Positions 1 to 64,000 are shown, counted from the first letter of the stretch. The stretch is DNA of 64,000 bases from Nanobdellota archaeon (GCA_021818905.1 JAKASS010000001.1:1-64000), one strand, 5' to 3'. A program made the numbers and translations. The notes: a model not told the origin generated them from the sequence alone.

Positions 1-57
1 GTGCAGAACGAGCTCAAGCTGAAGGCGATGCTTTACAATAAGCTTCTCAAAACGTAA
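1..57 (+). CDS. C-terminal end of an unidentified protein (partial)
   Basis: The window opens inside a frame that stays open to a TAA at 55-57, giving at least 18 residues rich in Lys and Leu. A hairpin at 76-104 follows the stop, as expected for the real end of a gene. Too little is present to identify a family. Confidence 0.35.
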   Translation: MQNELKLKAMLYNKLLKT

Positions 58-75
58 GCCGATACGAGAAAGATG

Positions 76-104
76 AAAGACCGCTAGCCTCAGCTATCGT
101 CTTT
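76..104 (+). terminator. Hairpin followed by T-rich DNA
   Basis: AAAGAC (76-81) pairs with GTCTTT (99-104), with an inner TAGC/GCTA stem, and a short T run follows. It lies just after the stop codon of the partial gene at 1-57 and is probably its terminator. No other gene is seen between 58 and 132. Confidence 0.4.
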
Positions 105-132
105 TATGCTAGTTATGCACAGGCGTATTTTA

Positions 133-1072
133 GGCACTGTTCCCAAATACGGTTGGTGAATCTTAATTACATCGGCTGCCATCTTTATTTGAGGCAAAAA
201 TGGAAAACCGATGTAATTATTGTAAAAGTAGCAGCGCAGCCTTAAATGGTTTTAGAAAGACGAAAAACAGGGGAAACGTACAGCGATACCGTTGTACGTC
301 CTGCGGCAAGACGTTCGTAGAAAACATCGGTTTCAGGTGGAAACACCATGCGAAACGCACCATGATCGGCAGCATCCACCTGCATCTGATGGGATCGTCG
401 CTTAGGGAAGCCGCGAAGTTCCTTTCCGTGTCCGTTGATTCCGTATTCAGGTGATTCCTGGAATATGGAAAGATGATCGTAGGATACGTAAAGGACATCA
501 AGCCTTTCAGGACGGAAAGGCTTCACATGGACGAGATGTCCGTAAAGATGCGCGGGAAGTCCTTTTACGTATGGGCTTCCATCTGCAGGGAAAGCAGGTT
601 TGCCACGGCTTTCCTCGCTTCCGACAGGACGAAGAAGAACGCCAGACTGCTGATGAAAGAGTCCCCGCCCGCCATCAACATCACTACGGATGGCGCATTT
701 GGATACGGCTCCGTCATAAGGGAAGCCAAGGGATCGTGGTATTACCACAATCGTTATCATCGCTGCGCTTCCTTCGAGGACAAGAAGGACAATGATCCCA
801 TGGAAAGACGGGACGATCCCTATCGTGCTAATACTCACGAGCTTCGCGGCTTCAAGAAGCTCGCCACTGGAGACTTGTTCGTAAGGTTGTGGACGTTCTA
901 CTATGACTTCATAAGGCCGCATTCTTCCCTCGGCAGGACCCCTGCTGAAGAAGCGGGACTTGTAAGGTATTACAAAGGCGATGATTGGTTCGGACGGTGG
1001 GAGCGATGGGTCGAGAGAGCTTCGCTCTCTTTTTATTTGGCTTATATATCAACCGTATTTAGTAACAGTGCC
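133..1072 (+). mobile_element. Zinc-ribbon DDE insertion sequence (IS6-like)
   Basis: A 940-bp element is bounded by 23-bp terminal inverted repeats at 133-155 and 1050-1072, which differ at two positions (GGCACTGTT at the outer end, AAATACGGTTG at the inner end). It carries one transposase gene with an N-terminal zinc ribbon and a DDE domain, interrupted by TGA. I see no clear target-site duplication. The right end directly abuts a fragment of a different IS, so the element probably landed in or next to older mobile DNA. Family assignment rests on the motif layout. Confidence 0.85.
1014..1034 (+). terminator. Hairpin with T run inside the IS right end
   Basis: AGAGAGC (1014-1020), loop TTC and GCTCTCT (1024-1030) form a perfect 7-bp stem followed by Ts. 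It resembles an intrinsic terminator and would end transposase transcription even though the reading frame stays open through it. Confidence 0.5.
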
Positions 1073-1135
1073 CTTTTTTGTTTATTTACTATAATAATTA
1101 AAGAGGTGCTTACTTTAGAGGATTTCTACAGAGCC
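1073..1135 (-). repeat. Solo left end of the IS5-like element
   Basis: These 63 bases match, in reverse orientation, the left end of the complete IS5-like element at 30232-31197: its terminal repeat, upstream region and the part just before the transposase RBS. The outer edge GGCTCTGTAGAAATCCT lies at 1135 and the inner edge at 1073 stops exactly where the zinc-ribbon IS begins. The rest of this copy is missing. Confidence 0.85.
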
Positions 1136-1184
1136 CCTCTTAATCAAACATATTTATACACAAAAAGATATAAATTATCCATAT

Positions 1185-1451
1185 ATGCATCTAAGCAGAC
1201 TAGTGATAGACGCAGTAAAACCTGTCGGTGAATACAATATAATCGACCTCGCTTCCGACATATCAAAAAACGTGAAAAACGGCACAGTTTCTATAAAAGT
1301 CGAGGAAGTCGACATAAGGACCGAAGGCCTTAAGATAATAATAGAGGGCGGTAAAATCGATTTCCACGGTGTCCAAAAAGCGATGAAGGAGCGTGGCGCA
1401 GTGATAGACAGCTTGGACGAAGTAACAGTAGCGTCCCATGGAAAGAGCTAA
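1185..1451 (+). CDS. DUF211 family protein
   Basis: This 88-residue protein matches the archaeal DUF211 pattern: a start like LVIDAVKP, then alternating strands and helices with VSIKVEEVDIRTEGLKI, and an end like IDSLDEVTVASHG. The family is small, ferredoxin-like in fold and of unknown biochemical role. Its end overlaps the downstream VIT-like membrane gene by 14 bases, which suggests translational coupling. In other archaea I recall DUF211 genes beside VIT/CCC1-like transporters, so a metal-related role is possible but inferred. The transposase frame of the neighbouring IS runs into its first 47 bases. Confidence 0.8.
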   Translation: MHLSRLVIDAVKPVGEYNIIDLASDISKNVKNGTVSIKVEEVDIRTEGLKIIIEGGKIDFHGVQKAMKERGAVIDSLDEVTVASHGKS

Positions 1452-1989
1452 ATTAAGATATACTATTCTAGGTTTAAGCGATGGCCTATTCTTAGGGATA
1501 GGTCTTTCCTTGGGGGTGTCTTTTTTCCATACGTATAGCCTTACCTTTGCTTCGATACTCCTTGTGGGAATAACCGGTGCGTTGTCGAATATGTTTGCGA
1601 CATACAACGCAGAAAGCTTTACGACCGGCCAACAGATGCTCGAATACAGGGAGGCGCTTTTTCTAAAAGAATACAGACCAAAGAAAATCGAGAAAAGTCG
1701 CGCAGAGAAGAACGTAGGTTATGCTATCCGAAGTTTTCTTTTCACTATTCTAGGCAGCCTCATAGTATTGGCGCCTTATGCCGCATTTTACTTTGGTGGC
1801 CAGAATGACATTTTTCCGGCGAGCATGATATCCCTTGCAATCAGCCTGCTTGTGCTTGGTTTTATAGGCTCCCATAACGAAGAAGAAATGCACGAAAAGA
1901 TAATCGGCGGATTAAAAACTATAGGGATAGGCATCACAATAGCCGCGCTTAGTGCATTGGTAGGATTTGTTTTGAGCGTAGCGCTGTAA
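1438..1989 (+). CDS. VIT1/CCC1-like integral membrane protein
   Basis: The 183-residue protein has about five membrane segments and begins with GLSDGLFLGIGLSLGVS, the glycine- and aspartate-containing first helix typical of VIT/CCC1 transporters. A charged central loop with EYREALFLKEY and KKIEKSRAEK follows, then three more hydrophobic helices. VIT/CCC1 proteins move Fe(II) or Mn(II) across membranes; the substrate here is unknown. It overlaps the DUF211 gene upstream and converges with the nucleotidyltransferase gene, whose stop is adjacent. Confidence 0.7.
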   Translation: MERAKLRYTILGLSDGLFLGIGLSLGVSFFHTYSLTFASILLVGITGALSNMFATYNAESFTTGQQMLEYREALFLKEYRPKKIEKSRAEKNVGYAIRSFLFTILGSLIVLAPYAAFYFGGQNDIFPASMISLAISLLVLGFIGSHNEEEMHEKIIGGLKTIGIGITIAALSALVGFVLSVAL

Positions 1990-2778
1990 TTATTTATTTT
2001 CTACTAGTTTAATCATTTTTTCGTTAAACTTTGCTCCCTTAGATAATATTTTATCAACGTCCGCTCCAGTTAGATCTACCTTGTCACCATGCAATAATTT
2101 TTTGCCCAGCGCGAATATGTCGTTGAAAGTAATAATATCCTCATTGTTGATCAAATGCATCCGCTGCAGCGATTCTAAAAGCCCACCTATAGTCTCTGGA
2201 GACGGCGGTACTTCGCCCTGTCTCATTATAACAGCTTGTGCGGAATTTATTACCGACCAATATAGATCTGTAACTGCGCCGGCTATCCTCAATCTTGCAG
2301 AGTCCACATAAAGTTGGCTTCTGGCGAGGGCGGCATATACAGATTCCTCAGTCGGTTTTATTTCTCCTTTGTTAAGTAATACCTGTAACGGTTCAAAATA
2401 CCCGGTGTCTATAAGCGGAACGCCATATTTCAATACATTAACAGAAACTGGGTCTGCAGCCAATACGCCCCTCCAAAAAGCGGTAAGCGTAACGAAGTTG
2501 ATGTGTAGTTTTATCGATTTTTCTTCTTGTAAGCTTTTATCTACGTCTTCATAGAAGGTCCCGAGGATGTTTTTATTTTCAAGGTCATTTAAGACATCAT
2601 CCATTATTATCATTAGGTCTACGTCGCTTTTTTCGGTTTCTTTTCCTTTGCTGTATGACCCAAAAAGAGCTATAGTTTTTATCATTTTAGGATATTTGCC
2701 GAATATGCTTTTCGCGAACTTAAAGGCTGCATCATAGCCCTTCAAAACTAGTTTTCCTTCTTCATTGTTCTCATCCAT
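1990..2778 (-). CDS. Nucleotidyltransferase (MNT-type) with HEPN-like C-terminal region
   Basis: I place the start at 2778 (MDENNEEGKL), one base after the stop of the upstream TIM-barrel gene, giving 262 residues. Residues about 35-60 hold the Pol-beta nucleotidyltransferase signature GSYSKGKETEKSDVDL, with Gly-Ser and the Asp-x-Asp metal pair. The strand expected to carry a third acid reads KLHINFVTL, so that acid seems absent. The C-terminal half is helical with YWSVINSAQAV and QGEVPP, like a HEPN domain, but I see no Rx4-6H RNase motif. A paralogue lies at 62371-63459. Enzymatic modification of an RNA or protein is plausible; the target is unknown. Confidence 0.75.
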   Translation of the reverse strand: MDENNEEGKLVLKGYDAAFKFAKSIFGKYPKMIKTIALFGSYSKGKETEKSDVDLMIIMDDVLNDLENKNILGTFYEDVDKSLQEEKSIKLHINFVTLTAFWRGVLAADPVSVNVLKYGVPLIDTGYFEPLQVLLNKGEIKPTEESVYAALARSQLYVDSARLRIAGAVTDLYWSVINSAQAVIMRQGEVPPSPETIGGLLESLQRMHLINNEDIITFNDIFALGKKLLHGDKVDLTGADVDKILSKGAKFNEKMIKLVENK

Positions 2779-2779
2779 A

Positions 2780-4459
2780 TCAAACCATCGGGGCTCCTGA
2801 GAAGCCGCCGCCACCTCCCTTCGCATTTTCCATATATCCGCCACCCAACATAGGTGAAAGACCGCTAAATCCGCCGTAGGCAAAGAAATCGTTTCTTAGG
2901 CCTAATTGCGAATAATTGGCGTAATCTCCTATTATCGATGAATATGGCATGTCTGCGTATCCTGGAAGACTTTTGTATAGCGTGTCTCCGAAAAGAGGCG
3001 CGCCGAGATATTCGAGAGACTGCGTCTGGCCGGCTTCTATACCGCCAAGGCCCCCGAATACTTCCATTATTGAGGGAGCTTCTACGCCAGCATTCTTCAG
3101 TGTTTCAAAGATTTCTTTGATTGGGGTCGTTCCTTCTCCGAGAGGCAAGTGCGCATCTGTATTCCCCATGTTATCATTAAGGTGGTATCTTTTAACGTAA
3201 TCTGCTATGCTTACTCTAGTTTGGTCGTCCATTTTTCCTGTTTCTGTGAGCATATTTATTATATCTCTATCTTTCTTTCCGTATGATTTGAATAAATTTA
3301 AGTGTCCGACGTCGAGATTTACGCCTATAAGCTCTTTGCTTAATTCTTCTGCGTCTCCCCTAGAAAGTTCTAACTTTGGGTCTTTCATAGCTGCTTCGAC
3401 GAATAGTCTTCTAGCTTGTTCTACGGTTTTGGCTACGTCTGCGGGTCTGCTCAATGACATATCTGGCGTCATGGTATTCTCAACAAGCACCATCGGTTTT
3501 GTCACGCTTTTAGCGGACATTATCGCCGCATCCTTTATGCCTTCTGCCGCTAAGTTTGGTGCTATATCGCTGAATTTTACATATTGTTTGTCTATATTAG
3601 CTACGCGATATTCAAATTCCCTCTTTTCTTTTTCTATGGTTTTAGACTCCATTTCAAACCTAGTTTGTTCTTTTGTCAATCTGGCTATTTCATTGCTATC
3701 TCCCTCTAGAGAGGCGGATGCTAACTTATTTGCAAGATCAAATTTTTGCGCTTCTAGATTTCTTCTCTGAACTTCAAGACTCGATTGTTGTTGAATCATA
3801 GCTTCTCGTGCCTGGTCTTTCTGCCATTCTAAAAACGCATCTGGAGTAGGGATAAGTGTCTTGCCATCTTCCGTTGTCTTCAAGCCATCTTTAATCAGAT
3901 TATATTTCTCTTTGCCGTATATGTCTATAAATGCGCCTTCTGTCATGTTAATTCTTGGAATTAATGGAAGTACTTTCTTTTCTACTGTATCGTAAATCGT
4001 TAAAAGCGTGCTGGGGTCGGGATTTCCAAAATGATCCGAAGCTGCATGAAATATTATTGGCATATTCTTCCTGCCCATCGACTTGCTTACGTCATCAGCA
4101 AAGTTTATGGCTGCTCTTGTCTCGTTCCTCATCTGAGTTTCATATTGTGGATCCTTTTGACGGGATTCTGGATTTATACCGGAAGGATTTATAGACCATG
4201 GGGCATGCATGCTAAGATCAGCGTCGCTTACTCTCGCTAGATTTCCTAATACTTGTCTTTCGGTTTTTCCTATTCTATCCGCAGAAGCACCATTGCCCGT
4301 GTTCCCATATAGGCTCGCTAAGTCTAGTTCAGCCATCTGCGAGCCTGACCTTAGCGCTTTTGCAAATTCTGCAAGCTGATTGTTTTCGCCTAGCGAAACG
4401 CCAAAAGCTGCCTGCTTAAAGGCGTCGTTAAACCTGTTATTTAGCCTATATTCTGTCAT
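2780..4459 (-). CDS. Endonuclease IV/xylose isomerase-like TIM barrel with coiled-coil insertion
   Basis: This 559-residue protein carries what look like all nine metal ligands of the endonuclease IV fold, in order: H85 (SMHAPW), H138 (IIFHAASD), E327 (VLVENT), D383 and H386 (NLDVGH), H426 (RYHLND), D435 and H437 (TDAHLPLGEG), and E466 (IMEVFG). Between the second and third ligands, residues about 210-295 form a long Gln/Glu/Lys-rich coiled coil. The C-terminal 90 residues are Gly/Tyr-rich, ending in a GGGGGFSG tail. It is followed one base later by the nucleotidyltransferase gene, so the two are probably one operon. A DNA or RNA abasic-site nuclease or a sugar isomerase are the main options; neither is shown. 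Confidence 0.7.
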   Translation of the reverse strand: MTEYRLNNRFNDAFKQAAFGVSLGENNQLAEFAKALRSGSQMAELDLASLYGNTGNGASADRIGKTERQVLGNLARVSDADLSMHAPWSINPSGINPESRQKDPQYETQMRNETRAAINFADDVSKSMGRKNMPIIFHAASDHFGNPDPSTLLTIYDTVEKKVLPLIPRINMTEGAFIDIYGKEKYNLIKDGLKTTEDGKTLIPTPDAFLEWQKDQAREAMIQQQSSLEVQRRNLEAQKFDLANKLASASLEGDSNEIARLTKEQTRFEMESKTIEKEKREFEYRVANIDKQYVKFSDIAPNLAAEGIKDAAIMSAKSVTKPMVLVENTMTPDMSLSRPADVAKTVEQARRLFVEAAMKDPKLELSRGDAEELSKELIGVNLDVGHLNLFKSYGKKDRDIINMLTETGKMDDQTRVSIADYVKRYHLNDNMGNTDAHLPLGEGTTPIKEIFETLKNAGVEAPSIMEVFGGLGGIEAGQTQSLEYLGAPLFGDTLYKSLPGYADMPYSSIIGDYANYSQLGLRNDFFAYGGFSGLSPMLGGGYMENAKGGGGGFSGAPMV

Positions 4460-4577
4460 ATAGTTGTTAAGATTTCATGCAATATTAATCTCTTTAGGTA
4501 TTCGATTTATTAGATTTTAGAGTCAAGTTCGAAAATTTTCAAGTCGATTAATGCAGTCTCCTAAATATTTTAAGTTA

Positions 4578-5340
4578 TTAACAATGACTGGTATGGCGCG
4601 GGTACAAAGATTTTAAGCTGCGGATTGGAACTACATCCGAACCTACCGCGATTATATTTTTCATCAGATTTTGCATGTCAATACGGATAGTCGTCTCTTT
4701 TAGCGGATATTTTATAACTCCTTTCTCTACATAATGGCCTTCTGGCATCTTAACATGAAAGACGGCATTTGAACCCGATATAATATAAGATTTGCCATGG
4801 TACGAATTTATTAGATACGCCCCCGTATCAATTTTTTGAAGCATGCCCTGAACGTTGTCAGATCCCTTCTTAAGTATCGCATTTGTCACATTCACTTCGC
4901 GATCAAATTTGTTACCAGTATTAAGTTCTTGCATCTTTTCTGATGTATACATATTATGCAGGTACGTCTTTAATACGCCGTTTTCTATTAATACTTTGGA
5001 AGATATCGGGTAAAGTTCATCGTCAAAACTACGGTTGTATGGGCTATTTTTAACATTATTGTCTTCTCTTATATTAAGGAGTTTTGACGCTACTTCGGTG
5101 CCCTTTTTGTTTGCCAGAAAGCTATTCCATACGAGTAAAGTTTCTCCATGCATTGCATTGATTATAGAGCGCATTATGCGTATCGATGTTTCTGGACTCA
5201 AAAGAAGTTTGCCGCTGCCTGTTGGTGCCCGACGAGCATGTAGAAAGCTTTTTGTGAGTCATATTGCTTCATTTAGAATAAAATCAAAATCTAAAATATT
5301 TATATCACGACCGGTTCTTTGCGCAGCCCCACTCGCGACA
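4578..5340 (-). pseudogene. TldD/PmbA-family metalloprotease remnant
   Basis: The segment encodes the C-terminal domain of a TldD/PmbA protein: LLLSPETS, an IENGVLKTYLHNMYT stretch, GNKFDREVNVTNAIL, GAYLINSYHGKSYIISGSN, and a final VPIRSLKS-like tail. The frame continues upstream of the only available start (TTG at 5201) as RRAPTGSGK and is broken by TGA at 5259-5261. Beyond that it runs as NILDFDFILNEAI before joining IS630 sequence near 5340. The N-terminal half of the family, which would give about 430 residues in total, is missing. It is a dead gene or at most a fragment. Confidence 0.75.
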
Positions 5341-5678
5341 TCGTGACCGTGCTTTGAAGGATCGTTCTCCCCTACCAGCTTCTTTATCTCTTTCTTCTCC
5401 GTCTCCCCAAAGGATGGCGGTCTTCCCTCCTTGGGCTTGTCCGACAGCGTCTTCTCGTGTTTCCACTGCAGCATCCAGTCGTACACCGTAGAACGGTCGA
5501 CCATACAGAATCTTGCCGCCTCCGTTATCGGCGTGCCCATGCTCAAAGAATGAAGGGCAAGGTACCTGACCTTCTCATTGGGATTTCTGCACCCCTTCGC
5601 TTTTTTCCTTAAAACTTCTTCGTCTTCTTCTAACATCTGGAAAGCCTCTTTTTCTCTTCGACTTCGGCTTTCCTCCAC
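5341..5678 (-). pseudogene. IS630-family transposase, N-terminal fragment
   Basis: About 110 residues match the helix-turn-helix region of IS630 transposases: RNPNEKVRYLALHSLSMG, then ITEAARFCMVDRSTVYDW, the GRPPSFGETEKKEI linker, and a start of the NDPSKHG region. The DDE catalytic domain is absent, and the frame passes directly into TldD-type sequence. No matching terminal repeats were found. It marks the insertion or deletion event that destroyed the TldD gene. Confidence 0.7.
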
Positions 5679-5729
5679 TCCCTTATGCTATTATTAAGAA
5701 CGCTACTTCCCGAAATACTTTTCGGTTCC

Positions 5730-5807
5730 CTATTTTGGTGTCGGATCACTTATGTGGAGAGCTATAATACTGTTTCCATAAATTCTATCTAAAGATTCCA
5801 TTTCCAT
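5730..5807 (-). pseudogene. 25-codon ORF with strong ribosome binding site, probable gene remnant
   Basis: ATG at 5807 is preceded by a GAGGT motif with ideal spacing and reads MEMESLDRIYGNSIIALHIS before a TAG at 5730. The good RBS and the palindrome just upstream suggest that a real gene once started here and was cut short, perhaps the 5' end of the gene now broken by the IS630 fragment. The residues do not clearly match the TldD N-terminus, so the link is unproven. From 5854 to 6024 I see only AT-rich promoter-like DNA. Confidence 0.3.
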
Positions 5808-5832
5808 TTGATTACCTCACACTCGATAGTTT

Positions 5833-5853
5833 CTTTGCGTCTTATGCGCAAAG
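5833..5853. promoter_or_regulatory. Palindromic operator-like site
   Basis: CTTTGCG (5833-5839) and CGCAAAG (5847-5853) form a perfect 7-bp inverted repeat with a 7-base spacer. It lies 26 bases upstream of the start at 5807, a suitable place for a dimeric repressor or activator. The regulator is unknown. Confidence 0.4.
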
Positions 5854-6024
5854 TGTATTATTATCTATGGAACCAACTTATATAAATACTTCTTACTTTG
5901 AAATAGTACTTACTTACGGTAAATAAATATGTAATAATACTAGAGTCACGATAATAAACAAGGTTTTAATACTTGAAGGCTCCAATACTTAAGAATAAAG
6001 CTGTATGAAAATGTCGCTTCTAAA

Positions 6025-7743
6025 ATGAGGATTGCGGTAATAAAAGAGAACGAGTGCGAAGCTCCTGATAATTGTGATTACATATGTGTAGAGGTATGTC
6101 CTGTAGTAAGGGGGGGCTTCAAAGAGACGGTATACCCGCGAGAAAATAAAAAGGCAGCGATATCAGAAAGTCTTTGTATAGCTTGCGGAATATGCGTTAA
6201 AAGATGCCCTTTTGATGCGATAAGAGTGATAAATCTGCCGGATGAGGTGGCCAAGGAGATAACCTTCCAATATGGTTTAAACAGTTTCAGAACCTTTAAC
6301 ATTGCTACACCAGTAGAAAACAAGGTCGTAGGGTTGATAGGGCGAAACGGAATAGGCAAAACTACAAACATCAATCTTATTTCAAACGAGCTTAAACCGA
6401 ACTTTGGCAACTATAACGGCTCATTGTCTACAGAAGATGTAATAAAAAAATTCAGAGGCAAGGATATACAGCCGTATCTTACTAACCTTTATCGTGGTGG
6501 ACTTAAGGTGGTCAAAAAACCACAGGATTTCGAACTCGCTGGCAAAGTAAAAGACAACGTTAAGAAAAACAGGTTCTGGCTCGTAAAACAGACTATAATG
6601 GAAAGAGACACCAAGACGCTTTCTGGCGGGGAATCGCAGCTTGTAAAAATAGCTAGCGTATTAGACGAGGATGCCGATGTTTACGTTTTTGACGAGCCTA
6701 TGAACTATCTCGACATAACAAATCGTATCCTTGTAGCAGAAACGATAAGAAACAACCTAAAAGAAAAGACTGTTATAGTAGTGGAGCACGACCTAATAAT
6801 GTTGGACTATCTCACGGATTTTATACAGATACTTTACGGTTCGGATGCAAATTATGGGATAGTTTCCCATCTTATGCCTTCTAGAAATGGCATAAACAAT
6901 TACATAAGTGGATACCTACCAACAGAAAACGTGCGTTTCAGAAACTGGGAAATAAAAGTTAAAAGGACTACATCAGCTACCACTAACAAGGCTATAGCGT
7001 TGTGGCCAGACTTTGAAGTAAATTTAGACGGCTTTAACCTTAAGACGAAGGCCGGTAAAATACATGAAGGTGAAGTGATCGGCGTAATAGGGGAAAACGG
7101 AATCGGAAAAACTACTTTTATGCGTGCTATTGCGGGTGCTATAGAAACTAATAATGGTCGGCTTGATTTGGGCATAAAGATATCCTATAAACCGCAGACT
7201 ATACAAAGATTTGATAGTTTAGTATCGGATGCCTTTGCTGTGATAAAACCAAATTATCTGGAAGATACAGAACTTATGAGTATAATAAATAAACTAGAAG
7301 TAAAAAAAATCCTTGGTAAAAACATAAAAAATCTTTCCGGCGGGGAATTACAAAAGATAGCTATAATAGCTACGTTGATGGCAAACGCAGAAATATACCT
7401 ATTTGATGAGCCATCCGCAAATCTAGACATGGAAGACCGACTCGAAACAATGGGTATAATATCTTCTTTTGTCGGTGCGAGGAAAAAATGCGCTGTGGTC
7501 GTAGATCATGATTTGATGTTCCTAGATTCGATCTGTTCAAAAAGCTTGCTCTTCGGCGGCGAAAGTGGACGCAACGGAATGACCGATGAAATAACTAGCA
7601 CTTCGCAAGCGATAAACAGTTTTCTAAAGAGAGTAAACGTAACTATGAGGAGAGACGGCGACACTGGAAGGCCGCGAATAAATATAAGTGGCAGCCGTTT
7701 AGACGTAGAACAAAAATCTGCTGGTAAGTTTTTCGCCGAGTAA
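6025..7743 (+). CDS. abce1: ABCE1 / RNase L inhibitor-like ribosome recycling factor
   Basis: The 572-residue protein has eight N-terminal cysteines for two 4Fe-4S clusters (C11, C17, C21, C25 and CIACGICVKRC from 51) followed by two ABC ATPase domains. Domain 1 has Walker A GRNGIGKTT, signature LSGGESQ and Walker B VYVFDEPMNYLD. Domain 2 has GENGIGKTT, LSGGELQ and YLFDEPSANLD. ABCE1 splits 70S ribosomes after termination with aRF1/aPelota and is near-universal in archaea and eukaryotes. Length is slightly under the usual 590-600. A GGG-GGG run (G7 at 6110-6116) encodes Gly-Gly near the Fe-S region. It stands alone, not in an obvious operon. Confidence 0.95.
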   Translation: MRIAVIKENECEAPDNCDYICVEVCPVVRGGFKETVYPRENKKAAISESLCIACGICVKRCPFDAIRVINLPDEVAKEITFQYGLNSFRTFNIATPVENKVVGLIGRNGIGKTTNINLISNELKPNFGNYNGSLSTEDVIKKFRGKDIQPYLTNLYRGGLKVVKKPQDFELAGKVKDNVKKNRFWLVKQTIMERDTKTLSGGESQLVKIASVLDEDADVYVFDEPMNYLDITNRILVAETIRNNLKEKTVIVVEHDLIMLDYLTDFIQILYGSDANYGIVSHLMPSRNGINNYISGYLPTENVRFRNWEIKVKRTTSATTNKAIALWPDFEVNLDGFNLKTKAGKIHEGEVIGVIGENGIGKTTFMRAIAGAIETNNGRLDLGIKISYKPQTIQRFDSLVSDAFAVIKPNYLEDTELMSIINKLEVKKILGKNIKNLSGGELQKIAIIATLMANAEIYLFDEPSANLDMEDRLETMGIISSFVGARKKCAVVVDHDLMFLDSICSKSLLFGGESGRNGMTDEITSTSQAINSFLKRVNVTMRRDGDTGRPRINISGSRLDVEQKSAGKFFAE

Positions 7744-7773
7744 TTATAATAACTTTCATTTAGTGACTAATAA

Positions 7774-7817
7774 ACTGGAATATTTTTCCATAAGAAACGC
7801 ACGAGTAATATTCCAGT
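7774..7817. repeat. 11-bp perfect inverted repeat, long hairpin
   Basis: ACTGGAATATT (7774-7784) is repeated inverted as AATATTCCAGT (7807-7817) around a 22-base spacer. It sits in the gap between ABCE1 and the next gene. It could be a terminator or mRNA-stability hairpin for ABCE1, an operator, or a small non-autonomous insertion; there is no clear target duplication. Confidence 0.5.
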
Positions 7818-7878
7818 AATATAAAAATTGCCTATTTTATTAGAACCCATCATATTATTGTTAGGGGGAGGTAAAAAA

Positions 7879-8121
7879 ATGGAAAGCGGGGAGGAATTAA
7901 AAAAACTGTACGAAAGAGTACTGGAACATTTTACATTATACAACCAGTACCAAAATAACGTCCCTTATGATAGGGCTTATGAGATAAGCCAACTGCTCAT
8001 GAGGATAAATAATCTGGCCATTAAGAACGGGATATACAAAGGAGATCCCAAGACCTACCTCTCGGACTTTGAGCATAAACTGCAGTCCGAAGAAAGGAAT
8101 CGTGCGGTTCTTTTCATATAA
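7879..8121 (+). CDS. Small alpha-helical protein of unknown function
   Basis: I choose ATG 7879 because GGGGAGGT lies just upstream, one of the strongest ribosome binding sites in the window. An in-frame start at 7828 would lack such a site. The 80-residue product (MESGEELKKLYERVLEHF start) is charged, rich in Tyr, Leu and Lys, and predicted helical, with no signal peptide and no recognisable motif. It stands alone and is followed by a terminator-like hairpin. No family recognised. Confidence 0.6.
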   Translation: MESGEELKKLYERVLEHFTLYNQYQNNVPYDRAYEISQLLMRINNLAIKNGIYKGDPKTYLSDFEHKLQSEERNRAVLFI

Positions 8122-8175
8122 AAGAAGGGGGCGCTAAAACAACCCAACGAGGGGTGAATAAGCCGCATCTGTGAC

Positions 8176-8194
8176 TAAACGCTTCCTTCGTTTA
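8176..8194 (+). terminator. Hairpin with T-rich tail
   Basis: TAAACG (8176-8181) pairs with CGTTTA (8189-8194) and is followed by TTTTTGTATTTTT. It is well placed to end the plus-strand gene at 7879-8121 and overlaps the stop codon of the convergent pilin-like gene. Confidence 0.5.
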
Positions 8195-8917
8195 TTTTTG
8201 TATTTTTAGTTGTATCAAATCCAGTCCAAGTACATAAAGGGTGGTGTTGCCTTTGAAGGAACTCGTGGAATTATAAGCTTTAACTAGATAGTTATTTGGA
8301 AGTGCGCCCCCCAGATAACTGCCGACCTCGATCGTGCAGTAACCCAAAGGAGTGTTATTAAATACTTTCCAACCCGTCGCAGAACCCTTGTTAGTATAAA
8401 CGTTGCATTCTGCCGTGTTGACCGTTAAATTTTCCCCCGGAAAAGCGCTTTGTGCCTGCAGTGAAAAATTGCATGCAGAAGCGCACAAAGACGTCTTATT
8501 TGTCACTATTATGGGTTCTGAAAATGCTTCTATGGAGGTGCCGTTTTCAAAGCCGTTGGAATCGTAACTTAACAACTGCACGTTCGGTATTTGACTTGAA
8601 TAATTTTCTAAAGCGTAAATCGAAATTGAATAAGGCAATCCTAACTCCTCGCCTAAGGTTTCTATCGTATAATTTTTAAAACCGGATTTTGATATTGTCG
8701 TAACATTAACTTGAAGATTGTCGAGTTGCGTCCTTGTTTGGGTAACCGTCATAAAAGATGTTATTGCAGACGATATCTGCGCACTTAGATCCGAGTTGCT
8801 TATCGAAGCCTGACTTAAAGAAAAATAATACGCGGAAAGCCCATATGCCCCGCCTACTATCGAAAGTATTATTACAGCACCTAAAACTAGGTCTATAGTG
8901 AAAACCTGCGCTCTCAT
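8192..8917 (-). CDS. Type IV pilin-like membrane-anchored protein
   Basis: Starting at 8917 (MRAQVFTIDLVLG), where ATGA overlaps the upstream stop, the product has 241 residues. The N-terminus is a short polar stretch followed by one hydrophobic helix, as in archaeal type IV pilin-like proteins. The remainder is a beta-rich, Asn/Ser/Thr-rich outer domain with several N-glycosylation sequons and five cysteines. It is translated together with the pilin-like gene at 8914-9498. Function is inferred as a surface or pseudopilin component; no specific family is recognised. Confidence 0.65.
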   Translation of the reverse strand: MRAQVFTIDLVLGAVIILSIVGGAYGLSAYYFSLSQASISNSDLSAQISSAITSFMTVTQTRTQLDNLQVNVTTISKSGFKNYTIETLGEELGLPYSISIYALENYSSQIPNVQLLSYDSNGFENGTSIEAFSEPIIVTNKTSLCASACNFSLQAQSAFPGENLTVNTAECNVYTNKGSATGWKVFNNTPLGYCTIEVGSYLGGALPNNYLVKAYNSTSSFKGNTTLYVLGLDLIQLKIQK

Positions 8918-9498
8918 GTACATGTTTCTCCGGTGCAGAACCACCGTGAATAACTTATTCTTATTATAGTGTTACCTGGATAGAGGACAGCAAATCTTTG
9001 TATAGAAGATAGATATGCCGGGTTAGAAGGAATGGGATAACCGGCAGATATCGCAACCTCATTTGCTCCTCCGACGACTCCGCTAGAATTTATCTTTACC
9101 CTTGTGCCGTTTAGGTAATAAATGGATATATTGAAATCAGTGCCAGCTCTAAGAAGTTGCGAAAGACAGCCAGGTTCTTTAAAAGAAATCGTAGTTAAAT
9201 TGTAAAGTTTTTGCGGCGACACTAGATACGAATCATACATGATACCTAAAGTCCTTATAGCGCCACACGAACCTGAAGTCCAGTTTATAGGTAAACCCTC
9301 CGACCCGATTAGGGTATTTACGCCGGAAGAAGCCACGGTATTTAGCGAATTTGATATAAATTGTTCGTAATAGGAAGAGTACGGATTAGAAACGTCCGCT
9401 ATCGAGTATAGGAATATTATAACCGAGGTGAATATCAATATAAATATAAACAAAGAGATGAGCAAATCCATAGTCAGTATCTGTCCTTTTTTATTCAT
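8914..9498 (-). CDS. Type IV pilin-like protein (KKGQ class III signal peptide)
   Basis: The 194-residue protein starts MNKKGQILTMDLLISLFIF, a class III signal peptide expected to be cut after KKG by an archaeal prepilin peptidase, with Gln at the new N-terminus. One membrane helix follows, then a Ser/Tyr/Asn-rich extracellular domain with four cysteines and NWTSGS/NLTT sequons. It overlaps the next minus-strand pilin-like gene by four bases (ATGA). The two probably form a heteromeric pseudopilin pair, transcribed divergently from the winged-helix gene at 9555. Confidence 0.7.
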   Translation of the reverse strand: MNKKGQILTMDLLISLFIFILIFTSVIIFLYSIADVSNPYSSYYEQFISNSLNTVASSGVNTLIGSEGLPINWTSGSCGAIRTLGIMYDSYLVSPQKLYNLTTISFKEPGCLSQLLRAGTDFNISIYYLNGTRVKINSSGVVGGANEVAISAGYPIPSNPAYLSSIQRFAVLYPGNTIIRISYSRWFCTGETCT

Positions 9499-9554
9499 AA
9501 TCCTTGATACTAAGCATTAAATATAAAGATAATAATCATAGAACTGTAAATTGT

Positions 9555-10379
9555 ATGGCTTCGGAAATAGACGAGATCTATTCAAAGATAATGAACGTTC
9601 TTTCGCGTGGACCTTCCCTCACAGTAGACATAGCCGCGTATATAGGCAAGGATACAACACAAACTTCTGTTATAATAGATTATTATTTATCCAAGGGGGG
9701 GGTAGGCAGAACGGAACGCCGTTATGGAACGTCCGCTATTTATTATCTAAAAAAGGACAGGGATGCCGCACTGAACATGCTCTATCAGACTTTAAACAAC
9801 AACGAGAAGAGCCTAGTTACTAAGGTAAAAAACGCTAAAGTAATAGGCGCAGATGATCTTACGCCGCAAGAGAGATATTTTTCTAGGGCTCTAACTGATT
9901 TCATAAAAGTCGTGGCAGCGCAAGACTCTGACACTGGAGAAAAGAAAGAGTACATATACTATTATCAATTTTCTTTGGACGAAGTGAGCAAAATGTTAAA
10001 TTCTGGCGCAGCTGCGCCTGTAGAGAAAAACCCGCCAGATAAAACGTCTAAAAGCGGCGAAGATAAACAGAACAAAAAAGCTAGAAAAGTAAAGATTACG
10101 GAAGACCTTACGGCAGAAATAAAAGATATGCTCTTTGGATATGGATTTAGCAATGTATCAAAATTAGAATCGGAAATATATTATTGTGACTACGGTCAGA
10201 ATAGATTAAGGGTCATCGTGATAGTCTCTAAAAAGAATTCTCTTACAAAGAAAGACTTTATAAAATTCTCCGGGTATGCGACATCCTACAAAACGGTGGC
10301 ATTCGTGCTTTCAACCGCAAAGAAGCTAGCAGACTATTCATCCTACGGAAATGCATTGAATATAATAAAAATGACCTGA
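9555..10379 (+). CDS. Winged-helix protein with C-terminal alpha/beta domain
   Basis: I place the start at ATG 9555 (MASEIDEIYSKIMNVL); an earlier frame start at 9504 would add 17 residues that do not look conserved. Residues 1-75 resemble an archaeal winged helix (TVDIAAYIGKDTTQTSVI, then a beta wing containing RRYGTSAIYYL). A Lys-rich linker leads to a C-terminal domain with IYYCDYGQNRLRVIVIVS and a final nuclease-like alpha/beta pattern, without clear catalytic residues. The stop overlaps the TrmI start (TGATGG). A G8 tract at 9695-9702 encodes part of KGGV. The role is unknown, perhaps nucleic-acid binding. Confidence 0.6.
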   Translation: MASEIDEIYSKIMNVLSRGPSLTVDIAAYIGKDTTQTSVIIDYYLSKGGVGRTERRYGTSAIYYLKKDRDAALNMLYQTLNNNEKSLVTKVKNAKVIGADDLTPQERYFSRALTDFIKVVAAQDSDTGEKKEYIYYYQFSLDEVSKMLNSGAAAPVEKNPPDKTSKSGEDKQNKKARKVKITEDLTAEIKDMLFGYGFSNVSKLESEIYYCDYGQNRLRVIVIVSKKNSLTKKDFIKFSGYATSYKTVAFVLSTAKKLADYSSYGNALNIIKMT

Positions 10380-11122
10380 TGGAAAATAAAATCTTCATAT
10401 TGAATTCTGAGGCTGGTTTTTGGATAGACCCTAACAAAGATACAAATACGGAGTTTGGTATCATAAAAGCACGGGGCTTGAAGAAACTTAAGCCCGGTTC
10501 CCAAATAAAAACTCACACGGGTAAAGTATTCTTTGTTGTCGAGCCATCAATACCAGACCTGTTCAAAAAACTTATTCGTTTACCACAGATAATAACTCTA
10601 AAGGACCTCGGTAGCATAATGGCGTATTCCGGTATAAAATCGAATAGTAAGATATTGGAGGCTGGAACCGGGTCTGGATTTTCTGCCTGTGTCCTAGGGT
10701 CGTTCGCTAGAAACGGCACCGTTATATCTTATGAGATAAGAAAGGACTTTGCGAAGGTCGCGCGTAAAAATGTTGATTTGTTCGGACTAGACAATATAAA
10801 GATAATAAACGCAGACATAAAAGAAGGCGCAAAACAGAAGAATTTTGATTTTGTTCTATTAGACCTACCGAATCCATGGGATATAGTTCCAATAATATTT
10901 AGAGCAATGAAAGTTGGCGCAAGATTATGCACTTATTCCCCTTCCGCTATACAGGTAGAAAAGACCATAAAGGCGCTTCCTGCCAGCATGAAATTTGAAA
11001 GGCTTGTAACAACGGTCGAAAACGAATGGAAGGTCGAACTTGAAAGGGACATATTTCGACCAGAAAGCAGCGGCTTGAAACATACGGCCTTCCTGTTGTT
11101 TTCTAGAAAAGTCTGCAATTGA
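10379..11122 (+). CDS. trmI: tRNA (adenine-N1)-methyltransferase TrmI
   Basis: This 247-residue protein has the TrmI layout: an N-terminal beta domain (SQIKTHTGKVFFV), then LPQIITLKDLGSIMAYSG and the SAM-binding motif ILEAGTGSGFSACVLG, acidic SYEIR, DNIKIINADIKEG, and the LLDLPNPWDIVP catalytic loop. Archaeal TrmI makes m1A at positions 57/58 of the tRNA T-loop using S-adenosylmethionine. It overlaps the winged-helix gene upstream by one base and probably shares its transcript. Length fits the family. Confidence 0.88.
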   Translation: MENKIFILNSEAGFWIDPNKDTNTEFGIIKARGLKKLKPGSQIKTHTGKVFFVVEPSIPDLFKKLIRLPQIITLKDLGSIMAYSGIKSNSKILEAGTGSGFSACVLGSFARNGTVISYEIRKDFAKVARKNVDLFGLDNIKIINADIKEGAKQKNFDFVLLDLPNPWDIVPIIFRAMKVGARLCTYSPSAIQVEKTIKALPASMKFERLVTTVENEWKVELERDIFRPESSGLKHTAFLLFSRKVCN

Positions 11123-11172
11123 CCAGCATTTCTTAACAAAAAGCCTATAAATATGAACTTCCTAACTAGAAT

Positions 11173-12336
11173 ATGAAAATAAAGAGCGCAGCTGCACAAA
11201 AGATACTAAATTCAAATTCGAATTATACTATACAGGTAAAAGTTGAAACTGAATCTGGCTTTTTCCGGGGCTCTTCTCCTGCTGGAGAAAGCACAAGCCA
11301 GTACGAAGTCGCGCAATTTGGTAGCGGCATAGACGCCGAGATAAAAAATTTCAATGATTTTCTTCAAACTCTAAAGAACAAGGAGTTTACGAGAATTGAT
11401 GACATCTACTTGCTCGAAAGAACTCTACCAGAAGAATTTATTGGCGGACCTTCTCTTTCTCTTTCATATGCTCTGGTTTACGCCCTAAGCAACTCCCTGA
11501 AAATTGAGCCATATTCTTTATTCGGCAAAAAATCATTGGTCTTGCCTATATCGAAGATGCTTGGCGGAGGCGTGCATACTTCAAATTTAGGAATGGACAT
11601 ACAGGAGATACTTGTAACCACGATCAGTGGCGATCTTAGAGAAAGCATAAACGGCACACTTTCCGTTTATAAGGAACTAAAAGAGCTGCTAAAAAACAGC
11701 ACTTATAGTTTTCTTGGCGGCGTCGATCCTGAAGGGGGGTTCGTAACAAGTCTTGACAATTACGAATCTTTAAAGCTTGTAAGAAAAGCTGTAGAGAAGG
11801 TCATCCAAAAAACCAGCATGGATATAAGGCTGGGTATGGATATGGCCGCCTCTATGTTTTTCAAAGATGGCAAATACGTTTATAATAGACCAATATACGG
11901 AAAGAAGGAAGTTTCTAGGGAAGAGCAGATAGACCTCGTCAAAAAACTAGAGAAGGAATTTGATCTTTATTATATAGAAGACCCGGTAGATGAGACTCTT
12001 ATAGAGGATTATGGCGAAATCTTATCGGATAGTCATGCACTCATAGTGGGGGACGATGTAACGGCTACAAAAACTGATCGGCTTGAAGCTGCAAAAGGAA
12101 AGATGAATGCGACCCTTGTAAAACCAAATCAAGTTGGCTCGTTATACAAAGTTAAGGCGTTTTCGGATTTAGCCGATAAATTCGGTCTTGCAAAGGTTGT
12201 CTCACACCGCTCGGAGGAAACCTGCGTATCTATTATATCCGATCTATCCGTTGGCTTAGCCGCAAAGTATTTAAAAGTCGGAATCAATAGAGGTGAAAGA
12301 GTAGAAAAGATAAATAGGCTACTCGAGTTAAATTAA
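11173..12336 (+). CDS. eno: Enolase
   Basis: The 387-residue protein is an enolase: GSSPAGESTSQYE near the N-terminus, GGPSLSLSYAL, the metal-site strand YYIEDPVDE, IVGDDVTATKTD, catalytic Lys in VKPNQVGS, and SHRSEETCVSIISDL. It interconverts 2-phosphoglycerate and phosphoenolpyruvate. It is somewhat short of the usual 410-430 residues. A TATA-like CTATAAATA about 25 bases upstream of the ATG suggests an almost leaderless mRNA. It is followed two bases later by uS2, an arrangement common in archaea (eno-rps2), although rpoN/rpoK are not beside it here. Confidence 0.92.
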   Translation: MKIKSAAAQKILNSNSNYTIQVKVETESGFFRGSSPAGESTSQYEVAQFGSGIDAEIKNFNDFLQTLKNKEFTRIDDIYLLERTLPEEFIGGPSLSLSYALVYALSNSLKIEPYSLFGKKSLVLPISKMLGGGVHTSNLGMDIQEILVTTISGDLRESINGTLSVYKELKELLKNSTYSFLGGVDPEGGFVTSLDNYESLKLVRKAVEKVIQKTSMDIRLGMDMAASMFFKDGKYVYNRPIYGKKEVSREEQIDLVKKLEKEFDLYYIEDPVDETLIEDYGEILSDSHALIVGDDVTATKTDRLEAAKGKMNATLVKPNQVGSLYKVKAFSDLADKFGLAKVVSHRSEETCVSIISDLSVGLAAKYLKVGINRGERVEKINRLLELN

Positions 12337-12337
12337 C

Positions 12338-12937
12338 ATGGTATTTAAGAAAATAGAGAAGCTAGAAGCTTATAAAAAATACGGGACTAGAATAGGCACA
12401 AATACTATAAACCATGCCTTTGAACGATTCATATTCAAAAGGATAGCGAATAAATTCACTATTTTGAATATAAAGCTGATAGATGAACGGATAAAACTTG
12501 CTGGAAAAATGCTGGGTGAATACAATCGAAAGGACATACTCCTGGTTTGCACCTTAGACAGCGCTTATTACGCAGTTTATAATTTCGCGAAGTTGATGAA
12601 CATAAGCGTAAACTTTGGTAGATATCTTGCAGGTTCGCTTACAAATATAAATTATAAGAACTTTTTTGAACCTAAGGTACTGCTTGTTACTGACCCCAAT
12701 ACCAATAGACGCGCAATAAATGACGCAAGACGCATAAACATCCCGGTGATAGGAATCTGTGATACTGACAACAAAATAAGTTTTATAGACCTTATAATAC
12801 CCGGAAATAATAAGAACGGCAACAGCATAGGTCTTATATTGTATCTGCTTGCCGGTGAAATGGGCACAAAAGAAGAAAAGGAAAAGCTTGAGAATGTTAA
12901 GTTGGACGATTTTCTTACAAAGGAGCTACAATTTTAG
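12338..12937 (+). CDS. rps2: 30S ribosomal protein uS2
   Basis: The 199-residue protein matches archaeal uS2: RIGTNTINHAFERFIFKR, then KLIDERIKLAGKML, GRYLAGSLTN, an EPKVLLVTDPNTNRRAI region, and IPVIGICDTDNKISFIDLIIPGN. The start codon is two bases after the enolase stop, so they are co-transcribed. It is a structural protein of the small subunit near the body-head junction. Length is normal for archaea. Confidence 0.93.
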   Translation: MVFKKIEKLEAYKKYGTRIGTNTINHAFERFIFKRIANKFTILNIKLIDERIKLAGKMLGEYNRKDILLVCTLDSAYYAVYNFAKLMNISVNFGRYLAGSLTNINYKNFFEPKVLLVTDPNTNRRAINDARRINIPVIGICDTDNKISFIDLIIPGNNKNGNSIGLILYLLAGEMGTKEEKEKLENVKLDDFLTKELQF

Positions 12938-12943
12938 AGAATT

Positions 12944-13306
12944 ATGAAGCTTTGTGACTTTTATCTGGGAAACAAGCTTATAGCAAAAAAAGTAAAATAC
13001 TGTGATACTTTTAAGCTTAAGCTTGTAGGTTTGATGTTCGTAAGATTGCCAGGTAGTGGCGCTTATTTGCCAGGTGTAAAAGATATCCACATGAACTTTG
13101 TTAGATTCAACTTGAGAATCGTCTGGCTCGATAAAAATCTAAAAGTACTTGATTCAACTATAGCGAAGACTTGGCGGCTTTATTATGGCCCCACAGAAGC
13201 GACGAACGTGCTTGAACTTCCTGTAGATAACAAAAGAAAAATACAAAACGGGGATAAACTTAGGATTAAAATATATGAGAGTAGTAAAAGAAAAAACAGA
13301 AGATAA
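12944..13306 (+). CDS. DUF192 family protein
   Basis: The 120-residue product fits DUF192: an early LVGLMFVRLPGSGAYL segment, IHMNFVRFNLRIVWLDKNLKVLD in the core, and the C-terminal TNVLELPVDNKRKIQNGD. DUF192 proteins are small beta-rich proteins of unknown biochemical role; many are secreted, but this one has no signal peptide. It follows uS2 by six bases and overlaps the next gene by 32 bases, so it sits within the eno-rps2 operon. Confidence 0.8.
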   Translation: MKLCDFYLGNKLIAKKVKYCDTFKLKLVGLMFVRLPGSGAYLPGVKDIHMNFVRFNLRIVWLDKNLKVLDSTIAKTWRLYYGPTEATNVLELPVDNKRKIQNGDKLRIKIYESSKRKNRR

Positions 13307-14225
13307 TAACGCAGATGATTCAAAAATAGAGACAGACCGTTTCAACTCAAACTGTGCATCTGTTAAGATAGGTGAGTTTACTTTTATCCTACCTGGGAAC
13401 TCTTTAGTCAGGAAAAACGGCAAAATAACAATAACTAGACTTGAGAAGAAACCAGCCGTGGCCACCAAAACTTTTGACAGCATAATGTATGGTGCCATAA
13501 AAAGGTGCGGTAACTTTGATGGCATAATGGTATCTGGAGGCATAGACTCTTCGGTGATAGCTGCGATAGGTTTGAAAATAAACAAAACCTGCGACCTTAT
13601 AGTCGGCGGTTTTAAAGAGAGTGAAGACATAAAATATGCCGGGGTGCTGGGCACCGATCTTAAATCAAAAATATCTAAAGTGATCCTCGACGATGACGAA
13701 GTAGAGAAAATAGTAAAGATACTAAAGGAGCTAGACTTGGATACTTACAGCATAATAATTGGGATAACCGAATATGCGGTTATGCGATACGCAAAGGAGA
13801 GAGGTTATAAAAAAGTACTAAGCGGATTGGGCAGCGACGAACTCTTCTTCGGGTTCAAAAAACACAGAGGGGTGCCGAGAGACAGATTAAGGTCTTTTCG
13901 CGAAGAGCGACTTAACTATCTCGGCGTATTCGATCTCTTGCGGCTCAGAAAAATGTCTAAAAGCCTTGGGGTGGGGATTGGATTCCCTTATTTAGACGAA
14001 GAAGTCGTAGAATATGCTATTTACTCGAATGTAGGTGCAGAATCAAATGATATTTATGATAAGAGGTTATTAAGAGACCTAGGTAAGTCTTTAGGTCTTA
14101 GTGAACTCTTATCCGAAAGAAAAAAGAAGGCTATGCAATATGGTGGCGGGGTCACAAAAAGCCTAGAACGACTATCCAAAAAACATAGGATTAAAAACGT
14201 GGGTGAATTTATAAAAAATATATGA
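13275..14225 (+). CDS. Asparagine synthase-like ATP pyrophosphatase
   Basis: The 316-residue protein has the PP-loop motif MVSGGIDSSVIAAIG and downstream LSGLGSDELFFGFKKHRG and GIGFPYLDEEVVEYA, characteristic of the asparagine synthase C-terminal domain. The N-terminal glutaminase domain of AsnB is absent; its place is taken by about 90 residues with a predicted beta-rich start. It may use ammonia, a partner glutaminase, or act on a different substrate. The gene overlaps DUF192 upstream and RNase J downstream (ATGATAA), so its expression is coupled to RNA-processing genes. Confidence 0.8.
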   Translation: MRVVKEKTEDNNADDSKIETDRFNSNCASVKIGEFTFILPGNSLVRKNGKITITRLEKKPAVATKTFDSIMYGAIKRCGNFDGIMVSGGIDSSVIAAIGLKINKTCDLIVGGFKESEDIKYAGVLGTDLKSKISKVILDDDEVEKIVKILKELDLDTYSIIIGITEYAVMRYAKERGYKKVLSGLGSDELFFGFKKHRGVPRDRLRSFREERLNYLGVFDLLRLRKMSKSLGVGIGFPYLDEEVVEYAIYSNVGAESNDIYDKRLLRDLGKSLGLSELLSERKKKAMQYGGGVTKSLERLSKKHRIKNVGEFIKNI

Positions 14226-15553
14226 TAAAAGTAAAAGCATTTGGAGGATACAGTAAAATAGGAAAAAGCATGACTGCTGTTGATGTCGATGGCGACATAG
14301 TTATATGCGATATGGGCGCTGATATAGAGAAACTCGTAGATTTCGAAGACGATAAGAACTACATTTCTATTAGGGATACCGAGGCACTTATAGAAAACGG
14401 CGTTATACCGGACGACAGAAAATTCTTTGAGGAAGACGGAAAAAGAGTAAAGGCAATAGTACTTACCCATGGCCATCTCGACCACGTATGGGCGGTACCA
14501 TTTCTCGCAGCAAAATATCATTGCCCGATAATAGGGACTCCGTTTACTATTAAAGTACTAGAACACCTGGCAAGAAATGTTAAAGTAGGTGGATTGAGAT
14601 TCATTAGTTTGAACACAGGTACAAAGTACAAGATCTCCCAAAAAACTACCCTAGAATTTGTTAACATAACGCACTCGATACCTAATTCTGCCATGACCGT
14701 TCTCCACACTGAATATGGTGCTGTTATATATGCAAATGATTGGAAACTTGACGACAACCCGACTCTCGGCAAAAAACCGGATTATGAAAGACTCGAAGCA
14801 ATAGCAAAAGAAGGCATACACACGCTAATCTTAGACTCTACCAATGTAGACCAGGAAGGTTATACTTTTTCGGAAAGCGTTGTCAGGACCATGCTTGAGG
14901 ACGTTATAAAAAAGACCCTCGATAACAAAACGATATTTATAACAACATTTTCATCGCACATCGCGAGAATAAAAAATATAATAGAAATAAGCAGGAAACT
15001 TAATCGTCAGGTACTAATATTTGGAAGGAGCATGGCGATGTATACAAAAGCGGCTATAGAGACGAAATTTATAGAAAAGGCGAAATTTCCTGAAGTCGCT
15101 ATGAAAAGAGAACAGATCAATAATATCCTTAAATATGTAAGGGACCGACCGGGAAAATATGTTATCATCTGTACTGGTCATCAGGGGGAGAAGGGTGCTT
15201 TTCTAGACAAGCTTGCTACGGGGCAATACGAATATAGACTCGGTAATGAAGACGCGGTTATATTCTCATCTAGGGTGATTCCTACGCCATTAAACATAGC
15301 GAATAGAAGCATGCTTCAGAACGCCTTGGAAGAGTTGAACGTAAACGTAGCTGACAACGTACACGTTTCCGGCCACGCGTCGAAAAATGAACATAAACTT
15401 ATTTTAAAAATGTTAAAGCCGAAACATTACATACCTTCACACGGGGGGATGGATAAGATAAGCGTTGGAATCGAGATGGGAAAAGAAATGGGGTATGAAT
15501 TAAACAAAACGTCTCATATACTATTAGACGGCCAGGAAATAACTTTTGAGTAA
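14222..15553 (+). CDS. rnj: Archaeal RNase J (metallo-beta-lactamase/beta-CASP)
   Basis: This 443-residue protein has the MBL motif LTHGHLDHVWAVPFL, ANDWKLDDNPT for motif III/IV, and the beta-CASP region with IFGRSMAMYTKAAIE, ICTGHQGEKGAFLDKLATG, VHVSGHASKNE and KHYIPSHGGMDK. Archaeal RNase J is a 5'-3' exoribonuclease for mRNA decay and 5'-end trimming. Its ATG overlaps the stop of the upstream synthase-like gene by four bases. Length is normal for the archaeal group. Confidence 0.9.
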   Translation: MIKVKAFGGYSKIGKSMTAVDVDGDIVICDMGADIEKLVDFEDDKNYISIRDTEALIENGVIPDDRKFFEEDGKRVKAIVLTHGHLDHVWAVPFLAAKYHCPIIGTPFTIKVLEHLARNVKVGGLRFISLNTGTKYKISQKTTLEFVNITHSIPNSAMTVLHTEYGAVIYANDWKLDDNPTLGKKPDYERLEAIAKEGIHTLILDSTNVDQEGYTFSESVVRTMLEDVIKKTLDNKTIFITTFSSHIARIKNIIEISRKLNRQVLIFGRSMAMYTKAAIETKFIEKAKFPEVAMKREQINNILKYVRDRPGKYVIICTGHQGEKGAFLDKLATGQYEYRLGNEDAVIFSSRVIPTPLNIANRSMLQNALEELNVNVADNVHVSGHASKNEHKLILKMLKPKHYIPSHGGMDKISVGIEMGKEMGYELNKTSHILLDGQEITFE

Positions 15554-15602
15554 GACGCAGGCATTTTGCAAAGAATTAAAAAGCAAATTGTCCTTATCTT
15601 AG

Positions 15603-17957
15603 ATGGATAAGCAAGATAGCAAGCAGATATTTTCAGACGCTAAAGGTTGGAGTAGAGATCTTGAGAAAGAAATCCAAAAAAGACTCGATAATCTAGAACT
15701 ATCAAATTTTGACGTAAAAATCGCGAAGCCATTTTTCGGAATTGACACGCCTCCGCCATATCCTTCTGGTAGACCATGGCATCTGGGGGCCGCCGCACAA
15801 TATTCACAGATTGATGCAATAGCTAGATCGGAAAGAATGCTCGGCAAAGGGGTGCTTTTTCCCATCGGTATGGATAGAAACGGCCTGCCTGTGGAAAGAT
15901 ATACCGAAAAAAAGTATGATATACGGATGCGAGAAACGGAAAGAGAAAAATTTATAGAGCTCTGCCGGGGCGCACTAGACGATTTGCAAAGCGAGATGGT
16001 CGAGATTTTGAAGGCGATTGGATTCTCGGCAGATTTCAAAAATATGTATAGGACTGACTCTGATGAGTACCGGGCTTTGACGCAAGCAACTTTCATAAAA
16101 CACTGGAAAGATGAAATGATATACCGCGGGAACCGTCCTACAAACTACTGCGTTGAATGCGGCACTACTATAGCCGATGCTGAGATAGAATACAAAGAAC
16201 TCCCAACAAAACTGGCGTATTTTACCTTTCAAGTAAAGGGGTCAAAAGACACGATAACTATAGCAAGCACCAGACCAGAACTTTTAGGCGCGTGCCGAGC
16301 GATTATAGCCAACCCGGAGGATACTAGATACAAAAGCTTGATAGGCAAGCGTGCCATAGTCCCTATATACAAAACAGAAGTCGATATACTTGGACATAGT
16401 TCAGCTAAACCAGAATTTGGCAGCGGGGCGGTCATGGTATGCTCTTATGGCGACTATAACGATGTTCTTCTTTTCAAAGAGCTAGGTCTAGATGAAAAGA
16501 TAATAATTAATGAAAACGGACGATTAACCGATGCCGCAGGTAAGCTTGCGGGGCTTACTGTAAATTCTGGAAGAAAGGAGATACTAAGATTGCTCCAGGA
16601 AGATGGTTCTCTAGAAAAAGTTCAGGAGATCTCGCATAGGACACCTACCTGTGACAGGAGCAAAAGCCCAGTTGAGATAATACCGATGGATGAATATTAC
16701 ATGAAGATAAAGGACCTTAAAGATAAGGTGGCGGAAATAATAGATGGACTCAATTTTATACCGGAACAGCATAAACAAATATTGCTTAATTGGATGAAAG
16801 TGGCGGCGGACTGGCCGATATCTAGAAGGAGATTCTATGGGACCGAGATACCTCTATGGTATTGCAAAAAATGTAACGAGGCATATGTGCCCCAGCCAGG
16901 TAGATATTATAGGCCTTGGAAAGAGAATCCGCCTAGCGAAACGGTCTGTAAAAAGTGTAAATCAACCGAATTTTATGGTGACACAAGAACATTTGACACC
17001 TGGATGGATTCGAGCGTGAGCTCACTTTTCGTAACGAAATATTTGAACGACGCTAACTTTCATTCAAAAACTTATCCCCTTACAATCCGTGCGCAGGGGG
17101 TAGACATAGTTAGGACTTGGCTCTTCTACAGTATAGTAAGGTGCTTTGAATTGACAAAAACGCCCCCTTGGTCCAACGTTTGGATTGGTGGCATGGGATT
17201 AGATGAACATGGTGAAAAAATGAGCAAGAGCAAGGGAAACGGCGTAGACCCCATGCTTATTATAGAACGCTACGGCTCGGACGCATTTAGATTTTGGGCG
17301 GCGTCAGAAGCGTCTCCCGGAAGCAACTTTCTTTTCTCAGAACAAAGAATAATGGGCGCCCAGAAATTCCTCACAAAATTATGGAACGTGGCTAAATTTA
17401 TAAAAGAGTTTGGTGATTATGGCATGACTGAAAAACCGAAAAAACTTTTACCTGCAGACAAATGGATACTAGAAGAGTTATCTTCGGCGGTAAAAGACTC
17501 ACTGAAAGGATATACCGCATTCAATTTTTTTGTCCCTAGCAACAGGCTGAGAGAATTTACATGGAATATTTTTGCCCCACATTATATAGAGATGGTAAAA
17601 GCTAGGGCGTACGGTAAAGACTTCTCAAAAGAAGAGAAACTTTCAGCCATATATGCTCTAAATCAAACTTTAAGGACTATACTACTCCTGCTTGCACCGA
17701 TATGCCCTTTCATAACCGAGTCGATATGGACTAGCTTATACTCCGAAGAATCGATACACAAAATGAGATTTCCTTCTAGTATAACCGGTTTTGAAGAGAT
17801 GGCAAAATATTCTAACATTATAATCGAATTCAATACGAAGGTTTGGAGGGAAAAACGATCGAGGGGGGTTTCTTTACGTGATTCGATATCATTGGACATA
17901 CCTACTGATCTGGAGATATTTGAAAAAGATTTAAGAGCCATGCATAATTTAAAATGA
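15603..17957 (+). CDS. valS: Valyl-tRNA synthetase
   Basis: The 784-residue class I synthetase carries PPPYPSGRPWHLGAA at the HIGH position, IGMDRNGLPVERYTEKK, an editing domain with TIASTRPELLGACRAI, a zinc-ribbon-like insert (WYCKKCNEAYVP and CKKCKS), DTWMDSSVS, and GEKMSKSKGNGVDPM. The editing domain and the NGLPVE signature indicate ValRS rather than IleRS or LeuRS. The last HIGH residue is Ala; I recall the same HIGA-type variant in some other archaeal ValRS. Length is slightly reduced. It is followed by the sulfur-carrier/TtuA pair. Confidence 0.9.
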   Translation: MDKQDSKQIFSDAKGWSRDLEKEIQKRLDNLELSNFDVKIAKPFFGIDTPPPYPSGRPWHLGAAAQYSQIDAIARSERMLGKGVLFPIGMDRNGLPVERYTEKKYDIRMRETEREKFIELCRGALDDLQSEMVEILKAIGFSADFKNMYRTDSDEYRALTQATFIKHWKDEMIYRGNRPTNYCVECGTTIADAEIEYKELPTKLAYFTFQVKGSKDTITIASTRPELLGACRAIIANPEDTRYKSLIGKRAIVPIYKTEVDILGHSSAKPEFGSGAVMVCSYGDYNDVLLFKELGLDEKIIINENGRLTDAAGKLAGLTVNSGRKEILRLLQEDGSLEKVQEISHRTPTCDRSKSPVEIIPMDEYYMKIKDLKDKVAEIIDGLNFIPEQHKQILLNWMKVAADWPISRRRFYGTEIPLWYCKKCNEAYVPQPGRYYRPWKENPPSETVCKKCKSTEFYGDTRTFDTWMDSSVSSLFVTKYLNDANFHSKTYPLTIRAQGVDIVRTWLFYSIVRCFELTKTPPWSNVWIGGMGLDEHGEKMSKSKGNGVDPMLIIERYGSDAFRFWAASEASPGSNFLFSEQRIMGAQKFLTKLWNVAKFIKEFGDYGMTEKPKKLLPADKWILEELSSAVKDSLKGYTAFNFFVPSNRLREFTWNIFAPHYIEMVKARAYGKDFSKEEKLSAIYALNQTLRTILLLLAPICPFITESIWTSLYSEESIHKMRFPSSITGFEEMAKYSNIIIEFNTKVWREKRSRGVSLRDSISLDIPTDLEIFEKDLRAMHNLK

Positions 17958-17982
17958 TTGCCTGTAACTTAGATAAAAACAT

Positions 17983-18189
17983 ATGGTAAAAATAATAGTA
18001 AAAAACATAAATTTCGGTGAGAAGCAGGTAGAGATAAAAACTGGGAAGGTGGAAGAGCTAATTAAAAAACTTAGGACGACTGATGACGCCGTTCTAATAG
18101 TCGATGAAAACGGGGATATATACACCAAAGATAAAAAACTTAAAGACGGTTCCACTATAAACATGATAGAAGTATTTTCTGGCGGATAA
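17983..18189 (+). CDS. Ubiquitin-like sulfur carrier (TtuB/SAMP/ThiS-like)
   Basis: The 68-residue protein has a beta-grasp pattern (IIVKNINFGEKQVEIKTG, VEELIKKLRTTDD, AVLIVDENGDIY, STINMIEVFSGG) and ends in the Gly-Gly needed for adenylation and thiocarboxylate formation. The stop is one base before the tRNA thiolase gene, so they are translated as a unit. By analogy with TtuB-TtuA and Urm1-Ncs6, it likely carries sulfur for 2-thiouridine in tRNA. An activating E1-like enzyme is not in this window. It may also modify proteins, as archaeal SAMPs do. Confidence 0.8.
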   Translation: MVKIIVKNINFGEKQVEIKTGKVEELIKKLRTTDDAVLIVDENGDIYTKDKKLKDGSTINMIEVFSGG

Positions 18190-18190
18190 A

Positions 18191-19114
18191 ATGAAATGTG
18201 AAGCTTGTAGACAGAACGCAATAATATCTAGTAGCAATGGAACTTTCTGCGTTGACCATTTCAAATCAAACTTTGAAAAAATTACCCTATCGACGATTAA
18301 AAAATATAAATTAATAAACGATGGAGAGACTATCGCAGTTGCCAATTCTGGCGGAAAGGATTCGTTATCTTTACTTTACATAATCGCGAAATACTTCAAA
18401 AAGAAAAACAGCATAATCTCTATAACTATAGACGAAGGAATCAAAGGCTATAGAGACAAAACTATAGAAACGATGAAGACATACTGCGATGCCTGGGGTG
18501 TGACGTATAAAATTTATTCTTACGGAGACTTTGCAGGAGCTACTATGGATGCCATAACAAAACTCAAACCCGGCATACCGTGCGGAACCTGCGGCGTTTT
18601 GCGAAGGCACATGCTTAATTTTTCCGCTGCAGAGAACAGAGCAGACAAGATGGCGACCGCACACAATATGGACGATGAGGCTGAAAATGTTATGATGAAC
18701 CTATTCCAGAACGACTTTGAGAAGCTAATACGATTAGGCCCAATATCTGGGATCTCACAATACAAGGGTTTTGTACCGCGGATAAAGCCGTTTATGTTCA
18801 TTAGCGAAAAAGAAACCATGCTTTTTTCTATGGTTAACGGAATAAATGCCCTCCACACGCCGTGTCCATACGCTGGTTTAGGTTTTAGGGGCGTAATATC
18901 ACGAAAGATAAAAGAGCTTGAATCTGAAATGCCCGGTTCGAAAAGATACATGCTTGACCTGATGATGGAGTTAAAAAGAGAGTATTCGGATAGCTATGTT
19001 GAAAACCCGCGTAGCCAGTTGGTTAATTGCGCTGCGTGCGGCGCGCCGGCTTCCGAAGAAATATGTGAAGCCTGCAACGTAAAAATGCAGATTAAACGAT
19101 TAAAACCAAATTAA
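18191..19114 (+). CDS. ttuA: tRNA 2-thiouridine synthetase TtuA/NcsA (Ncs6-like)
   Basis: This 307-residue protein begins with a CxxC/CxxH zinc finger (C3, C6, C20, H23), has the ATP-pyrophosphatase motif ANSGGKDSLSLLY, the PCGTCGVLRRHMLN catalytic/Fe-S loop, a DKMATAHNMDDEAENVMMN segment, HTPCPYAG, and ends with a second zinc finger (CAACGAP and CEAC). The TtuA/NcsA family adds sulfur to U34 or U54 of tRNA. It directly follows the ubiquitin-like sulfur carrier. All expected zinc and catalytic cysteines are present. Confidence 0.9.
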   Translation: MKCEACRQNAIISSSNGTFCVDHFKSNFEKITLSTIKKYKLINDGETIAVANSGGKDSLSLLYIIAKYFKKKNSIISITIDEGIKGYRDKTIETMKTYCDAWGVTYKIYSYGDFAGATMDAITKLKPGIPCGTCGVLRRHMLNFSAAENRADKMATAHNMDDEAENVMMNLFQNDFEKLIRLGPISGISQYKGFVPRIKPFMFISEKETMLFSMVNGINALHTPCPYAGLGFRGVISRKIKELESEMPGSKRYMLDLMMELKREYSDSYVENPRSQLVNCAACGAPASEEICEACNVKMQIKRLKPN

Positions 19115-19153
19115 ATAATAAATCTTTAAATATCAAAAAAAACAATATTCTCT

Positions 19154-20416
19154 ATGCCAAATACTTCTCCAAAAATAGAGTTATCCCAGGATTACCAGAC
19201 ATATGTCAAAAACGTTGACGATTTTAATAATTCGCTAAGCCTTACGGTTTCTGACGTATACAAAAAACTCAATCTAATCGCACAAAGCATAAGTGGACTG
19301 GATAAAGCGCGAGAAAACAACGTAGATCCTGCCTATGTAAGCGGGTTAGAAGTTAAAGTAAACAAACTCGCTTCCGACCTAAATGCTGCAATATCAAGTT
19401 TCAATTCGGCTGTTGAAAAGCTTAACGATAATTATACGGATTCTTTTGACAGGCTTAACAAATTGAATTCTGTGACCGATAGCCTTTTACTTAATCTAAG
19501 TAAAGTATCTAACGACCTTAACAAAGCTGTGTCAAGTTTTAACTCTGTTTCGCAACAGGTCGTGGAAAATGCCGATAAAGATTCGGAGAATATAAATAGG
19601 GTAAACGAAACCGTTGCAAAATTTTCAGACATGTTAAAAGCAAACGTAAGCGATATAAACGCTACGAATAATGAATTGGCAGAAAAATTTAGCAAGCTTT
19701 CAGACACAGTCTATTCTGGCTTACCGGCTATAAACGGGCTGGTAGATGACGTAACCCAGCTAAAAAAGCTCCATTCGACAATAAACACGCGATTTGAAAG
19801 CTTAACAAACGCTACAAACGGACTAGCAGTCGAGAGCAATGGTTTGAATCTTAAGCTCGATACAATAAGCAAAGAATTCGAAAACATACAGCAGGGATTA
19901 ATTGACGCTCAGAAGCATGTAATGGATTTCATAAATATAGCACGAAGCGCAACGTCTAATCTAAATTCTTACAACCCCGAATCCCTGAATGTAGAGATAA
20001 AGAAAAACGAAGACCAGATAGACAATTTAGAAAAGGAAATGAGTAAGACTTTAGAGAATTATAATAATCTCGAAAAGAATGTATCCGCACTGTCAAATAA
20101 GATATCCGAACTTTCGGTCGTAAAAAACGCCTCAAAATTATTTGATAATGTACAAACGACCGCAAAGGCCGTAGAAGACAGTGAAAATAAGATAAACGCC
20201 CAGTCCTCAAAGATGGAGATAATGTTCAACCAACTTAGCTCGTACATGAATAAATTCGTCGATATAAACAACAGACTAAACGACATGATGAAAAAACTTG
20301 GCGATATCGAAACTGAAGTCGGGAGAGTAAAGACGAGTCTTGTTTTATTTGCAACAAAAGAAGACATAATCGAGCTGCATAACAAAATAAATACGCTTTC
20401 TAACCAAAAACAATAA
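19154..20416 (+). CDS. Long coiled-coil protein of unknown function
   Basis: The 420-residue protein is almost entirely Asn/Ser/Lys/Leu-rich heptad repeat, with stretches such as VNKLASDLNAAISSFNSAVE, NRVNETVAKFSDML and ENIQQGLIDAQKHVMDF, and no membrane segment or globular domain. A TATA-like CTTTAAATAT lies about 25 bases before the ATG. Composition resembles structural filaments, tethers or receptor-like coiled coils. It is seven bases upstream of a winged-helix gene, so the two may work together, for example in chromosome or cell organisation. Function is not recognised. Confidence 0.6.
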   Translation: MPNTSPKIELSQDYQTYVKNVDDFNNSLSLTVSDVYKKLNLIAQSISGLDKARENNVDPAYVSGLEVKVNKLASDLNAAISSFNSAVEKLNDNYTDSFDRLNKLNSVTDSLLLNLSKVSNDLNKAVSSFNSVSQQVVENADKDSENINRVNETVAKFSDMLKANVSDINATNNELAEKFSKLSDTVYSGLPAINGLVDDVTQLKKLHSTINTRFESLTNATNGLAVESNGLNLKLDTISKEFENIQQGLIDAQKHVMDFINIARSATSNLNSYNPESLNVEIKKNEDQIDNLEKEMSKTLENYNNLEKNVSALSNKISELSVVKNASKLFDNVQTTAKAVEDSENKINAQSSKMEIMFNQLSSYMNKFVDINNRLNDMMKKLGDIETEVGRVKTSLVLFATKEDIIELHNKINTLSNQKQ

Positions 20417-20423
20417 AAACGCA

Positions 20424-20900
20424 ATGGAAAATCAAGACGGAGAAAGTAAAATCAGAAAGAGATTGTATAGAGACAAGCCTCTTGCGGGTATAAGTCTAAA
20501 TGAATTTGAGAAGCCCTCTTCCGATTACTTCACAAACCTAAGACGATTCTGTATATCTATCGGCGTGATAAGCCCAGGCGAAAGTCGGGTTGCTATTGTA
20601 CACATACTGGATATATTGCTAAAGCAAAAAAAATCTAAAAAAGACGGACTAGACAGCTACGAAATAATAAAAGAACTATACAAGACTGACGTAAAGATAG
20701 TTTATGCAAATATACTGCGGGACCTTAGAAAACTTATTGCGGTTGGGATAGTAGAAAGGCGGGACAACTGTTATAGGATAAAGGAAAACATGAAGTTAAG
20801 AGAACTCCTTGAGACTTTCATAAAGCCGTACATAATAGACAGGATACTAAAAAGAGTGGAAGAGTACGCAGAAAGTATAGATAACAAGCTCGGTGATTAG
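20424..20900 (+). CDS. Winged-helix protein, lineage-specific
   Basis: This 158-residue protein has a charged N-terminus, then VAIVHILDILLKQKKSKKDG, a helix-turn-helix-like DSYEIIKELYKTDVKIVYANI, and a wing-like GIVERRDNCYRIKEN, ending in an amphipathic helix. That matches a winged-helix DNA-binding fold, but I do not recognise the family. It follows the coiled-coil gene by seven bases and its stop overlaps that of a convergent MarR-like gene by four bases. Confidence 0.5.
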   Translation: MENQDGESKIRKRLYRDKPLAGISLNEFEKPSSDYFTNLRRFCISIGVISPGESRVAIVHILDILLKQKKSKKDGLDSYEIIKELYKTDVKIVYANILRDLRKLIAVGIVERRDNCYRIKENMKLRELLETFIKPYIIDRILKRVEEYAESIDNKLGD

Positions 20901-21166
20901 AGTTCAGAAAGTAGTTTGTATATTTTCTTACCCTTAGACGTAAGTCTTATCATTTTCTTGTGCTTGCTGCCGTCAAAAGAAGTTATGCCAAGCCCGTTCA
21001 TTACTTTTATCAACTTAACTATGTAAGCATAACTGCAATCTATTTTCTTCGACATCATCGCAGAATAAACTCGGCCTTCATTTGAGGAAATTGCCTGTAA
21101 AAGCATGAACGGCTTCTCGTGAAGAAATAATCTTCTTGCCAATTTTTTGGAATCTGATTCGGCCAT
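20897..21166 (-). CDS. Small MarR-like winged-helix regulator
   Basis: The 89-residue protein has KPFMLLQAISSNEGRVYSAM, then DCSYAYIVKLIKVMNGLGI as the recognition region and the wing KKMIRLTSKGKKIYKLL. This resembles the minimal MarR/PadR-type winged helix found in archaea. It would bind DNA as a dimer. Targets are unknown. It overlaps the 3' end of the convergent winged-helix gene by four bases, so antisense effects between the two are possible. Confidence 0.6.
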   Translation of the reverse strand: MAESDSKKLARRLFLHEKPFMLLQAISSNEGRVYSAMMSKKIDCSYAYIVKLIKVMNGLGITSFDGSKHKKMIRLTSKGKKIYKLLSEL

Positions 21167-21277
21167 ATCTATTCAGTAATTATGTGTGATATTTATACCT
21201 TTCTTAGATATTTTTCTATAAACGACTTAGAAAATTTATTATAAGATTTAAATCTGAGCGTTAAAAATCGGTTAAAT

Positions 21278-22020
21278 TTACTTTCTTGCGTAGAATATCG
21301 CGTTTGTAGATTTAAGTTTTGGGACATCGTCTGTGCTTGTTTCGCGATTTTTTATGTCTATCCAGAACAACCTATTAAATCCGGTCTTAATCGCCGAATC
21401 TTCTATACTTGTTCTATCCCAGAAGAATTTATAGTCATAACAAAGAAATTTCCCATCCCTATCGAAAAACTCACAGCATAGCTTCGACCCGTTTTTAAGC
21501 GGGCTTCCATCTGCTAGAGAAACTCTATACAGGACTCCGCTTTCTCTTAATGGATTCAACGGATTACATACGACAGAAAAAAGTCTACCGTCCGTCTTTA
21601 GGTGATTATAAGCGACCCGGAGATAATCTTTTAATTCCGTACAGATGGGTGCGTAACTAAAAACGAACCCGGCTGTAACGACATCAAATTTTTGCTTAAG
21701 ATCCAAGTCTTTTATGTCCGATTTAATAAAATCTATATTAAATCCGTTAGCCAAGCTCTTTGAACGCGCTATGTCTATCTGTTTTTGCGACATGTCGACG
21801 CCGATGACGCGTCCTGCCCCCAGGATTTAATTAGCTGGGCGAAGAATCCAGCGCCACAACCCAAATCTAAAACAGATAGCCCACTAAGCTTTGGAAACGC
21901 CCCTATAAAAGATTCTTTTATCAAAACGTGTTTTCTAGGATTATATCCCTCGAACTTTTCGTAAGCGGCAGCTATTTTATCGTAATGCTTTTCTACATCG
22001 TATTCCTCATTTTCTACCAC
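21278..22020 (-). pseudogene. SAM-dependent class I methyltransferase, frameshifted
   Basis: Two minus-strand frames together make one methyltransferase of about 247 residues. The first (start 22020) reads DVEKHYDKIAAAYEKFEGYN and motif I VLDLGCGAGFFAQL, then derails after KSWG. The second resumes as GRVIGVDMSQKQIDIARS and continues to FYARK at 21278. The break falls in a run of five Gs on the minus strand (21817-21821); six would restore the frame. It is therefore a pseudogene, an assembly error, or a slippage site. It resembles ubiquinone/menaquinone-type small-molecule methyltransferases; the substrate is unknown. Confidence 0.75.
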
Positions 22021-22042
22021 AAGATTTTTGCCTCATCAATAA

Positions 22043-22133
22043 AGGGCCCACTGGGATTTGAACCCAGGTCAGATGGTTACTCCATCTGATGCATTCGAAG
22101 CCATCTATCCTATCCGGACTAGACTATGGGCCC
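22043..22133 (-). tRNA. tRNA-Arg(UCG) with a 17-nt intron
   Basis: The minus strand folds as a tRNA with a GGGCCCA/TGGGCCC acceptor stem, D-arm with G18-G19, T-loop TTCAAAT and anticodon stem GATGG/CCATC. The anticodon region is longer than 7 nt, and removing 17 nt between positions 37 and 38 leaves loop CTTCGAA with anticodon TCG. A bulge-helix-bulge fits exactly: central helix CTTC/GGAG, bulges GAA and TAA. The discriminator base is U. CCA is not encoded. Confidence 0.8.
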
Positions 22134-22177
22134 TTCAATATTTCTTATGAAGTTTTAGATATTTATCTGTCTCTTAT

Positions 22178-22789
22178 TTAAATTTCTATTATCTTTCCTT
22201 TCGGACCTGCGTTTATTACTGTGGTGCCCCCCAGTTTGTCTTCTAAGCTGAATGTCTCGTGTATGTGGCCACAGATGCACTTCTCGGGTTTAAGCTTCTC
22301 AATCATTTCACGGACCGCTGTGCTGCCTACATTCATGTCCTTTCCTATAACATCCAATTTGGTCTTATACGGAGGAACGTGTACGACCATTACCTTTTTC
22401 TTTGCGTCACTTATGTATCTAAATGAGTTTTGTATTCTCTTTTTTATTTGATTCTCAGAAAGTTCATTTGGCCCTATGTTTGCAAGGCCACAACCAAAGA
22501 AGCCGACCCCGCCGACCTTGAATGCATAACTGTGCAAATCATAAAGTATATCTGAATATCTCTTCTTAAGCATAAACATGTCCGCTTCACTATCGTGGTT
22601 GCCCGGTATTATAGCTACCTTTTTCTTTAGGTCAGAGAACGGCTTTAACAATCCTTCTAATCCATTACCGAATATGGACAGGTCGCCCGCTAAAATAACG
22701 AGGTCTACCCTCTCTTTCTTTGCTTTTTTAGCTAAGCTCTCTGCAGCTTTCAGGTCACCGTGTATGTCCGATGCGGCTAATATCCTCAT
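22178..22789 (-). CDS. Calcineurin-like metallophosphoesterase
   Basis: The 203-residue protein has the phosphoesterase metal motifs in order: ASDIHGDLKA, LAGDLSIFG, IPGNHDSEADMF, VVHVPPYKTKLD and CGHIHETFS. It is of the small archaeal YfcE-like class, which hydrolyses phosphodiesters or phosphomonoesters with two divalent metals. The natural substrate is not predictable. It lies between tRNA-Arg and Hel308 on the same strand as Hel308, only 22 bases after its stop. Confidence 0.85.
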   Translation of the reverse strand: MRILAASDIHGDLKAAESLAKKAKKERVDLVILAGDLSIFGNGLEGLLKPFSDLKKKVAIIPGNHDSEADMFMLKKRYSDILYDLHSYAFKVGGVGFFGCGLANIGPNELSENQIKKRIQNSFRYISDAKKKVMVVHVPPYKTKLDVIGKDMNVGSTAVREMIEKLKPEKCICGHIHETFSLEDKLGGTTVINAGPKGKIIEI

Positions 22790-22811
22790 AATAGGGTATT
22801 GAGTTATTTGT

Positions 22812-24941
22812 TTATATCAATTTCTTTTGCGCATCTTCTTCATGTAGGTAAGAGTAAACTTTTCCTGCGATTTTACTGCCAAGTATGTGGGACAGCTTGT
22901 CTATCGGTGTCGCCTTTAGTTCTGATATGCTTTTTATGCCAAGGGAGTATAATCTTCTTCCTCTCGCCCGTCCAATCTCCGGCACGGAAATCAAAGGCAG
23001 TAATTCTTCCTTGATGCCATACTTTATCCTTGTGGAGAGTTTTGCTATCTCGTTTGATTTTCCACCTAAGGTTTTGCTTAATTCTTTAAGACTGTAGACT
23101 AGCCATCTTATACTTTCTATTGTTACGTAAAATTCCCCGGGGAGAACTTTATAGTCTTCTTCTATATCACGTTCACTTTTCTCGTCTATCCATTCTGATA
23201 TTATATGCGCCATTTTTATGGCAGATATAAAGCGATCGTATTCTACTAGGTTCTGGTCTGTTAGAAGACTCAGAGTATAACTTTCTTCCTCGTACCTCTC
23301 GAACTCTGACTGCGAAATCCTTATAAATCTGAATTCCTCTGTGCAGAAAAGAACGTGGAGGATAGAGAATGGGTCTATTCTGTCGCTTTCTTTCATCTTT
23401 TCTATGAATCGCATGAATACAAGGCCTGTGTAAGGGTCAAGGTATAATTGATTTATTAATCTCCCTAGTCTGGTGGCTAATATCTTGCCCATTTCATCTA
23501 TTATGAAATCGTGCTCTTCTAAAAACTCCATCGCCGCGTCTATTTTTTCTGTTAGGTCTATTCCAAGACTTGAAATGAAGAGCGTGTCAAAAAAGGCACT
23601 GAAATCGTCTTTTGACCGGCACAGTTCTAGGCAAGACAGTGCCAGCGTATATTTTCTTACGGCGATTTCACTATTGAACTTGGATATTATCGGCTCTACT
23701 TCTCCTTCTACGTATTTTTTCTGTATAAGGTCTAAGTCTCTCTCGTTTCTTGCTATTATTATCGCCGTTCCTTCTTTGTCATACTTAGGCCGACCTGCCC
23801 TCCCAAGCATCTGTTCTATTTCAAGAGCTGGAAGCGATTCTGAGCCATATTCTCCGTACCTGTATACAGAGGAAATTATCACTGTGTTTGCCGGCAGATT
23901 AACTCCCATAGCTAAAGTGGGTGTTGCGACTATGAATTTTATAAGACCGTTCCTAAAGCCATTTTCTATTAGTTTCCTCTGTTTGTTTACTAAGCCCGCA
24001 TGGTGGAACGCAACGCCGCCTCTTACAAGGTCGCTTATTTGTTCGCATTGGGATGTCGGTCTATCCAAAACATTTAAAATCTCATCGGCTAGTTTGTTTA
24101 GGGCTTTTTTGTCTTCTGGGACAAGTTTTGGCGCGAAGACGTTAGATATGAGTTTTGCATTGGACATTGTTGATTTTTTAGTCTGAGCAAAGATAAGGGC
24201 CTGCTTTTGCTTTTTAATCAGTTCCATCACTATATTCAGAAGCGGGTCTTCGACATTGTTCAGAGTTTCTTTCTTACCACCAAGTAGCTCGCCGTCAAAA
24301 TAAACTTTTTTAACGAGCTTCACAGGTCTAAAATCGCTCTTTACCAGCTTGCACCCGAGCCACTCGGCGATATCCTCGGCGTTACTTATTGTAGCGCTAA
24401 GACCTATTATCTGCGCACTTGCAAATATTTTCTTATTTAGTGCGATTAAAAATTCTAGCGTAGGGCCGCGCCCTACATCCGTCAACAGGTGTATTTCGTC
24501 ATAAACTATACAGCCTACATTTATCAGATAGTTACCAGAATTACGCAAAAGACTATCAAGTTTTTCTGTAGACACAAATAAAACATCATAAGCACCAATC
24601 GTAGAATCGCTTTCGCTATAATCCCCCATCGAAAGTGCGGATTTTACTTCTGGATATTCTCTTGTAAAGTCCTCAAACTTTTCTGAGATCAATGCCCTCA
24701 TCGGCGCAACATAAATGGCTCTTTTTCCCAAAGAAACTGCGTTAAGTATAGCCATCTCACCTATCAAAGTCTTTCCAGACGCAGTCGGTGCTGACACTAA
24801 GATATTCTCTCCTTCGAATAGCCCCTTCTTTATCGCTTCCGCCTGCGGGGGGAGAAATTCGACTATCTTATCTTTTATCTTAGTGTATACCTGTTTAGGT
24901 ATTTGGCTTTCCGTTTCCTGGATTTTCATCTTCTCCACCAC
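22812..24941 (-). CDS. hel308: Hel308-type SF2 DNA helicase
   Basis: The 709-residue helicase has a Q-like LPPQAEAI region, Walker A SAPTASGKT, MRALISEK, VYDEIHLL (DEIH), GLSATISNAEDIAEWLG, HHAGLVNKQR, TLAMGVNLPANTVI and GRAGRPKYD. A C-terminal helix-hairpin-helix-like segment contains VPEIGRARGRRLYSLG. This matches Hel308/HelQ, a 3'-5' helicase acting at stalled forks. Length is typical. It is probably co-transcribed with the phosphoesterase downstream. Confidence 0.9.
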   Translation of the reverse strand: MVEKMKIQETESQIPKQVYTKIKDKIVEFLPPQAEAIKKGLFEGENILVSAPTASGKTLIGEMAILNAVSLGKRAIYVAPMRALISEKFEDFTREYPEVKSALSMGDYSESDSTIGAYDVLFVSTEKLDSLLRNSGNYLINVGCIVYDEIHLLTDVGRGPTLEFLIALNKKIFASAQIIGLSATISNAEDIAEWLGCKLVKSDFRPVKLVKKVYFDGELLGGKKETLNNVEDPLLNIVMELIKKQKQALIFAQTKKSTMSNAKLISNVFAPKLVPEDKKALNKLADEILNVLDRPTSQCEQISDLVRGGVAFHHAGLVNKQRKLIENGFRNGLIKFIVATPTLAMGVNLPANTVIISSVYRYGEYGSESLPALEIEQMLGRAGRPKYDKEGTAIIIARNERDLDLIQKKYVEGEVEPIISKFNSEIAVRKYTLALSCLELCRSKDDFSAFFDTLFISSLGIDLTEKIDAAMEFLEEHDFIIDEMGKILATRLGRLINQLYLDPYTGLVFMRFIEKMKESDRIDPFSILHVLFCTEEFRFIRISQSEFERYEEESYTLSLLTDQNLVEYDRFISAIKMAHIISEWIDEKSERDIEEDYKVLPGEFYVTIESIRWLVYSLKELSKTLGGKSNEIAKLSTRIKYGIKEELLPLISVPEIGRARGRRLYSLGIKSISELKATPIDKLSHILGSKIAGKVYSYLHEEDAQKKLI

Positions 24942-25035
24942 TAGATTTAATGATTGTATCTCTTGTATTTAATCTGCTTAAAATAAATAGTGCTTAAATC
25001 TTATAAAAACATCATTAATGCGTAGAGAAGTGATT

Positions 25036-26169
25036 ATGAAAGTTCTTTTTCTTGGGTGGGAATTTCCACCACACTCTGTTGGAGGTCTGGGACGACATAC
25101 TTATGAAGTAGTCAAAGAATTATCAAAAATAATGGATGTAAGTCTTATACTTCCGTTCTCTGATTATCAGAATATACAAAAAGTAAAATTTAAGATAGCG
25201 CCTTTAAACGAGATGACTAGTATTTACAAAAATTTCAAGGCTGGCGGGTTCAGCGAACTATACGAAGATATTCAACACGAGATAGAATCTTACACAAAGA
25301 ATGTTTTAAGAATAGTAAAAACTGAGAAGTTTGATATCATACAGGCAAACGATTGGATAACCGCACGAGCCGGAATAGCGGTTAAAAAAATGACTGGAAA
25401 GCCGCTTGTGATAACGATGCACAGTACCGAAAGTGACAGAACGATAGGACATCCTTGGCCGGCGATTGAACGCCAAGAAAAAAGTGCTGTTCAATCCGCA
25501 GATGCGATTGTGGCGGTCAGCGAAAGATTGAAAGGTGAATTAATAAAAAATTATGGCGTCAAGCCTGAGAAGATATCCGTTATATACAATGCGATAGATC
25601 GCGCAGAATTCAATTTACCAAGAACAAATGAAAGATCAAAAATCGTCCTATACACGGGAAGACTCTCGCCTCAGAAAGGCATAGACCATCTTATAAGGGC
25701 GTTTAAGACTGTAACGAAAAACGACAAGGACGCGCTTCTTTACATAGTAGGCGAAGGCCCAGAGCTAAAAAATCTCATAGAGCTCTCTATAGACCTTGGG
25801 CTCAGCGATAAAGTTATCTTTTTAGGAAGGGTATCGGATGAAGATATAGATTATTTCTATTCTATAGCTAGAGTTTTTGTTATGCCCTCTGTTTCGGAAC
25901 CTTTTGGCATAACGGCACTCGAAGCTATTGCCTCTGGAACGCCGGCGATAGTTTCTATCCAATCCGGTGTTGCCGAACTCTTAAAGAACGTATTCAAGGT
26001 TGATTTTTGGGATTCTGACCAGATGGCAGATATGATACTCGGCTTGCTTACTTATAAAGGAATCAACGAAACTATGTCGGCTGAAGCCTATAAAGAACTG
26101 ACAAATCTTACTTGGAAGGACACCGCTAACAAGTTTTTTAATCTTTATAAAAAGCTCACAAAAAGTTAG
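25036..26169 (+). CDS. GT4-family glycosyltransferase (glycogen/starch synthase-like)
   Basis: From ATG 25036 (MKVLFLGWEFPPHSVGGLG) the protein has 377 residues; an in-frame ATG at 25018 would add six. An RBS-like AAGTGAT favours the later start. The N-terminal GGLGRHTYEV loop and C-terminal YTGRLSPQKGIDHLIRAF, VGEGPELKNLI and MPSVSEPFGITALEAIASG mark a GT-B, GT4 enzyme using a nucleotide sugar. The EFPPHSVGGLG start is like alpha-glucan synthases. With GT3 glycogen synthase and GH57 elsewhere in the window, a role in polyglucan or glycan synthesis is reasonable. Confidence 0.85.
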   Translation: MKVLFLGWEFPPHSVGGLGRHTYEVVKELSKIMDVSLILPFSDYQNIQKVKFKIAPLNEMTSIYKNFKAGGFSELYEDIQHEIESYTKNVLRIVKTEKFDIIQANDWITARAGIAVKKMTGKPLVITMHSTESDRTIGHPWPAIERQEKSAVQSADAIVAVSERLKGELIKNYGVKPEKISVIYNAIDRAEFNLPRTNERSKIVLYTGRLSPQKGIDHLIRAFKTVTKNDKDALLYIVGEGPELKNLIELSIDLGLSDKVIFLGRVSDEDIDYFYSIARVFVMPSVSEPFGITALEAIASGTPAIVSIQSGVAELLKNVFKVDFWDSDQMADMILGLLTYKGINETMSAEAYKELTNLTWKDTANKFFNLYKKLTKS

Positions 26170-26225
26170 TTGAGCTTAATCTTGTCAATTAAAAGGTTAA
26201 ATTGAATAAATAATTAGGTTTTTAC

Positions 26226-27488
26226 ATGGTAGTTGATTTGCCCTCGCTAATCTATTTGATGCTTGCCGTAGCCCTTGGCTCAATAGTAGGACTCGAAAAC
26301 GAATATAGGATGCAGAGCGGTACCAAGATATATCTCGGATTGAGAACCTGCATATTCATATCGCTTTTAGGCTACATCTTTGCACTTTTATACATAATAA
26401 GCGGAAGTTCCCCCGCGCTCCTAATAGCCGGCGCAGCTGTTATAACCATAATTGCGACATCGATCTATTTAGCAAAAAGCAATCTGATAAGAAATCCCGG
26501 GGCCACCACTTTTATAGCGACTTTTATGGTATTCACGTCCGGGTTGCTGGTAGGTTTAGGCTACTATGAATATGCTATAGTACTTAGCGTTCTTGCAGCC
26601 GCGATAAGCTTCTATAAAAGAGAATTTCTAGAAGTTATTCTAAAAATAAAAAGAAACGAACTCTTAGCTATTATAAACATATTGCTTGTAGCATTCGTTA
26701 TACTTCCGCTTCTGCCGGACACATATATGGGACCTTACTCATTTTTTAATCCATTTGAATTTTGGCTTATAGTAGCGACGATGGGTACGGTATTCTTCCT
26801 TCAGTACATATTTTTAAGAGTTTCGAAATATGGTCTTCTACTTTCTTCCGTTATCGGAAGCGTTATAACCGGTACGGCAGTCGCTTTCAGTCTTGTAAAA
26901 CTAGCTAATAAAATAAAAAATGGGACGAAAACTTTATTTTATAATATAATGTTCTCTGCGAACACGCCGATGATATTAATACAGGCCTGTCTTTTTCTCT
27001 ACCTAACTACTTTATCCAGTGCCATACTTTATTACGCTCTTCCGGCGATAGCAATTTCATTGGCTGCGATGACGATTCTCTTCTACGCTGGAAGAAAAAA
27101 TCTCAATGGTTTCGTAAAAACCAAGACCAGTCCATTCCCTCTAGTCTCAATATTGGAATTTGCAGCAATATTCTTTGTTATATTCACTGTATCTAGGATT
27201 GTCACTATCGTTGCTCCACAGTATTTGGCTTTGACCTTTTTTGCGTCTGCGCTTGCAAACGTCGCTGGTTCCGCCTTCTCACTTGGATTCGCTTTCATAC
27301 ACGGCACAATAAGCGCGCAATATGCTGGATTTTTACTTGGATTGATAATAAGCGCAGGTTTATTGAGCAAAACGTTTGTTGGTCTAATCTCTCCTAGTAA
27401 AGACCTTAAAACCAGACTAATAACTTACTCATTGCTTATAGGAATAGCGACTTTCCTTGCAGCGGCAATACCTTACTATGGGATTTAA
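26226..27488 (+). CDS. MgtC/SapB-DUF4010 family membrane protein
   Basis: This 420-residue protein has about 12 membrane helices. The first part, ALGSIVGLENEYRMQSG and LGLRTCIFISLLGYIFALL, matches the MgtC/SapB N-terminal signature, and the rest matches DUF4010 (IVATMGTVFFLQYIFLRV, then SSVIGSVITGTAVAFSLVKL). Its role is unknown, possibly ion or small-solute handling. Its 3' end overlaps the LysRS start by 11 bases. Confidence 0.8.
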   Translation: MVVDLPSLIYLMLAVALGSIVGLENEYRMQSGTKIYLGLRTCIFISLLGYIFALLYIISGSSPALLIAGAAVITIIATSIYLAKSNLIRNPGATTFIATFMVFTSGLLVGLGYYEYAIVLSVLAAAISFYKREFLEVILKIKRNELLAIINILLVAFVILPLLPDTYMGPYSFFNPFEFWLIVATMGTVFFLQYIFLRVSKYGLLLSSVIGSVITGTAVAFSLVKLANKIKNGTKTLFYNIMFSANTPMILIQACLFLYLTTLSSAILYYALPAIAISLAAMTILFYAGRKNLNGFVKTKTSPFPLVSILEFAAIFFVIFTVSRIVTIVAPQYLALTFFASALANVAGSAFSLGFAFIHGTISAQYAGFLLGLIISAGLLSKTFVGLISPSKDLKTRLITYSLLIGIATFLAAAIPYYGI

Positions 27489-28938
27489 ATTCGATTTTGA
27501 CCCAGACCGTCTTTCAAAATTGAAATCCTTAAGACAAAATGGTTATGATCCTTACGGCGGAAAATACGAAGTGACTCAAAGCACACTAAACATACGCGGT
27601 AATTTTGAAAAATTAGAAGGTTCAGAGGTCAAAGTAGCAGGCAGGATAATGACTAAACGCGACCATGGTAAATTAAAATTCCTAGACTTGGCAGATGAAG
27701 TCGGCGACATACAGATATACGTAAACGAAAAAGACCTTAAAAAAAAATCCGTAGGGCTGATGCAGTACCTTGATGCCGGCGATATAATCGGCGTAGCTGG
27801 GAAGGTGGTAAAGACAAAGACCGGTGAGATTTCGGTACAGGCTAAAGAGATCATGATGCTTTCAAAATCGCTTTTACCCCTGCCTTCGAGATGGTACGGC
27901 CTTGAGGACACGGAAAAACGCTATAGGAAAAGGTATCTGGATTTTATAATGAATAAAGATTCTAGGGAGAAAATAAGGAAAGGGAGTTTAATGGTATCCG
28001 CGATAAGAGACGTCCTCGAAAAGAAGGATTTCTTGGAAGTCACAGTACCGCTATTACACCCTATACCCGGCGGAACGAACGCAAAACCATTCGTTACACA
28101 TTACAATGCGCTTGATAGGGACCTGTTCTTAAAAATAGCTTCAGAGCTTTACCTTAAAAGACTGATCGTCGGCGGTTTCGAAAAAGTATTTGACATAAGC
28201 AAAAATCTTAGAAACGAGGGTGTCGATACGCGGCATAGTCCCGAATTTACTATGCTTGAACTCTACCAAGCTTATGGAGATTTGAGTGATATGCTTCTAA
28301 TAACTGAAGAACTGATAAAAACTGCGATATACAAAGTCAATGGTACGTATGTTGTAGAATATGGTGGCAACAAGATAGACTTTTCCAAATTCGCGATAAA
28401 GACAATGGAGGACTGCGTAAAAGAAGAGCTAAAAGAAGTTGACCTAAAAACTCTTATGGAAAGGGCTAAAAAAATCGACGGCAAAACGGCAAGTTACGGT
28501 GAAGCCATAAACATCCTATTCGAAGAGCACGTTCAAAGAAAACTTATACAGCCCACGTTTATAACTCGTCATCCAATCGAGGTGTCTCCCCTTGCAAAAA
28601 CCATGGAAGATGATACTGGGTTCGTGTATAGATTCGAACTATACATCGGCGGAATGGAAATAGCAAATGCGTTTAGCGAACTCAATGACCCAATCGAACA
28701 GATAAACAGATTCAACGAAGAAGCAAAAAGAAAAGAGCGCGGGATAGACGAAACCCAAGAATTCGACAGAGATTTCGTTGAAGCACTCGGCTATGGAATG
28801 CCGCCTACCGGGGGGGTAGGCATAGGAATCGACCGGCTTCAAATGCTAGGTACAAACGCAAAATCCATAAAGGAAGTCATTCCGTTCCCTCAGCTAAGAA
28901 ATATGGGGGAAGAAAACGAAGATGACACCGATAAATGA
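27478..28938 (+). CDS. lysS: Lysyl-tRNA synthetase, class II
   Basis: From ATG 27478 (MGFKFDFDPDRLSKL) the protein has 486 residues. It has an OB-fold anticodon-binding domain (VKVAGRIMTKRDHGKLKFLDL) and class II motifs: LYLKRLIVGG and FDISKNLRNEGVDTRHSPEF for motif 2, and PPTGGVGIGIDRLQML for motif 3. Most euryarchaea use class I LysRS, so the class II enzyme is informative about lineage or transfer. It overlaps the membrane-protein gene by 11 bases. A G7 tract at 28810-28816 encodes the motif 3 glycines. Confidence 0.93.
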   Translation: MGFKFDFDPDRLSKLKSLRQNGYDPYGGKYEVTQSTLNIRGNFEKLEGSEVKVAGRIMTKRDHGKLKFLDLADEVGDIQIYVNEKDLKKKSVGLMQYLDAGDIIGVAGKVVKTKTGEISVQAKEIMMLSKSLLPLPSRWYGLEDTEKRYRKRYLDFIMNKDSREKIRKGSLMVSAIRDVLEKKDFLEVTVPLLHPIPGGTNAKPFVTHYNALDRDLFLKIASELYLKRLIVGGFEKVFDISKNLRNEGVDTRHSPEFTMLELYQAYGDLSDMLLITEELIKTAIYKVNGTYVVEYGGNKIDFSKFAIKTMEDCVKEELKEVDLKTLMERAKKIDGKTASYGEAINILFEEHVQRKLIQPTFITRHPIEVSPLAKTMEDDTGFVYRFELYIGGMEIANAFSELNDPIEQINRFNEEAKRKERGIDETQEFDRDFVEALGYGMPPTGGVGIGIDRLQMLGTNAKSIKEVIPFPQLRNMGEENEDDTDK

Positions 28939-29038
28939 AAACTTCTAGCGCCACACTAAATGTCACGAATAATTAAATATAAAATAAAAATTAAAATCTA
29001 ACTTGTTTATTTGCTTCTTTAGAACCTAGTTCTACGTT

Positions 29039-29179
29039 TTATTGCATTCCTTTTTTCTTCATGTAGCAATCTCTGCAAAAAACTGGTCTGCCTTCTTGTG
29101 GTTGGAACGGAACTTCCGTTTCTTTACCGCATTCAGAGCAGGTAGCTTTGTACATTTTTCGCTCAAATCTTCCTGGCAT
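29039..29179 (-). CDS. Small zinc-ribbon protein (CxxC-CxxC)
   Basis: A 46-residue minus-strand gene with a GAGGT ribosome binding site five bases before ATG 29179. It encodes MPGRFERKMYKATCSECGKE, then VPFQPQEGRPVFCRDC and a basic tail. The C-x2-C-x17-C-x2-C pattern with VPFxPxxGRPVxC is a recurring family in small archaeal and candidate-phyla bacterial genomes. It probably binds RNA or the ribosome; the function is not established. It is too short for ordinary gene callers. Confidence 0.75.
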   Translation of the reverse strand: MPGRFERKMYKATCSECGKETEVPFQPQEGRPVFCRDCYMKKKGMQ

Positions 29180-29314
29180 CTTTACCTCTTTTATAGAAAA
29201 ACTATTAAGTTCTTAAAAACTTAAGCTATTTTCTATTTAATTATATTAAGGAGCAATCGTTTATAAAGGTTATTTTCACGCTTTTTATCTATTGCCTTTC
29301 ATCCTGACCAGAAT

Positions 29315-29802
29315 TTAGAGTTTTACAATCCGATCATTTTTCTTTATTGCGCCTTGCTGTATGACAGAAGCGTACCATCCTCTTCTGCTGCGAGTTGTTT
29401 TTAGGAAGCTCGTAGGAAAACAAAATGGCCACAATGGCAAAGACCACAAATTTACGCGGGGTGCGCACGGTTTCGTTATATTGCGTCGCCAATTGCGTAC
29501 CTTTGACCCGGCTCGATGGAATCATAATTTATTCCTACGCCGGTTATGTTTTCGCCGAAGTCAGCTGGCTTTATGGGCCAACCCGCTTTATTTAGTCTTT
29601 TTATCATTTCGACAGGCCATATAAGTATGACTTGATCGAGTGCGTCCTTTTGCTTTTCGTGTCTATAAACATTGAAATCGCCTTTTAGCCCCAAGAAAGT
29701 TATTTCGGCCTTATCCACCTCATATTTTGATAGACCCCGCTCACCTGGAATTTCGCCCTTTTGGTTTATTTGATATACTTTTCCGCCAGTTTTTCCAATC
29801 AT
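29315..29802 (-). pseudogene. MOSC-domain protein, frameshifted
   Basis: ATG 29802 overlaps the stop of the upstream gene (ATGA). The frame encodes a MOSC domain: KGEIPGERGLSKYEV, FNVYRHEKQKDALDQVILIW, IKPADFGENITGVGI and EPGQRYAIGDA, then hits TAA after one more residue. In the next frame the family continues as ITKPCAPRVNLW and ends TRSRRGWYASVIQQGAIKKN at 29315. One extra A near 29486 would restore a protein of about 160 residues. MOSC proteins handle molybdenum cofactor sulfur or detoxify N-hydroxylated compounds. The cysteine in KPCAP lies after the break, so the truncated product would be inactive. Confidence 0.75.
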
Positions 29803-30176
29803 AGAAAATCTCCATCGTCGTCTGGGCCAAAACAAAAATTAGCCCATATATTTTCTGCAAGGATCAGCGAATTCAATTCGGATTTTACCTTTTCGATGTA
29901 AGTTTGAGCCCTTTCCCTAAATAAATATGATTTAACGAGCACAGTGCTTGTATAGTTTTTGTATGGATCTTGAGGGCATCTGTTTATTTTAAGCACGGGA
30001 AGTACACCATTTCTTATAGACACTGTTCTTTCCAAAGGAAGTGCTTTATCGTCAAATAGTGTGTAATTATCTTTAACTTTCGCTTTCAGCCCCAGCTCTC
30101 CTGCGACTGAAACTAGGATTGCTTCCAGCTCAGAATTTTTAACTGGTGTTTTGAGATTAAAACTAAACGATGGCAT
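29799..30176 (-). CDS. Hypothetical protein upstream of MOSC gene
   Basis: The 125-residue protein has an alternating strand/helix pattern (PSFSFNLKTPVKNSELEAIL, VSIRNGVLPVLKINRCP) and an acidic end, FGPDDDGDFL. There is no signal peptide, membrane segment or recognised motif. Its stop overlaps the MOSC start, so the pair was a coupled operon; loss of MOSC may leave it without a partner. The start lies 56 bases from the IS5-like element, which may have separated it from its promoter. Confidence 0.5.
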   Translation of the reverse strand: MPSFSFNLKTPVKNSELEAILVSVAGELGLKAKVKDNYTLFDDKALPLERTVSIRNGVLPVLKINRCPQDPYKNYTSTVLVKSYLFRERAQTYIEKVKSELNSLILAENIWANFCFGPDDDGDFL

Positions 30177-30222
30177 AAGATTAGTTTTCCCTCACGTTTA
30201 AATAATTTTTAATAACGGGACA

Positions 30223-30231
30223 ATCCTCTTA
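30223..30231. repeat. Target-site duplication, left copy
   Basis: ATCCTCTTA directly precedes the left terminal repeat of the IS5-like element and is repeated exactly after the right end. Confidence 0.9.
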
Positions 30232-31197
30232 GGCTCTGTAGAAATCCTCTAAAGTAAGCACCTCTTTAATTATTATAGTAAATAAACAAAAAAGAGGTGC
30301 TTATGAATAAAAATGGGAGTCCTTACTATAAAAGATTTGCGTCCATCGTATTGGGCATAGCGAGAAGGGCGTTGTCGCCCTTCTCAAGCAGATTCTCGAA
30401 GAAGACGTACACGCAGCCGCAGCTTGCCGCGTGCATCTGCCTGATGAAACACGAGAGAAAGCCTTATCGGGACGTCGTAGACGAGCTGGAAGAGCTCAAG
30501 GGGTTGTTTGACTTCGATAAAGTCCCTCATTATACGACACTGCAGAAATTCTTCAAACGGATACCGCTGCGAGTATGGGATGCGATGCTGTCCTTCGCGT
30601 TTAGACTGTTCGGGATAAGAAGAATGGACGCCGCCATAGACTCCACTGGATACGAAGAGCGAAACGCTTCCTATCACTACCTGTGGAGAATAGGAGAAGA
30701 ACTGCGTAGAAAGGTGTTTACCAAGCATTCCATCGTCGTAGACCCGAAGACGGAAGCGATAGCCGTTTCCTCCTCTAACCGAAGGTATGAAAGCGACAAT
30801 AAGACCTTCAGACCGCTCATGAAGAAAGCCGCCGAGATAGTAAAGATCGATAAGATACTGGCTGATAAAGGATACGATTCGGAGAGAAACCACAGGTTTT
30901 CGAGGGAGAGACTTCACGCAGAATCGATCATTCCTGCAAGGAATGAAGGCGTTCCGATATGGAAGACCAGGGGGAGATGGAGGAAGCTGATGAAAGCATC
31001 TTTTCCACTCGACGAGTACCATAAACGAAGCATCGTGGAGACTGTCAACTCCGTGGAGAAGAGGAAGTTCGGCTCCACCCTAGGCAGCAAACTGCATTTG
31101 AACAAGCTGAAGGAGGTGAAGGTGATCGATGTGGTCTACGACGTCCGGCGATTCATACAGCTTGCTTATATTATTATCATAGGATTTCTACAGAGCC
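30232..31197 (+). mobile_element. Complete IS5-like insertion sequence with 9-bp target duplication
   Basis: A 966-bp element with perfect 17-bp terminal inverted repeats (GGCTCTGTAGAAATCCT at 30232-30248; complement at 31181-31197) and a perfect 9-bp flanking duplication. The long duplication and single DDE transposase fit the IS5 superfamily, where IS903-type members make 9-bp duplications. The perfect repeats and duplication suggest recent movement. Its left 63 bases recur alone at 1073-1135, so at least one more copy has existed nearby. Confidence 0.9.
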
Positions 31198-31220
31198 ATC
31201 CTCTTATAAAACTTTATTAG
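30303..31220 (+). CDS. IS5-like DDE transposase
   Basis: ATG 30303 follows an AGAGGTG ribosome binding site; GTG 30297 in the same frame is part of that site. The product has 305 residues, with a basic N-terminus and likely catalytic triad D113 (AAIDSTGY), D188 (ILADKGYDSERN) and E246 (KRSIVETVNSVEKRKFG), the usual ADKGYDSE/RSIVE arrangement of IS5-type enzymes. The frame has no stop inside the element: it crosses the right terminal repeat and ends at 31220 in host DNA, so the last residues depend on the insertion site. No disabling mutation is seen, so it may be active. Confidence 0.88.
   Translation: MNKNGSPYYKRFASIVLGIARRALSPFSSRFSKKTYTQPQLAACICLMKHERKPYRDVVDELEELKGLFDFDKVPHYTTLQKFFKRIPLRVWDAMLSFAFRLFGIRRMDAAIDSTGYEERNASYHYLWRIGEELRRKVFTKHSIVVDPKTEAIAVSSSNRRYESDNKTFRPLMKKAAEIVKIDKILADKGYDSERNHRFSRERLHAESIIPARNEGVPIWKTRGRWRKLMKASFPLDEYHKRSIVETVNSVEKRKFGSTLGSKLHLNKLKEVKVIDVVYDVRRFIQLAYIIIIGFLQSHPLIKLY
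31198..31206. repeat. Target-site duplication, right copy
   Basis: ATCCTCTTA follows the right terminal repeat of the IS5-like element and matches the copy at 30223-30231. Confidence 0.9.
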
Positions 31221-31226
31221 TTCTGG

Positions 31227-32048
31227 ATGCTTATACTTAAAATGAGTTGGAAATATCTTTCTGATTTAGAATTAGATTTGATACAAAAAGAGCATTCTAA
31301 GGGAGTTAGCGGTAAGAAAATTGGGGAAATTTTAAACAGAGATGCATTGGTTATTAACAGATGTATAAAAAGAGGAGTAAGTCCAGGAAAGAGAAATACT
31401 ATAGAAATAGATTTTAAACCAGAATTTAAAGAATTGCTGGAGGAATTTATTGGCGCTTTTGCGGGGGATGGGAATTTCTATCTTAAACCGAATGGAGGTT
31501 ATAGAACTAGTTTATTTTTAAACGAGAAAGAAAGTGCATATGCAAATTATCTTAAAAATGTTGTAAAAAACGTTTTTGGATTTTATCCAAGAATTTGGCA
31601 TTATAAACGGGGTCATATGATATATTTAGTTATACAAAGAAAAAGGGTTTATCAAATTATTAGGTTGCTATTAAACTGGTCAATTAAAAATAAAACTTAC
31701 ACGATTGGACTAGTAAACGATTTGCAGAATTACGATAGCGCATTTTTGAAGGGTTTTATAAGGGGACTAATATCAACGGATGGAAGCGTGAGTTATAAAG
31801 GGAATAAAAAATTACGAGTAAAGGTAGAGTTTTCGAGCACGTCTAAAAGACTAATAAATCAATACGTATCCGCATTAAAACTCTTTGGAATACCCTCTAA
31901 TATGTATTACAAAAATAATAATAGCCATAGTATTTGGTCTGTAGAGTTCTCGCGAAAGACGTCAGTTGAAAACTTTTATAATAACATCGGTCTTAACGAG
32001 AGTCTTCGCTCAGCTAAACTGAAAACAGTTGTTTTGTATAATAAATAA
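31227..32048 (+). CDS. LAGLIDADG homing endonuclease, free-standing
   Basis: The 273-residue protein has an N-terminal helix-turn-helix-like region (LSDLELDLIQKEHSKGVSGK) and two LAGLIDADG motifs: EEFIGAFAGDGNF near residue 72 and KGFIRGLISTDGSV near 175, with the acidic residues of both present. Such enzymes cut long DNA targets and spread introns or inteins. An alternative start is at 31242. The gene is more AT-rich than its neighbours and lies between the IS5-like element and the 3' end of tRNA-Ile, with its stop one base from the discriminator base. It is not inside the tRNA intron. It probably arrived by transfer. Confidence 0.85.
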   Translation: MLILKMSWKYLSDLELDLIQKEHSKGVSGKKIGEILNRDALVINRCIKRGVSPGKRNTIEIDFKPEFKELLEEFIGAFAGDGNFYLKPNGGYRTSLFLNEKESAYANYLKNVVKNVFGFYPRIWHYKRGHMIYLVIQRKRVYQIIRLLLNWSIKNKTYTIGLVNDLQNYDSAFLKGFIRGLISTDGSVSYKGNKKLRVKVEFSSTSKRLINQYVSALKLFGIPSNMYYKNNNSHSIWSVEFSRKTSVENFYNNIGLNESLRSAKLKTVVLYNK

Positions 32049-32144
32049 TGGCCCGGAAGGGGATCGAACCCTCGACCTCCGCTTGTCTTAGTTATTAGAG
32101 CAGGCTCATATAAGAGCGGCGCTCCGCCATTAAGCTACCGGGCC
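32049..32144 (-). tRNA. tRNA-Ile(UAU) with a 24-nt intron
   Basis: The minus strand folds with acceptor GGCCCGG/CCGGGCC, a short D-loop, T-loop TTCGATC, a 5-nt variable region and anticodon stem CCGCT/AGCGG. A 24-nt intron at 37/38 is supported by a bulge-helix-bulge: central helix CTTA/TAAG, bulges TAT and ACA. Splicing gives loop CTTATAA with anticodon TAU read as UAU and discriminator A. The short variable region argues against Leu(UAA) or Ser(UGA) alternatives. Ile(UAU) is rare in archaea, which usually read AUA with an agmatidine-modified CAU tRNA. Confidence 0.75.
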
Positions 32145-32250
32145 ATAAAACCTCGCTTCCCGAGGTATTATTTATTCTGTCTTTTTTAATTTAAATAGAT
32201 GTCACGTTTATTTTGAATAAGTTAAATAATGAATTGACCTAAGCTATATT

Positions 32251-33300
32251 ATGCTACTAAAAATAAATCCTCTAAAACCAGAGTCAAAGCTGATAAAAAT
32301 CGCCGCGGATGCGATAAAAAGCGGTGAGCTTGTAGCTTTTCCTACGGAAACTGTTTATGGCTTAGGCGCGGATGCATTAAACGAAGCGGCCTGTAGCAAA
32401 ATATTCGCTGCCAAAGGTCGCCCGCAGGACAACCCTTTGATCGTGCACGTAGATTCGATAAAGATGGCTGAAAGCATCGGCGAAATACCAAAAGAATATA
32501 GGCAGATTTTAAATGAAATCTGGCCTTCCCCAATAACGGTTATAATAAAAAAGAGACCTATCCTTCCAGACTCAGCGACCGCCAGTCTAGATACCGTGGC
32601 GGTAAGGATTCCTGCGCACCCCATAGCGCTGGCATTAATAAAAGAAGCTAACACTCCTATAGCCGCACCGAGTGCCAACCTGTCTGGGAAGCCCTCACCA
32701 ACAGAAGCAAAAACGATAATAGAAGAACTTGGTGAGAAGGTTGCTGTTATAATAGACGGCGGACCAACGTTTTTTGGGCTAGAATCAACGGTAATAGACC
32801 TAGATAGCTTCACCATATTAAGACCCGGCCCTTTTACTCCGGAAGAGATAGCAAAGAAATTCGGTAAAAACCCGAAGGTCTACGTTGCTCCTAAAAATGT
32901 CCAAAAACCCATAAGTCCTGGTTTGAAATATCGACATTATGCACCGGATAAATCCCTGTTCCTTTTTTCTGGCAAGCCCACCGAGCTCGCAAAAATATCC
33001 AACGGCCTTGATAAGAATTTCTGTATAATTGGGTCTAATGAGCTTTGTGATTCTATTTACAATAAACGTGCGCTAAAAATACGACTTGGGGCGCGGGACA
33101 ATTCATATGAAATAGCCAAGAATCTTTTCTCGGCCATAAGGTCGGTTGATAAATACGAAATAGAATTTGGAATTTGTGAAACGTTTTCAGACAACGGAAT
33201 TGGACTAGCGATAATGAATCGCCTAGGAAAAGCTTGCGGCGGAAATGCATTTTCAAACATCGACCAACTAAAAAAGTTAATAAAAATTAACCACATCTAA
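32251..33300 (+). CDS. sua5: Threonylcarbamoyl-AMP synthase Sua5
   Basis: This 349-residue protein has the YrdC/Sua5 core: VAFPTETVYGLGADA, KIFAAKGRPQDNPLIVHV, VAVRIPAHPIALALI, PIAAPSANLSGKPSPT, and LESTVIDLDSFTILRPGPF. A C-terminal Sua5 domain follows a PISPGLKYRHYAPDK linker. It makes threonylcarbamoyl-adenylate from Thr, bicarbonate and ATP for t6A37 of ANN-decoding tRNAs. It is the two-domain form, of normal length. It overlaps the convergent DUF488 gene by four bases. Confidence 0.92.
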   Translation: MLLKINPLKPESKLIKIAADAIKSGELVAFPTETVYGLGADALNEAACSKIFAAKGRPQDNPLIVHVDSIKMAESIGEIPKEYRQILNEIWPSPITVIIKKRPILPDSATASLDTVAVRIPAHPIALALIKEANTPIAAPSANLSGKPSPTEAKTIIEELGEKVAVIIDGGPTFFGLESTVIDLDSFTILRPGPFTPEEIAKKFGKNPKVYVAPKNVQKPISPGLKYRHYAPDKSLFLFSGKPTELAKISNGLDKNFCIIGSNELCDSIYNKRALKIRLGARDNSYEIAKNLFSAIRSVDKYEIEFGICETFSDNGIGLAIMNRLGKACGGNAFSNIDQLKKLIKINHI

Positions 33301-33818
33301 TAATATTTTAGTTTATGGTTCCTTACTTTTGCGCATGACGTGTAGACGTGCTTTTTTGGTTTCTCTGATCCGATTATGTGTAAAACTGATAGGCCTAGTG
33401 CCTTTAGATAGTCGGAGACCATTATTCTATGACATCTCCAATACAAACTTTCACCGCACATTATAGCGACTGTGTCCTTTTTAGTTAAAGTCAAAAGCTC
33501 TTTTATTCCATTTTTAAAATTGTCTGTCATCATATAGTCTGCGTATCCTCGAAATGAGGAATTCTTCCAGCATTTATTCGGCGACTTGACACCTAAACCG
33601 TATCTTCTCCCACCTAGCTCTTTTATCCAAATATATTTAATCCCGGATTTTGGCAGCTCTTTTTCTAAGTTTTCTTTGTCGAATTGCGGATTGGCGTTTG
33701 AACCGGGCAGACTTCTTATATCGGCAAGAAGAGTTATTCCATCGCTATTAAGAAGTTTTAAAAAAGACTTGAGCGGAAGATTGGAATGTCCTATAGTATA
33801 TATTTTTGTAGTTACCAT
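33297..33818 (-). CDS. DUF488 family protein
   Basis: The 173-residue protein begins KIYTIGHSNLPLKSFLKLL and has LLADIRSLPGSNANPQFD, YIWIKELGGRRYG, and a late CGESLYWRCHRIMVSDYL. The CxES-x4-CHR motif is typical of DUF488, a family of unknown function that may act on nucleotides or nucleic acid. It is one base downstream of the TrpRS stop, so the two are likely co-transcribed. Confidence 0.85.
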   Translation of the reverse strand: MVTTKIYTIGHSNLPLKSFLKLLNSDGITLLADIRSLPGSNANPQFDKENLEKELPKSGIKYIWIKELGGRRYGLGVKSPNKCWKNSSFRGYADYMMTDNFKNGIKELLTLTKKDTVAIMCGESLYWRCHRIMVSDYLKALGLSVLHIIGSEKPKKHVYTSCAKVRNHKLKYY

Positions 33819-33819
33819 T

Positions 33820-34950
33820 CTACAAACTAAAATTGATTCCTTCGAATGTCTTTTCTATCTTTTCGAGACGCCGACCGTCGTTATTCTCCAAGAGCATTGC
33901 TTCCACCTGCAGGAAGGTAACCTTTTCTCTTCTCTTATTGAAGTTCTCGTTAAATGTATTGACTTTTTCTATTAGCATCTTCTTCAGCTCTCCACTAAGC
34001 AACTTTCCTTTCTTATAATCGGTTCTTAAATCCTGTGCTTCGGCTTCATTTAGGAAATATGACGACAGGTAAAGAAAGGGTATGTCCACATCTGGGTTGC
34101 CACCCAATTTTCTGTGCTCCTCGACGGTGTCTCTGCCGCCGCTGAAAGCTGAACTAACTTTTTTCTTTACGGTTTCTGGACTATCATTTAAGAATATCGC
34201 AACATCCGGTCTAGACTTTGACATCTTAAGTCCGTCCATCCCAGGCATGAATCTAGCATGTAGTATTGATGGTTTGTTGTAACCTGCCCTAGAGGCTAAA
34301 TCTCTAGCCAAACGCAAGTGCGAATCTTCGTCTGGTCCTATCGGCACGAGGGTGTTTTTTATTCCGTATGCTATTTCTGGCAGTAGAACGTGTGAAGATT
34401 GAACAGATGGATAGAAGTGTAAGCCTAGATTGTCTTCATTCTTATAACCATAAACCGCTTTTATCTCCGACATCGTGACATGCCTAGAAAGGTCCATCGC
34501 TACGTTGAATATTTCAGTAAAATAAAAATCAAAAACGACCTTTGTAAGCTTGGGCTTAAAACCGTAGGCTATTAGGTCCACGATTAAATTTATTCCGTTC
34601 TTTACCGCATCGTCTCTTGTTTTTACCTTCTTGGCTACATAGCTTTCGTCGTCGGATAAAGGTATGTAAACCTGTACTCCGTATTTTTTTTGGAAGAAAA
34701 GGTTCGTATCAAATACTATTTTGTGACCGAGTTGGAAAGTCGTCGCGGATGGGTTTAAACCGGAGACTATCGCCGAGTCTTCGCCATTCTGTAATTTTTT
34801 AAAGAAAACATCAAAATCCCTGTGCGAATAGAACAATCCCTTGTTAAAAGTGTAAAAATCCGGAAAACTTTTCAGTGAAGAAAAACGTTGAGCATTAAAA
34901 CTAGTAACCAATTTCTCGTTATCTTCCAATATACCAGAGACGGTTTCCAT
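33820..34950 (-). CDS. trpS: Tryptophanyl-tRNA synthetase
   Basis: The 376-residue class I enzyme has an archaeal/eukaryotic-type TrpRS pattern: LNPSATTFQLGHKIVFD in place of HIGH, IPLSDDESYVAKKVKTRDDA, PIGPDEDSHLRLARDLA, and MDGLKMSKSRPDVAIFLND with the KMSKS loop. LGGNPDVDIPFLYLSSYF follows. It charges tRNA-Trp. It is slightly shorter than many archaeal homologues, which have an extended N-terminus. The upstream promoter region is AT-rich. Confidence 0.9.
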   Translation of the reverse strand: METVSGILEDNEKLVTSFNAQRFSSLKSFPDFYTFNKGLFYSHRDFDVFFKKLQNGEDSAIVSGLNPSATTFQLGHKIVFDTNLFFQKKYGVQVYIPLSDDESYVAKKVKTRDDAVKNGINLIVDLIAYGFKPKLTKVVFDFYFTEIFNVAMDLSRHVTMSEIKAVYGYKNEDNLGLHFYPSVQSSHVLLPEIAYGIKNTLVPIGPDEDSHLRLARDLASRAGYNKPSILHARFMPGMDGLKMSKSRPDVAIFLNDSPETVKKKVSSAFSGGRDTVEEHRKLGGNPDVDIPFLYLSSYFLNEAEAQDLRTDYKKGKLLSGELKKMLIEKVNTFNENFNKRREKVTFLQVEAMLLENNDGRRLEKIEKTFEGINFSL

Positions 34951-35009
34951 CCATAGTTGATTATGAACTCTTATGTTTTAAATGTTTATAATCAAAGAAT
35001 GCGCGACGC

Positions 35010-35192
35010 TTAATATTTTCTTACGCCGTTTATGTTCTTGCTCATCCAAGAATAAGCCCTAAGCTTTGCGGTCTTGCCGTAACCACAGTGAGAACAGTAA
35101 TGTTTTCTTTTGAGGTAAGATTCCTTACCGCAACGCCTGCATTGAACATGTGGTTGCTTTCTGTTGTGCAACCCCATTGATGCTGTACTCAT
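35010..35192 (-). CDS. rpl37e: 50S ribosomal protein eL37
   Basis: This 60-residue zinc-ribbon protein reads MSTASMGLHNRKQPHVQCRR, then CGKESYLKRKHYCSHCGYGK and YSWMSKN. The four cysteines (C18-x2-C21 and C33-x2-C36) form the zinc site. It binds 23S rRNA. It overlaps the LSm gene by four bases, the common archaeal LSm-eL37 pair. Confidence 0.93.
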   Translation of the reverse strand: MSTASMGLHNRKQPHVQCRRCGKESYLKRKHYCSHCGYGKTAKLRAYSWMSKNINGVRKY

Positions 35193-35419
35193 ATAGTCGG
35201 AGAGATAAGGATTATCGTGTCTCCTCTTATGAAGACATTACCCAATTTTCTCAGTGTTTCGCCGTCTTTTTTCTCTTCGGCGTTCTCGAGCGTTACGTTT
35301 ATGTGAACATCAAATGCTACTAGTTTACCGGTTATCGCATGACCATTCTTAAGCTCTGTCAGGATCATCTTACCTTTCGCCGCGTTCAATAAATCCAATG
35401 GTCTGCTATTTTCTGACAT
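35189..35419 (-). CDS. lsm: LSm (Sm-like archaeal) RNA-binding protein
   Basis: The 76-residue protein has the Sm1 motif MILTELKNGHAITGKLVAFD with VHINVTLENAEE and the Sm2 motif GNVFIRGDTIILISP. Archaeal LSm proteins form heptameric rings that bind U-rich RNA and small RNAs. It is four bases downstream of the thermosome stop and overlaps eL37, so the thermosome-LSm-eL37 genes may share a transcript. Confidence 0.93.
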   Translation of the reverse strand: MSENSRPLDLLNAAKGKMILTELKNGHAITGKLVAFDVHINVTLENAEEKKDGETLRKLGNVFIRGDTIILISPTI

Positions 35420-35422
35420 GTT

Positions 35423-37057
35423 TTACTCGTAACCGCCCGGTCCGCCAGGCATTTGAGGCGGCTGATTCGCCGATTTGCCTGCGGCGATTATATCATCTAT
35501 CCTCAATATCATTATAGCGACTTCGCTGGCGCTTTTTATGGCTTGTTTCTTTGTCCTAAGAGGTTCTATCACTCCCTCCTTGTCCATGTCAGATACTGCA
35601 GGTTTGTATACGTCTGAGAGATTAACGCCCGCCCATACTCTGCCTTTTTGATGCGCTGCTCTTATGTCAACTAATATGTCTATGGGGTCGAGTCCTGCGT
35701 TCTCCGCTAAAGTCTTTACGACTATTTCTAGCGAGTCTGCAAACGAATTTACAGCAAGCTGCTCTCTTCCTTCTAGCTTCTTGCCAAATTCTCTTAACTG
35801 TCTAGAAACTTCCATTTCGCACGAGCCGCCACCTGCGACTATCGCACCGTTGTCCTCTATGACTGCACGAAGGTCTCCAAGACTATCTTCGATTGCTCTC
35901 TGGACTTCATCAATAACATGTTCTGTACCGCCCCTTATCAATATGGTCACCGCTTTAGGATTCTTGCATTCTTCTATGAATGCCAGAGTTTCGCCAGCCA
36001 GCTTTTCCACCCTGACTACGCCTGCGGATCCCAATGCATCGCCCTCTAATTCATCTAAAGAAGAAACTACCTTTGCGCCAGTCGCTTTTCCGATTTTCTT
36101 GATGTCATTTTCGGAAACTCTCCTGAAAGCAAGTATGCCAGACTTTGCCAAGAAATGTTGCGCTGTATCGTCTATGCCTTTCTGACAAACCAATACGTTC
36201 GCACCTGATTCCTTTACCTTTTTTACCATGTCTTTTAACATTTTTTCTTCTTCATCTAGAAATGCACCGAGTTGTTCCGGTTTTTCTATCCTTATCTGTG
36301 CGTCCACGTTCGTCTTCTCTATCTCCAAAGCCATATTTACTAGCGCTATTTTCGCGTTTTTGACGACGTCCGGCATGTCTGGATGGACTTTTTCCTTGTC
36401 GATTATGACTCCCTTAACTAGTTTGGAGTCTGCAAGTCCACCGCCGACTTTCTTTTCTATCTTTATATCGTCTAAGTCTACACTTTCATTTCTTCCAACC
36501 GCAGATTTTACATGCCTTATAGAATCGACAATAAGGTTTACCACGTGTTCATCACCCCCGGTGCTTTTTCCTATAGTCGCTGTCTTTACGACCTTTGCCA
36601 GGTCCTCTTTCTTATTTACATCGAGCTTTATGCTCATTTTGTCTAGAATCGTCTGCGTTTCATTTGCAGCGATCTTATAACCTCTTGCGATAAGAGTAGG
36701 ATGTATGCTTTGGTCTAGGAGCACTTCTGCGCTTTTAAGGAGCTCTCCTGCTATTATTACCGCAGTAGTTGTGCCATCACCTACCTCTTCTTCTTGGGTT
36801 TTTGCGACTTCGACTATCATCTTAGCTGCAGGATTTTCGACTTCCATGTTCTTAAGCACAGTCACGCCGTCATTTGTAATTGTTATGTCCCCTATATTGT
36901 CTACAAGCATCTTGTCCATCCCTCTAGGACCAAGAGTGGATTTTACCGTGTTCGCTATCGCCTTTGCTGCGGCTATGTTATTTCTCTGCGCATCCTTGCC
37001 ACTAGTGCGCGTGTAGCCCTCCGGTAAAATGAAAATTGGTTGTATTCCTTCTGCCAT
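35423..37057 (-). CDS. thsA: Thermosome subunit (group II chaperonin)
   Basis: This 544-residue chaperonin subunit has [47 protein letters not shown] and the C-terminal [17 protein letters not shown] region, ending in a Gly-rich GGPGGYE tail. It folds proteins in an ATP-driven double ring. A GGAGGT ribosome binding site is six bases before the ATG. A TATA-like CTTTAAATATTAAAC lies about 75-85 bases upstream, giving an unusually long leader for this genome, which may allow heat-shock control. Confidence 0.96.
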
Positions 37058-37471
37058 ATAGTACCTCCAAAAACTGTTCTTTAAACTTCATCATTCGTTC
37101 GCTTTATACGATTATCTATAGAGCTTAGTTTAATATTTAAAGTTTTCTAAAGCGCCGGCGTTGTCGTTTAATCGTTTTTCTGTCGTTTAATCGCTTCTTC
37201 TATAGTTTTATTCGACAAAAACTCTAGCTCAATATTTAGCTCAAACATCTCTTGAATAAGCACAACGATGTTGTTGTCGGAAATAAACAAGATCACATCT
37301 AGCCTTTAATTCTGTAGTTTTATTCCTTAATCTGTAGTTTAATAAGTAATCAAACTACAAAGCCTAAAGCGCCCTCCAAACGCAATTACTGGCTTCGGTT
37401 TTTAGTCGGTAAGAAAGGTCTTTATTTGGGGGTTTCCTATAAAGAGATATATTTGTTAACACATGCTTTGG
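37058..37471 (-). promoter_or_regulatory. Thermosome upstream region with repeats
   Basis: Between the divergent thermosome and GalT genes lie about 410 bases with no convincing gene. Visible elements are GGAGGT (37063-37068), a TATA-like stretch near 37128-37141, a direct repeat GTCGTTTAATCG (about 37162 and 37181), and an inverted repeat TGTAGTTT/AAACTACA (37333-37340, 37352-37359). A minus-strand frame of about 42 codons with only a GTG start lies in it but looks spurious. Confidence 0.45.
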
Positions 37472-38461
37472 ATGGAAGATCAGAATCTTTTGGGGAGCGA
37501 GATAAGGCAAGACTACCGAAACGGATTTTATTCTATAATGACCCTCGGGCGTAGCAAGCGGCCTAAGGGGCTCGAAGAAGAGACTATAGAAACGATGGAC
37601 ATCTCTAACTGCCCTTTCGAGCGCGCGAACGATTCTATGACTACGGACATAATGCGATATGGGGGCCCCTGGCAGATCAAAGTCATACAGAACAAATATC
37701 CCGAACTTTCCGGTAACACTCCATTTGGTGAAACTGTCGATAAAGACGGCCTTCTAACGCACATTGGCGGCTATGGATATAATGAGGTTGTAATAGAAAG
37801 CCCGGTCCACACAGAAATTTTCGAAGCTTTTTCGCCGGAGAAGTTAATAGATTGGCTAAATGTAATCATAGACAGAGAGGAAACGCTTTATGCTAGACCA
37901 TACATAAAATATGTCCAAGTCTTCAAGAATTATGGCGTTATCGGCGGTGCCAGCCTTGGGCATCCACATACACAGATAATTGCTTGGCCTGTCCTAATAG
38001 GACTGATAAAAAAAGAACTAGATATCTCAAAAAGCTACCGCCAAACTAACGGAACCTGCTTATACGAAAAGATATATGACATCGAAAAAGGAAGGGTTCT
38101 TATCGATAATAATAGCTTTTTTGCTATAGCGCCTTTCGGTTCACGCATAACCGCAGAATCTATGATTGTGCCAAAGAGGCATGTTAGCTATGCAGGTGAA
38201 CTTTCAAGCGTTGAAAAGTATGATTTCATTTCCATACTAAAAACTGTTCTTCTAACGAACCGAAAACTCTACGGAAATCAGGCTTACAATTTCACAATAC
38301 ACGAAATAAAAGGCGACCCAGATTTTCACATGCACCTCGAAATATATCCGCGTCTTTCTACGATGGCCGGCATAGAGCTTGGGGAGAATGTATTTGTAAA
38401 TACGGTTATACCTGAAGAATACGCAGAAGAGTTTAGAAATTCTTTAAAAAACTCAGATTAA
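37472..38461 (+). CDS. galT: Galactose-1-phosphate uridylyltransferase-like protein
   Basis: From ATG 37472 (MEDQNLLGSE) there are 329 residues. The GalT/HIT fold is shown by ISNCPFE near the N-terminus, GYNEVVIESPVH, VFKNYGVIGGASLGHPHTQI with the catalytic HPH, PFGSRITAESMIVPKRH, and FHMHLEIYPR. It exchanges sugar-1-phosphate and UDP-sugar. The first cysteine of the usual CxxC zinc site is absent (NCPFE). It overlaps the convergent TrxB gene by nine bases and lies near GT3 and GH57, suggesting sugar-nucleotide supply for polyglucan. Confidence 0.88.
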   Translation: MEDQNLLGSEIRQDYRNGFYSIMTLGRSKRPKGLEEETIETMDISNCPFERANDSMTTDIMRYGGPWQIKVIQNKYPELSGNTPFGETVDKDGLLTHIGGYGYNEVVIESPVHTEIFEAFSPEKLIDWLNVIIDREETLYARPYIKYVQVFKNYGVIGGASLGHPHTQIIAWPVLIGLIKKELDISKSYRQTNGTCLYEKIYDIEKGRVLIDNNSFFAIAPFGSRITAESMIVPKRHVSYAGELSSVEKYDFISILKTVLLTNRKLYGNQAYNFTIHEIKGDPDFHMHLEIYPRLSTMAGIELGENVFVNTVIPEEYAEEFRNSLKNSD

Positions 38462-39373
38462 TTTTTTATCTGCTAAGAACTTTCTCGCATCTAGAGCTGC
38501 CATCGATCCCCAACCAGCGGCTACGACTGCCTGTTTGTACACTTTATCTTGAACGTCTCCGGCAGCAAATACTCCATCTTTGCTGGTCCTAGTAAAATCA
38601 TGTGTCGTAATATAACCGTGCCCATCTATCTCTAGCTGCCCTTTGAAAAGCTCGGTATTTGGAGAATGGCCTATCGCTACAAATAGTCCGCCGACCGGCA
38701 TGGTCGTTTCTTTGGATGTAACAAGATTTTTTATCTTAACTCCGGATACGTGTTCCATTCCTAATACATCGACAACGATGCTGTCCCAGATTATTTTTAT
38801 TTTAGGATTAGATAGAACGCGTTCCTGCATTATTTTGCTTGCCCCAAAGGTTTTCTTACGATGTATGATGGTAACGCTCTTCACAAGCCTTGAGAGATAG
38901 CTTGCATCTTCCATTGCGCTATCTCCTCCACCTACGACTACAACATCTTTGTTCTTGAAGAATACGCCATCGCAAACTGCGCATCCCGAGACTCCTTTGC
39001 CGATCAATCTTTTTTCGTTATATAGACCTAGCCAATTTGCATTCGCACCAGACGCGATTATAATCGAATATGTCTCGTATTCCTTCCCGCCGGCGGTTAC
39101 TTTATATGGGTAAGGGTGCAGGTCTACTTTAGTTGCATCTTCGTCTAATATGCGGCATCCCAATCCATTCGCGTGCTTATATAAGTTATCCATAAGATCC
39201 GGACCGAGTATCGAAGGAAATCCAGGATAGTTTTCTACTGCAGAAGTAAGCATCAATTGCCCGCCTGGAAGCGAACCACGTATAAGAAGCGGAGCAAGGC
39301 CGTCTCTCACGGCGTATATCGCAGCTGTATATCCGGATGGGCCGGAACCTATTATTATGACCTTTTCGACCAC
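38453..39373 (-). CDS. trxB: Thioredoxin reductase-like flavoprotein
   Basis: The 306-residue protein has the FAD motif IIIGSGPSGYTAAIYA, GGQLMLTSAVENYPGF, redox pair CAVC at 131-134, the NAD(P)-binding VVVGGGDSAMEDASYLS, HRKKTFGASKIMQ, and GVFAAGDVQDKVYKQ near the end. It transfers electrons from NAD(P)H to thioredoxin-like proteins. It is the only clearly intact thiol-redox enzyme in the window, notable given the decayed methionine sulfoxide reductases at 43.5 kb. Confidence 0.93.
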   Translation of the reverse strand: MVEKVIIIGSGPSGYTAAIYAVRDGLAPLLIRGSLPGGQLMLTSAVENYPGFPSILGPDLMDNLYKHANGLGCRILDEDATKVDLHPYPYKVTAGGKEYETYSIIIASGANANWLGLYNEKRLIGKGVSGCAVCDGVFFKNKDVVVVGGGDSAMEDASYLSRLVKSVTIIHRKKTFGASKIMQERVLSNPKIKIIWDSIVVDVLGMEHVSGVKIKNLVTSKETTMPVGGLFVAIGHSPNTELFKGQLEIDGHGYITTHDFTRTSKDGVFAAGDVQDKVYKQAVVAAGWGSMAALDARKFLADKKLI

Positions 39374-39455
39374 AGAGGTATATACTAATTCCCTAAATAA
39401 ATGCTTTTATCCAAAATTTGGTTAAATTTTTATACGCGGATGTACTACTCATTGG

Positions 39456-41231
39456 ATGGTCCAGAACTACTTTCTAGCGGAAGTCTCATTTGAGGCAGGA
39501 AACAAGGTTGGGGGGATCTGGACTGTACTGACTTCGAAATCTGCTTATGTAAAAGAAGCTTTTGGCGATAATTATCTTGCGATAGGTTTTTACAATCCAA
39601 GCCAGGCCGCAGTTGAATTTCTGGAGTCTCCGCCGCCGCAATACATAAAAGATGCGATACGTGATTTCAAACTAGACGGCGTAAAGATTTACTTCGGCAA
39701 ATGGGTCTCTGCAAATGACGCGAATATCGTTCTGATAGACGCAAAAGGGTTCGAAGAGATGCACGTTAACGAGATAAAAGGCGAATTCTGGAAGCTTTTC
39801 GCTATAGATTCTTTGGATTCGCCATCCGACTACAATGAGCCGCTTGCCTGGTCTTATGCCGCTGGTGCATTCATAGAAGCATTGAGTAAGCACATAAACA
39901 TGAAAATGGTAGTCCAGGCACACGAGTGGCTTTCTGCCGGCGCAGTCCTTTATCTAAAATCGAAAAATGTCGCTGTGCCGTCCAATTTTACGATACACGC
40001 TACGGTACTTGGGCGAGCCTATTCTTATTCTGGCGGGGACATTTTTACATTGATCAATGGCAATCTCGCGATCGACGGCTCTATGCCTTACAAATATAGA
40101 GTCGCAGCAAAACATCTTACGGAAAAAGCCGGGGTGACAAATGCAACGGTATTTACGGTTGTCAGCGAGATCGTCAGAAAAGAGGCGGAAGTCATCCTTG
40201 GGAAAAAGGCTGATTTCGTCGTGCCTAACGGCATAGACCTGATAAACCTGCCAGACGAAGATGAACTTGATGACCTGCGTCTAAACGCAAAGACGAAGTT
40301 TAACAGTTTTCTTAATTCTTATTTTCTTCCTTATTACGATTTCAATGGGAAGGATGTGCCTATATTCTTTACTGGCGGGCGATACGAATTTTATGACAAA
40401 GGCTTCGACTTATTCATAGACGCATTGGGGAAATTAGACAAGATGCTTGGCGACGACAATTATGTAATAGCCTTAATCGCTGTGCCGACGGGAACCATGG
40501 GAGTTAAGAACGAGATAGTGGCAAACTATCTGACTTATCTCAGCATAAAATCATCGCTTGATGAAGACCTTAAAAATTTTGACCAGCTTGTATCCTCAGA
40601 CCCAAACGTCCTGGCTTCAAATCTTGACAAAGCTTATAGCAAGATATTAAATGACGCCCGACGGCAGGTCTCGCAGTTGAGGCGGCCGAAACCGACTAAT
40701 CCCCCCACCTGCCCACTGATCCTGTCTTACCCAGAGGACGGTGATCCCATAATAACCAAGTTAAAGCAAAACGGCTTAGAAAATGGAGTCAACAATAGAG
40801 TAAAAGTCATCTTCTACCCCAAATTCCTTACTGTCGGCGACGAACTATTAAATTTAACGTATAATGAGGCGCTTACTTTATCCACGGCCAGTTTCTTCCT
40901 TTCAAAATATGAACCGTTCGGCTACACGCCTTTAGAAGCCGCAGCGCACATGGCGATATCGTTTACGACCGACCATTCTGGGTTTTCTGGATATTGCATA
41001 AACCTTATGAAAGCGGAATTAAGGGGGGTATTTGTAGAAAAACTCATAGGCCAAAGAAGGGAGGATGCTGTAGCTAAAATATCCGAAGACATGCTAAGAC
41101 TCGTACTTACCGGCAAAGAAGACATATTCAGATACCGGATTGCCGCGAGGAAACTCGCCGAGAACTTTGGCTGGGAAAAATTCATGCCGGTATATCTTGC
41201 CGCATATGATTCGGCTCTTAAGAAATCGTGA
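39456..41231 (+). CDS. GT3-family glycogen synthase
   Basis: The 591-residue protein begins with AEVSFEAGNKVGGIWTVL, the signature of eukaryote-type GT3 glycogen synthases, followed by VVQAHEWLSAGAVLYLKSKN, TIHATVLGRAYSYSG, VVPNGIDL, FFTGGRYEFYDKGFDLFI and SKYEPFGYTPLEAAA. It would extend alpha-1,4-glucan from a nucleotide glucose. It converges with the GH57 gene, overlapping by 14 bases. With GH57, GalT and a GT4 enzyme it indicates polyglucan storage. Confidence 0.9.
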   Translation: MVQNYFLAEVSFEAGNKVGGIWTVLTSKSAYVKEAFGDNYLAIGFYNPSQAAVEFLESPPPQYIKDAIRDFKLDGVKIYFGKWVSANDANIVLIDAKGFEEMHVNEIKGEFWKLFAIDSLDSPSDYNEPLAWSYAAGAFIEALSKHINMKMVVQAHEWLSAGAVLYLKSKNVAVPSNFTIHATVLGRAYSYSGGDIFTLINGNLAIDGSMPYKYRVAAKHLTEKAGVTNATVFTVVSEIVRKEAEVILGKKADFVVPNGIDLINLPDEDELDDLRLNAKTKFNSFLNSYFLPYYDFNGKDVPIFFTGGRYEFYDKGFDLFIDALGKLDKMLGDDNYVIALIAVPTGTMGVKNEIVANYLTYLSIKSSLDEDLKNFDQLVSSDPNVLASNLDKAYSKILNDARRQVSQLRRPKPTNPPTCPLILSYPEDGDPIITKLKQNGLENGVNNRVKVIFYPKFLTVGDELLNLTYNEALTLSTASFFLSKYEPFGYTPLEAAAHMAISFTTDHSGFSGYCINLMKAELRGVFVEKLIGQRREDAVAKISEDMLRLVLTGKEDIFRYRIAARKLAENFGWEKFMPVYLAAYDSALKKS

Positions 41232-42378
41232 GTCCCCTATCAAGATTCGATAAGATGTTCATATAATTTATATACGCGGTGTAAGGAGAATTATAGGCGT
41301 TGAAATATTTGTGTATGTCCCCGTCCGCAAACCACTTAGTGCACATATAATAAAAATTGTCCGAGGTCTGTAAAATCCTCCACTTCCTTATCGTATCCTC
41401 ATTATTTGTGGATAGGATCCTTTCTCTCATGGAGGAAAGCTTCTCAAACGCCGCATTTTGCATCTTATTGCCGAGCCAAGCTGAAACGTCCCTGTCCAAG
41501 TCGGCCCACGACATTATGTCTGGCACATCCAATACTCCGACCGGCTTTATGGAAGCTGTCTCACTGACCGTATTAAATCCTATCCCCTTTTTTATCAGTT
41601 CGTCCGGCAGGTGCCTAAGAAAATCAAATATGCCGGTTTCGCTCCACTGGTGCTCCCCAAAAGTCTCATAATCCATAAAAAGATTCACTGTATCGCCTTC
41701 ATTGTGAGATATCCAATCGGCATATTTTTCCGCGGTCAACGGCCATTCTTTCCAACCCCTAGAAGAAAACCTAAAAGCGATGTCGTCGCTAAGCCTATAA
41801 TTTCGCAATAGGACCGATATATTATTAGATGGGGGGGAGTAAACATAATTTGGCGACCTCCACCCTAATGACTTTTCCCAGCCTTCCGCGATTACGCCTT
41901 TGTAACCAAGCCTGCCAGCGATGGCGGCTATCTCATTTGAATACATGGCCTCGGTATTTCTAAATACCGCCGCTTTCTTGCCAAAATATCTTTTGATGGC
42001 TTCTGAATGTCTCTTTATCTGAGCTAAGAACTCTTCCTTATGTATCAGGAAAGCTAGAGAGTGATAATAAGTTTCATTAAGAAGTTCAACGTTCCCAGTA
42101 TCTATAAGATTTTGAAAAGCGATTATAACATCCGGTCTAAACATCTCTGCCTGCTCTAAAAACGTCCCTGTAAGCGAAAAGCTCATCTTGAACTCGGGAT
42201 ATTCTTTCACGAGATCTGTAAGGACCTTAGTCGCTGGCATATAGCACTTGTCGCTTACTTTATTGAAAATTTCCCTATTCTTTTCCGTGTCTATAAAGTC
42301 ATCGCCCTTTTCGAACGAGAATATCCGTTTAAGCCTAAAAGGCTGGTGCACTTCAAAATAAAAAGTTATGTTCGGCAT
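41218..42378 (-). CDS. GH57-family alpha-amylase/glucanotransferase
   Basis: This 386-residue protein has the GH57 layout: FYFEVHQPFRLKR at the N-terminus, FSLTGTFLEQAEMF, LLNETYYHSLAFLI, FRNTEAMYSNEIA with the nucleophile-region Glu, GVIAEGWEKSLGW, and LFMDYETFGEHQW with the acid/base Asp. GH57 enzymes cut or rearrange alpha-glucans. No signal peptide, so it is intracellular. It converges with the glycogen synthase gene and probably handles turnover of the same polymer. Length fits the short GH57 amylases. Confidence 0.9.
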   Translation of the reverse strand: MPNITFYFEVHQPFRLKRIFSFEKGDDFIDTEKNREIFNKVSDKCYMPATKVLTDLVKEYPEFKMSFSLTGTFLEQAEMFRPDVIIAFQNLIDTGNVELLNETYYHSLAFLIHKEEFLAQIKRHSEAIKRYFGKKAAVFRNTEAMYSNEIAAIAGRLGYKGVIAEGWEKSLGWRSPNYVYSPPSNNISVLLRNYRLSDDIAFRFSSRGWKEWPLTAEKYADWISHNEGDTVNLFMDYETFGEHQWSETGIFDFLRHLPDELIKKGIGFNTVSETASIKPVGVLDVPDIMSWADLDRDVSAWLGNKMQNAAFEKLSSMRERILSTNNEDTIRKWRILQTSDNFYYMCTKWFADGDIHKYFNAYNSPYTAYINYMNILSNLDRGLTIS

Positions 42379-42484
42379 ATCGTGTTTAAATCATCTTATA
42401 CTATTTTAGTTTAGCATAATACGCTTTTATATTTAGATAACTACTGACAAGCTTTTATAAAAACAAAATAGTATAGAGTTGTAT

Positions 42485-42557
42485 GCCCCGATAGTCTAGC
42501 GGCCAAGGACTTCGCCCTTTCAAGGCGGCGACCCGGGTTCGAATCCCGGCCGGGGTA
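42485..42557 (+). tRNA. tRNA-Glu(UUC)
   Basis: The sequence folds with D-stem GTCT/GGAC, anticodon loop CTTTCAA (anticodon TTC), T-stem CCGGG/CCCGG and T-loop TTCGAAT. In the acceptor stem the 7-66 pair is A-C and the 1-72 pair is G-U, both unusual. A TATA-like CTTTTATAAAA lies about 30 bases upstream. No intron and no encoded CCA. A membrane-protein gene starts 13 bases later. Confidence 0.88.
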
Positions 42558-42569
42558 AATTTGAACTAT

Positions 42570-43280
42570 ATGAAAGAGAAAAACCTGCCTAAAAGATTAA
42601 GGGAGTATCTGGATGATGACGAAGACGTAGAGTCGTCCTACAAAAACTACTACGCTACGAATAAAAGACTGATACAACTAGGGCGAGGAGGTTTTAGCGA
42701 GGTTGAATATCAGCATATAACTGCGATAAATTATGATAGTGCCCTGCTAAGGCCGTTGTTCGCGGCAGGAATCATTATACTTATAGCAGGAATAACCGAT
42801 TTCCTACTCTACAAAGGCGAGGTATTGGGAATTTGTGGGGCAATTGTTATAGCGCTGGCTTTCACGATTAGGATTAAGCGTTACCGAGTGCGAACATCCG
42901 GCGACCAAAACTTTGACGTATATGGTCAAAACCGGGATAGCGCGGCGTTCCTTAGAGTGATAAGAGAACATTCCGCTCCACAAAAGCCTGTTGTGGTTGT
43001 ACAGAAGAGATACTACAGCGGAGCCAAGGACGGATACCAGCAAAAATTCAACGAACAAAAAGCTAAAAAAATAATGTTAAAATATCTGGCCGTCTCAAAT
43101 GAGCACGTCATGAAGATGGATGAGATTGCATTCGTAAAAGACGAAGGCATTTGGCGTTTCTTTGTAGAACTTGGCGGTGTCTACAAACAGATAGACATAG
43201 ACAATAACGGCGACATTGTCAAAGATGAAGAATTCGATACTATAGAGGAATATAGAAAGAAGCTTCAGTATCTTGGTTAA
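42570..43280 (+). CDS. PH-like domain membrane protein
   Basis: From ATG 42570 there are 236 residues. An N-terminal region (YYATNKRLIQLGRGGFSEVE, then YQHITAINYDS) looks like a bacterial-type PH domain, followed by two closely spaced membrane helices and a cytoplasmic C-terminal domain ending DTIEEYRKKLQYLG. A short linker is Lys/Gln/Tyr-rich. Role unknown, possibly membrane organisation or signalling. It follows tRNA-Glu by 12 bases and may be read from the tRNA promoter. Confidence 0.6.
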   Translation: MKEKNLPKRLREYLDDDEDVESSYKNYYATNKRLIQLGRGGFSEVEYQHITAINYDSALLRPLFAAGIIILIAGITDFLLYKGEVLGICGAIVIALAFTIRIKRYRVRTSGDQNFDVYGQNRDSAAFLRVIREHSAPQKPVVVVQKRYYSGAKDGYQQKFNEQKAKKIMLKYLAVSNEHVMKMDEIAFVKDEGIWRFFVELGGVYKQIDIDNNGDIVKDEEFDTIEEYRKKLQYLG

Positions 43281-43325
43281 AATTCGACGCAATAATATTA
43301 CGGTCTTGCCTCTGATAAATATCAA

Positions 43326-43529
43326 TTAACTTAGCCCGTATTTTTTCTTTATCTTGTGCACCTTCGGAGCTATGACCATCATGCAGTATGGCTGGTGGGG
43401 GTGTTTTTTATAATAGCTCTGATGATGTTCCTCCGCCGGATAAAATACCTCAAATTTTTCCACTTCCGTGACTATCGGCTTTTCAAAGCTAGTACGTAGC
43501 TGCTTGATGGTCTCACTTTTGCTTTCCAC
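43326..43529 (-). pseudogene. Methionine sulfoxide reductase A, C-terminal fragment
   Basis: From GTG 43529 about 67 residues match the end of MsrA: FEKPIVTEVEKFEVFYPAEE, then HHQSYYKKHPHQPYC and a final VIAPKVHKIKKKYG. The N-terminal two thirds with the catalytic GCFW motif are missing. The frame opens within the end of msrB, upstream on the same strand, and can be read back a few codons (AREIK). It looks like the result of an internal deletion that joined msrB to the tail of msrA. It cannot have MsrA activity. Confidence 0.75.
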
Positions 43530-43899
43530 TTTTATTTCCCTTGCTAGGTATAAACTCCAAAGATATAGAATTTACGCAATGTCTTACGTTTTTCTTTGCG
43601 AACCCTTCGCCCTTAAAAACATGGCCTAGATGTGCACCGCGCCTAGCACACTGTATTTCGACCGCCATAGCCCTCAAATCTGGAACTCTTTTCACTGCGC
43701 CTTTTATTTCATCGTCAAAGGCTGGCTAGCCGCACTTCGCATCGAACTTATCTTCCGACCTATAAAGTGGCACGCCGCACCTCTTGCAGACGTATATGCC
43801 TGTCCCGAAATCGTTGTCATATTTGCCGGTAAACGGTGCCTCGGTCCCTCCAAAGACTATTACCCCCTCTTCTTCCTGCGTCAACTTTCTCTGTTTCAT
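43513..43899 (-). pseudogene. Methionine sulfoxide reductase B with an in-frame TAG
   Basis: From ATG 43899 the frame encodes MsrB: TEAPFTGKYDNDFGTGIYVC, KRCGVPLYRSEDKFDAKCG, a TAG at 43726-43728, then PAFDDEIKGAVKRVPD, ARRGAHLGHVF and the catalytic-site RHCVNSISLEFIP. The family normally has CGWPxF, so the TAG stands exactly at the conserved Trp; TGG to TAG is a single change. Apart from this, all zinc and catalytic cysteines and the CVNS motif remain. It is either a young pseudogene, an assembly error or a readthrough case. The MsrA remnant overlaps its end. Confidence 0.8.
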
Positions 43900-43951
43900 A
43901 CGTTGATTATAAATAAGAACTTAAAGCGATTTAATTAAGACCTAATTTTCT

Positions 43952-44155
43952 TTAAACCGAACGCACATCGTAAAGAGAAGTTTTCTTGCAGTCTGGGCAT
44001 CTTAACAGCCTCTTCCTGCCCAAAAACTGCACGTCCGGCAAAAGTTTCTCGCCGTCTTTTGTCGTTATGTGGCTGCCTAGCTTGTTCATCCACGGGATGA
44101 ATTTATAGGAGAAACTAGAACCGCATTTCGGGCATTTCAGTTTAAGCTCCGGCAT
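43952..44155 (-). CDS. Small zinc-ribbon protein
   Basis: The 67-residue protein has two CxxC pairs (CPKCGS near residue 8 and CPDCKKT near 53) separated by a basic, aromatic stretch. This forms a zinc ribbon of the kind seen in archaeal ribosome- or transcription-associated proteins. The family is not recognised. It stands between the decayed msr genes and a pilin gene. Confidence 0.6.
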   Translation of the reverse strand: MPELKLKCPKCGSSFSYKFIPWMNKLGSHITTKDGEKLLPDVQFLGRKRLLRCPDCKKTSLYDVRSV

Positions 44156-44241
44156 TTACTGATTAATAAGCTGAAGTATAAATAACATTTAAAAAAGAAA
44201 GCGCCTTCAAAATAAAACGAAGGCTAAAAATAAAATTAATT

Positions 44242-44715
44242 TTATGTGCTTGCTGTTCCTGTTACTGTACCCGGTGTCACGAAAGTACCACTAGTTGTGG
44301 TATATGTGACCGTGACGCTTGCACTGTAGCGAGCGCCGGCTGTAGCGCAGTCACCGTGAGTACCCCAGTTTAACGTCACTGAACCACCGCTTATGGCTAC
44401 TCCAGTAGTTGGAGCGAGCGACGTCTCATTACCGTTGCTGTGCAGTCCAGTTATACCTGTCGAAGTCGTTACGTTCGCAAAATCAACTGTAACCGGCGCT
44501 CCGGCATCGTTACCTAGCTGGACTACTAATCCACTTGGGCCACAAGATTGCGACAATGTTACGAATGGAGCAAACCCGGTCGCTGTCGGACCTACGCTGC
44601 TCGATGGGCTAAAGATTCCCAGCGAAAACAGGACAGCAGCTACGATTACTATGATTAATATGGCCCAACCATATGTCATCATGTATTCCAAAGCCGACTG
44701 TGCTTTTGCTTTCAT
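44242..44715 (-). CDS. Type IV pilin/archaellin-like protein
   Basis: The 157-residue protein begins KAKAQSALEYMMTYGWAILI, the class III signal and hydrophobic helix typical of archaeal pilins, with Ala-Gln at the predicted cleavage site. The mature part is Thr/Ser/Gly/Val-rich and low in charge, as for surface filament subunits. It is probably a major pilin. A single-gene unit with the start preceded by AT-rich DNA; not adjacent to pilus assembly ATPase genes in this window. Confidence 0.8.
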   Translation of the reverse strand: MKAKAQSALEYMMTYGWAILIIVIVAAVLFSLGIFSPSSSVGPTATGFAPFVTLSQSCGPSGLVVQLGNDAGAPVTVDFANVTTSTGITGLHSNGNETSLAPTTGVAISGGSVTLNWGTHGDCATAGARYSASVTVTYTTTSGTFVTPGTVTGTAST

Positions 44716-44789
44716 AAAGATACTACTGACTTAATATATTTAAACACTGTGCCTAAAAAGAAGCCACTACGTCTTAGTTACTAAAAACT

Positions 44790-45482
44790 CTAAGTCTTAG
44801 AAAACGGGAGCGAAACGTGTATTGCGCTATTCAGGTTTTCCTGCGCATAGAACTGGTAGGTCCCGGTAGGCAATGCTTCTATTTTTGAGAGACTGCTATA
44901 GTTAAAGCCTTTCCCGGATTCGTTATCGCTAAGAAGAGTCGCGATGCCATTTGCATATACAAGGTATAAGCTGACTTTCCCAGAAAATCCGCCGCCATAT
45001 ATCGTCAAAGGATAAGCACTGTTGTTCAGGATAAGGGGTTCTGAGTAATCCCCATACAGGTACGCAAGTTCCAGCGTGCTATTTTCGTTTTGGTACGCTG
45101 CAAGGTTGGAAAGCCCGAAAGTCTCGTTTGCCGTTGCCCTGGTATCTGCGCCGCAAGATACCACGTTCGTATTGGCGACCAAGGCGGACACGGGCTTCCC
45201 ATCGGTACCGACTAACTCTATCACGACTATGCCATTTGATACGCTTATGTTGTAGGACGCCTGCTTTGTGTTGTTAAGCAGAGGGATATACTGTATCGAG
45301 GAAAAGCCATTGGAAGAAGAGACCGTATTTATGCCTAATGCTATCTGGTTGCATACGCTGCTCATAGTTACCGCGCTGGAGTTCGTGTTTAAGAAACTTG
45401 AGAAGAAAATCACAAGGAAAGCGACTATTATTAATATAAAACTAACGTCTATAACTAATTCTATCGAGAATTGTCCACGCAT
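44790..45482 (-). CDS. Pilin-like membrane-anchored protein
   Basis: The 230-residue protein begins MRGQFSIELVIDVSFILIIV, with Gly-Gln after a short basic start and one hydrophobic helix. The mature domain is Ser/Asn/Tyr-rich with a few cysteines and an NNTKQ/NESG-type pattern. It is upstream of and co-oriented with the pilin at 44242-44715 and may be a minor pilin or anchoring subunit of the same structure. Confidence 0.65.
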   Translation of the reverse strand: MRGQFSIELVIDVSFILIIVAFLVIFFSSFLNTNSSAVTMSSVCNQIALGINTVSSSNGFSSIQYIPLLNNTKQASYNISVSNGIVVIELVGTDGKPVSALVANTNVVSCGADTRATANETFGLSNLAAYQNENSTLELAYLYGDYSEPLILNNSAYPLTIYGGGFSGKVSLYLVYANGIATLLSDNESGKGFNYSSLSKIEALPTGTYQFYAQENLNSAIHVSLPFSKT

Positions 45483-45549
45483 AGAATATTCTAAAATAAC
45501 ATAGTATTAATATGAAGTGTAATCCGTATATGTTATTGATAATCCGTTT

Positions 45550-46338
45550 ATGGCGCCCAGCACTACAGAACCAAATCTTGAGGAGATATTATCCACCAAC
45601 CTAGTCCAGGCTAACGGCGGCGCAGCTCTAAAACACAAGTTAATGCAGCTGTCGGTTTTCGCTTACCTTGAAAAGACCAAAGACGTTGAATGCGTGGAGA
45701 TGGAGCTCCCCTTAAAATACGTCGGCCCGCAGACGCTATACAAGCTGACCAGCAAGAAGAAACTAAACAAGAAAGCCAGGAAGAAACTGGAAAGACGACG
45801 CACCAGCAGCCAAGGGATTTCAAACTGGCCGGTGGACGTAGCGGTAGTCTACAGAGAAGGAAATAGAAAGATCTGCGAGCTGATAGAAGTCGAGACCATA
45901 AACATGGTAGAATTCTGGGAATGCCTGGAAAGCATTACTATGAAGACCCAGAAAGTAGAAGAAATAAGCCGAAACAAGCAGCTAAACTGGATATTGCAGG
46001 GCGTCGATGAGATAAGATTCTCCCTTGCAATGAATGCAAGTGGACTTGATGACGCAACGACCCAATACCTTACGGGTGAATTCAAAAAGAGATTTGGAGG
46101 GATGCCAAACAACAGCGAAGTAAGGGCCCACAGTATATACCTCTTAAAAGAAAACATCTACGGATATTGCCCGAAGGACCTGAACTCGCTGATGCTTGAC
46201 AACCTTACTCCTGGCTACAGCATGAGGGACGATTATAAAGTGCCACTGAAATCCATAGTGACCGACACGTACAAGAGGATAAGAAGCCTTAGCCTGCCAG
46301 AACTGGAAAAACTCTACAAAGTAAACCCGCTTGCTTAG
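45550..46338 (+). CDS. Possible PD-(D/E)XK nuclease-like protein
   Basis: The 262-residue protein is soluble. A central segment, PVDVAVVYREGNRKICELIE followed by VETI, resembles a restriction-endonuclease-like core (Asp, then Glu-x-x-x-x), although the last position expected to be Lys is Thr. A basic stretch KKKLNKKARKKLERRRT precedes it, consistent with nucleic acid binding. No family recognised. It is transcribed alone, 70 bases upstream of secF. Confidence 0.4.
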   Translation: MAPSTTEPNLEEILSTNLVQANGGAALKHKLMQLSVFAYLEKTKDVECVEMELPLKYVGPQTLYKLTSKKKLNKKARKKLERRRTSSQGISNWPVDVAVVYREGNRKICELIEVETINMVEFWECLESITMKTQKVEEISRNKQLNWILQGVDEIRFSLAMNASGLDDATTQYLTGEFKKRFGGMPNNSEVRAHSIYLLKENIYGYCPKDLNSLMLDNLTPGYSMRDDYKVPLKSIVTDTYKRIRSLSLPELEKLYKVNPLA

Positions 46339-46408
46339 ATTTTTGTCGGTTTATGGCGCGTTCTTAAAACTTTTTAATACTATAAAAACATCGGATTTAT
46401 AGACATTT

Positions 46409-47359
46409 ATGCAACCAGTAAGAAAAACCCTCAACGGGGCCATAGACAAAATAGTCGACTATTATCTAAAAAACTATAAGAAAATGGTCTTTATACCGAT
46501 AGCCTTCATAATAGTTTTTGCCGCTTCTATAGGTTATTACTACCACATGCATGGCGAGTTGGTAAATGAAGACATAACCCTCGCGGGGGGAATATCTCTT
46601 TCGATAAACACCAATATAAGCATATCGCCCAGTTTTCTTGCCAGTAACCTTTCGACGGCTTTAAACACGCCGGTGTCCATCTCCGTCCTGCATTCACAAT
46701 TTTCAAATGCGATAACCGGGTATACGCTAACCGCTGGAAGTAGCGTGAATGCTACCAGGCTAACAAACGCTGCCGCTACGGTATTTGGCATAAAATTGAC
46801 CGCCGCAAATTCGAACGTAGACTATGTAAGCGCACAGATAGCACAGGGTTCACTATATGATTCGATAATACTTTTGGGAGTAGCCTTCGTACTTGTCGCT
46901 GTAGTATCACTTTTCTATTTCAGGAACCCCTCTCAGGCGTTCTCAAATGTACTTAGCATAGTCTGCGACATAATAAACGTCGTGGGCGTGCTTGATCTTC
47001 TTGGTATAAGTTTCTCGACTGCGTCTATAGCCGGCATACTCATGATAATGGGCTACTCCGCCGACAGGAATATAATACTGGCGACGAATATCCTGAAAAG
47101 AAGTGAAGCGAGCATGAAGTACAGGCTTGTTCACACTATAAAGACTTCGCTTACTATGGATGCTGCGGCGTTCATAACTTTTATGGTGCTTTTCTTTGGC
47201 ACCACTAATGCAACTATACAGCAGATCGCGATAATACTTATCTTCGGGGTAATATTTGACGACTTTACTGTATGGATACTTAATGGTTCGATACAGCTTT
47301 CTGGTATCGGCTACAAAGAAGAGGAAGTTCCAAAACCTGAACAGACAAGGGCTGTATGA
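46409..47359 (+). CDS. secF: Protein-export membrane protein SecF
   Basis: This 316-residue protein has one N-terminal and five C-terminal membrane helices with a periplasmic-side domain between. Key segments are LAGGISLSINTN, the FYFRNPSQAFSN loop and IAGILMIMGYSADRNIILATN with the conserved Asp-Arg-Asn pattern. SecF-SecD uses the proton gradient to pull proteins across the membrane after SecY. Its stop overlaps the SecD start by four bases (ATGA), and SecF is first, the archaeal order. Confidence 0.92.
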   Translation: MQPVRKTLNGAIDKIVDYYLKNYKKMVFIPIAFIIVFAASIGYYYHMHGELVNEDITLAGGISLSINTNISISPSFLASNLSTALNTPVSISVLHSQFSNAITGYTLTAGSSVNATRLTNAAATVFGIKLTAANSNVDYVSAQIAQGSLYDSIILLGVAFVLVAVVSLFYFRNPSQAFSNVLSIVCDIINVVGVLDLLGISFSTASIAGILMIMGYSADRNIILATNILKRSEASMKYRLVHTIKTSLTMDAAAFITFMVLFFGTTNATIQQIAIILIFGVIFDDFTVWILNGSIQLSGIGYKEEEVPKPEQTRAV

Positions 47360-48942
47360 ACAAGGCTAAATCATTGTTGATGGACTGGAGAGTTATAATA
47401 ATGCTTATCGCGATAGTGATAGCCGTTCTTGCGATACAGCCGAACATACTAAACGTAAGCGGCGCGCAGGTGATTTATTTATCTTCAAGCTCGTATCTAG
47501 GTAATTTAAGCGCTGTCGGCTCGACCACTTTTAGTTCCGGTTCGATAGTAACAGCGATAAACGGGATCCGCATCGGCAATGCACAGCAGTTTTACTCCGC
47601 ATTAAATCTTGCAGCAAAAGTAAATTCTACTGTGACTATAGACTATGAAAATGAGGTGTTTCCTTATGTTTACACGAGCTCAAGCGTCATCGTGCCCGTA
47701 ACTACGACCGCCCCGCTAAATTCTAGTCTAATAGAAGCAGAGGATGTGCCATCGACTAACCTTGTCTATGGTCTTGATATAATAGGTGGTACGGAAATAA
47801 CAGTCGTGCCAAACATCACGCAATCAAGTACAAATACTACGTTGATAGATAACTTGCAGACAGTCCTGCAAACAAGACTTAATACTTTCGGATTGAGCGG
47901 CATTTCTGTGGGGGTCATCCAGACGCTTTCGCAAGGTTCTTACATACTAGTTAGCATGCCAAATGTCGGGGAAAGCCAGGCTCTATCACTGATACAAAGC
48001 CAGGGGATATTCTATGCTACTGTCGGTAACTTTACGGTATTCAATAGTACGAATAAAAGTGAGGGTATACTCACGGTGTGCCTTACCTCAAGCTGCCCTT
48101 ATGGTGGAGAAACTTTGCCTACCTTAAGCAGCGGTTCCTACCAGTTTAACTTCGGCATCCAACTTACCAAGCAGTCCGCAACAAATTTCGCAGAATCTAC
48201 GAAGAACCTTTCTGTCAGCGGAACGTATCTTAGCAAACCAATAGTTCTTTACTTAAATGGAAGACAGATTTCTTCCCTGTCTATATCTTCCAATCTTAAA
48301 GGCCAGGCGGAACAGACTATAACGATAAGCGGTTCAGCTTCGACTTACCAACAGGCGCTTACTCAGATGAAAACCTTACAATCCGTATTTGAAAGCGGGA
48401 GTTTACCTACTCCTATAAAAATAATATCTATCCAATCTGTATCATCGACTACAGGCAGTCAGTTCATAAACGAGATATATATATTGCTCTTCGCGGCTTT
48501 TGTGGCTGTGGCCGTAGTCGTCTTCTTGCGGTATAAAGATTATAGGATTGCTTCTTTGATACTGGGCACCAGCGTAGCCGAAATAGTAATTGTAATCGGG
48601 CTAGCTGCACTAATACACTGGACCCTAGACATACCAAGCATAGCCGGGATTATAGCCAGCATCGGCATATCCGTAGACGACCAGATAATAATAACGGACG
48701 AAATAATAAGGGGCGCATCACAAGCAGAGTTCACTGCGGTGAAGAAAAGAGTTAAGAGGGCGTTCTTCATAATATTTGTATCGTTCTTCTCGTTTGCCGC
48801 GATAATGTTCCCGTTGCTTTTCTCTACTGCGAGCCTTTTCACGGGATTCGCTTTGACGACTATACTTGCTTCGCTTATAGGCCTTTTGATAACGAGACCG
48901 TCCTATGCACAAATGATCGGTAAAATAAAAGGCACGGCATAG
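47356..48942 (+). CDS. secD: Protein-export membrane protein SecD
   Basis: The 528-residue protein has an N-terminal helix, a PDZ-like stretch (GSIVTAINGIRIGNAQQFY), the large extracytoplasmic domain containing LVYGLDIIGGTEITVV, and five C-terminal helices with SIAGIIASIGISVDDQIIIT and the catalytically important Asp residues. It partners SecF. The stop is one base from the start of the following GalT-like gene. The PDZ-like portion is a variation I do not recall from well-studied SecD. Confidence 0.92.
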   Translation: MNKAKSLLMDWRVIIMLIAIVIAVLAIQPNILNVSGAQVIYLSSSSYLGNLSAVGSTTFSSGSIVTAINGIRIGNAQQFYSALNLAAKVNSTVTIDYENEVFPYVYTSSSVIVPVTTTAPLNSSLIEAEDVPSTNLVYGLDIIGGTEITVVPNITQSSTNTTLIDNLQTVLQTRLNTFGLSGISVGVIQTLSQGSYILVSMPNVGESQALSLIQSQGIFYATVGNFTVFNSTNKSEGILTVCLTSSCPYGGETLPTLSSGSYQFNFGIQLTKQSATNFAESTKNLSVSGTYLSKPIVLYLNGRQISSLSISSNLKGQAEQTITISGSASTYQQALTQMKTLQSVFESGSLPTPIKIISIQSVSSTTGSQFINEIYILLFAAFVAVAVVVFLRYKDYRIASLILGTSVAEIVIVIGLAALIHWTLDIPSIAGIIASIGISVDDQIIITDEIIRGASQAEFTAVKKRVKRAFFIIFVSFFSFAAIMFPLLFSTASLFTGFALTTILASLIGLLITRPSYAQMIGKIKGTA

Positions 48943-48943
48943 T

Positions 48944-49738
48944 ATGATTAATGAGTTTAGATTAGATCCAGAGTCCCTTTCGTTTACGCTTATAACGAAC
49001 AAAGTCGAAGGGTGCAAAGCCTGCAAGGAAAAAGGAAAAGATATAGTGTCTATGCCTTTTAGGCGCGACCGTGTCAGAGTATATGAGATAAAAGACGACG
49101 TACAACCATCAAAGTACGAGTTAAGTGGCGAATTTTTCAAAAGCTCGCCTGCGGATGGATACGAGGAAGTTATAGCAGACAGCGAGCTGCACGAGAACAA
49201 ATTCAAAACTTACACAGTAGAAGAAATAGAAGAATTCCTGATTTTAATAAAAGACAGGCTAGATTCACTTGCTAGATATGATCTTGGAAAAAACGTTATA
49301 ATAACCCGAGCACCTGAAGAGCACGGATATTTCGATCTGTTGATGCTCCCCGTCCCTAGAAAAGAGACAAAAGAATGCTTCGAGTGCGGATCCATAAAGA
49401 ATGCTGACAATAGGGAGATCTACAATACCGAAAACTTTCTTGCTTATGTGCCTTTTGCGCCGAGATTTGACTTTGAGATAGCCATAGCTCCAAAAAGACA
49501 CATCGGTTTTAACCAGTGCGACCCTATGCTTTTATTTGACCTTGCCGGGATAATCAAAAAATTCTCTGGGCTAAGCGAAAAAGAAATAACTTGGGCTATA
49601 CTGCAAAGCGGGCATGGACACTTTAAATTGAAACTTTTCGTGGGCAAAATAGATCCATATGAGATACTAGACGTAAAAAGAACGATTATTAATCCTGACC
49701 TCCTTGCTAAGGAAATACGCGATACAAAGAAGTTATGA
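48944..49738 (+). CDS. GalT/HIT-like protein lacking the HPH active site
   Basis: The 264-residue protein follows the GalT fold: CKACKEKGK near the start, GYEEVIADSELHENKF, CFECGS, ENFLAYVPFAPRFDFEIAIA and PKRHIGF. Where GalT has HPHTQ, this has EEHGYFDLLMLP, so the nucleotidyl-accepting histidines are absent. The zinc-type cysteine pairs remain. It is probably a binding or scaffold relative rather than an active transferase. It is coupled to secD (one-base gap) and overlaps the next secreted-protein gene by four bases. Confidence 0.65.
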   Translation: MINEFRLDPESLSFTLITNKVEGCKACKEKGKDIVSMPFRRDRVRVYEIKDDVQPSKYELSGEFFKSSPADGYEEVIADSELHENKFKTYTVEEIEEFLILIKDRLDSLARYDLGKNVIITRAPEEHGYFDLLMLPVPRKETKECFECGSIKNADNREIYNTENFLAYVPFAPRFDFEIAIAPKRHIGFNQCDPMLLFDLAGIIKKFSGLSEKEITWAILQSGHGHFKLKLFVGKIDPYEILDVKRTIINPDLLAKEIRDTKKL

Positions 49739-50673
49739 AAAGCAACACAACGATATTACTGGCGGCCGTTCTAGTATTTGCCGCCGCCTTTACGATTATA
49801 CTTTATCTTTACCCTTCCATAAATACCGCTTTGGCACGAAATACAAATCAGCCTACAACTCCGACAATCTCTGCTAACCAAACTGCACTGCTAGAGTTCC
49901 TTGGTAAGTATGGTTTCGACAGCAACACTTCGCTTTCCGCTTATTACCAGGCGCCTGCGAATAACGAAATGATCATAAATTGCAATTATGGAGTTGAGCC
50001 TTTTTACTATAACGTACCCCCGCTCGTCGCTCTGGAAAACTTTACTGCGTATGAATTATATACGAATGTGAGCACAGAAGTTGGTGAATACACTCTTTGT
50101 GCTGTAGATCCTAACTTGCCGTACTGTTCTTCTATAGAGAGTTCCCTTTATAATTTTACAATGAGGTTTATGAATTATAGCGTTGCATATGGCATTTACA
50201 ATTCGACTGCTTCTACTTTATATAAAGCATATAATTCAGTAGAATCCATACCGGAAGAGTATGCTAATTCTAGTTTCTTCGCCCCATTGTACTATGACAT
50301 ATCTGTTTTGAAATCTACGGATGAAAGCAGCAAATCATCGATGATAAGTTCGCTGATAAAACTCGAGCAAATACCAGAAATAGTCTTAAATCTGCCCAAC
50401 GGCACGGTCGAAACTGACCCACTTTATCTGCCAGTCCCGTTCCAATACGAGATCTTTTATTACCCGTATAAAGTACCGTGCAATAGTTCTTTGACCATCT
50501 TCAATTTGGTATCCGATGTGAGCAACTTTGCCACGCAAACTTATTCCAATATATACTCTAGCATCGGTGCGGACGTCACAAATATCTGTATAAATGACAG
50601 CAGCAACTCGTGTACGCAGAGCGATATAAAGACCCTTAATGTATCATTTTATGTACAACGTCAAGTCTCTTAA
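49735..50673 (+). CDS. Secreted or membrane-anchored protein of unknown function
   Basis: The 312-residue protein starts MKSNTTILLAAVLVFAAAFT, a signal anchor, followed by a Pro/Thr linker and a Tyr/Asn/Ser-rich outer domain with many NxS/T sequons and six cysteines. No family recognised. It overlaps the GalT-like gene by four bases, and the next gene's start lies inside its 3' end. Its place directly after SecDF suggests a surface protein or an accessory of export. Confidence 0.55.
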   Translation: MKSNTTILLAAVLVFAAAFTIILYLYPSINTALARNTNQPTTPTISANQTALLEFLGKYGFDSNTSLSAYYQAPANNEMIINCNYGVEPFYYNVPPLVALENFTAYELYTNVSTEVGEYTLCAVDPNLPYCSSIESSLYNFTMRFMNYSVAYGIYNSTASTLYKAYNSVESIPEEYANSSFFAPLYYDISVLKSTDESSKSSMISSLIKLEQIPEIVLNLPNGTVETDPLYLPVPFQYEIFYYPYKVPCNSSLTIFNLVSDVSNFATQTYSNIYSSIGADVTNICINDSSNSCTQSDIKTLNVSFYVQRQVS

Positions 50674-51217
50674 AAAATACAAATATGTGTATATTGCGGT
50701 ACTCGTAGGATTCGCTATCCTTAGTCTTGTACTTTTGCAAGAAATCAATTCTTTAAATGCTTTTCAGTCGTGGAAGCCGACTTCTCCTCTGGTTTCTGGT
50801 GTAAGCCCATCGAATTCAACACTTTGCACTGCAAATAAATCAACTATGATATTGTTCTATGGAAATAACGGACAAAGCAGCGTAAATGAACTAAATGCTT
50901 TCGTGAATGTGACCTCCAGGTTCGCTATCACTGGATCTGCAGTCAATGGGACCTTCTATAGTCCATACTTCTGCGCTTACACTTTTAATCTGACGGCGTA
51001 CAAAATTAATTCGAGCGACATTAGCGCACCAATCACTTCTATAGACGTATTTACCTCTTTAGATCCATCGGGAAATTATCCATTCGTTTTTATCGGCGGC
51101 TTATATGCAGAATACTATAAAATCGGAGGTTTTCCCGGTGGACAGCCTGAAGCTGAACAGCAATTGTTGCAGTACATCTGCATGTCGATAAACGACGTGG
51201 CCCCCGCCTGTCAGTGA
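50651..51217 (+). CDS. Membrane-anchored protein, possibly thioredoxin-like fold
   Basis: From ATG 50651 (MYNVKSLKKYKYVYIAVLVG) the product has 188 residues: one signal anchor and an outer domain with TMILFYGNNGQSSVNELNAF and YPFVFIGGLYAEYYKIGG. The pattern strand-FYG-x3-helix and a later strand with gly-rich loop resembles a thioredoxin fold without the CxxC pair. An earlier ATG at 50639 is possible. It overlaps the preceding secreted-protein gene. Confidence 0.5.
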   Translation: MYNVKSLKKYKYVYIAVLVGFAILSLVLLQEINSLNAFQSWKPTSPLVSGVSPSNSTLCTANKSTMILFYGNNGQSSVNELNAFVNVTSRFAITGSAVNGTFYSPYFCAYTFNLTAYKINSSDISAPITSIDVFTSLDPSGNYPFVFIGGLYAEYYKIGGFPGGQPEAEQQLLQYICMSINDVAPACQ

Positions 51218-51219
51218 AT

Positions 51220-51468
51220 ATGGCAAAAAAGATAAACGATGAACTTCTTTCGGACATAATCAATACTTTGACCGACAGGAAAATGACGGGTTACCAAGTC
51301 TTTGGCGCACTTAAAGACACGCACCCGGGCATTTCAAAGCGCCTTATATACCACTATCTTTACCTGGCCTTAAAGAAAGGCGAGATTTCGGTGGACAAAG
51401 TGACTGAAGAAGGAAAATTCAGCTGGGGTAAATTTACCGAGAAGAAATATTACACGAGAATGAAATAA
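51220..51468 (+). CDS. Small winged-helix protein (PadR-like)
   Basis: From ATG 51220 (MAKKINDELLSDIINTLT) there are 82 residues; GTG 51214 is an alternative. KMTGYQVFGALKDTHPGISK and YHYLYLALKKGEISVDKV form a winged helix of PadR type. It is two bases past the preceding stop, in the SecDF operon, and could regulate it. It converges with the zinc-finger gene at 51474-51998. Confidence 0.6.
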   Translation: MAKKINDELLSDIINTLTDRKMTGYQVFGALKDTHPGISKRLIYHYLYLALKKGEISVDKVTEEGKFSWGKFTEKKYYTRMK

Positions 51469-51473
51469 ACCGA

Positions 51474-51998
51474 TTATATTATTCCTATCTTCTCTCCCAT
51501 CTTTACGATTGAAAGCATGCCGCCGGGCCGTCTTTTCTCGATGTCTTTTATAAATTCCATAAGATATTCCTGTTTCTTCGTGATTTTCTTGGGCTTTGTT
51601 TTTTCACCCTTGGACGTAAGAAAAGCCGCAATTTCTTCATCAGATGCCGTGTAAAGCGGATTAAAAAACGTCTTTGACCCTATTTTTTGCTTTGGCTTAT
51701 TACCGCTCAAAAAGTAATCCAATACCGATAAAGCAAAATCCTCAAGAGTAAAATTCATCAGCAGAAGGCTACTCTTATTGTCTTCTCTGAACACGAACTT
51801 CTCGATTTTGTAAGCGTCTGAATTGTCCGGAGATAGCCTGAATTTTCTTTGCTTGTAGTCCTTAGATATCAAAGCGCTCCTTATCCTCTTTGTCAGCATT
51901 CTTTCGAGGTGCTTTTTGCAGAGCGACTGCTTGAGGTATTCCGAATAAAATGAGGATTCTCTTCCACAGATGTGGCATTTTTTGATTTCTGGCTGCAT
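51474..51998 (-). CDS. Zinc-finger protein, unknown function
   Basis: The 174-residue protein starts with CHIC (C8, C11) and CKKH (C27, H30), the same CxxC...CxxH finger type as the N-terminus of the tRNA thiolase at 18191. The rest is Lys/Phe/Leu-rich, with a helical middle and a basic C-terminal region (KPKKITKKQEYLMEFIKDIE). Nucleic-acid binding is likely. No family recognised. Confidence 0.5.
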   Translation of the reverse strand: MQPEIKKCHICGRESSFYSEYLKQSLCKKHLERMLTKRIRSALISKDYKQRKFRLSPDNSDAYKIEKFVFREDNKSSLLLMNFTLEDFALSVLDYFLSGNKPKQKIGSKTFFNPLYTASDEEIAAFLTSKGEKTKPKKITKKQEYLMEFIKDIEKRRPGGMLSIVKMGEKIGII

Positions 51999-52062
51999 TT
52001 AGTTTTCTACACCAGATATATATTTAAGCAAGATTTTAATTGCTTTGATTATAGATAATATT

Positions 52063-52788
52063 ATGCCAGCAAAAATAATAGCCGTTATGAGCCCTAAGGG
52101 GGGGGTCGGAAAGACGACCGTGGCCGTAAACCTTGCGGCAGCTTTAGCGAGCATCGGAAAGCGCGTCCTTATAGTAGACGCCAATCTTGATACTCCGCAT
52201 GTGGCTATATACTATGGATTTATAGGCTACAAAAACTCGCTTGAGGACGTATTAAATGGCAACATCCAGGTGGATGAAGCCGTCTACAAAACAGAAAACC
52301 AGAATCTTCACATCTTGCCTTCGAGGGTCTTCAAGAATAAAGGGGATGGAAACGCACAGTACAAGATAATAAATCTCTTCCATCATCTCGGCAAAGTGGT
52401 AGACGATTATGATTTTTTAATCCTCGACTCAAAGCCGTCTTCTAACTTGGATTTCATAAAACTTATAAAAAATCCTTCTACGCTAATAGTTTCGATGCCG
52501 GAAATAGCTTCGATGATAGAAGCAAAAAAACTCAACGAAGAAAGCGTGGCTGCGGGAGTAAGGGTGCTCGGGATAGTCTTAAACCGGGTAAATAAAAAGA
52601 TAAGTGGACACATGAACGACGCTGAAGTAAGCAGGATAGTCGAAGCTAAAAACATATGGAAGATACCGGAGGATGCAAACGTGTTTGACGCGCTTAGGAA
52701 AGGAATACCCATCGTATGGCAAAATCAAAAAAGCCCTGCATCAAGATCATTTTTAGAACTTGCAAGAGACATAGCCAGCTGGGGATGA
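52063..52788 (+). CDS. ParA/MinD-family ATPase
   Basis: From ATG 52063 (MPAKIIAVMS) there are 241 residues. The deviant Walker A is SPKGGVGKTTVAVNLAAALA, followed by VLIVDANLDTPHVAIYYG, DYDFLILDSKPSS and VLGIVLNRVNKK. It lacks a long C-terminal amphipathic helix, so it may be nearer to MinD-like regulators than to a membrane-binding MinD. A G8 tract (52098-52105) encodes the Walker A glycines. It is followed two bases later by a small zinc-finger gene. Confidence 0.85.
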   Translation: MPAKIIAVMSPKGGVGKTTVAVNLAAALASIGKRVLIVDANLDTPHVAIYYGFIGYKNSLEDVLNGNIQVDEAVYKTENQNLHILPSRVFKNKGDGNAQYKIINLFHHLGKVVDDYDFLILDSKPSSNLDFIKLIKNPSTLIVSMPEIASMIEAKKLNEESVAAGVRVLGIVLNRVNKKISGHMNDAEVSRIVEAKNIWKIPEDANVFDALRKGIPIVWQNQKSPASRSFLELARDIASWG

Positions 52789-52789
52789 C

Positions 52790-52960
52790 ATGGATAGCCA
52801 TATAGTCAAATGCCCAAACTGTGGTAAGTACAGAAAGACCAGTTCGCTTAAGGCCGTAAAATGCTTTTCATGCGGAAAATCCGTAGACGTGAAAAAACAC
52901 ATGGTAAGCGAAAGCTCGTACTTAAGGGCTGTAAACAAAAGCGAAGTAGATTTTGAATGA
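52790..52960 (+). CDS. Small zinc-ribbon protein
   Basis: ATG 52790 overlaps no other gene and follows the ParA-like stop by one base. The 56-residue product has CPNCGKYRKT and CFSCGKSVDV, two CxxC pairs about 14 residues apart, and an acidic end. Its stop codon is immediately followed by tRNA-Thr. It was too short for a 60-residue cutoff. Likely a nucleic-acid or ribosome-binding ribbon; family not recognised. Confidence 0.65.
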   Translation: MDSHIVKCPNCGKYRKTSSLKAVKCFSCGKSVDVKKHMVSESSYLRAVNKSEVDFE

Positions 52961-53032
52961 GCCTTGGTAGCTCAGTGGTAGAGTACCTGACTCGTAATCA
53001 GGGGGTCACGGGTCCAATCCCCGTCCAAGGCT
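52961..53032 (+). tRNA. tRNA-Thr(CGU)
   Basis: The acceptor stem GCCTTGG/CCAAGGC, D-stem GCTC/GAGT, anticodon stem CCTGA/TCAGG and loop CTCGTAA (anticodon CGT) fit tRNA-Thr. The T-loop is TCCAATC, a slight departure from TTC. The discriminator is U, usual for archaeal tRNA-Thr. No intron. It starts one base after the zinc-ribbon stop. Confidence 0.92.
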
Positions 53033-53064
53033 ATTGTTAAATATCCGTATCTCAAAAGTATTCT

Positions 53065-53565
53065 ATGGCTAAGGGACAAGGTACGCTCGAACTGCTACTC
53101 GGCTACAGCATAGCTTTCATAATAATCGCTGCGACTTTAGCTATACTCTTCATATTTTACCCGAATATCTTCGCTACCGCGTCGTCTAGCACTTATTCCG
53201 GATTCGCTGGCTTGGTAGTGGCGGGACAGGGGTATTGCAACTCTGGGTGCAATGCCACGGGATTCTATTATATAAGATTCCAGAATCTCCTAAGTGAAAA
53301 TATAAACGTGACTAGGATAACCTTTTTAAGTCCTGGCATCGATCAGAACTTTTCAGATTGTTACAGTTCGATAGAAAATAGGACGGTGATAAAGAATTCA
53401 GCCCTGCCTGACCTATACATACCAAACTTAGGCTATGCCGAATGTAATTTTACCATGCTATTGTCGTCACCTTATTCTGCCTCGGTCGATATTTATTACG
53501 TTCCTTCGAACGATAGTTATTTAATAAGCGAACCGATAGAAATAGCGGGGTCTGTCAGCGGATAA
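53065..53565 (+). CDS. Type IV pilin-like protein
   Basis: The 166-residue protein starts MAKGQGTLELLLGYSIAFII, a class III signal peptide (KGQ) and one helix, then a Ser/Tyr/Asn-rich domain with four cysteines (YCNSGCNATG) and several sequons. It is the first of a run of surface proteins from here to 57.7 kb and lies just downstream of tRNA-Thr. A minor pilin or adhesin subunit is likely. Confidence 0.7.
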   Translation: MAKGQGTLELLLGYSIAFIIIAATLAILFIFYPNIFATASSSTYSGFAGLVVAGQGYCNSGCNATGFYYIRFQNLLSENINVTRITFLSPGIDQNFSDCYSSIENRTVIKNSALPDLYIPNLGYAECNFTMLLSSPYSASVDIYYVPSNDSYLISEPIEIAGSVSG

Positions 53566-53622
53566 TCGCTCTTAATCAAGAATAATAAGATATTTATATC
53601 CTAAGATTTATACTTAAACTTT

Positions 53623-54030
53623 ATGGGGTCATTTAAGTACATAAGAGACAACGAAAGGCTGATGTTCAAGGATAAAGCTGCAAAAAGAGCTTTGCTTCTT
53701 AACGCGGAAAAAGGTTCGATATTAGAAAGAGTCGAAAGACCTACCCGGCTTACAAGGGCGAAGATGCTCGGTTTCAAAGCTAAGGAAGGATACATAATAG
53801 TGCGGGCTAGAGTAGCTAAAGGAAGCTTTAGACGGCCCAGACCAGTTCATGCACGAAGACCTAGCAAGACTGGCTTATATTTCAACCTTGCTGTTAGCAA
53901 GCAAAAAATCGCAGAGAATAGAGCGCAAAAAACCTATAAAAACATGGATGTTCTTGGTTCGTACTTTCTAGTTGAAAACGGCCAGTACAAGTGGTTTGAA
54001 GTAGTCATGCACGACTGGGCGATTAAATAA
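53623..54030 (+). CDS. rpl15e: 50S ribosomal protein eL15, shortened
   Basis: The 135-residue protein matches the core of eL15: ERVERPTRLTRAKMLGFKAK, then EGYIIVRARVAKGSFRRPRP, IAENRAQKTYKNMDVLGSYF and YKWFEVVMHDW. Archaeal eL15 is usually about 190 residues; here the last 50 or so (the RGLT-type tail) are missing, and the following DNA does not encode them. A TATA-like ATTTATAC lies about 15-20 bases upstream of the ATG. The gene is sandwiched between pilin-like genes. Confidence 0.9.
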   Translation: MGSFKYIRDNERLMFKDKAAKRALLLNAEKGSILERVERPTRLTRAKMLGFKAKEGYIIVRARVAKGSFRRPRPVHARRPSKTGLYFNLAVSKQKIAENRAQKTYKNMDVLGSYFLVENGQYKWFEVVMHDWAIK

Positions 54031-54092
54031 GCTACATTTTACATTTCTCTGCTAAAATCAAAACTTAAATTATACGAGAATCAACTATACTC

Positions 54093-54602
54093 ATGACTGG
54101 AAACACCGAGGAATTCATATGGTACGAAGTGCTTTTCGCCCTCATAGTCGCTCTTGTAGTATTCTTCATATTTTACCAGAATTTCTCGGAAGTGTTCCCT
54201 ATAGGCTGCAATAATAACAACTTAGTAGAAAACCAATTCTCTCAGGCATTGTCCGGTACCCCAAATAGAGAGGAAGGCACGCCGCTTTTCAGATGCTACC
54301 TTACTAACGCGTGCTATGATCAGGCTACTGCAAATGTGACCTGCATAACTAATTGGTGCGCATACGATTATTGCATAGACGGTAAGTGTTCAAGCGCTTT
54401 CCAAACCTGTGTACAAAGTCCTACGACGAGCGTGCTTCAAAACTGTAAAGTGCTTAATCCGTCAAATACCGCGGCCCTAGAAAACTGTGATCAAAGCACG
54501 ATAATCGCTGACAATTCAACAGATATACAAAATTGTGACACGAGCATACCGACGTGTATAACCGGGGACGGCCCATCATGCTCCTCCTGTGTAGGCCAAT
54601 AA
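54093..54602 (+). CDS. Cysteine-rich membrane-anchored protein
   Basis: The 169-residue protein has one N-terminal helix (FALIVALVVFFIFYQNF) and an outer domain with about 16 cysteines, including CYLTNAC, CITNWCAYDYC and GPSCSSC. The density of cysteines suggests a disulfide-stabilised surface protein. No family recognised. The stop is one base before the next small gene, so it starts a tight operon of secreted proteins. Confidence 0.6.
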   Translation: MTGNTEEFIWYEVLFALIVALVVFFIFYQNFSEVFPIGCNNNNLVENQFSQALSGTPNREEGTPLFRCYLTNACYDQATANVTCITNWCAYDYCIDGKCSSAFQTCVQSPTTSVLQNCKVLNPSNTAALENCDQSTIIADNSTDIQNCDTSIPTCITGDGPSCSSCVGQ

Positions 54603-54603
54603 T

Positions 54604-54762
54604 ATGGATAAGAAAGGAAGTGTAGAGTGGAGGATAATATGGATGATTATAGTGATAGCCACCGCAATAGTCGCGATATTGATAGTATTGATTTTATATT
54701 ACGCAAGTTCTAGCAGCGGTTCACCATTTACTTACTTTTCTGGATTGTTTGGTGGCCTTTAA
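54604..54762 (+). CDS. Tiny KKG-type single-span protein
   Basis: The 52-residue product reads MDKKGSVEWRIIWMIIVIAT, then an uninterrupted hydrophobic helix to LYYASSSSGS and a short glycine-rich tail. The KKG motif before the helix matches the class III signal of the pilin-like proteins. It overlaps the next start by one base (TAATG). It belongs to the same size class as four minus-strand genes at 59860-60525. Confidence 0.65.
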   Translation: MDKKGSVEWRIIWMIIVIATAIVAILIVLILYYASSSSGSPFTYFSGLFGGL

Positions 54763-55733
54763 TGGTAGAACAAGGCGTACTTCTTGTCCTTGTATCGCTG
54801 ATTATAATAGTCATAGGCGGCGTCATACTTTTCGTCTTTAGTATCTCTTTTGCAACATCTATAGGCGCCACTGACTTCGGCGCTAAATGCTATTTCTCTT
54901 TCGTAGAATACAACGTCGTAGACTCGTTTTTGTATCCGGTCTCTTTTATATCTTCCGCATTGGTAGGCAAGTCTCTAATAAGCGACCCGATCGCGGCTTC
55001 GCAGGTACAGGGAGCATGTACTCAAAATTCGAATGTAAATGCGCAGGATACGTCCACTCTCGCCGAACAGATTTATACAAAAGCCGCTTCGTGTTTCAAT
55101 CTTTTTCAGGGGTCTAATGCGGGTGAAGGAGCAGATATTATATATAGCGGATTAAACCAGTTGTTTGAATGTTACGCCGGTACGATACTTAACAGTGAGA
55201 CTCCTGGCAGTGTTACGACTTACAATGAGCTTATAAATTATATAAATCAAAACTACCCGAACAATGGAAATCCGCTGCAGATAGTATTCATAACCAATGG
55301 AACGGACGGCCTCGCAAATTATACGAACCCTAATGCGCCGGTAGCCAATGGTTCTACTTATGTGATATATTATTTCGGTTATCCCAGTACTTTTTCCTTT
55401 AGCGCTTCCAAAATCACATTGAACGGGGTCTCCGGTACGGACTGCACCCTTAACTTTAACACGCAGTGTGATTATGTCTCGCAGTTCAACGAGCCAGATA
55501 TCGGTTCTGCGATATGCAATATCGATAATCCCACGGTATACAAGAAACTAGGTTCCATAGACAATCCCGTGAGTTCGCTAAGCACGCCGAGCACGCTTTC
55601 ATATGACCCAAAGGACAACGTTATAGGCGCATGTGAGGATTATGTAATTGCTTTCTGTGGCAGATTACTTAATACCATGGTATTAAGCCAGAATAGGGTG
55701 TTTGTCTGTATAACAAACAGTGCGCTCGGTTGA
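54762..55733 (+). CDS. Large secreted protein, paralogue of the next gene
   Basis: The 323-residue protein has a signal anchor (GVLLVLVSLIIIVIGGVILF) and an outer domain with about nine cysteines and many sequons. Its C-terminus, RLLNTMVLSQNRVFVCITNS, resembles the end of the 498-residue protein downstream (FLGRNQIYVCAVA), so the two are distant paralogues. Both are about 30 kDa to 50 kDa outer domains. No family recognised. Surface adhesion is a guess. Confidence 0.55.
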   Translation: MVEQGVLLVLVSLIIIVIGGVILFVFSISFATSIGATDFGAKCYFSFVEYNVVDSFLYPVSFISSALVGKSLISDPIAASQVQGACTQNSNVNAQDTSTLAEQIYTKAASCFNLFQGSNAGEGADIIYSGLNQLFECYAGTILNSETPGSVTTYNELINYINQNYPNNGNPLQIVFITNGTDGLANYTNPNAPVANGSTYVIYYFGYPSTFSFSASKITLNGVSGTDCTLNFNTQCDYVSQFNEPDIGSAICNIDNPTVYKKLGSIDNPVSSLSTPSTLSYDPKDNVIGACEDYVIAFCGRLLNTMVLSQNRVFVCITNSALG

Positions 55734-55768
55734 ACCATTATTTATATTAAAGACAGTTTAAAATCTAT

Positions 55769-57265
55769 ATGGCTGAGACCGGTGGCGAGAATATTGTATT
55801 CCTAATACTCTTCGTCATATTCATATTCGTTATAGTACTTGTTTTTGCCTATTTCCTTCTTTTTGGTTTCGGATTTACTAATGCGACTTCGTGTTACGGC
55901 AGCTCCCAAGTCACAAATTTCTTTTATAACGACCTTTGCATAACCAAGTTCTTCTGCATAGCTACGACGCTAAATGCAATTGGCATTGGGCCGCCATCGA
56001 TCGGTTGCACGCCCGCTACACAAAGTTATACGTCTAGTTCTACTACAGGTCAACTTTTTGCGGGTATAACTGACGCGCTTGGAAATTGTTGGTACCAGTA
56101 TGGGGCTAATTCCGGCTTAGACGTATTGTATAACGGGCCAGGACTTTGTAGCATTGTCGGAGTTTCGTTTAACAACCAAAAAAACCTTACTTTTTATAAT
56201 CTTACGCAATATCTTAAAAGCGCTGCATTCTCAAAACAGATAAGCTGTCTAAATCATACGTCTGTGCAATCGTGCGCCGATCCTCTAACTTCCTTTAATC
56301 CTAATGGATTTAGCTGCGATACCGCCTCGCCGAGCGAGTGTGAGGCTTACTCAACCGATTATTTTTCATGTGAGAGCCAGCAGGGTTATATTCCTACGTA
56401 CAGCGGATATGTCCTTCGAAACATATTTCTCAATGATTCCACAAAGTACAATATAACAACGGCCACTACTGCTGCAAATAATCTTTCTTCGTATCTTTGC
56501 GATGTTTCGCAGGGCTGCTACTTTAATAAGGCTACGCTTAGCTGCACTAATGATACTGGCCAGTCGAATGGCTGCAGTCAGGTTTTCACCAATTTCTGTG
56601 CGGAGACATCGTATGGCTATGACAATTGCACCGCCCAATACGATGCGAATACGGGCGATTACGAAGCGCCAGTAGGCTGCACCCTTGTAGAGCCTGTAAA
56701 TAACGACTCGACCGTTAATGTCTCTTATTTTGATTACCTTGCGCCCGGTGTAAACCTTATATACAACTACAAAAATAAGACCAGCGGTAAAACTGAATCG
56801 GTCGGCCCATATTCAAATGTGAGTATAAACGACGCAGAATTATACCTAGTCTATCTTAATAGCTTTTCAAATAGTGCGCTTCCACCAAACACCATCTCAA
56901 TGCCACCAGAATGCGTACCGCAGACTTGGCTTAACAATTATCCGACTTCAGGGATAGAATATCAATGTACCGAAGCATTAGCGGTTTTCGGTTCGGCTAC
57001 GACTGGTCTGGCTTTATCTGGCGGCCCGAGCATAGTTACTTTGGGTGGTCTAGCGGCGACTGGATATCTTTATGGCGCATGCCAGAGGAATAACCTTTGC
57101 AACCAGTATATAGATACTACCGCTACAAATGCTGCCTGGACGGCGATATACACGACAAGCGGGTTACAGGGGTGTATGGACTCTCTTTATGCCGGCTTAC
57201 AAGAACTAGGGGGAGCTAACTTTTTAGGGAGGAATCAGATTTACGTATGCGCAGTCGCGGCTTAA
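55769..57265 (+). CDS. Large cysteine-rich secreted protein
   Basis: The 498-residue protein has an N-terminal helix (IVFLILFVIFIFVIVLVFAY) and a large domain with over 20 cysteines and many NxS/T sites, including NLSSYLCDVSQGCYFNKA and CTNDTGQSNGC. A late helical hydrophobic stretch (GLALSGGPSIVTLGGLAATG) could be a second membrane contact. It shares a C-terminal motif with the 323-residue protein upstream. Its 3' end overlaps the next gene by 19 bases. Confidence 0.55.
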   Translation: MAETGGENIVFLILFVIFIFVIVLVFAYFLLFGFGFTNATSCYGSSQVTNFFYNDLCITKFFCIATTLNAIGIGPPSIGCTPATQSYTSSSTTGQLFAGITDALGNCWYQYGANSGLDVLYNGPGLCSIVGVSFNNQKNLTFYNLTQYLKSAAFSKQISCLNHTSVQSCADPLTSFNPNGFSCDTASPSECEAYSTDYFSCESQQGYIPTYSGYVLRNIFLNDSTKYNITTATTAANNLSSYLCDVSQGCYFNKATLSCTNDTGQSNGCSQVFTNFCAETSYGYDNCTAQYDANTGDYEAPVGCTLVEPVNNDSTVNVSYFDYLAPGVNLIYNYKNKTSGKTESVGPYSNVSINDAELYLVYLNSFSNSALPPNTISMPPECVPQTWLNNYPTSGIEYQCTEALAVFGSATTGLALSGGPSIVTLGGLAATGYLYGACQRNNLCNQYIDTTATNAAWTAIYTTSGLQGCMDSLYAGLQELGGANFLGRNQIYVCAVAA

Positions 57266-57711
57266 ACAAAAAGGGCAGTACCTCAGTAGAGAAGGTAGTG
57301 GTAATAATAATACTAGTGGCCTTCGTAGTGATAGCTTTCGTAATCTTAAGCAACGTTTTCCATTTTTCACTTCTTAGCCTTGGCAAAAGCGTGCCAACGC
57401 TTACCAGCCAGCCAGCCGATTGCGGCTTGACTATAATCAATCAGTTTAACACCAGCCAATCATGCATATACACGCTATCCGTATCGGATGGCAGCCCAGG
57501 GCTTACTTATACCCTATATAACAACGTAAGCGGCAAAATACAAAGCTACGTCGCGGGGGCGAGCACGATAGAATGGAATGCTACGCTGACGAGGGGGCCA
57601 ACGCAAAGATATTACTTGTATGTTTGCAACACGAGCGGTTCAAATGTATCCATAGATGGGTCATTTTATTCTGCGGGCGGATCTGCAGATGTCCTTCTCC
57701 CATGCGGATAA
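57247..57711 (+). CDS. Pilin-like KKG-type membrane-anchored protein
   Basis: The 154-residue protein starts MRSRGLNKKGSTSVEKVVVI, with a KKG class III motif and one helix, then a small beta-rich domain with four cysteines and several sequons (NVSGK, NATLT). It overlaps the large secreted gene upstream by 19 bases and converges with the Hef gene, one base apart. It closes the plus-strand surface operon. Confidence 0.65.
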   Translation: MRSRGLNKKGSTSVEKVVVIIILVAFVVIAFVILSNVFHFSLLSLGKSVPTLTSQPADCGLTIINQFNTSQSCIYTLSVSDGSPGLTYTLYNNVSGKIQSYVAGASTIEWNATLTRGPTQRYYLYVCNTSGSNVSIDGSFYSAGGSADVLLPCG

Positions 57712-57712
57712 G

Positions 57713-59242
57713 CTAAACGAAAGGGTTTAGAGTGCCATCATTTTTAAGGGTCTTAGGATTCTCTTTTATATTTTTTATAAGCTTTTTCATCTTGCTTTCT
57801 TTTCTTTTAGAGACCCAGTAATACCCCTCGTCATTAGTCCCTTCAGTTATAAGTATGAATATTTTGCCCGCATTAAATCTTCCTACCCGCCCTCTTCTTT
57901 GTATAGATCTTATACCGCTTGGGATAGTTTCGTAAAAGACCGCTAGATCCACACCCTTTATCGACATGCCTTCCTCGCTTACGCTTGTAGAGACAAGTAC
58001 GTTGTAAACTCCTGCTTCAAAGTCTTTTATTATATTAACCTGCTCCTTCTGCGAAAGGCCGCCTTTGCCTTGCCCGATGAACTTAACCGGCCTTATGCCT
58101 TTGACACGGCTTACCGAATCGTAAATTACGTCTACTGTGTCCCTATACTGCGTGAAGACTATCGCCTTCTGATCTGTGGAAAAACCTCCAGAAAATATCT
58201 TGTTTATCTCCTCAAGCTTTGGGTGCTCAAGCCCTTCATCCAGTAACTTCTTTGATTTTTCGTACATCCATTTTATTTCAACGGTTTTTACTAGTTCTTT
58301 GTCGGTTTTTGACGTGCCTTCCTTGATCATCTTTTCAAGAAACCTGTTGAATGCTCCTACGCTTTGCGTAGAGATTAGATTGAGTGCATGGTATAATTTC
58401 AAAAGCTTTGAAGTGATTATTATGCCTCTTATGGTATAGAAATTTCGTTTCCCAGAAAACATGCGTGCCTGCAGGCTTTTCTGCAGCATGAGTATCGTCC
58501 TTCTGTTTATCCTGTTCGGTGACGCATCCTTGAGAAGGCCAACGTTCTGAAGGGCAGCGACTTGTTCCTGTATGAATATCTTGAGATAAGAGATTATTTC
58601 CAGTATTTCATTTGGCAATTTTAATCTTATCTCCTCGACTGTTTTAGTTTTTACGTAGGGGGCTACGTCTGGATCGTCTTCTCCTCTTATTTCTACGTTA
58701 GAAATCCCGAGATTCCTGCAGATTAGACTTATCTTTTCCTGCTCCGAAGCCGGAGAAGCCGTCAACCCCAGAATCAAGGGGTGGGCAGATTTTAGCATGT
58801 ATTCTTTGGCTATTTTTACGTAAGCATAATTCCCGACTGTGTGGTGCGCTTCGTCTACTATAAGCAAGCTGAAATCCGAAAAATTTATTATGCCGCGCTC
58901 TATGTCGTTCTCTACCGTTTGTGGGGTTGAGAAAGTCAGCTGTGAACTTTCGTATACATTTTGCCTGTCGCCTTTTTTGGTTTCTCCGCTCGTCATGCCG
59001 AGCGAAACATCCATAAGACCGGAGAAAGTCTTGTAATGCTGGTTTACAAGTGGTTTCGTAGGCGCCAAAAATAACGTCTTTGAACCCTTATATTTGCTCA
59101 GTCTGTAATCCACTACAAGTACGCTTATTACCGTCTTTCCCAAACCTGTAGGAAGCACGACGAGAGTATTGGAATCCTTTGCGGTTTCGAAGATGTTTTT
59201 CTGGTACTCGCGCTCCTCTATTTTTCCTTTTCTGATAAACAT
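57713..59242 (-). CDS. hef: Hef/FANCM-type SF2 helicase without nuclease domain
   Basis: The 509-residue helicase has TGLGKTVISVLVVD (Walker A), FLAPTKPLVNQHY, LLIVDEAHHTVGNYAY, LGLTASPASEQEKI, IVFTQYRDTVDVI, VSTSVSEEGMSIKGVDL and QRRGRVGRFNAG. A helical insert between the RecA domains fits the Hef/FANCM/Mph1 group. The C-terminal XPF-like nuclease and HhH of euryarchaeal Hef are absent, giving helicase-only form. It remodels stalled forks and D-loops. Its start overlaps the stop of the GINS gene. Confidence 0.88.
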   Translation of the reverse strand: MFIRKGKIEEREYQKNIFETAKDSNTLVVLPTGLGKTVISVLVVDYRLSKYKGSKTLFLAPTKPLVNQHYKTFSGLMDVSLGMTSGETKKGDRQNVYESSQLTFSTPQTVENDIERGIINFSDFSLLIVDEAHHTVGNYAYVKIAKEYMLKSAHPLILGLTASPASEQEKISLICRNLGISNVEIRGEDDPDVAPYVKTKTVEEIRLKLPNEILEIISYLKIFIQEQVAALQNVGLLKDASPNRINRRTILMLQKSLQARMFSGKRNFYTIRGIIITSKLLKLYHALNLISTQSVGAFNRFLEKMIKEGTSKTDKELVKTVEIKWMYEKSKKLLDEGLEHPKLEEINKIFSGGFSTDQKAIVFTQYRDTVDVIYDSVSRVKGIRPVKFIGQGKGGLSQKEQVNIIKDFEAGVYNVLVSTSVSEEGMSIKGVDLAVFYETIPSGIRSIQRRGRVGRFNAGKIFILITEGTNDEGYYWVSKRKESKMKKLIKNIKENPKTLKNDGTLNPFV

Positions 59243-59811
59243 CAGACACCTATAGCTTTTCCGCTCTTTATAAGAATATCGGCCACATCTCTATCTATTT
59301 CTACAACGTTCGGAAACGAGAAAGGCCCGTAGGTCTTATTGTTCTTCCACACGAACCGAGGGACGTCGGCTATAATCTTTATGACGACCCTATTTGCATT
59401 GTCTTCGGATTCGACTTTTTGCATCTCTTTTGGAGCGACTTCTTTCACTTCCCTTATGATTTTGCTTTTATGTCCATTGACAAGCTTCAGCATATTATCG
59501 AATAATATCAGTTCTTCCGACGTAAGGTTATTTCTTGCCTGATCTATGTTGGTCCCTTGTATGGTCATATTCGCTATCTTTCCCATCCTTGCGGTTATTA
59601 TCTGGTCTAAGGTGTTTATCGCGTTCTTTATCTGTGTAGATATTTCTTCAGCCCTCTTTAGGTCATCCATTTTTTTTGCTTCTTCCAAAGACTTTTTATT
59701 GATCGCTATGTATTCTTTCATCTCTTCTAGGGTCTCATTAGTCAATTTTGTAAGCGTCCTATCTTCTTGTTCCTGTCTCCTTATGCGAATGAACTCGCTG
59801 TAAGTTATCAT
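59242..59811 (-). CDS. gins51: GINS complex subunit GINS51 (Sld5/Psf1-like)
   Basis: The 189-residue protein has the GINS A-domain helices (MITYSEFIRIRRQEQEDRTL, ITARMGKIANM) and the B-domain VVIKIIADVPRFVWKNN with KTYGPFSFPNVVEIDRDVAD and a final ILIKSGKAIGV. GINS links MCM and GAN/Cdc45 in the replicative helicase. The stop overlaps the Hef start, so replication and fork-repair proteins are coupled. Length is typical. Confidence 0.85.
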   Translation of the reverse strand: MITYSEFIRIRRQEQEDRTLTKLTNETLEEMKEYIAINKKSLEEAKKMDDLKRAEEISTQIKNAINTLDQIITARMGKIANMTIQGTNIDQARNNLTSEELILFDNMLKLVNGHKSKIIREVKEVAPKEMQKVESEDNANRVVIKIIADVPRFVWKNNKTYGPFSFPNVVEIDRDVADILIKSGKAIGV

Positions 59812-59859
59812 ATCTAATTATTATCCTGTTCACTGAATATAAGTTTATTCTGGTTTGTC

Positions 59860-60048
59860 TCAGCTCGTACTATTCAATCCGCCGGTGACCATATGCGCGA
59901 AGCCACCGAAAAAGTTCGATATATCCGTCACTATCGTACCCGGCCCCACTAGAAGTATGTAAACCACTACTACCGTTATGCCTAACGCTATCGCTATGAT
60001 ATAATAAAGCGTGGCTTCAGTCACTCCCTTCTTATTAAGTCTCAGCAT
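59860..60048 (-). CDS. Tiny KKG-type single-span protein
   Basis: The 62-residue product starts MLRLNKKGVTEATLYYIIAI, one helix, then a small tail with GPGTIVTDISNFFGGF. The NKKG motif fits a class III signal peptide. It lies four bases after the stop of the next upstream gene and is the last of four similar minus-strand genes before GINS51. Confidence 0.65.
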   Translation of the reverse strand: MLRLNKKGVTEATLYYIIAIALGITVVVVYILLVGPGTIVTDISNFFGGFAHMVTGGLNSTS

Positions 60049-60052
60049 ATCG

Positions 60053-60196
60053 TTATCCGAACGGGTTTGGAATGGGCGGGAATAGTTTTGCCGCCCCTCC
60101 GAAGACTATAAGGTAGAATATCACTATGACTATCCCTATTACGATTATTATTATAAGGAGAAGCACGTAATCTGTCACGCCTTTTTTATTAAGCAT
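60053..60196 (-). CDS. Tiny NKKG-type single-span protein
   Basis: The 47-residue product starts MLNKKGVTDYVLLLIIIIVI, followed by a short Pro-rich end (PPIPNPFG). It shares the NKKGVT start with the gene downstream at 59860, which suggests recent duplication. It overlaps the upstream gene by eight bases. Too short for routine gene finding, but the frame, spacing and repeated motif support it. Confidence 0.65.
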   Translation of the reverse strand: MLNKKGVTDYVLLLIIIIVIGIVIVIFYLIVFGGAAKLFPPIPNPFG

Positions 60197-60359
60197 ATTT
60201 ACCGCCGTTAATACTTGCAGCAGAGAAAAAAGAACTAAAAAGATTAGATATCTTGTACGGAGAAAAGAATTCCAAGAATATTATTACAAGCAAAATCGCT
60301 ATTATAAGAAGGATTATGTAAAGAAACGTGCTACCTTGTATAGATGCTTTCTTATCCAT
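60189..60359 (-). CDS. Tiny KK-type single-span protein
   Basis: From ATG 60359 (MDKKASIQGSTFLYIILLII) the product has 56 residues with one long helix and a Ser/Phe-rich tail. The conserved Gly of the KKG motif is Ala here, so processing by prepilin peptidase is less certain. It overlaps both neighbours by eight bases, showing tight translational coupling. Confidence 0.6.
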   Translation of the reverse strand: MDKKASIQGSTFLYIILLIIAILLVIIFLEFFSPYKISNLFSSFFSAASINGGKYA

Positions 60360-60525
60360 TGCCAAAAAGCCAGCTGAAGGAAAGCGCTTTGAATATCGAG
60401 TTCCCCAGACTTGCACCACCGCTGCTGAAATAAAGAGCTATGACTACTCCGACAAGAAGCACGATTATCGCTATTACTATAGCTATTATTTCTGTTATCG
60501 GCATCTCTCCCTTTTTGTTTACCAT
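60352..60525 (-). CDS. Tiny NKKG-type single-span protein
   Basis: The 57-residue product starts MVNKKGEMPITEIIAIVIAI, has one helix and a tail SSGGASLGNSIFKALSFSWL. Glu follows the KKG motif as in classical pilins (Glu at +1 or +5 helps assembly). It starts three bases after the stop of the 571-residue gene, so all four tiny genes appear to be in its operon. Confidence 0.65.
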   Translation of the reverse strand: MVNKKGEMPITEIIAIVIAIIVLLVGVVIALYFSSGGASLGNSIFKALSFSWLFGNG

Positions 60526-60528
60526 GAT

Positions 60529-62244
60529 CTAAAATAAAGGATTGTCAAAATTCGAAAGCGGACTCAATAATCTTTTCCTTCTCTTGAATTCCTCATAAAT
60601 CAAGGAAGCGTCTTGGTTTGCTCTGAAAAGGCCTACCGCTATCGCGTCTTTCGTTCCAAGCCCCTTATACCTCCTGTGGCTTACTTCTATTTCGTATAGA
60701 TCTGGGTCAAACGCCCTTTTTTCGCCGGTGCCTACTGCAAGTGACAATGATTTGTTTATGCCGACGAGATCGTCCTTGAAAGACTGGTATATGTCGAAAA
60801 GTGCATAGTTAGAAGCCGGCTTCGCCTTGACATCTTTCTTTTCCGCCTCGGCTATATATCTATCCAGATCTTTCTTTATCACGTTCAATGAAGATACCGA
60901 GACCTGGTCCAGACTCTGAAAAACCGTTTTGTTTACGTATGTTTCTAGTGCTTTTTTGAAAAGGTACCATTCATCCAGTGTAAAGCAGAAAGGCTTTAAT
61001 TTTATCCCAAGTGTTCCTGTGTACTGCGTTCTGTCCTGAGGTACCCCCTTAGGGAAGAACTGCTTCTCTGTAAAACTGAACGAAGTTTCTACCGCTGCTA
61101 CGACCTTTGGACCGTGCTTCTTTAAACTTGTATACAAAAACGACCTGTTGCCTTCCCTAGGCCCTTCTGTAAGCAGCTTACCCAAAGGCGTTACTACGGA
61201 AGGCAGTTCTGGTCCTTTTACACCAAATGCTCTTTTGTACTCTACCTCGTACTCACGCCTATACATCGGTTTTGCCGCCATTAATTCTACCGAAAATTCG
61301 GCTGTCTCCATTATGTCGGGTCTTTTAGATGCATTAAGGTAGTCATTAGCGTTTGTAATCCCCTTGAGATTTATCCTGTTAAGTATGCTCAAAGATTCGG
61401 CAGCCCAGTTTTTATACATCTCATACGCGGCGGCCTGGCTCTTCAGGTATTGGAGAAGCATGTCCCTTCTGTTGCTAAGGTCTCCCTTGCTTATCTTTTT
61501 CCATTCTTCGTATTCTAAAAATCTGTTCCTAAGTATGTTCTTGTACTGCTCATTCTTTTGCATGGACTCTATGTCCTTCAGGCTATTGATAGGATAGAAT
61601 ACCGCCACTAGGTCTATAAAGCCGGCACCACCCTGTCCTTGCGTCGGTGCCCTTGACAATGCACTTAGACTTGCGCCGCCTTTTCTTGCATCAACGTTAT
61701 CGATAAAAATCCTTTTTAACGCGAGGTCGGCTGCGCGCTTCTTTTGAGGATCGCTCGATTCTGCCAGTTTATAAAAAGAGTAGTTTCTATCAAGCTCTTT
61801 GAGCTCGTAAGTTATCGAGATTATTGATTTTACGACGGTGTTAACGCTGCCCAAAAGCTGCATTGCTCTATCTTCCAGCGCCTTTCTCTTCTCAAAAGCC
61901 ATAGTCATAAGGTTAGAAAGCGCGGCTGGATCGACTGATTCCGCGGTTTTTAATTTGTCATTATACCCAAGCGCCTTTAGCTCCTGATTTATCATTTTGT
62001 ATTCGGATTGGAACTGGTATGCGCCTTCTACGTCTAGCGAAAGAAAAAATCCTTCTTGGTTCCCAAGCAGACCTATATCGGGCCGGTTTATCCTCTTAGC
62101 GTATCTTAACTCTGACAGCTCCCCTCGGTAGCGACTATTCAAGCCTGCCGCCCTCAGTTTTAGCTCTTCTATCCAGTTTTTTGCCTCTCTAGGGCTTGAT
62201 GCGGCTATTATTTTCTGGTATCTCCCGATCTCAGCCAAGTTCAT
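60529..62244 (-). CDS. Large soluble protein of unknown function
   Basis: This 571-residue protein has no signal peptide or membrane helix. It is mostly helical, with charged coiled-coil-like stretches (RAAGLNSRYRGELSELRYAK, KRKALEDRAMQLLGS) and a C-terminal half with some beta character, including VVAAVETSFSFTEKQFFPKG. I recognise no domain. It is first in a minus-strand operon with the four tiny KKG-type proteins, so it may serve in their assembly or in a linked cytoplasmic function. It is divergent from the nucleotidyltransferase at 62371. Confidence 0.55.
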   Translation of the reverse strand: MNLAEIGRYQKIIAASSPREAKNWIEELKLRAAGLNSRYRGELSELRYAKRINRPDIGLLGNQEGFFLSLDVEGAYQFQSEYKMINQELKALGYNDKLKTAESVDPAALSNLMTMAFEKRKALEDRAMQLLGSVNTVVKSIISITYELKELDRNYSFYKLAESSDPQKKRAADLALKRIFIDNVDARKGGASLSALSRAPTQGQGGAGFIDLVAVFYPINSLKDIESMQKNEQYKNILRNRFLEYEEWKKISKGDLSNRRDMLLQYLKSQAAAYEMYKNWAAESLSILNRINLKGITNANDYLNASKRPDIMETAEFSVELMAAKPMYRREYEVEYKRAFGVKGPELPSVVTPLGKLLTEGPREGNRSFLYTSLKKHGPKVVAAVETSFSFTEKQFFPKGVPQDRTQYTGTLGIKLKPFCFTLDEWYLFKKALETYVNKTVFQSLDQVSVSSLNVIKKDLDRYIAEAEKKDVKAKPASNYALFDIYQSFKDDLVGINKSLSLAVGTGEKRAFDPDLYEIEVSHRRYKGLGTKDAIAVGLFRANQDASLIYEEFKRRKRLLSPLSNFDNPLF

Positions 62245-62370
62245 ATTATCTTATTTGATGAGAAGATATATATAAACTGCTAAAAAGCTGTTTATCTAAA
62301 ATCGTTTTGAAATGTTTATAAGTGATTATAAATATAGATTTGAATAGATTGATAATTTTGGAGGTAAACT

Positions 62371-63459
62371 ATGCATCAGACTGAAAACAATAATCCAATC
62401 GAAGCTGCGCTTAACAGACTTTTCTCGACTATAGACGCCCTATCCGCTAAAATCGACGAATTGAACGAGCGGGTGGATTACATGGGGTCATTCGTAGGTC
62501 TAGAAGTAGGCGAGGAAGGAAAAACCGAACACATAGAACCGCCAGGACAGCTAGCTGGTTTGTCTTTTGACGTCCTTAATAAACTTCTTCCCGCAAAAGA
62601 CGCCAACAGCGTAAGGTCCTACTTTTTAAGGGTTTTGAGCCTTTTTAGAAAATACATAAAAGCTATAATAGTATTCGGTAGTTCCAAGACAAAAACTGGC
62701 ATGACCAGTACCTCGGATATAGACGTGGCATTCATAGTCGACGATACCGACATCCAGAAATTTACATTGGAACAGCTTAAGGACAGACTTTTTACTAAAA
62801 TGGCAGAGATTGCAAGGGATTTCTCCGATAAAATACACGCACAAGCATATCCTCTATCCGAATTTTGGGCATCGATAATAAAACCGAATCCGGTCATTTT
62901 AACGCTTCTTAGAGACGGCGTCGCAGTGTATGACACTGGTTATTTCGTCCCGATACAGATGCTTTACAAGACGGGGAATATAATCCCGACAAAAGAATCG
63001 ATAGACTCCAACATCGAAAACGCAGAGGGTCTAATAATGCTCGCGGAAAACGTGCTTACAAACAAACTTTCACTTGACCTTTACAACGCTATCGTAGCTG
63101 CTGGACAGGCTTTACTTATGGAGTACGGATACTTACCTCCGGTGCCAAAGGAAGTTGGAAAAGATCTTCTTGCGATTGCTGTAGAGAAAGAAAAAGTGCT
63201 TACAAGAGAGGATGTTGAAAGAGTGGAAGACGTTGTAAAATGGTTCAAGAAAATAGACCATGGTGAACTTAAGAGCGTAACCGGCGATGAATTCTCGAAA
63301 AAGCAAAAAGAGACAAAAGAAGTTGTCGACAAAGTTTTAGGCATAATAGAACGGCTAAGGGAAAAGAAAGGGCTGCCAAAGCCGGCTGTAGACAAAGATT
63401 TATTAAGACCTACAGATACTAATGTTGATAATAAATACCTGAAGCCCACACCACAATAA
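62371..63459 (+). CDS. Nucleotidyltransferase (MNT-type), paralogue of 1990-2778
   Basis: The 362-residue protein has an N-terminal coiled coil (FSTIDALSAKIDELNERVDY), then the NTase signature FGSSKTKTGMTSTSDIDVAF with G103-S104 and D116-x-D118, and shares IDTGYF/YDTGYF and PxQxLxxxGxIxPTxES with the protein at 1990-2778. The third acid is again absent (KIHAQAYPL). The C-terminal half is helical and HEPN-like (LDLYNAIVAAGQALLMEYGY) without Rx4-6H. A GGAGGT ribosome binding site lies six bases before the ATG. It is divergent from the 571-residue gene and three bases before eL33. Confidence 0.75.
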   Translation: MHQTENNNPIEAALNRLFSTIDALSAKIDELNERVDYMGSFVGLEVGEEGKTEHIEPPGQLAGLSFDVLNKLLPAKDANSVRSYFLRVLSLFRKYIKAIIVFGSSKTKTGMTSTSDIDVAFIVDDTDIQKFTLEQLKDRLFTKMAEIARDFSDKIHAQAYPLSEFWASIIKPNPVILTLLRDGVAVYDTGYFVPIQMLYKTGNIIPTKESIDSNIENAEGLIMLAENVLTNKLSLDLYNAIVAAGQALLMEYGYLPPVPKEVGKDLLAIAVEKEKVLTREDVERVEDVVKWFKKIDHGELKSVTGDEFSKKQKETKEVVDKVLGIIERLREKKGLPKPAVDKDLLRPTDTNVDNKYLKPTPQ

Positions 63460-63462
63460 AAT

Positions 63463-63717
63463 ATGTCTATAAAAATAGTTTCTTTTAGGAGAGGTAGGAA
63501 GACGCAAAACCTGCACCAAGCAGTCCTGAGGCTAGACAACGTCAAAAATAGAGAAGGGGCGAAAAGCTATATCGGCAAAAAAGTCGAGGTGACTTTCTCA
63601 AAGAATTCGATAAAAGGCGTCATAACGCGAGTCCACGGCGACAATGGCAGGGTGGTCGCAAGGTTTAGAAGGGGCTTGCCTGGGCAGGCGATAACAAAAG
63701 AAGTTAAATCACCCTAA
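63463..63717 (+). CDS. rpl35ae: 50S ribosomal protein eL33 (L35Ae)
   Basis: The 84-residue protein matches eL33/L35Ae: VSFRRGRKTQNLHQAVLRLD, NREGAKSYIGKKVEV, KGVITRVHGDNGRVVARFRR and GLPGQAITKEV. It follows the nucleotidyltransferase stop by three bases, so that enzyme may be linked to ribosome or RNA biology. It overlaps the end of the convergent Trm1-like gene by nine bases. Confidence 0.9.
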   Translation: MSIKIVSFRRGRKTQNLHQAVLRLDNVKNREGAKSYIGKKVEVTFSKNSIKGVITRVHGDNGRVVARFRRGLPGQAITKEVKSP

Positions 63718-64000
63718 ATTTTTGTATTCCTCTGCTAATTTCTTGAAGTCCTGATCGTATCTAAAACCTTTTTCGTTAAGTACCGTTCTCGTACCAAAAG
63801 AATCAATCCTTTTCTCCCTCACCGCTAAATACGATGCAAGTTCTGTAGTGGTGTAATAGGATACGCTGTCCTTTTCCTGCTTAAGCATGCTAAGGTATTT
63901 TTTAATTTCTTCGTCCTTAGCCAGGACAAGCATCCTGCTTACAAGGCCCCTATCAAATAGTCTGTCGAGCCATAATGGCCCTATCTCAATGTTTTTTGAT
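63709..64000 (-). CDS. Trm1-like C-terminal region (partial)
   Basis: The minus-strand frame is open from 64000 to the stop at 63709, at least 96 residues, with the start outside the window. IEIGPLWLDRLFDRGLVSRM and YYTTTELASYLAVREKRIDS resemble the C-terminal domain of tRNA (guanine-26-N2)-dimethyltransferase Trm1. The final residues (YDQDFKKLAEEYKNLG) diverge from the usual end of that family. Trm1 uses SAM to make m2,2G26. The catalytic domain is not visible, so this is a moderate call. Confidence 0.55.
   Translation of the reverse strand, partial: SKNIEIGPLWLDRLFDRGLVSRMLVLAKDEEIKKYLSMLKQEKDSVSYYTTTELASYLAVREKRIDSFGTRTVLNEKGFRYDQDFKKLAEEYKNLG

Follow-up and report, generated by a model that had tools for sequence, protein, structure and literature searches.

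Headless pilin-like mini-proteins and Cys-rich surface proteins of a Nanobdellota archaeon are probable subunits of a type IV filament machine

This study addressed the function of a ten-gene cluster of a Nanobdellota archaeon, in which five proteins of 47-62 aa with a single membrane span (minis) are encoded together with three Cys-rich proteins and two larger pilin-like proteins. The cluster lies in a 64,000-nucleotide stretch of DNA (GCA_021818905.1, JAKASS010000001.1:1-64000), hereafter called the window. The original prediction had compared the minis to pilin signal sequences lacking the head domain, and had proposed that the locus might specify an undescribed filament, surface coat, or host-attachment system. 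Our reanalysis found the ORFs of the five minis (54604 on the plus strand and 60525 to 59860 on the minus strand), of the 169-, 323-, and 498-aa proteins, and of both pilin-like proteins where that prediction had placed them. The features of the region are as follows; a slash marks the end of the leader.

52045..52788, plus strand: ParA/MinD-type ATPase (Pfam CbiA/AAA_31), adjoining the cluster
53065..53565, plus strand: pil166, pilin-like protein of 166 aa with the canonical class III leader MAKG/QGTLELLLGY and E at +5
53623: ribosomal protein L15e
54093..54602, plus strand: cys169, with an N-terminal single span, 14 Cys outside, and no basic leader
54604..54762, plus strand: mini52, headless pilin-like protein of 52 aa, MDKKG/SVEWRIIW...SPFxxF
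54762..55733, plus strand: sec323, single-span anchored surface protein with 10 Cys
55769..57265, plus strand: cys498, single-span anchored surface protein with 24 Cys
57262..57711 (ORF start possibly 57247), plus strand: pil154, pilin-like protein of about 150 aa, NKKG/STSVEK, E at +5
57713-59242: helicase
59242-59811: Gins51
59860..60048, minus strand: mini62, headless pilin-like protein of 62 aa, NKKG/VTEATxYY...GP
60053..60196, minus strand: mini47, headless pilin-like protein of 47 aa (about 41 aa if cleaved), NKKG/VTDY...FYL..PxIPNPFG
60189..60359, minus strand: mini56, headless pilin-like protein of 56 aa, DKKA/SIQ...PYK
60352..60525, minus strand: mini57, headless pilin-like protein of 57 aa, NKKG/EMPITEII...FSWLFGNG
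60529..62244, minus strand: cytoplasmic protein of 571 aa, with a 3-nt gap before mini57

The four minus-strand minis had been described as overlapping. Overlaps of 8 nt do join mini57 to mini56 and mini56 to mini47, whereas mini47 and mini62 are 4 nt apart. The three Cys-rich proteins are encoded on the plus strand, and each has one N-terminal membrane span with every Cys C-terminal to it. The ordinary genes for L15e, the helicase, and Gins51 are interleaved in the cluster, and SecD/SecF are encoded upstream of it within the window. The ParA/MinD-type ATPase is linked to the cluster in the genus and adjoins mini52 in genome L138; a role as a positioning partner is possible. The 571-aa gene and mini57 are likely on one transcript. 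Homologues of the 571-aa protein occur in 53 of 55 related genomes, but its association with the system is uncertain because it is not found beside the ATPase loci described below.

We scanned the window for strict minis, defined as short ORFs with a basic leader and a hydrophobic helix lying outside any longer ORF. Five were found between 53.0 and 60.7 kb, compared with a mean of 0.065 and a maximum of 1 in 200 dinucleotide shuffles; the first 52 kb of the window contained one. All ten cluster genes are under purifying selection, with pN well below pS. The dN/dS ratio (Nei-Gojobori, window against close relatives, pS not saturated) was 0.04-0.20 where computable: 0.07 for mini52, 0.04-0.06 for mini57, 0.05-0.10 for mini56, and 0.08-0.20 for mini47. 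The original prediction had suggested surveying relatives for the cluster, and the genes are not absent from them. Within the genus, whose named relatives are 'Ca. Parvarchaeota'/'Nanoarchaeota' MAGs, the ten genes fall into ten distinct orthologous families, each marked by conserved motifs of its own. The mini57 gene was present in 28/28 genus genomes and in 4/4 remaining genomes of the family, and cys498 in 27/28 genus genomes, 4/4 other family genomes, and 10 genomes of other families. The alignments of mini52 and mini47 span 15 and 18 genomes, respectively; pil166 is linked to the cluster across the genus, where orthologues of pil154, mini56, and mini62 are also present. These findings establish that the cluster proteins are real, selected genes.

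The gene order of the cluster is kept across the genus. Compared with the window, L058 and L059 have the block of Gins51 and helicase inverted, which leaves all nine core genes in one codirectional run: cys169-mini52-sec323-cys498-pil154-mini57-mini56-mini47-mini62. The Cys-rich proteins, which had been described as lying opposite the minis, are on the plus strand of the window but belong to the same conserved run. In two other genus members (G015 and G021), the minis still lie behind the 571-aa gene and the Cys-rich part is located elsewhere.

The N-termini, all taken from predicted starts, were compared with the canonical class III pattern of a basic leader ending in G/A, a hydrophobic helix, and an acidic residue at +5. 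This pattern is found in pil166 (leader-like N-terminus in 14/15 orthologues, E at +5 in 14/14 of those) and mostly in pil154, among whose orthologues E at +5 is common. In mini52, mini62, mini47, and mini57, a (K)KG-type leader precedes a hydrophobic helix in which an acidic residue is conserved; this bears out the predicted pilin signal without a head domain. Their acidic residue lies at +3 (mini52, mini62, and mini47, the last sometimes at +2) or at +6 (mini57, often with another at +1) rather than at the canonical +5, and mini56 is mostly without it. The leader of mini62 was lost in 7 relatives, in which the predicted starts are MEAIWFY, MESVWFY, or MEEVWYY.

The Cys-rich proteins lack a prepilin leader in the genus. 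A basic residue within the first 12 positions was found in 0/16 sequences of cys169, 0/16 of sec323, and 1/17 of cys498, although all three proteins have an early acidic residue. In other families (L123, L121), a basic leader is present on some cys169 and cys498 homologues, so its loss in the genus is plausible. Ten Cys of cys169 are invariant among 15 genomes; in sec323 10/10 Cys are invariant, and in cys498 23/24. The AF2 model of cys498 (pLDDT 59) shows a helix at residues 5-32 followed by a partly confident ectodomain, for which the PDB yielded no fold match (E>=0.7); the model of sec323 was poor (pLDDT 40). PDB profile searches with the cys498 and mini57 alignments returned nothing or chance matches. 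A likeness between the C-termini of sec323 and cys498 seen by eye was discarded after profile comparison gave 13.7% and no support.

The cys498 profile search extends to other families of the class and revealed the machinery with which these genes are associated. In L120, L122, and L123, the orthologous genes lie directly behind a 750-770-aa T2SSE-domain protein (the ATPase) and a 590-680-aa membrane protein that matches T2SSF weakly or not at all (the putative platform), and mini57 HMM matches adjoin cys498 in L120-L123. HMM orthologues of cys169, cys498, mini57, and mini62 follow the ATPase and platform genes directly, in the order of the window, in both L122 (1.8e-11, 3e-29, 1.8e-6, and 1.9e-5, respectively) and L123 (1.2e-17, 9.7e-33, 0.006, and 1.5e-7). 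A weak match to sec323 (1.1e-5) occupies the same place in L123, and a 42-aa mini and a 282-aa protein occupy the places of mini52 and sec323 in L122. A mini62 orthologue was also found in L121 (3.7e-9). Across 25 ATPase loci from 23 families, minis were found within 12 kb downstream of the ATPase in 14; all 39 were on the ATPase strand and none were on the opposite strand, compared with 1 mini in 66 kb upstream. These counts are a lower bound, as the strict scan misses some minis seen by eye (for example, in L124). The remaining 11 loci had no strict mini nearby, indicating that the linkage is frequent, not universal. Many KAQGLP-type Cys pilins are added to the locus in other families.

The genome under study encodes orthologues of both proteins on contig C17, namely an ATPase of 747 aa (51-53% identical) and a platform protein of 705 aa (35-37% identical). 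The T2SSE domain PF00437 was matched by this ATPase (8.5e-18) and by those of L120 and L122-L124. The T2SSF domain PF00482 was matched weakly and below the cut-off by the platform proteins of L122 (3.5e-4) and L123 (7.9e-4), and the 705-aa protein, which is 35-36% identical to those two, had no T2SSF match of its own. The gene adjoining the 747-aa ATPase encodes an 813-aa protein that looks sedolisin-like but has no Pfam match. The relatives of the ATPase are GspE2, CpaF, and FlaI. A long ATPase was detected at E<=1e-20 in 327/330 class genomes, with paralogues counted too, and a close homologue at E<=1e-120 in 254/279 sampled genomes of the phylum. A second ATPase of this genome, a 506-aa FlaI/TadA-type protein with two TadC-like neighbours on contig C2, was considered as the motor and set aside; its identity to the locus-linked ATPase is only 27%, and no minis were noted in its surroundings. 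It could nonetheless serve the cluster pilins instead of the 747-aa ATPase.

A candidate processing enzyme was also identified. An A24 prepilin peptidase (PF01478, 1.0e-14) is encoded on contig C7, where it adjoins larger KKA/KRG-type proteins. In the sister-genus genomes L138 and L139, the mini array is followed by Gins51, two KKA proteins, and an A24 peptidase; the two KKA proteins are 27-35% identical and the peptidase is 53-56% identical to their counterparts on contig C7. In the genome under study, the ATPase and platform genes, the peptidase gene, and the pilin cluster are on three separate contigs, and their linkage is seen in relatives only. This deep synteny with genes for a T2SSE ATPase, its putative platform, and a prepilin peptidase favors the proposal of a filament or surface system.

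Because the genes are real and conserved, carry leader motifs, and are linked in relatives to the ATPase and platform genes and to a prepilin peptidase gene, the cluster probably provides the pilin-type subunits for a type IV filament machine that is specific to this DPANN phylum. In the mechanism that we propose, the minis, pil166, and pil154 would enter the membrane, and the C7 peptidase would remove their KKG/KKA leaders. The 747-aa ATPase and the 705-aa platform protein would then draw the helices into either a filament or a short stack resembling a pseudopilus, in which the headless minis would pack as helices lacking a surface domain. The Cys-rich trio, whose predicted starts already lie at, or close to, an acidic N-terminus of mature type, may form an externally exposed priming or tip complex locked by disulfides.

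Three other explanations were weighed against this reading. The minis might be chance ORFs beside genuine surface-protein genes, as their very short length and lack of a family match would allow; the excess over the shuffles (5 against 0.065), the low dN/dS ratios, the same-order orthologues across the genus, and the presence of mini57 in 32/32 family genomes make this explanation negligible, and conservation rules it out. They might instead be accessory single-span subunits of a non-pilus membrane complex (respiratory, transport, or translocon), with KKG serving as a positive-inside anchor. Five distinct, individually conserved small membrane proteins without head domains would suit such a role, as would the dispensable mini62 leader in 7 relatives and the upstream SecD/SecF; the synteny with the ATPase and platform and with the prepilin peptidase, together with the same-strand minis downstream of the T2SSE ATPase in 14/25 loci, renders it improbable.

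The third explanation accepts the pilin-like nature of the proteins and differs in the structure that they build: instead of an extended filament, a pseudopilus for uptake or resembling type II secretion, in which a short stack beneath the surface layer carries proteins or DNA through it. Several different, low-copy, individually conserved subunits without an obvious major pilin in the cluster are consistent with it, and the closest PDB entry to the ATPase, 2oap, was deposited as 'Type II secretion system protein'. The KAQGLP-type Cys pilins of other families, however, look like filament diversification, and no secreted substrate gene is consistently linked. We consider a pseudopilus less likely than not, though the strongest of the three alternatives.

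What the putative type IV filament machine does is a more speculative matter. DPANN cells depend on host contact. Cryo-electron tomography has shown pili-like connections around ARMAN cells, partly emanating from partner cells (PMC4110969). On the basis of this lifestyle and these connections, contact with a host or other cells is the likeliest use, one to which we give somewhat less than an even chance. A bolder model describes a type IV filament without a repeated major pilin, with a hetero-assembly core of five headless pilins and three leaderless, disulfide-rich cap or primer subunits that bypass the prepilin peptidase, serving as a near-universal cell-contact apparatus of the phylum; taken as a whole, this model is rather doubtful. 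The cluster matters in that it supplies, by synteny, pilin candidates for an ATPase with close homologues in most sampled genomes of the phylum. The minis, down to about 41 aa if cleaved, would be some of the smallest pilins, and a test of the minimum that a pilin needs for assembly.

None of the ten cluster proteins matched a Pfam family, including Flp and pilin families, and none of eight searched against NCBIfam scored above the cut-off. In this genome, PF04021 matched no cluster protein; the match over the cut-off was a 761-aa LamG-like protein on contig C20. In the NCBIfam test for archaellum FlaI, the ATPase scored 134 bits against a cut-off of 550, though FlaI was the nearest family there. 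No description of the mini-pilin and Cys-rich set was found among the open-access journal articles searched. A 2016 census reported one nanoarchaeal ATPase group without identified pilins (PMC4858521), and in papers on Parvarchaeales/Parvarchaeota the mentions are limited to PilA or pili-like structures (PMC10134863, PMC5864196). Such a system is not new in kind, since archaeal type IV pili with pilins of 67-76 aa are known (PMC3875500) and loci of unrecognizable pilins had been predicted in DPANN genomes (PMC6393860).

The closest comparison in size is with the Epd/MMP1685 pili of Methanococcus maripaludis, in which MMP1685 has 74 aa (62 when mature), the other pilins have 67-76 aa, the leaders are of class III, and the prepilin peptidase is EppA (PMC3875500). 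Both systems have very small pilins, and in both the genes for the assembly ATPase, the platform, and the pilins are partly dispersed over different loci (PMC3875500). The minis, by contrast, have 47-62 aa unprocessed, and several different ones lie side by side, with the acidic residue at +3/+6 instead of +5, leaderless Cys-rich partners, and no PF04021 match. Makarova et al. (2019) predicted that some DPANN islands encode 'diverse pilins' (PMC6393860, Fig. 2A); these pilins are likewise unlike other archaeal pilins, and the loci are recognized by ATPase/TadC and signal peptides, whereas mini-pilins, a Cys-rich trio, a Parvarchaeum cluster, and a phylum-wide ATPase are not named in the text of that article. 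Bacterial Tad/Flp pili combine the low-molecular-weight major pilin Flp with the TadA ATPase, a TadB/TadC platform, the prepilin peptidase TadV, and the minor pilins TadE/F (PMC10191384); they have one major Flp where the present cluster has several different minis, and the likeness is in size and architecture alone. The archaellum (FlaI/FlaJ) differs in that no cluster protein matches an archaellin and the ATPase is about 240 aa longer than the 506-aa ATPase. Because the defining features tested were absent, we do not assign the cluster to Tad pili, archaella, or PF04021 pilins; the best reading is that the system is a variant within the known type IV filament kind.

Two genes of the window and two on other contigs of the same genome were noted alongside the pilin system:

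52045-52788 (+), ParA/MinD-type ATPase, adjoining the pilin cluster
60529-62244 (-), 571-aa protein without a Pfam match, with homologues in related genomes
L067:5629-7914 (contig C20), 761-aa protein with a class III signal peptide and a LamG-like domain
L068:6888-9329 (contig C17), secreted protein of 813 aa, its gene immediately upstream of that for the genome's own long T2SSE-family ATPase

The ParA/MinD-type ATPase, a neighbour of the pilin cluster kept in the genus, adjoins the single-span pilin-like mini52 in the sister-genus locus L138 and is a candidate positioning factor for the filament machine. The 571-aa gene is likely the first gene of the four-mini transcript. Its product has homologues in 53 of the 55 related genomes, and these did not adjoin the ATPase loci elsewhere. 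A separate ARAGORN call in the window (22042-22134, minus strand), a tRNA whose anticodon has four bases (tcga) and whose amino acid is unassigned, is probably a misparsed serine-like tRNA.

In the own genome, the 761-aa protein, perhaps an adhesin, was the only match to the class III signal peptide profile PF04021 over the cut-off. The 813-aa protein matched no Pfam family; by eye, we take it to resemble a sedolisin protease. On contig C7, two transposase-like ORFs of 306 and 296 aa (L066:3760-5719) were observed between the pilin-like proteins of KKA type that neighbour the prepilin peptidase.

Cys-rich pilins of about 80-160 aa with the N-terminus K(A/S)QGLPxxTIV or similar, absent from the window's cluster, form several paralogues in loci of other families (L120, L122, L123, L127-L129, L132, L133, L140, and L141). 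Flanking the long ATPase on its far side, two further groups without a clear Pfam family recur in many families (L140-L143, L147-L149, L151, L152, L154, L155, L157, and L158): small multi-span proteins such as MAETTLGNAVEVLSSFGFFDVILPFLLVFTITFGVLEK, of approximately 160-220 aa and two or three per locus, and a divergent pair of predicted coiled-coil proteins of approximately 130 and 200 aa.
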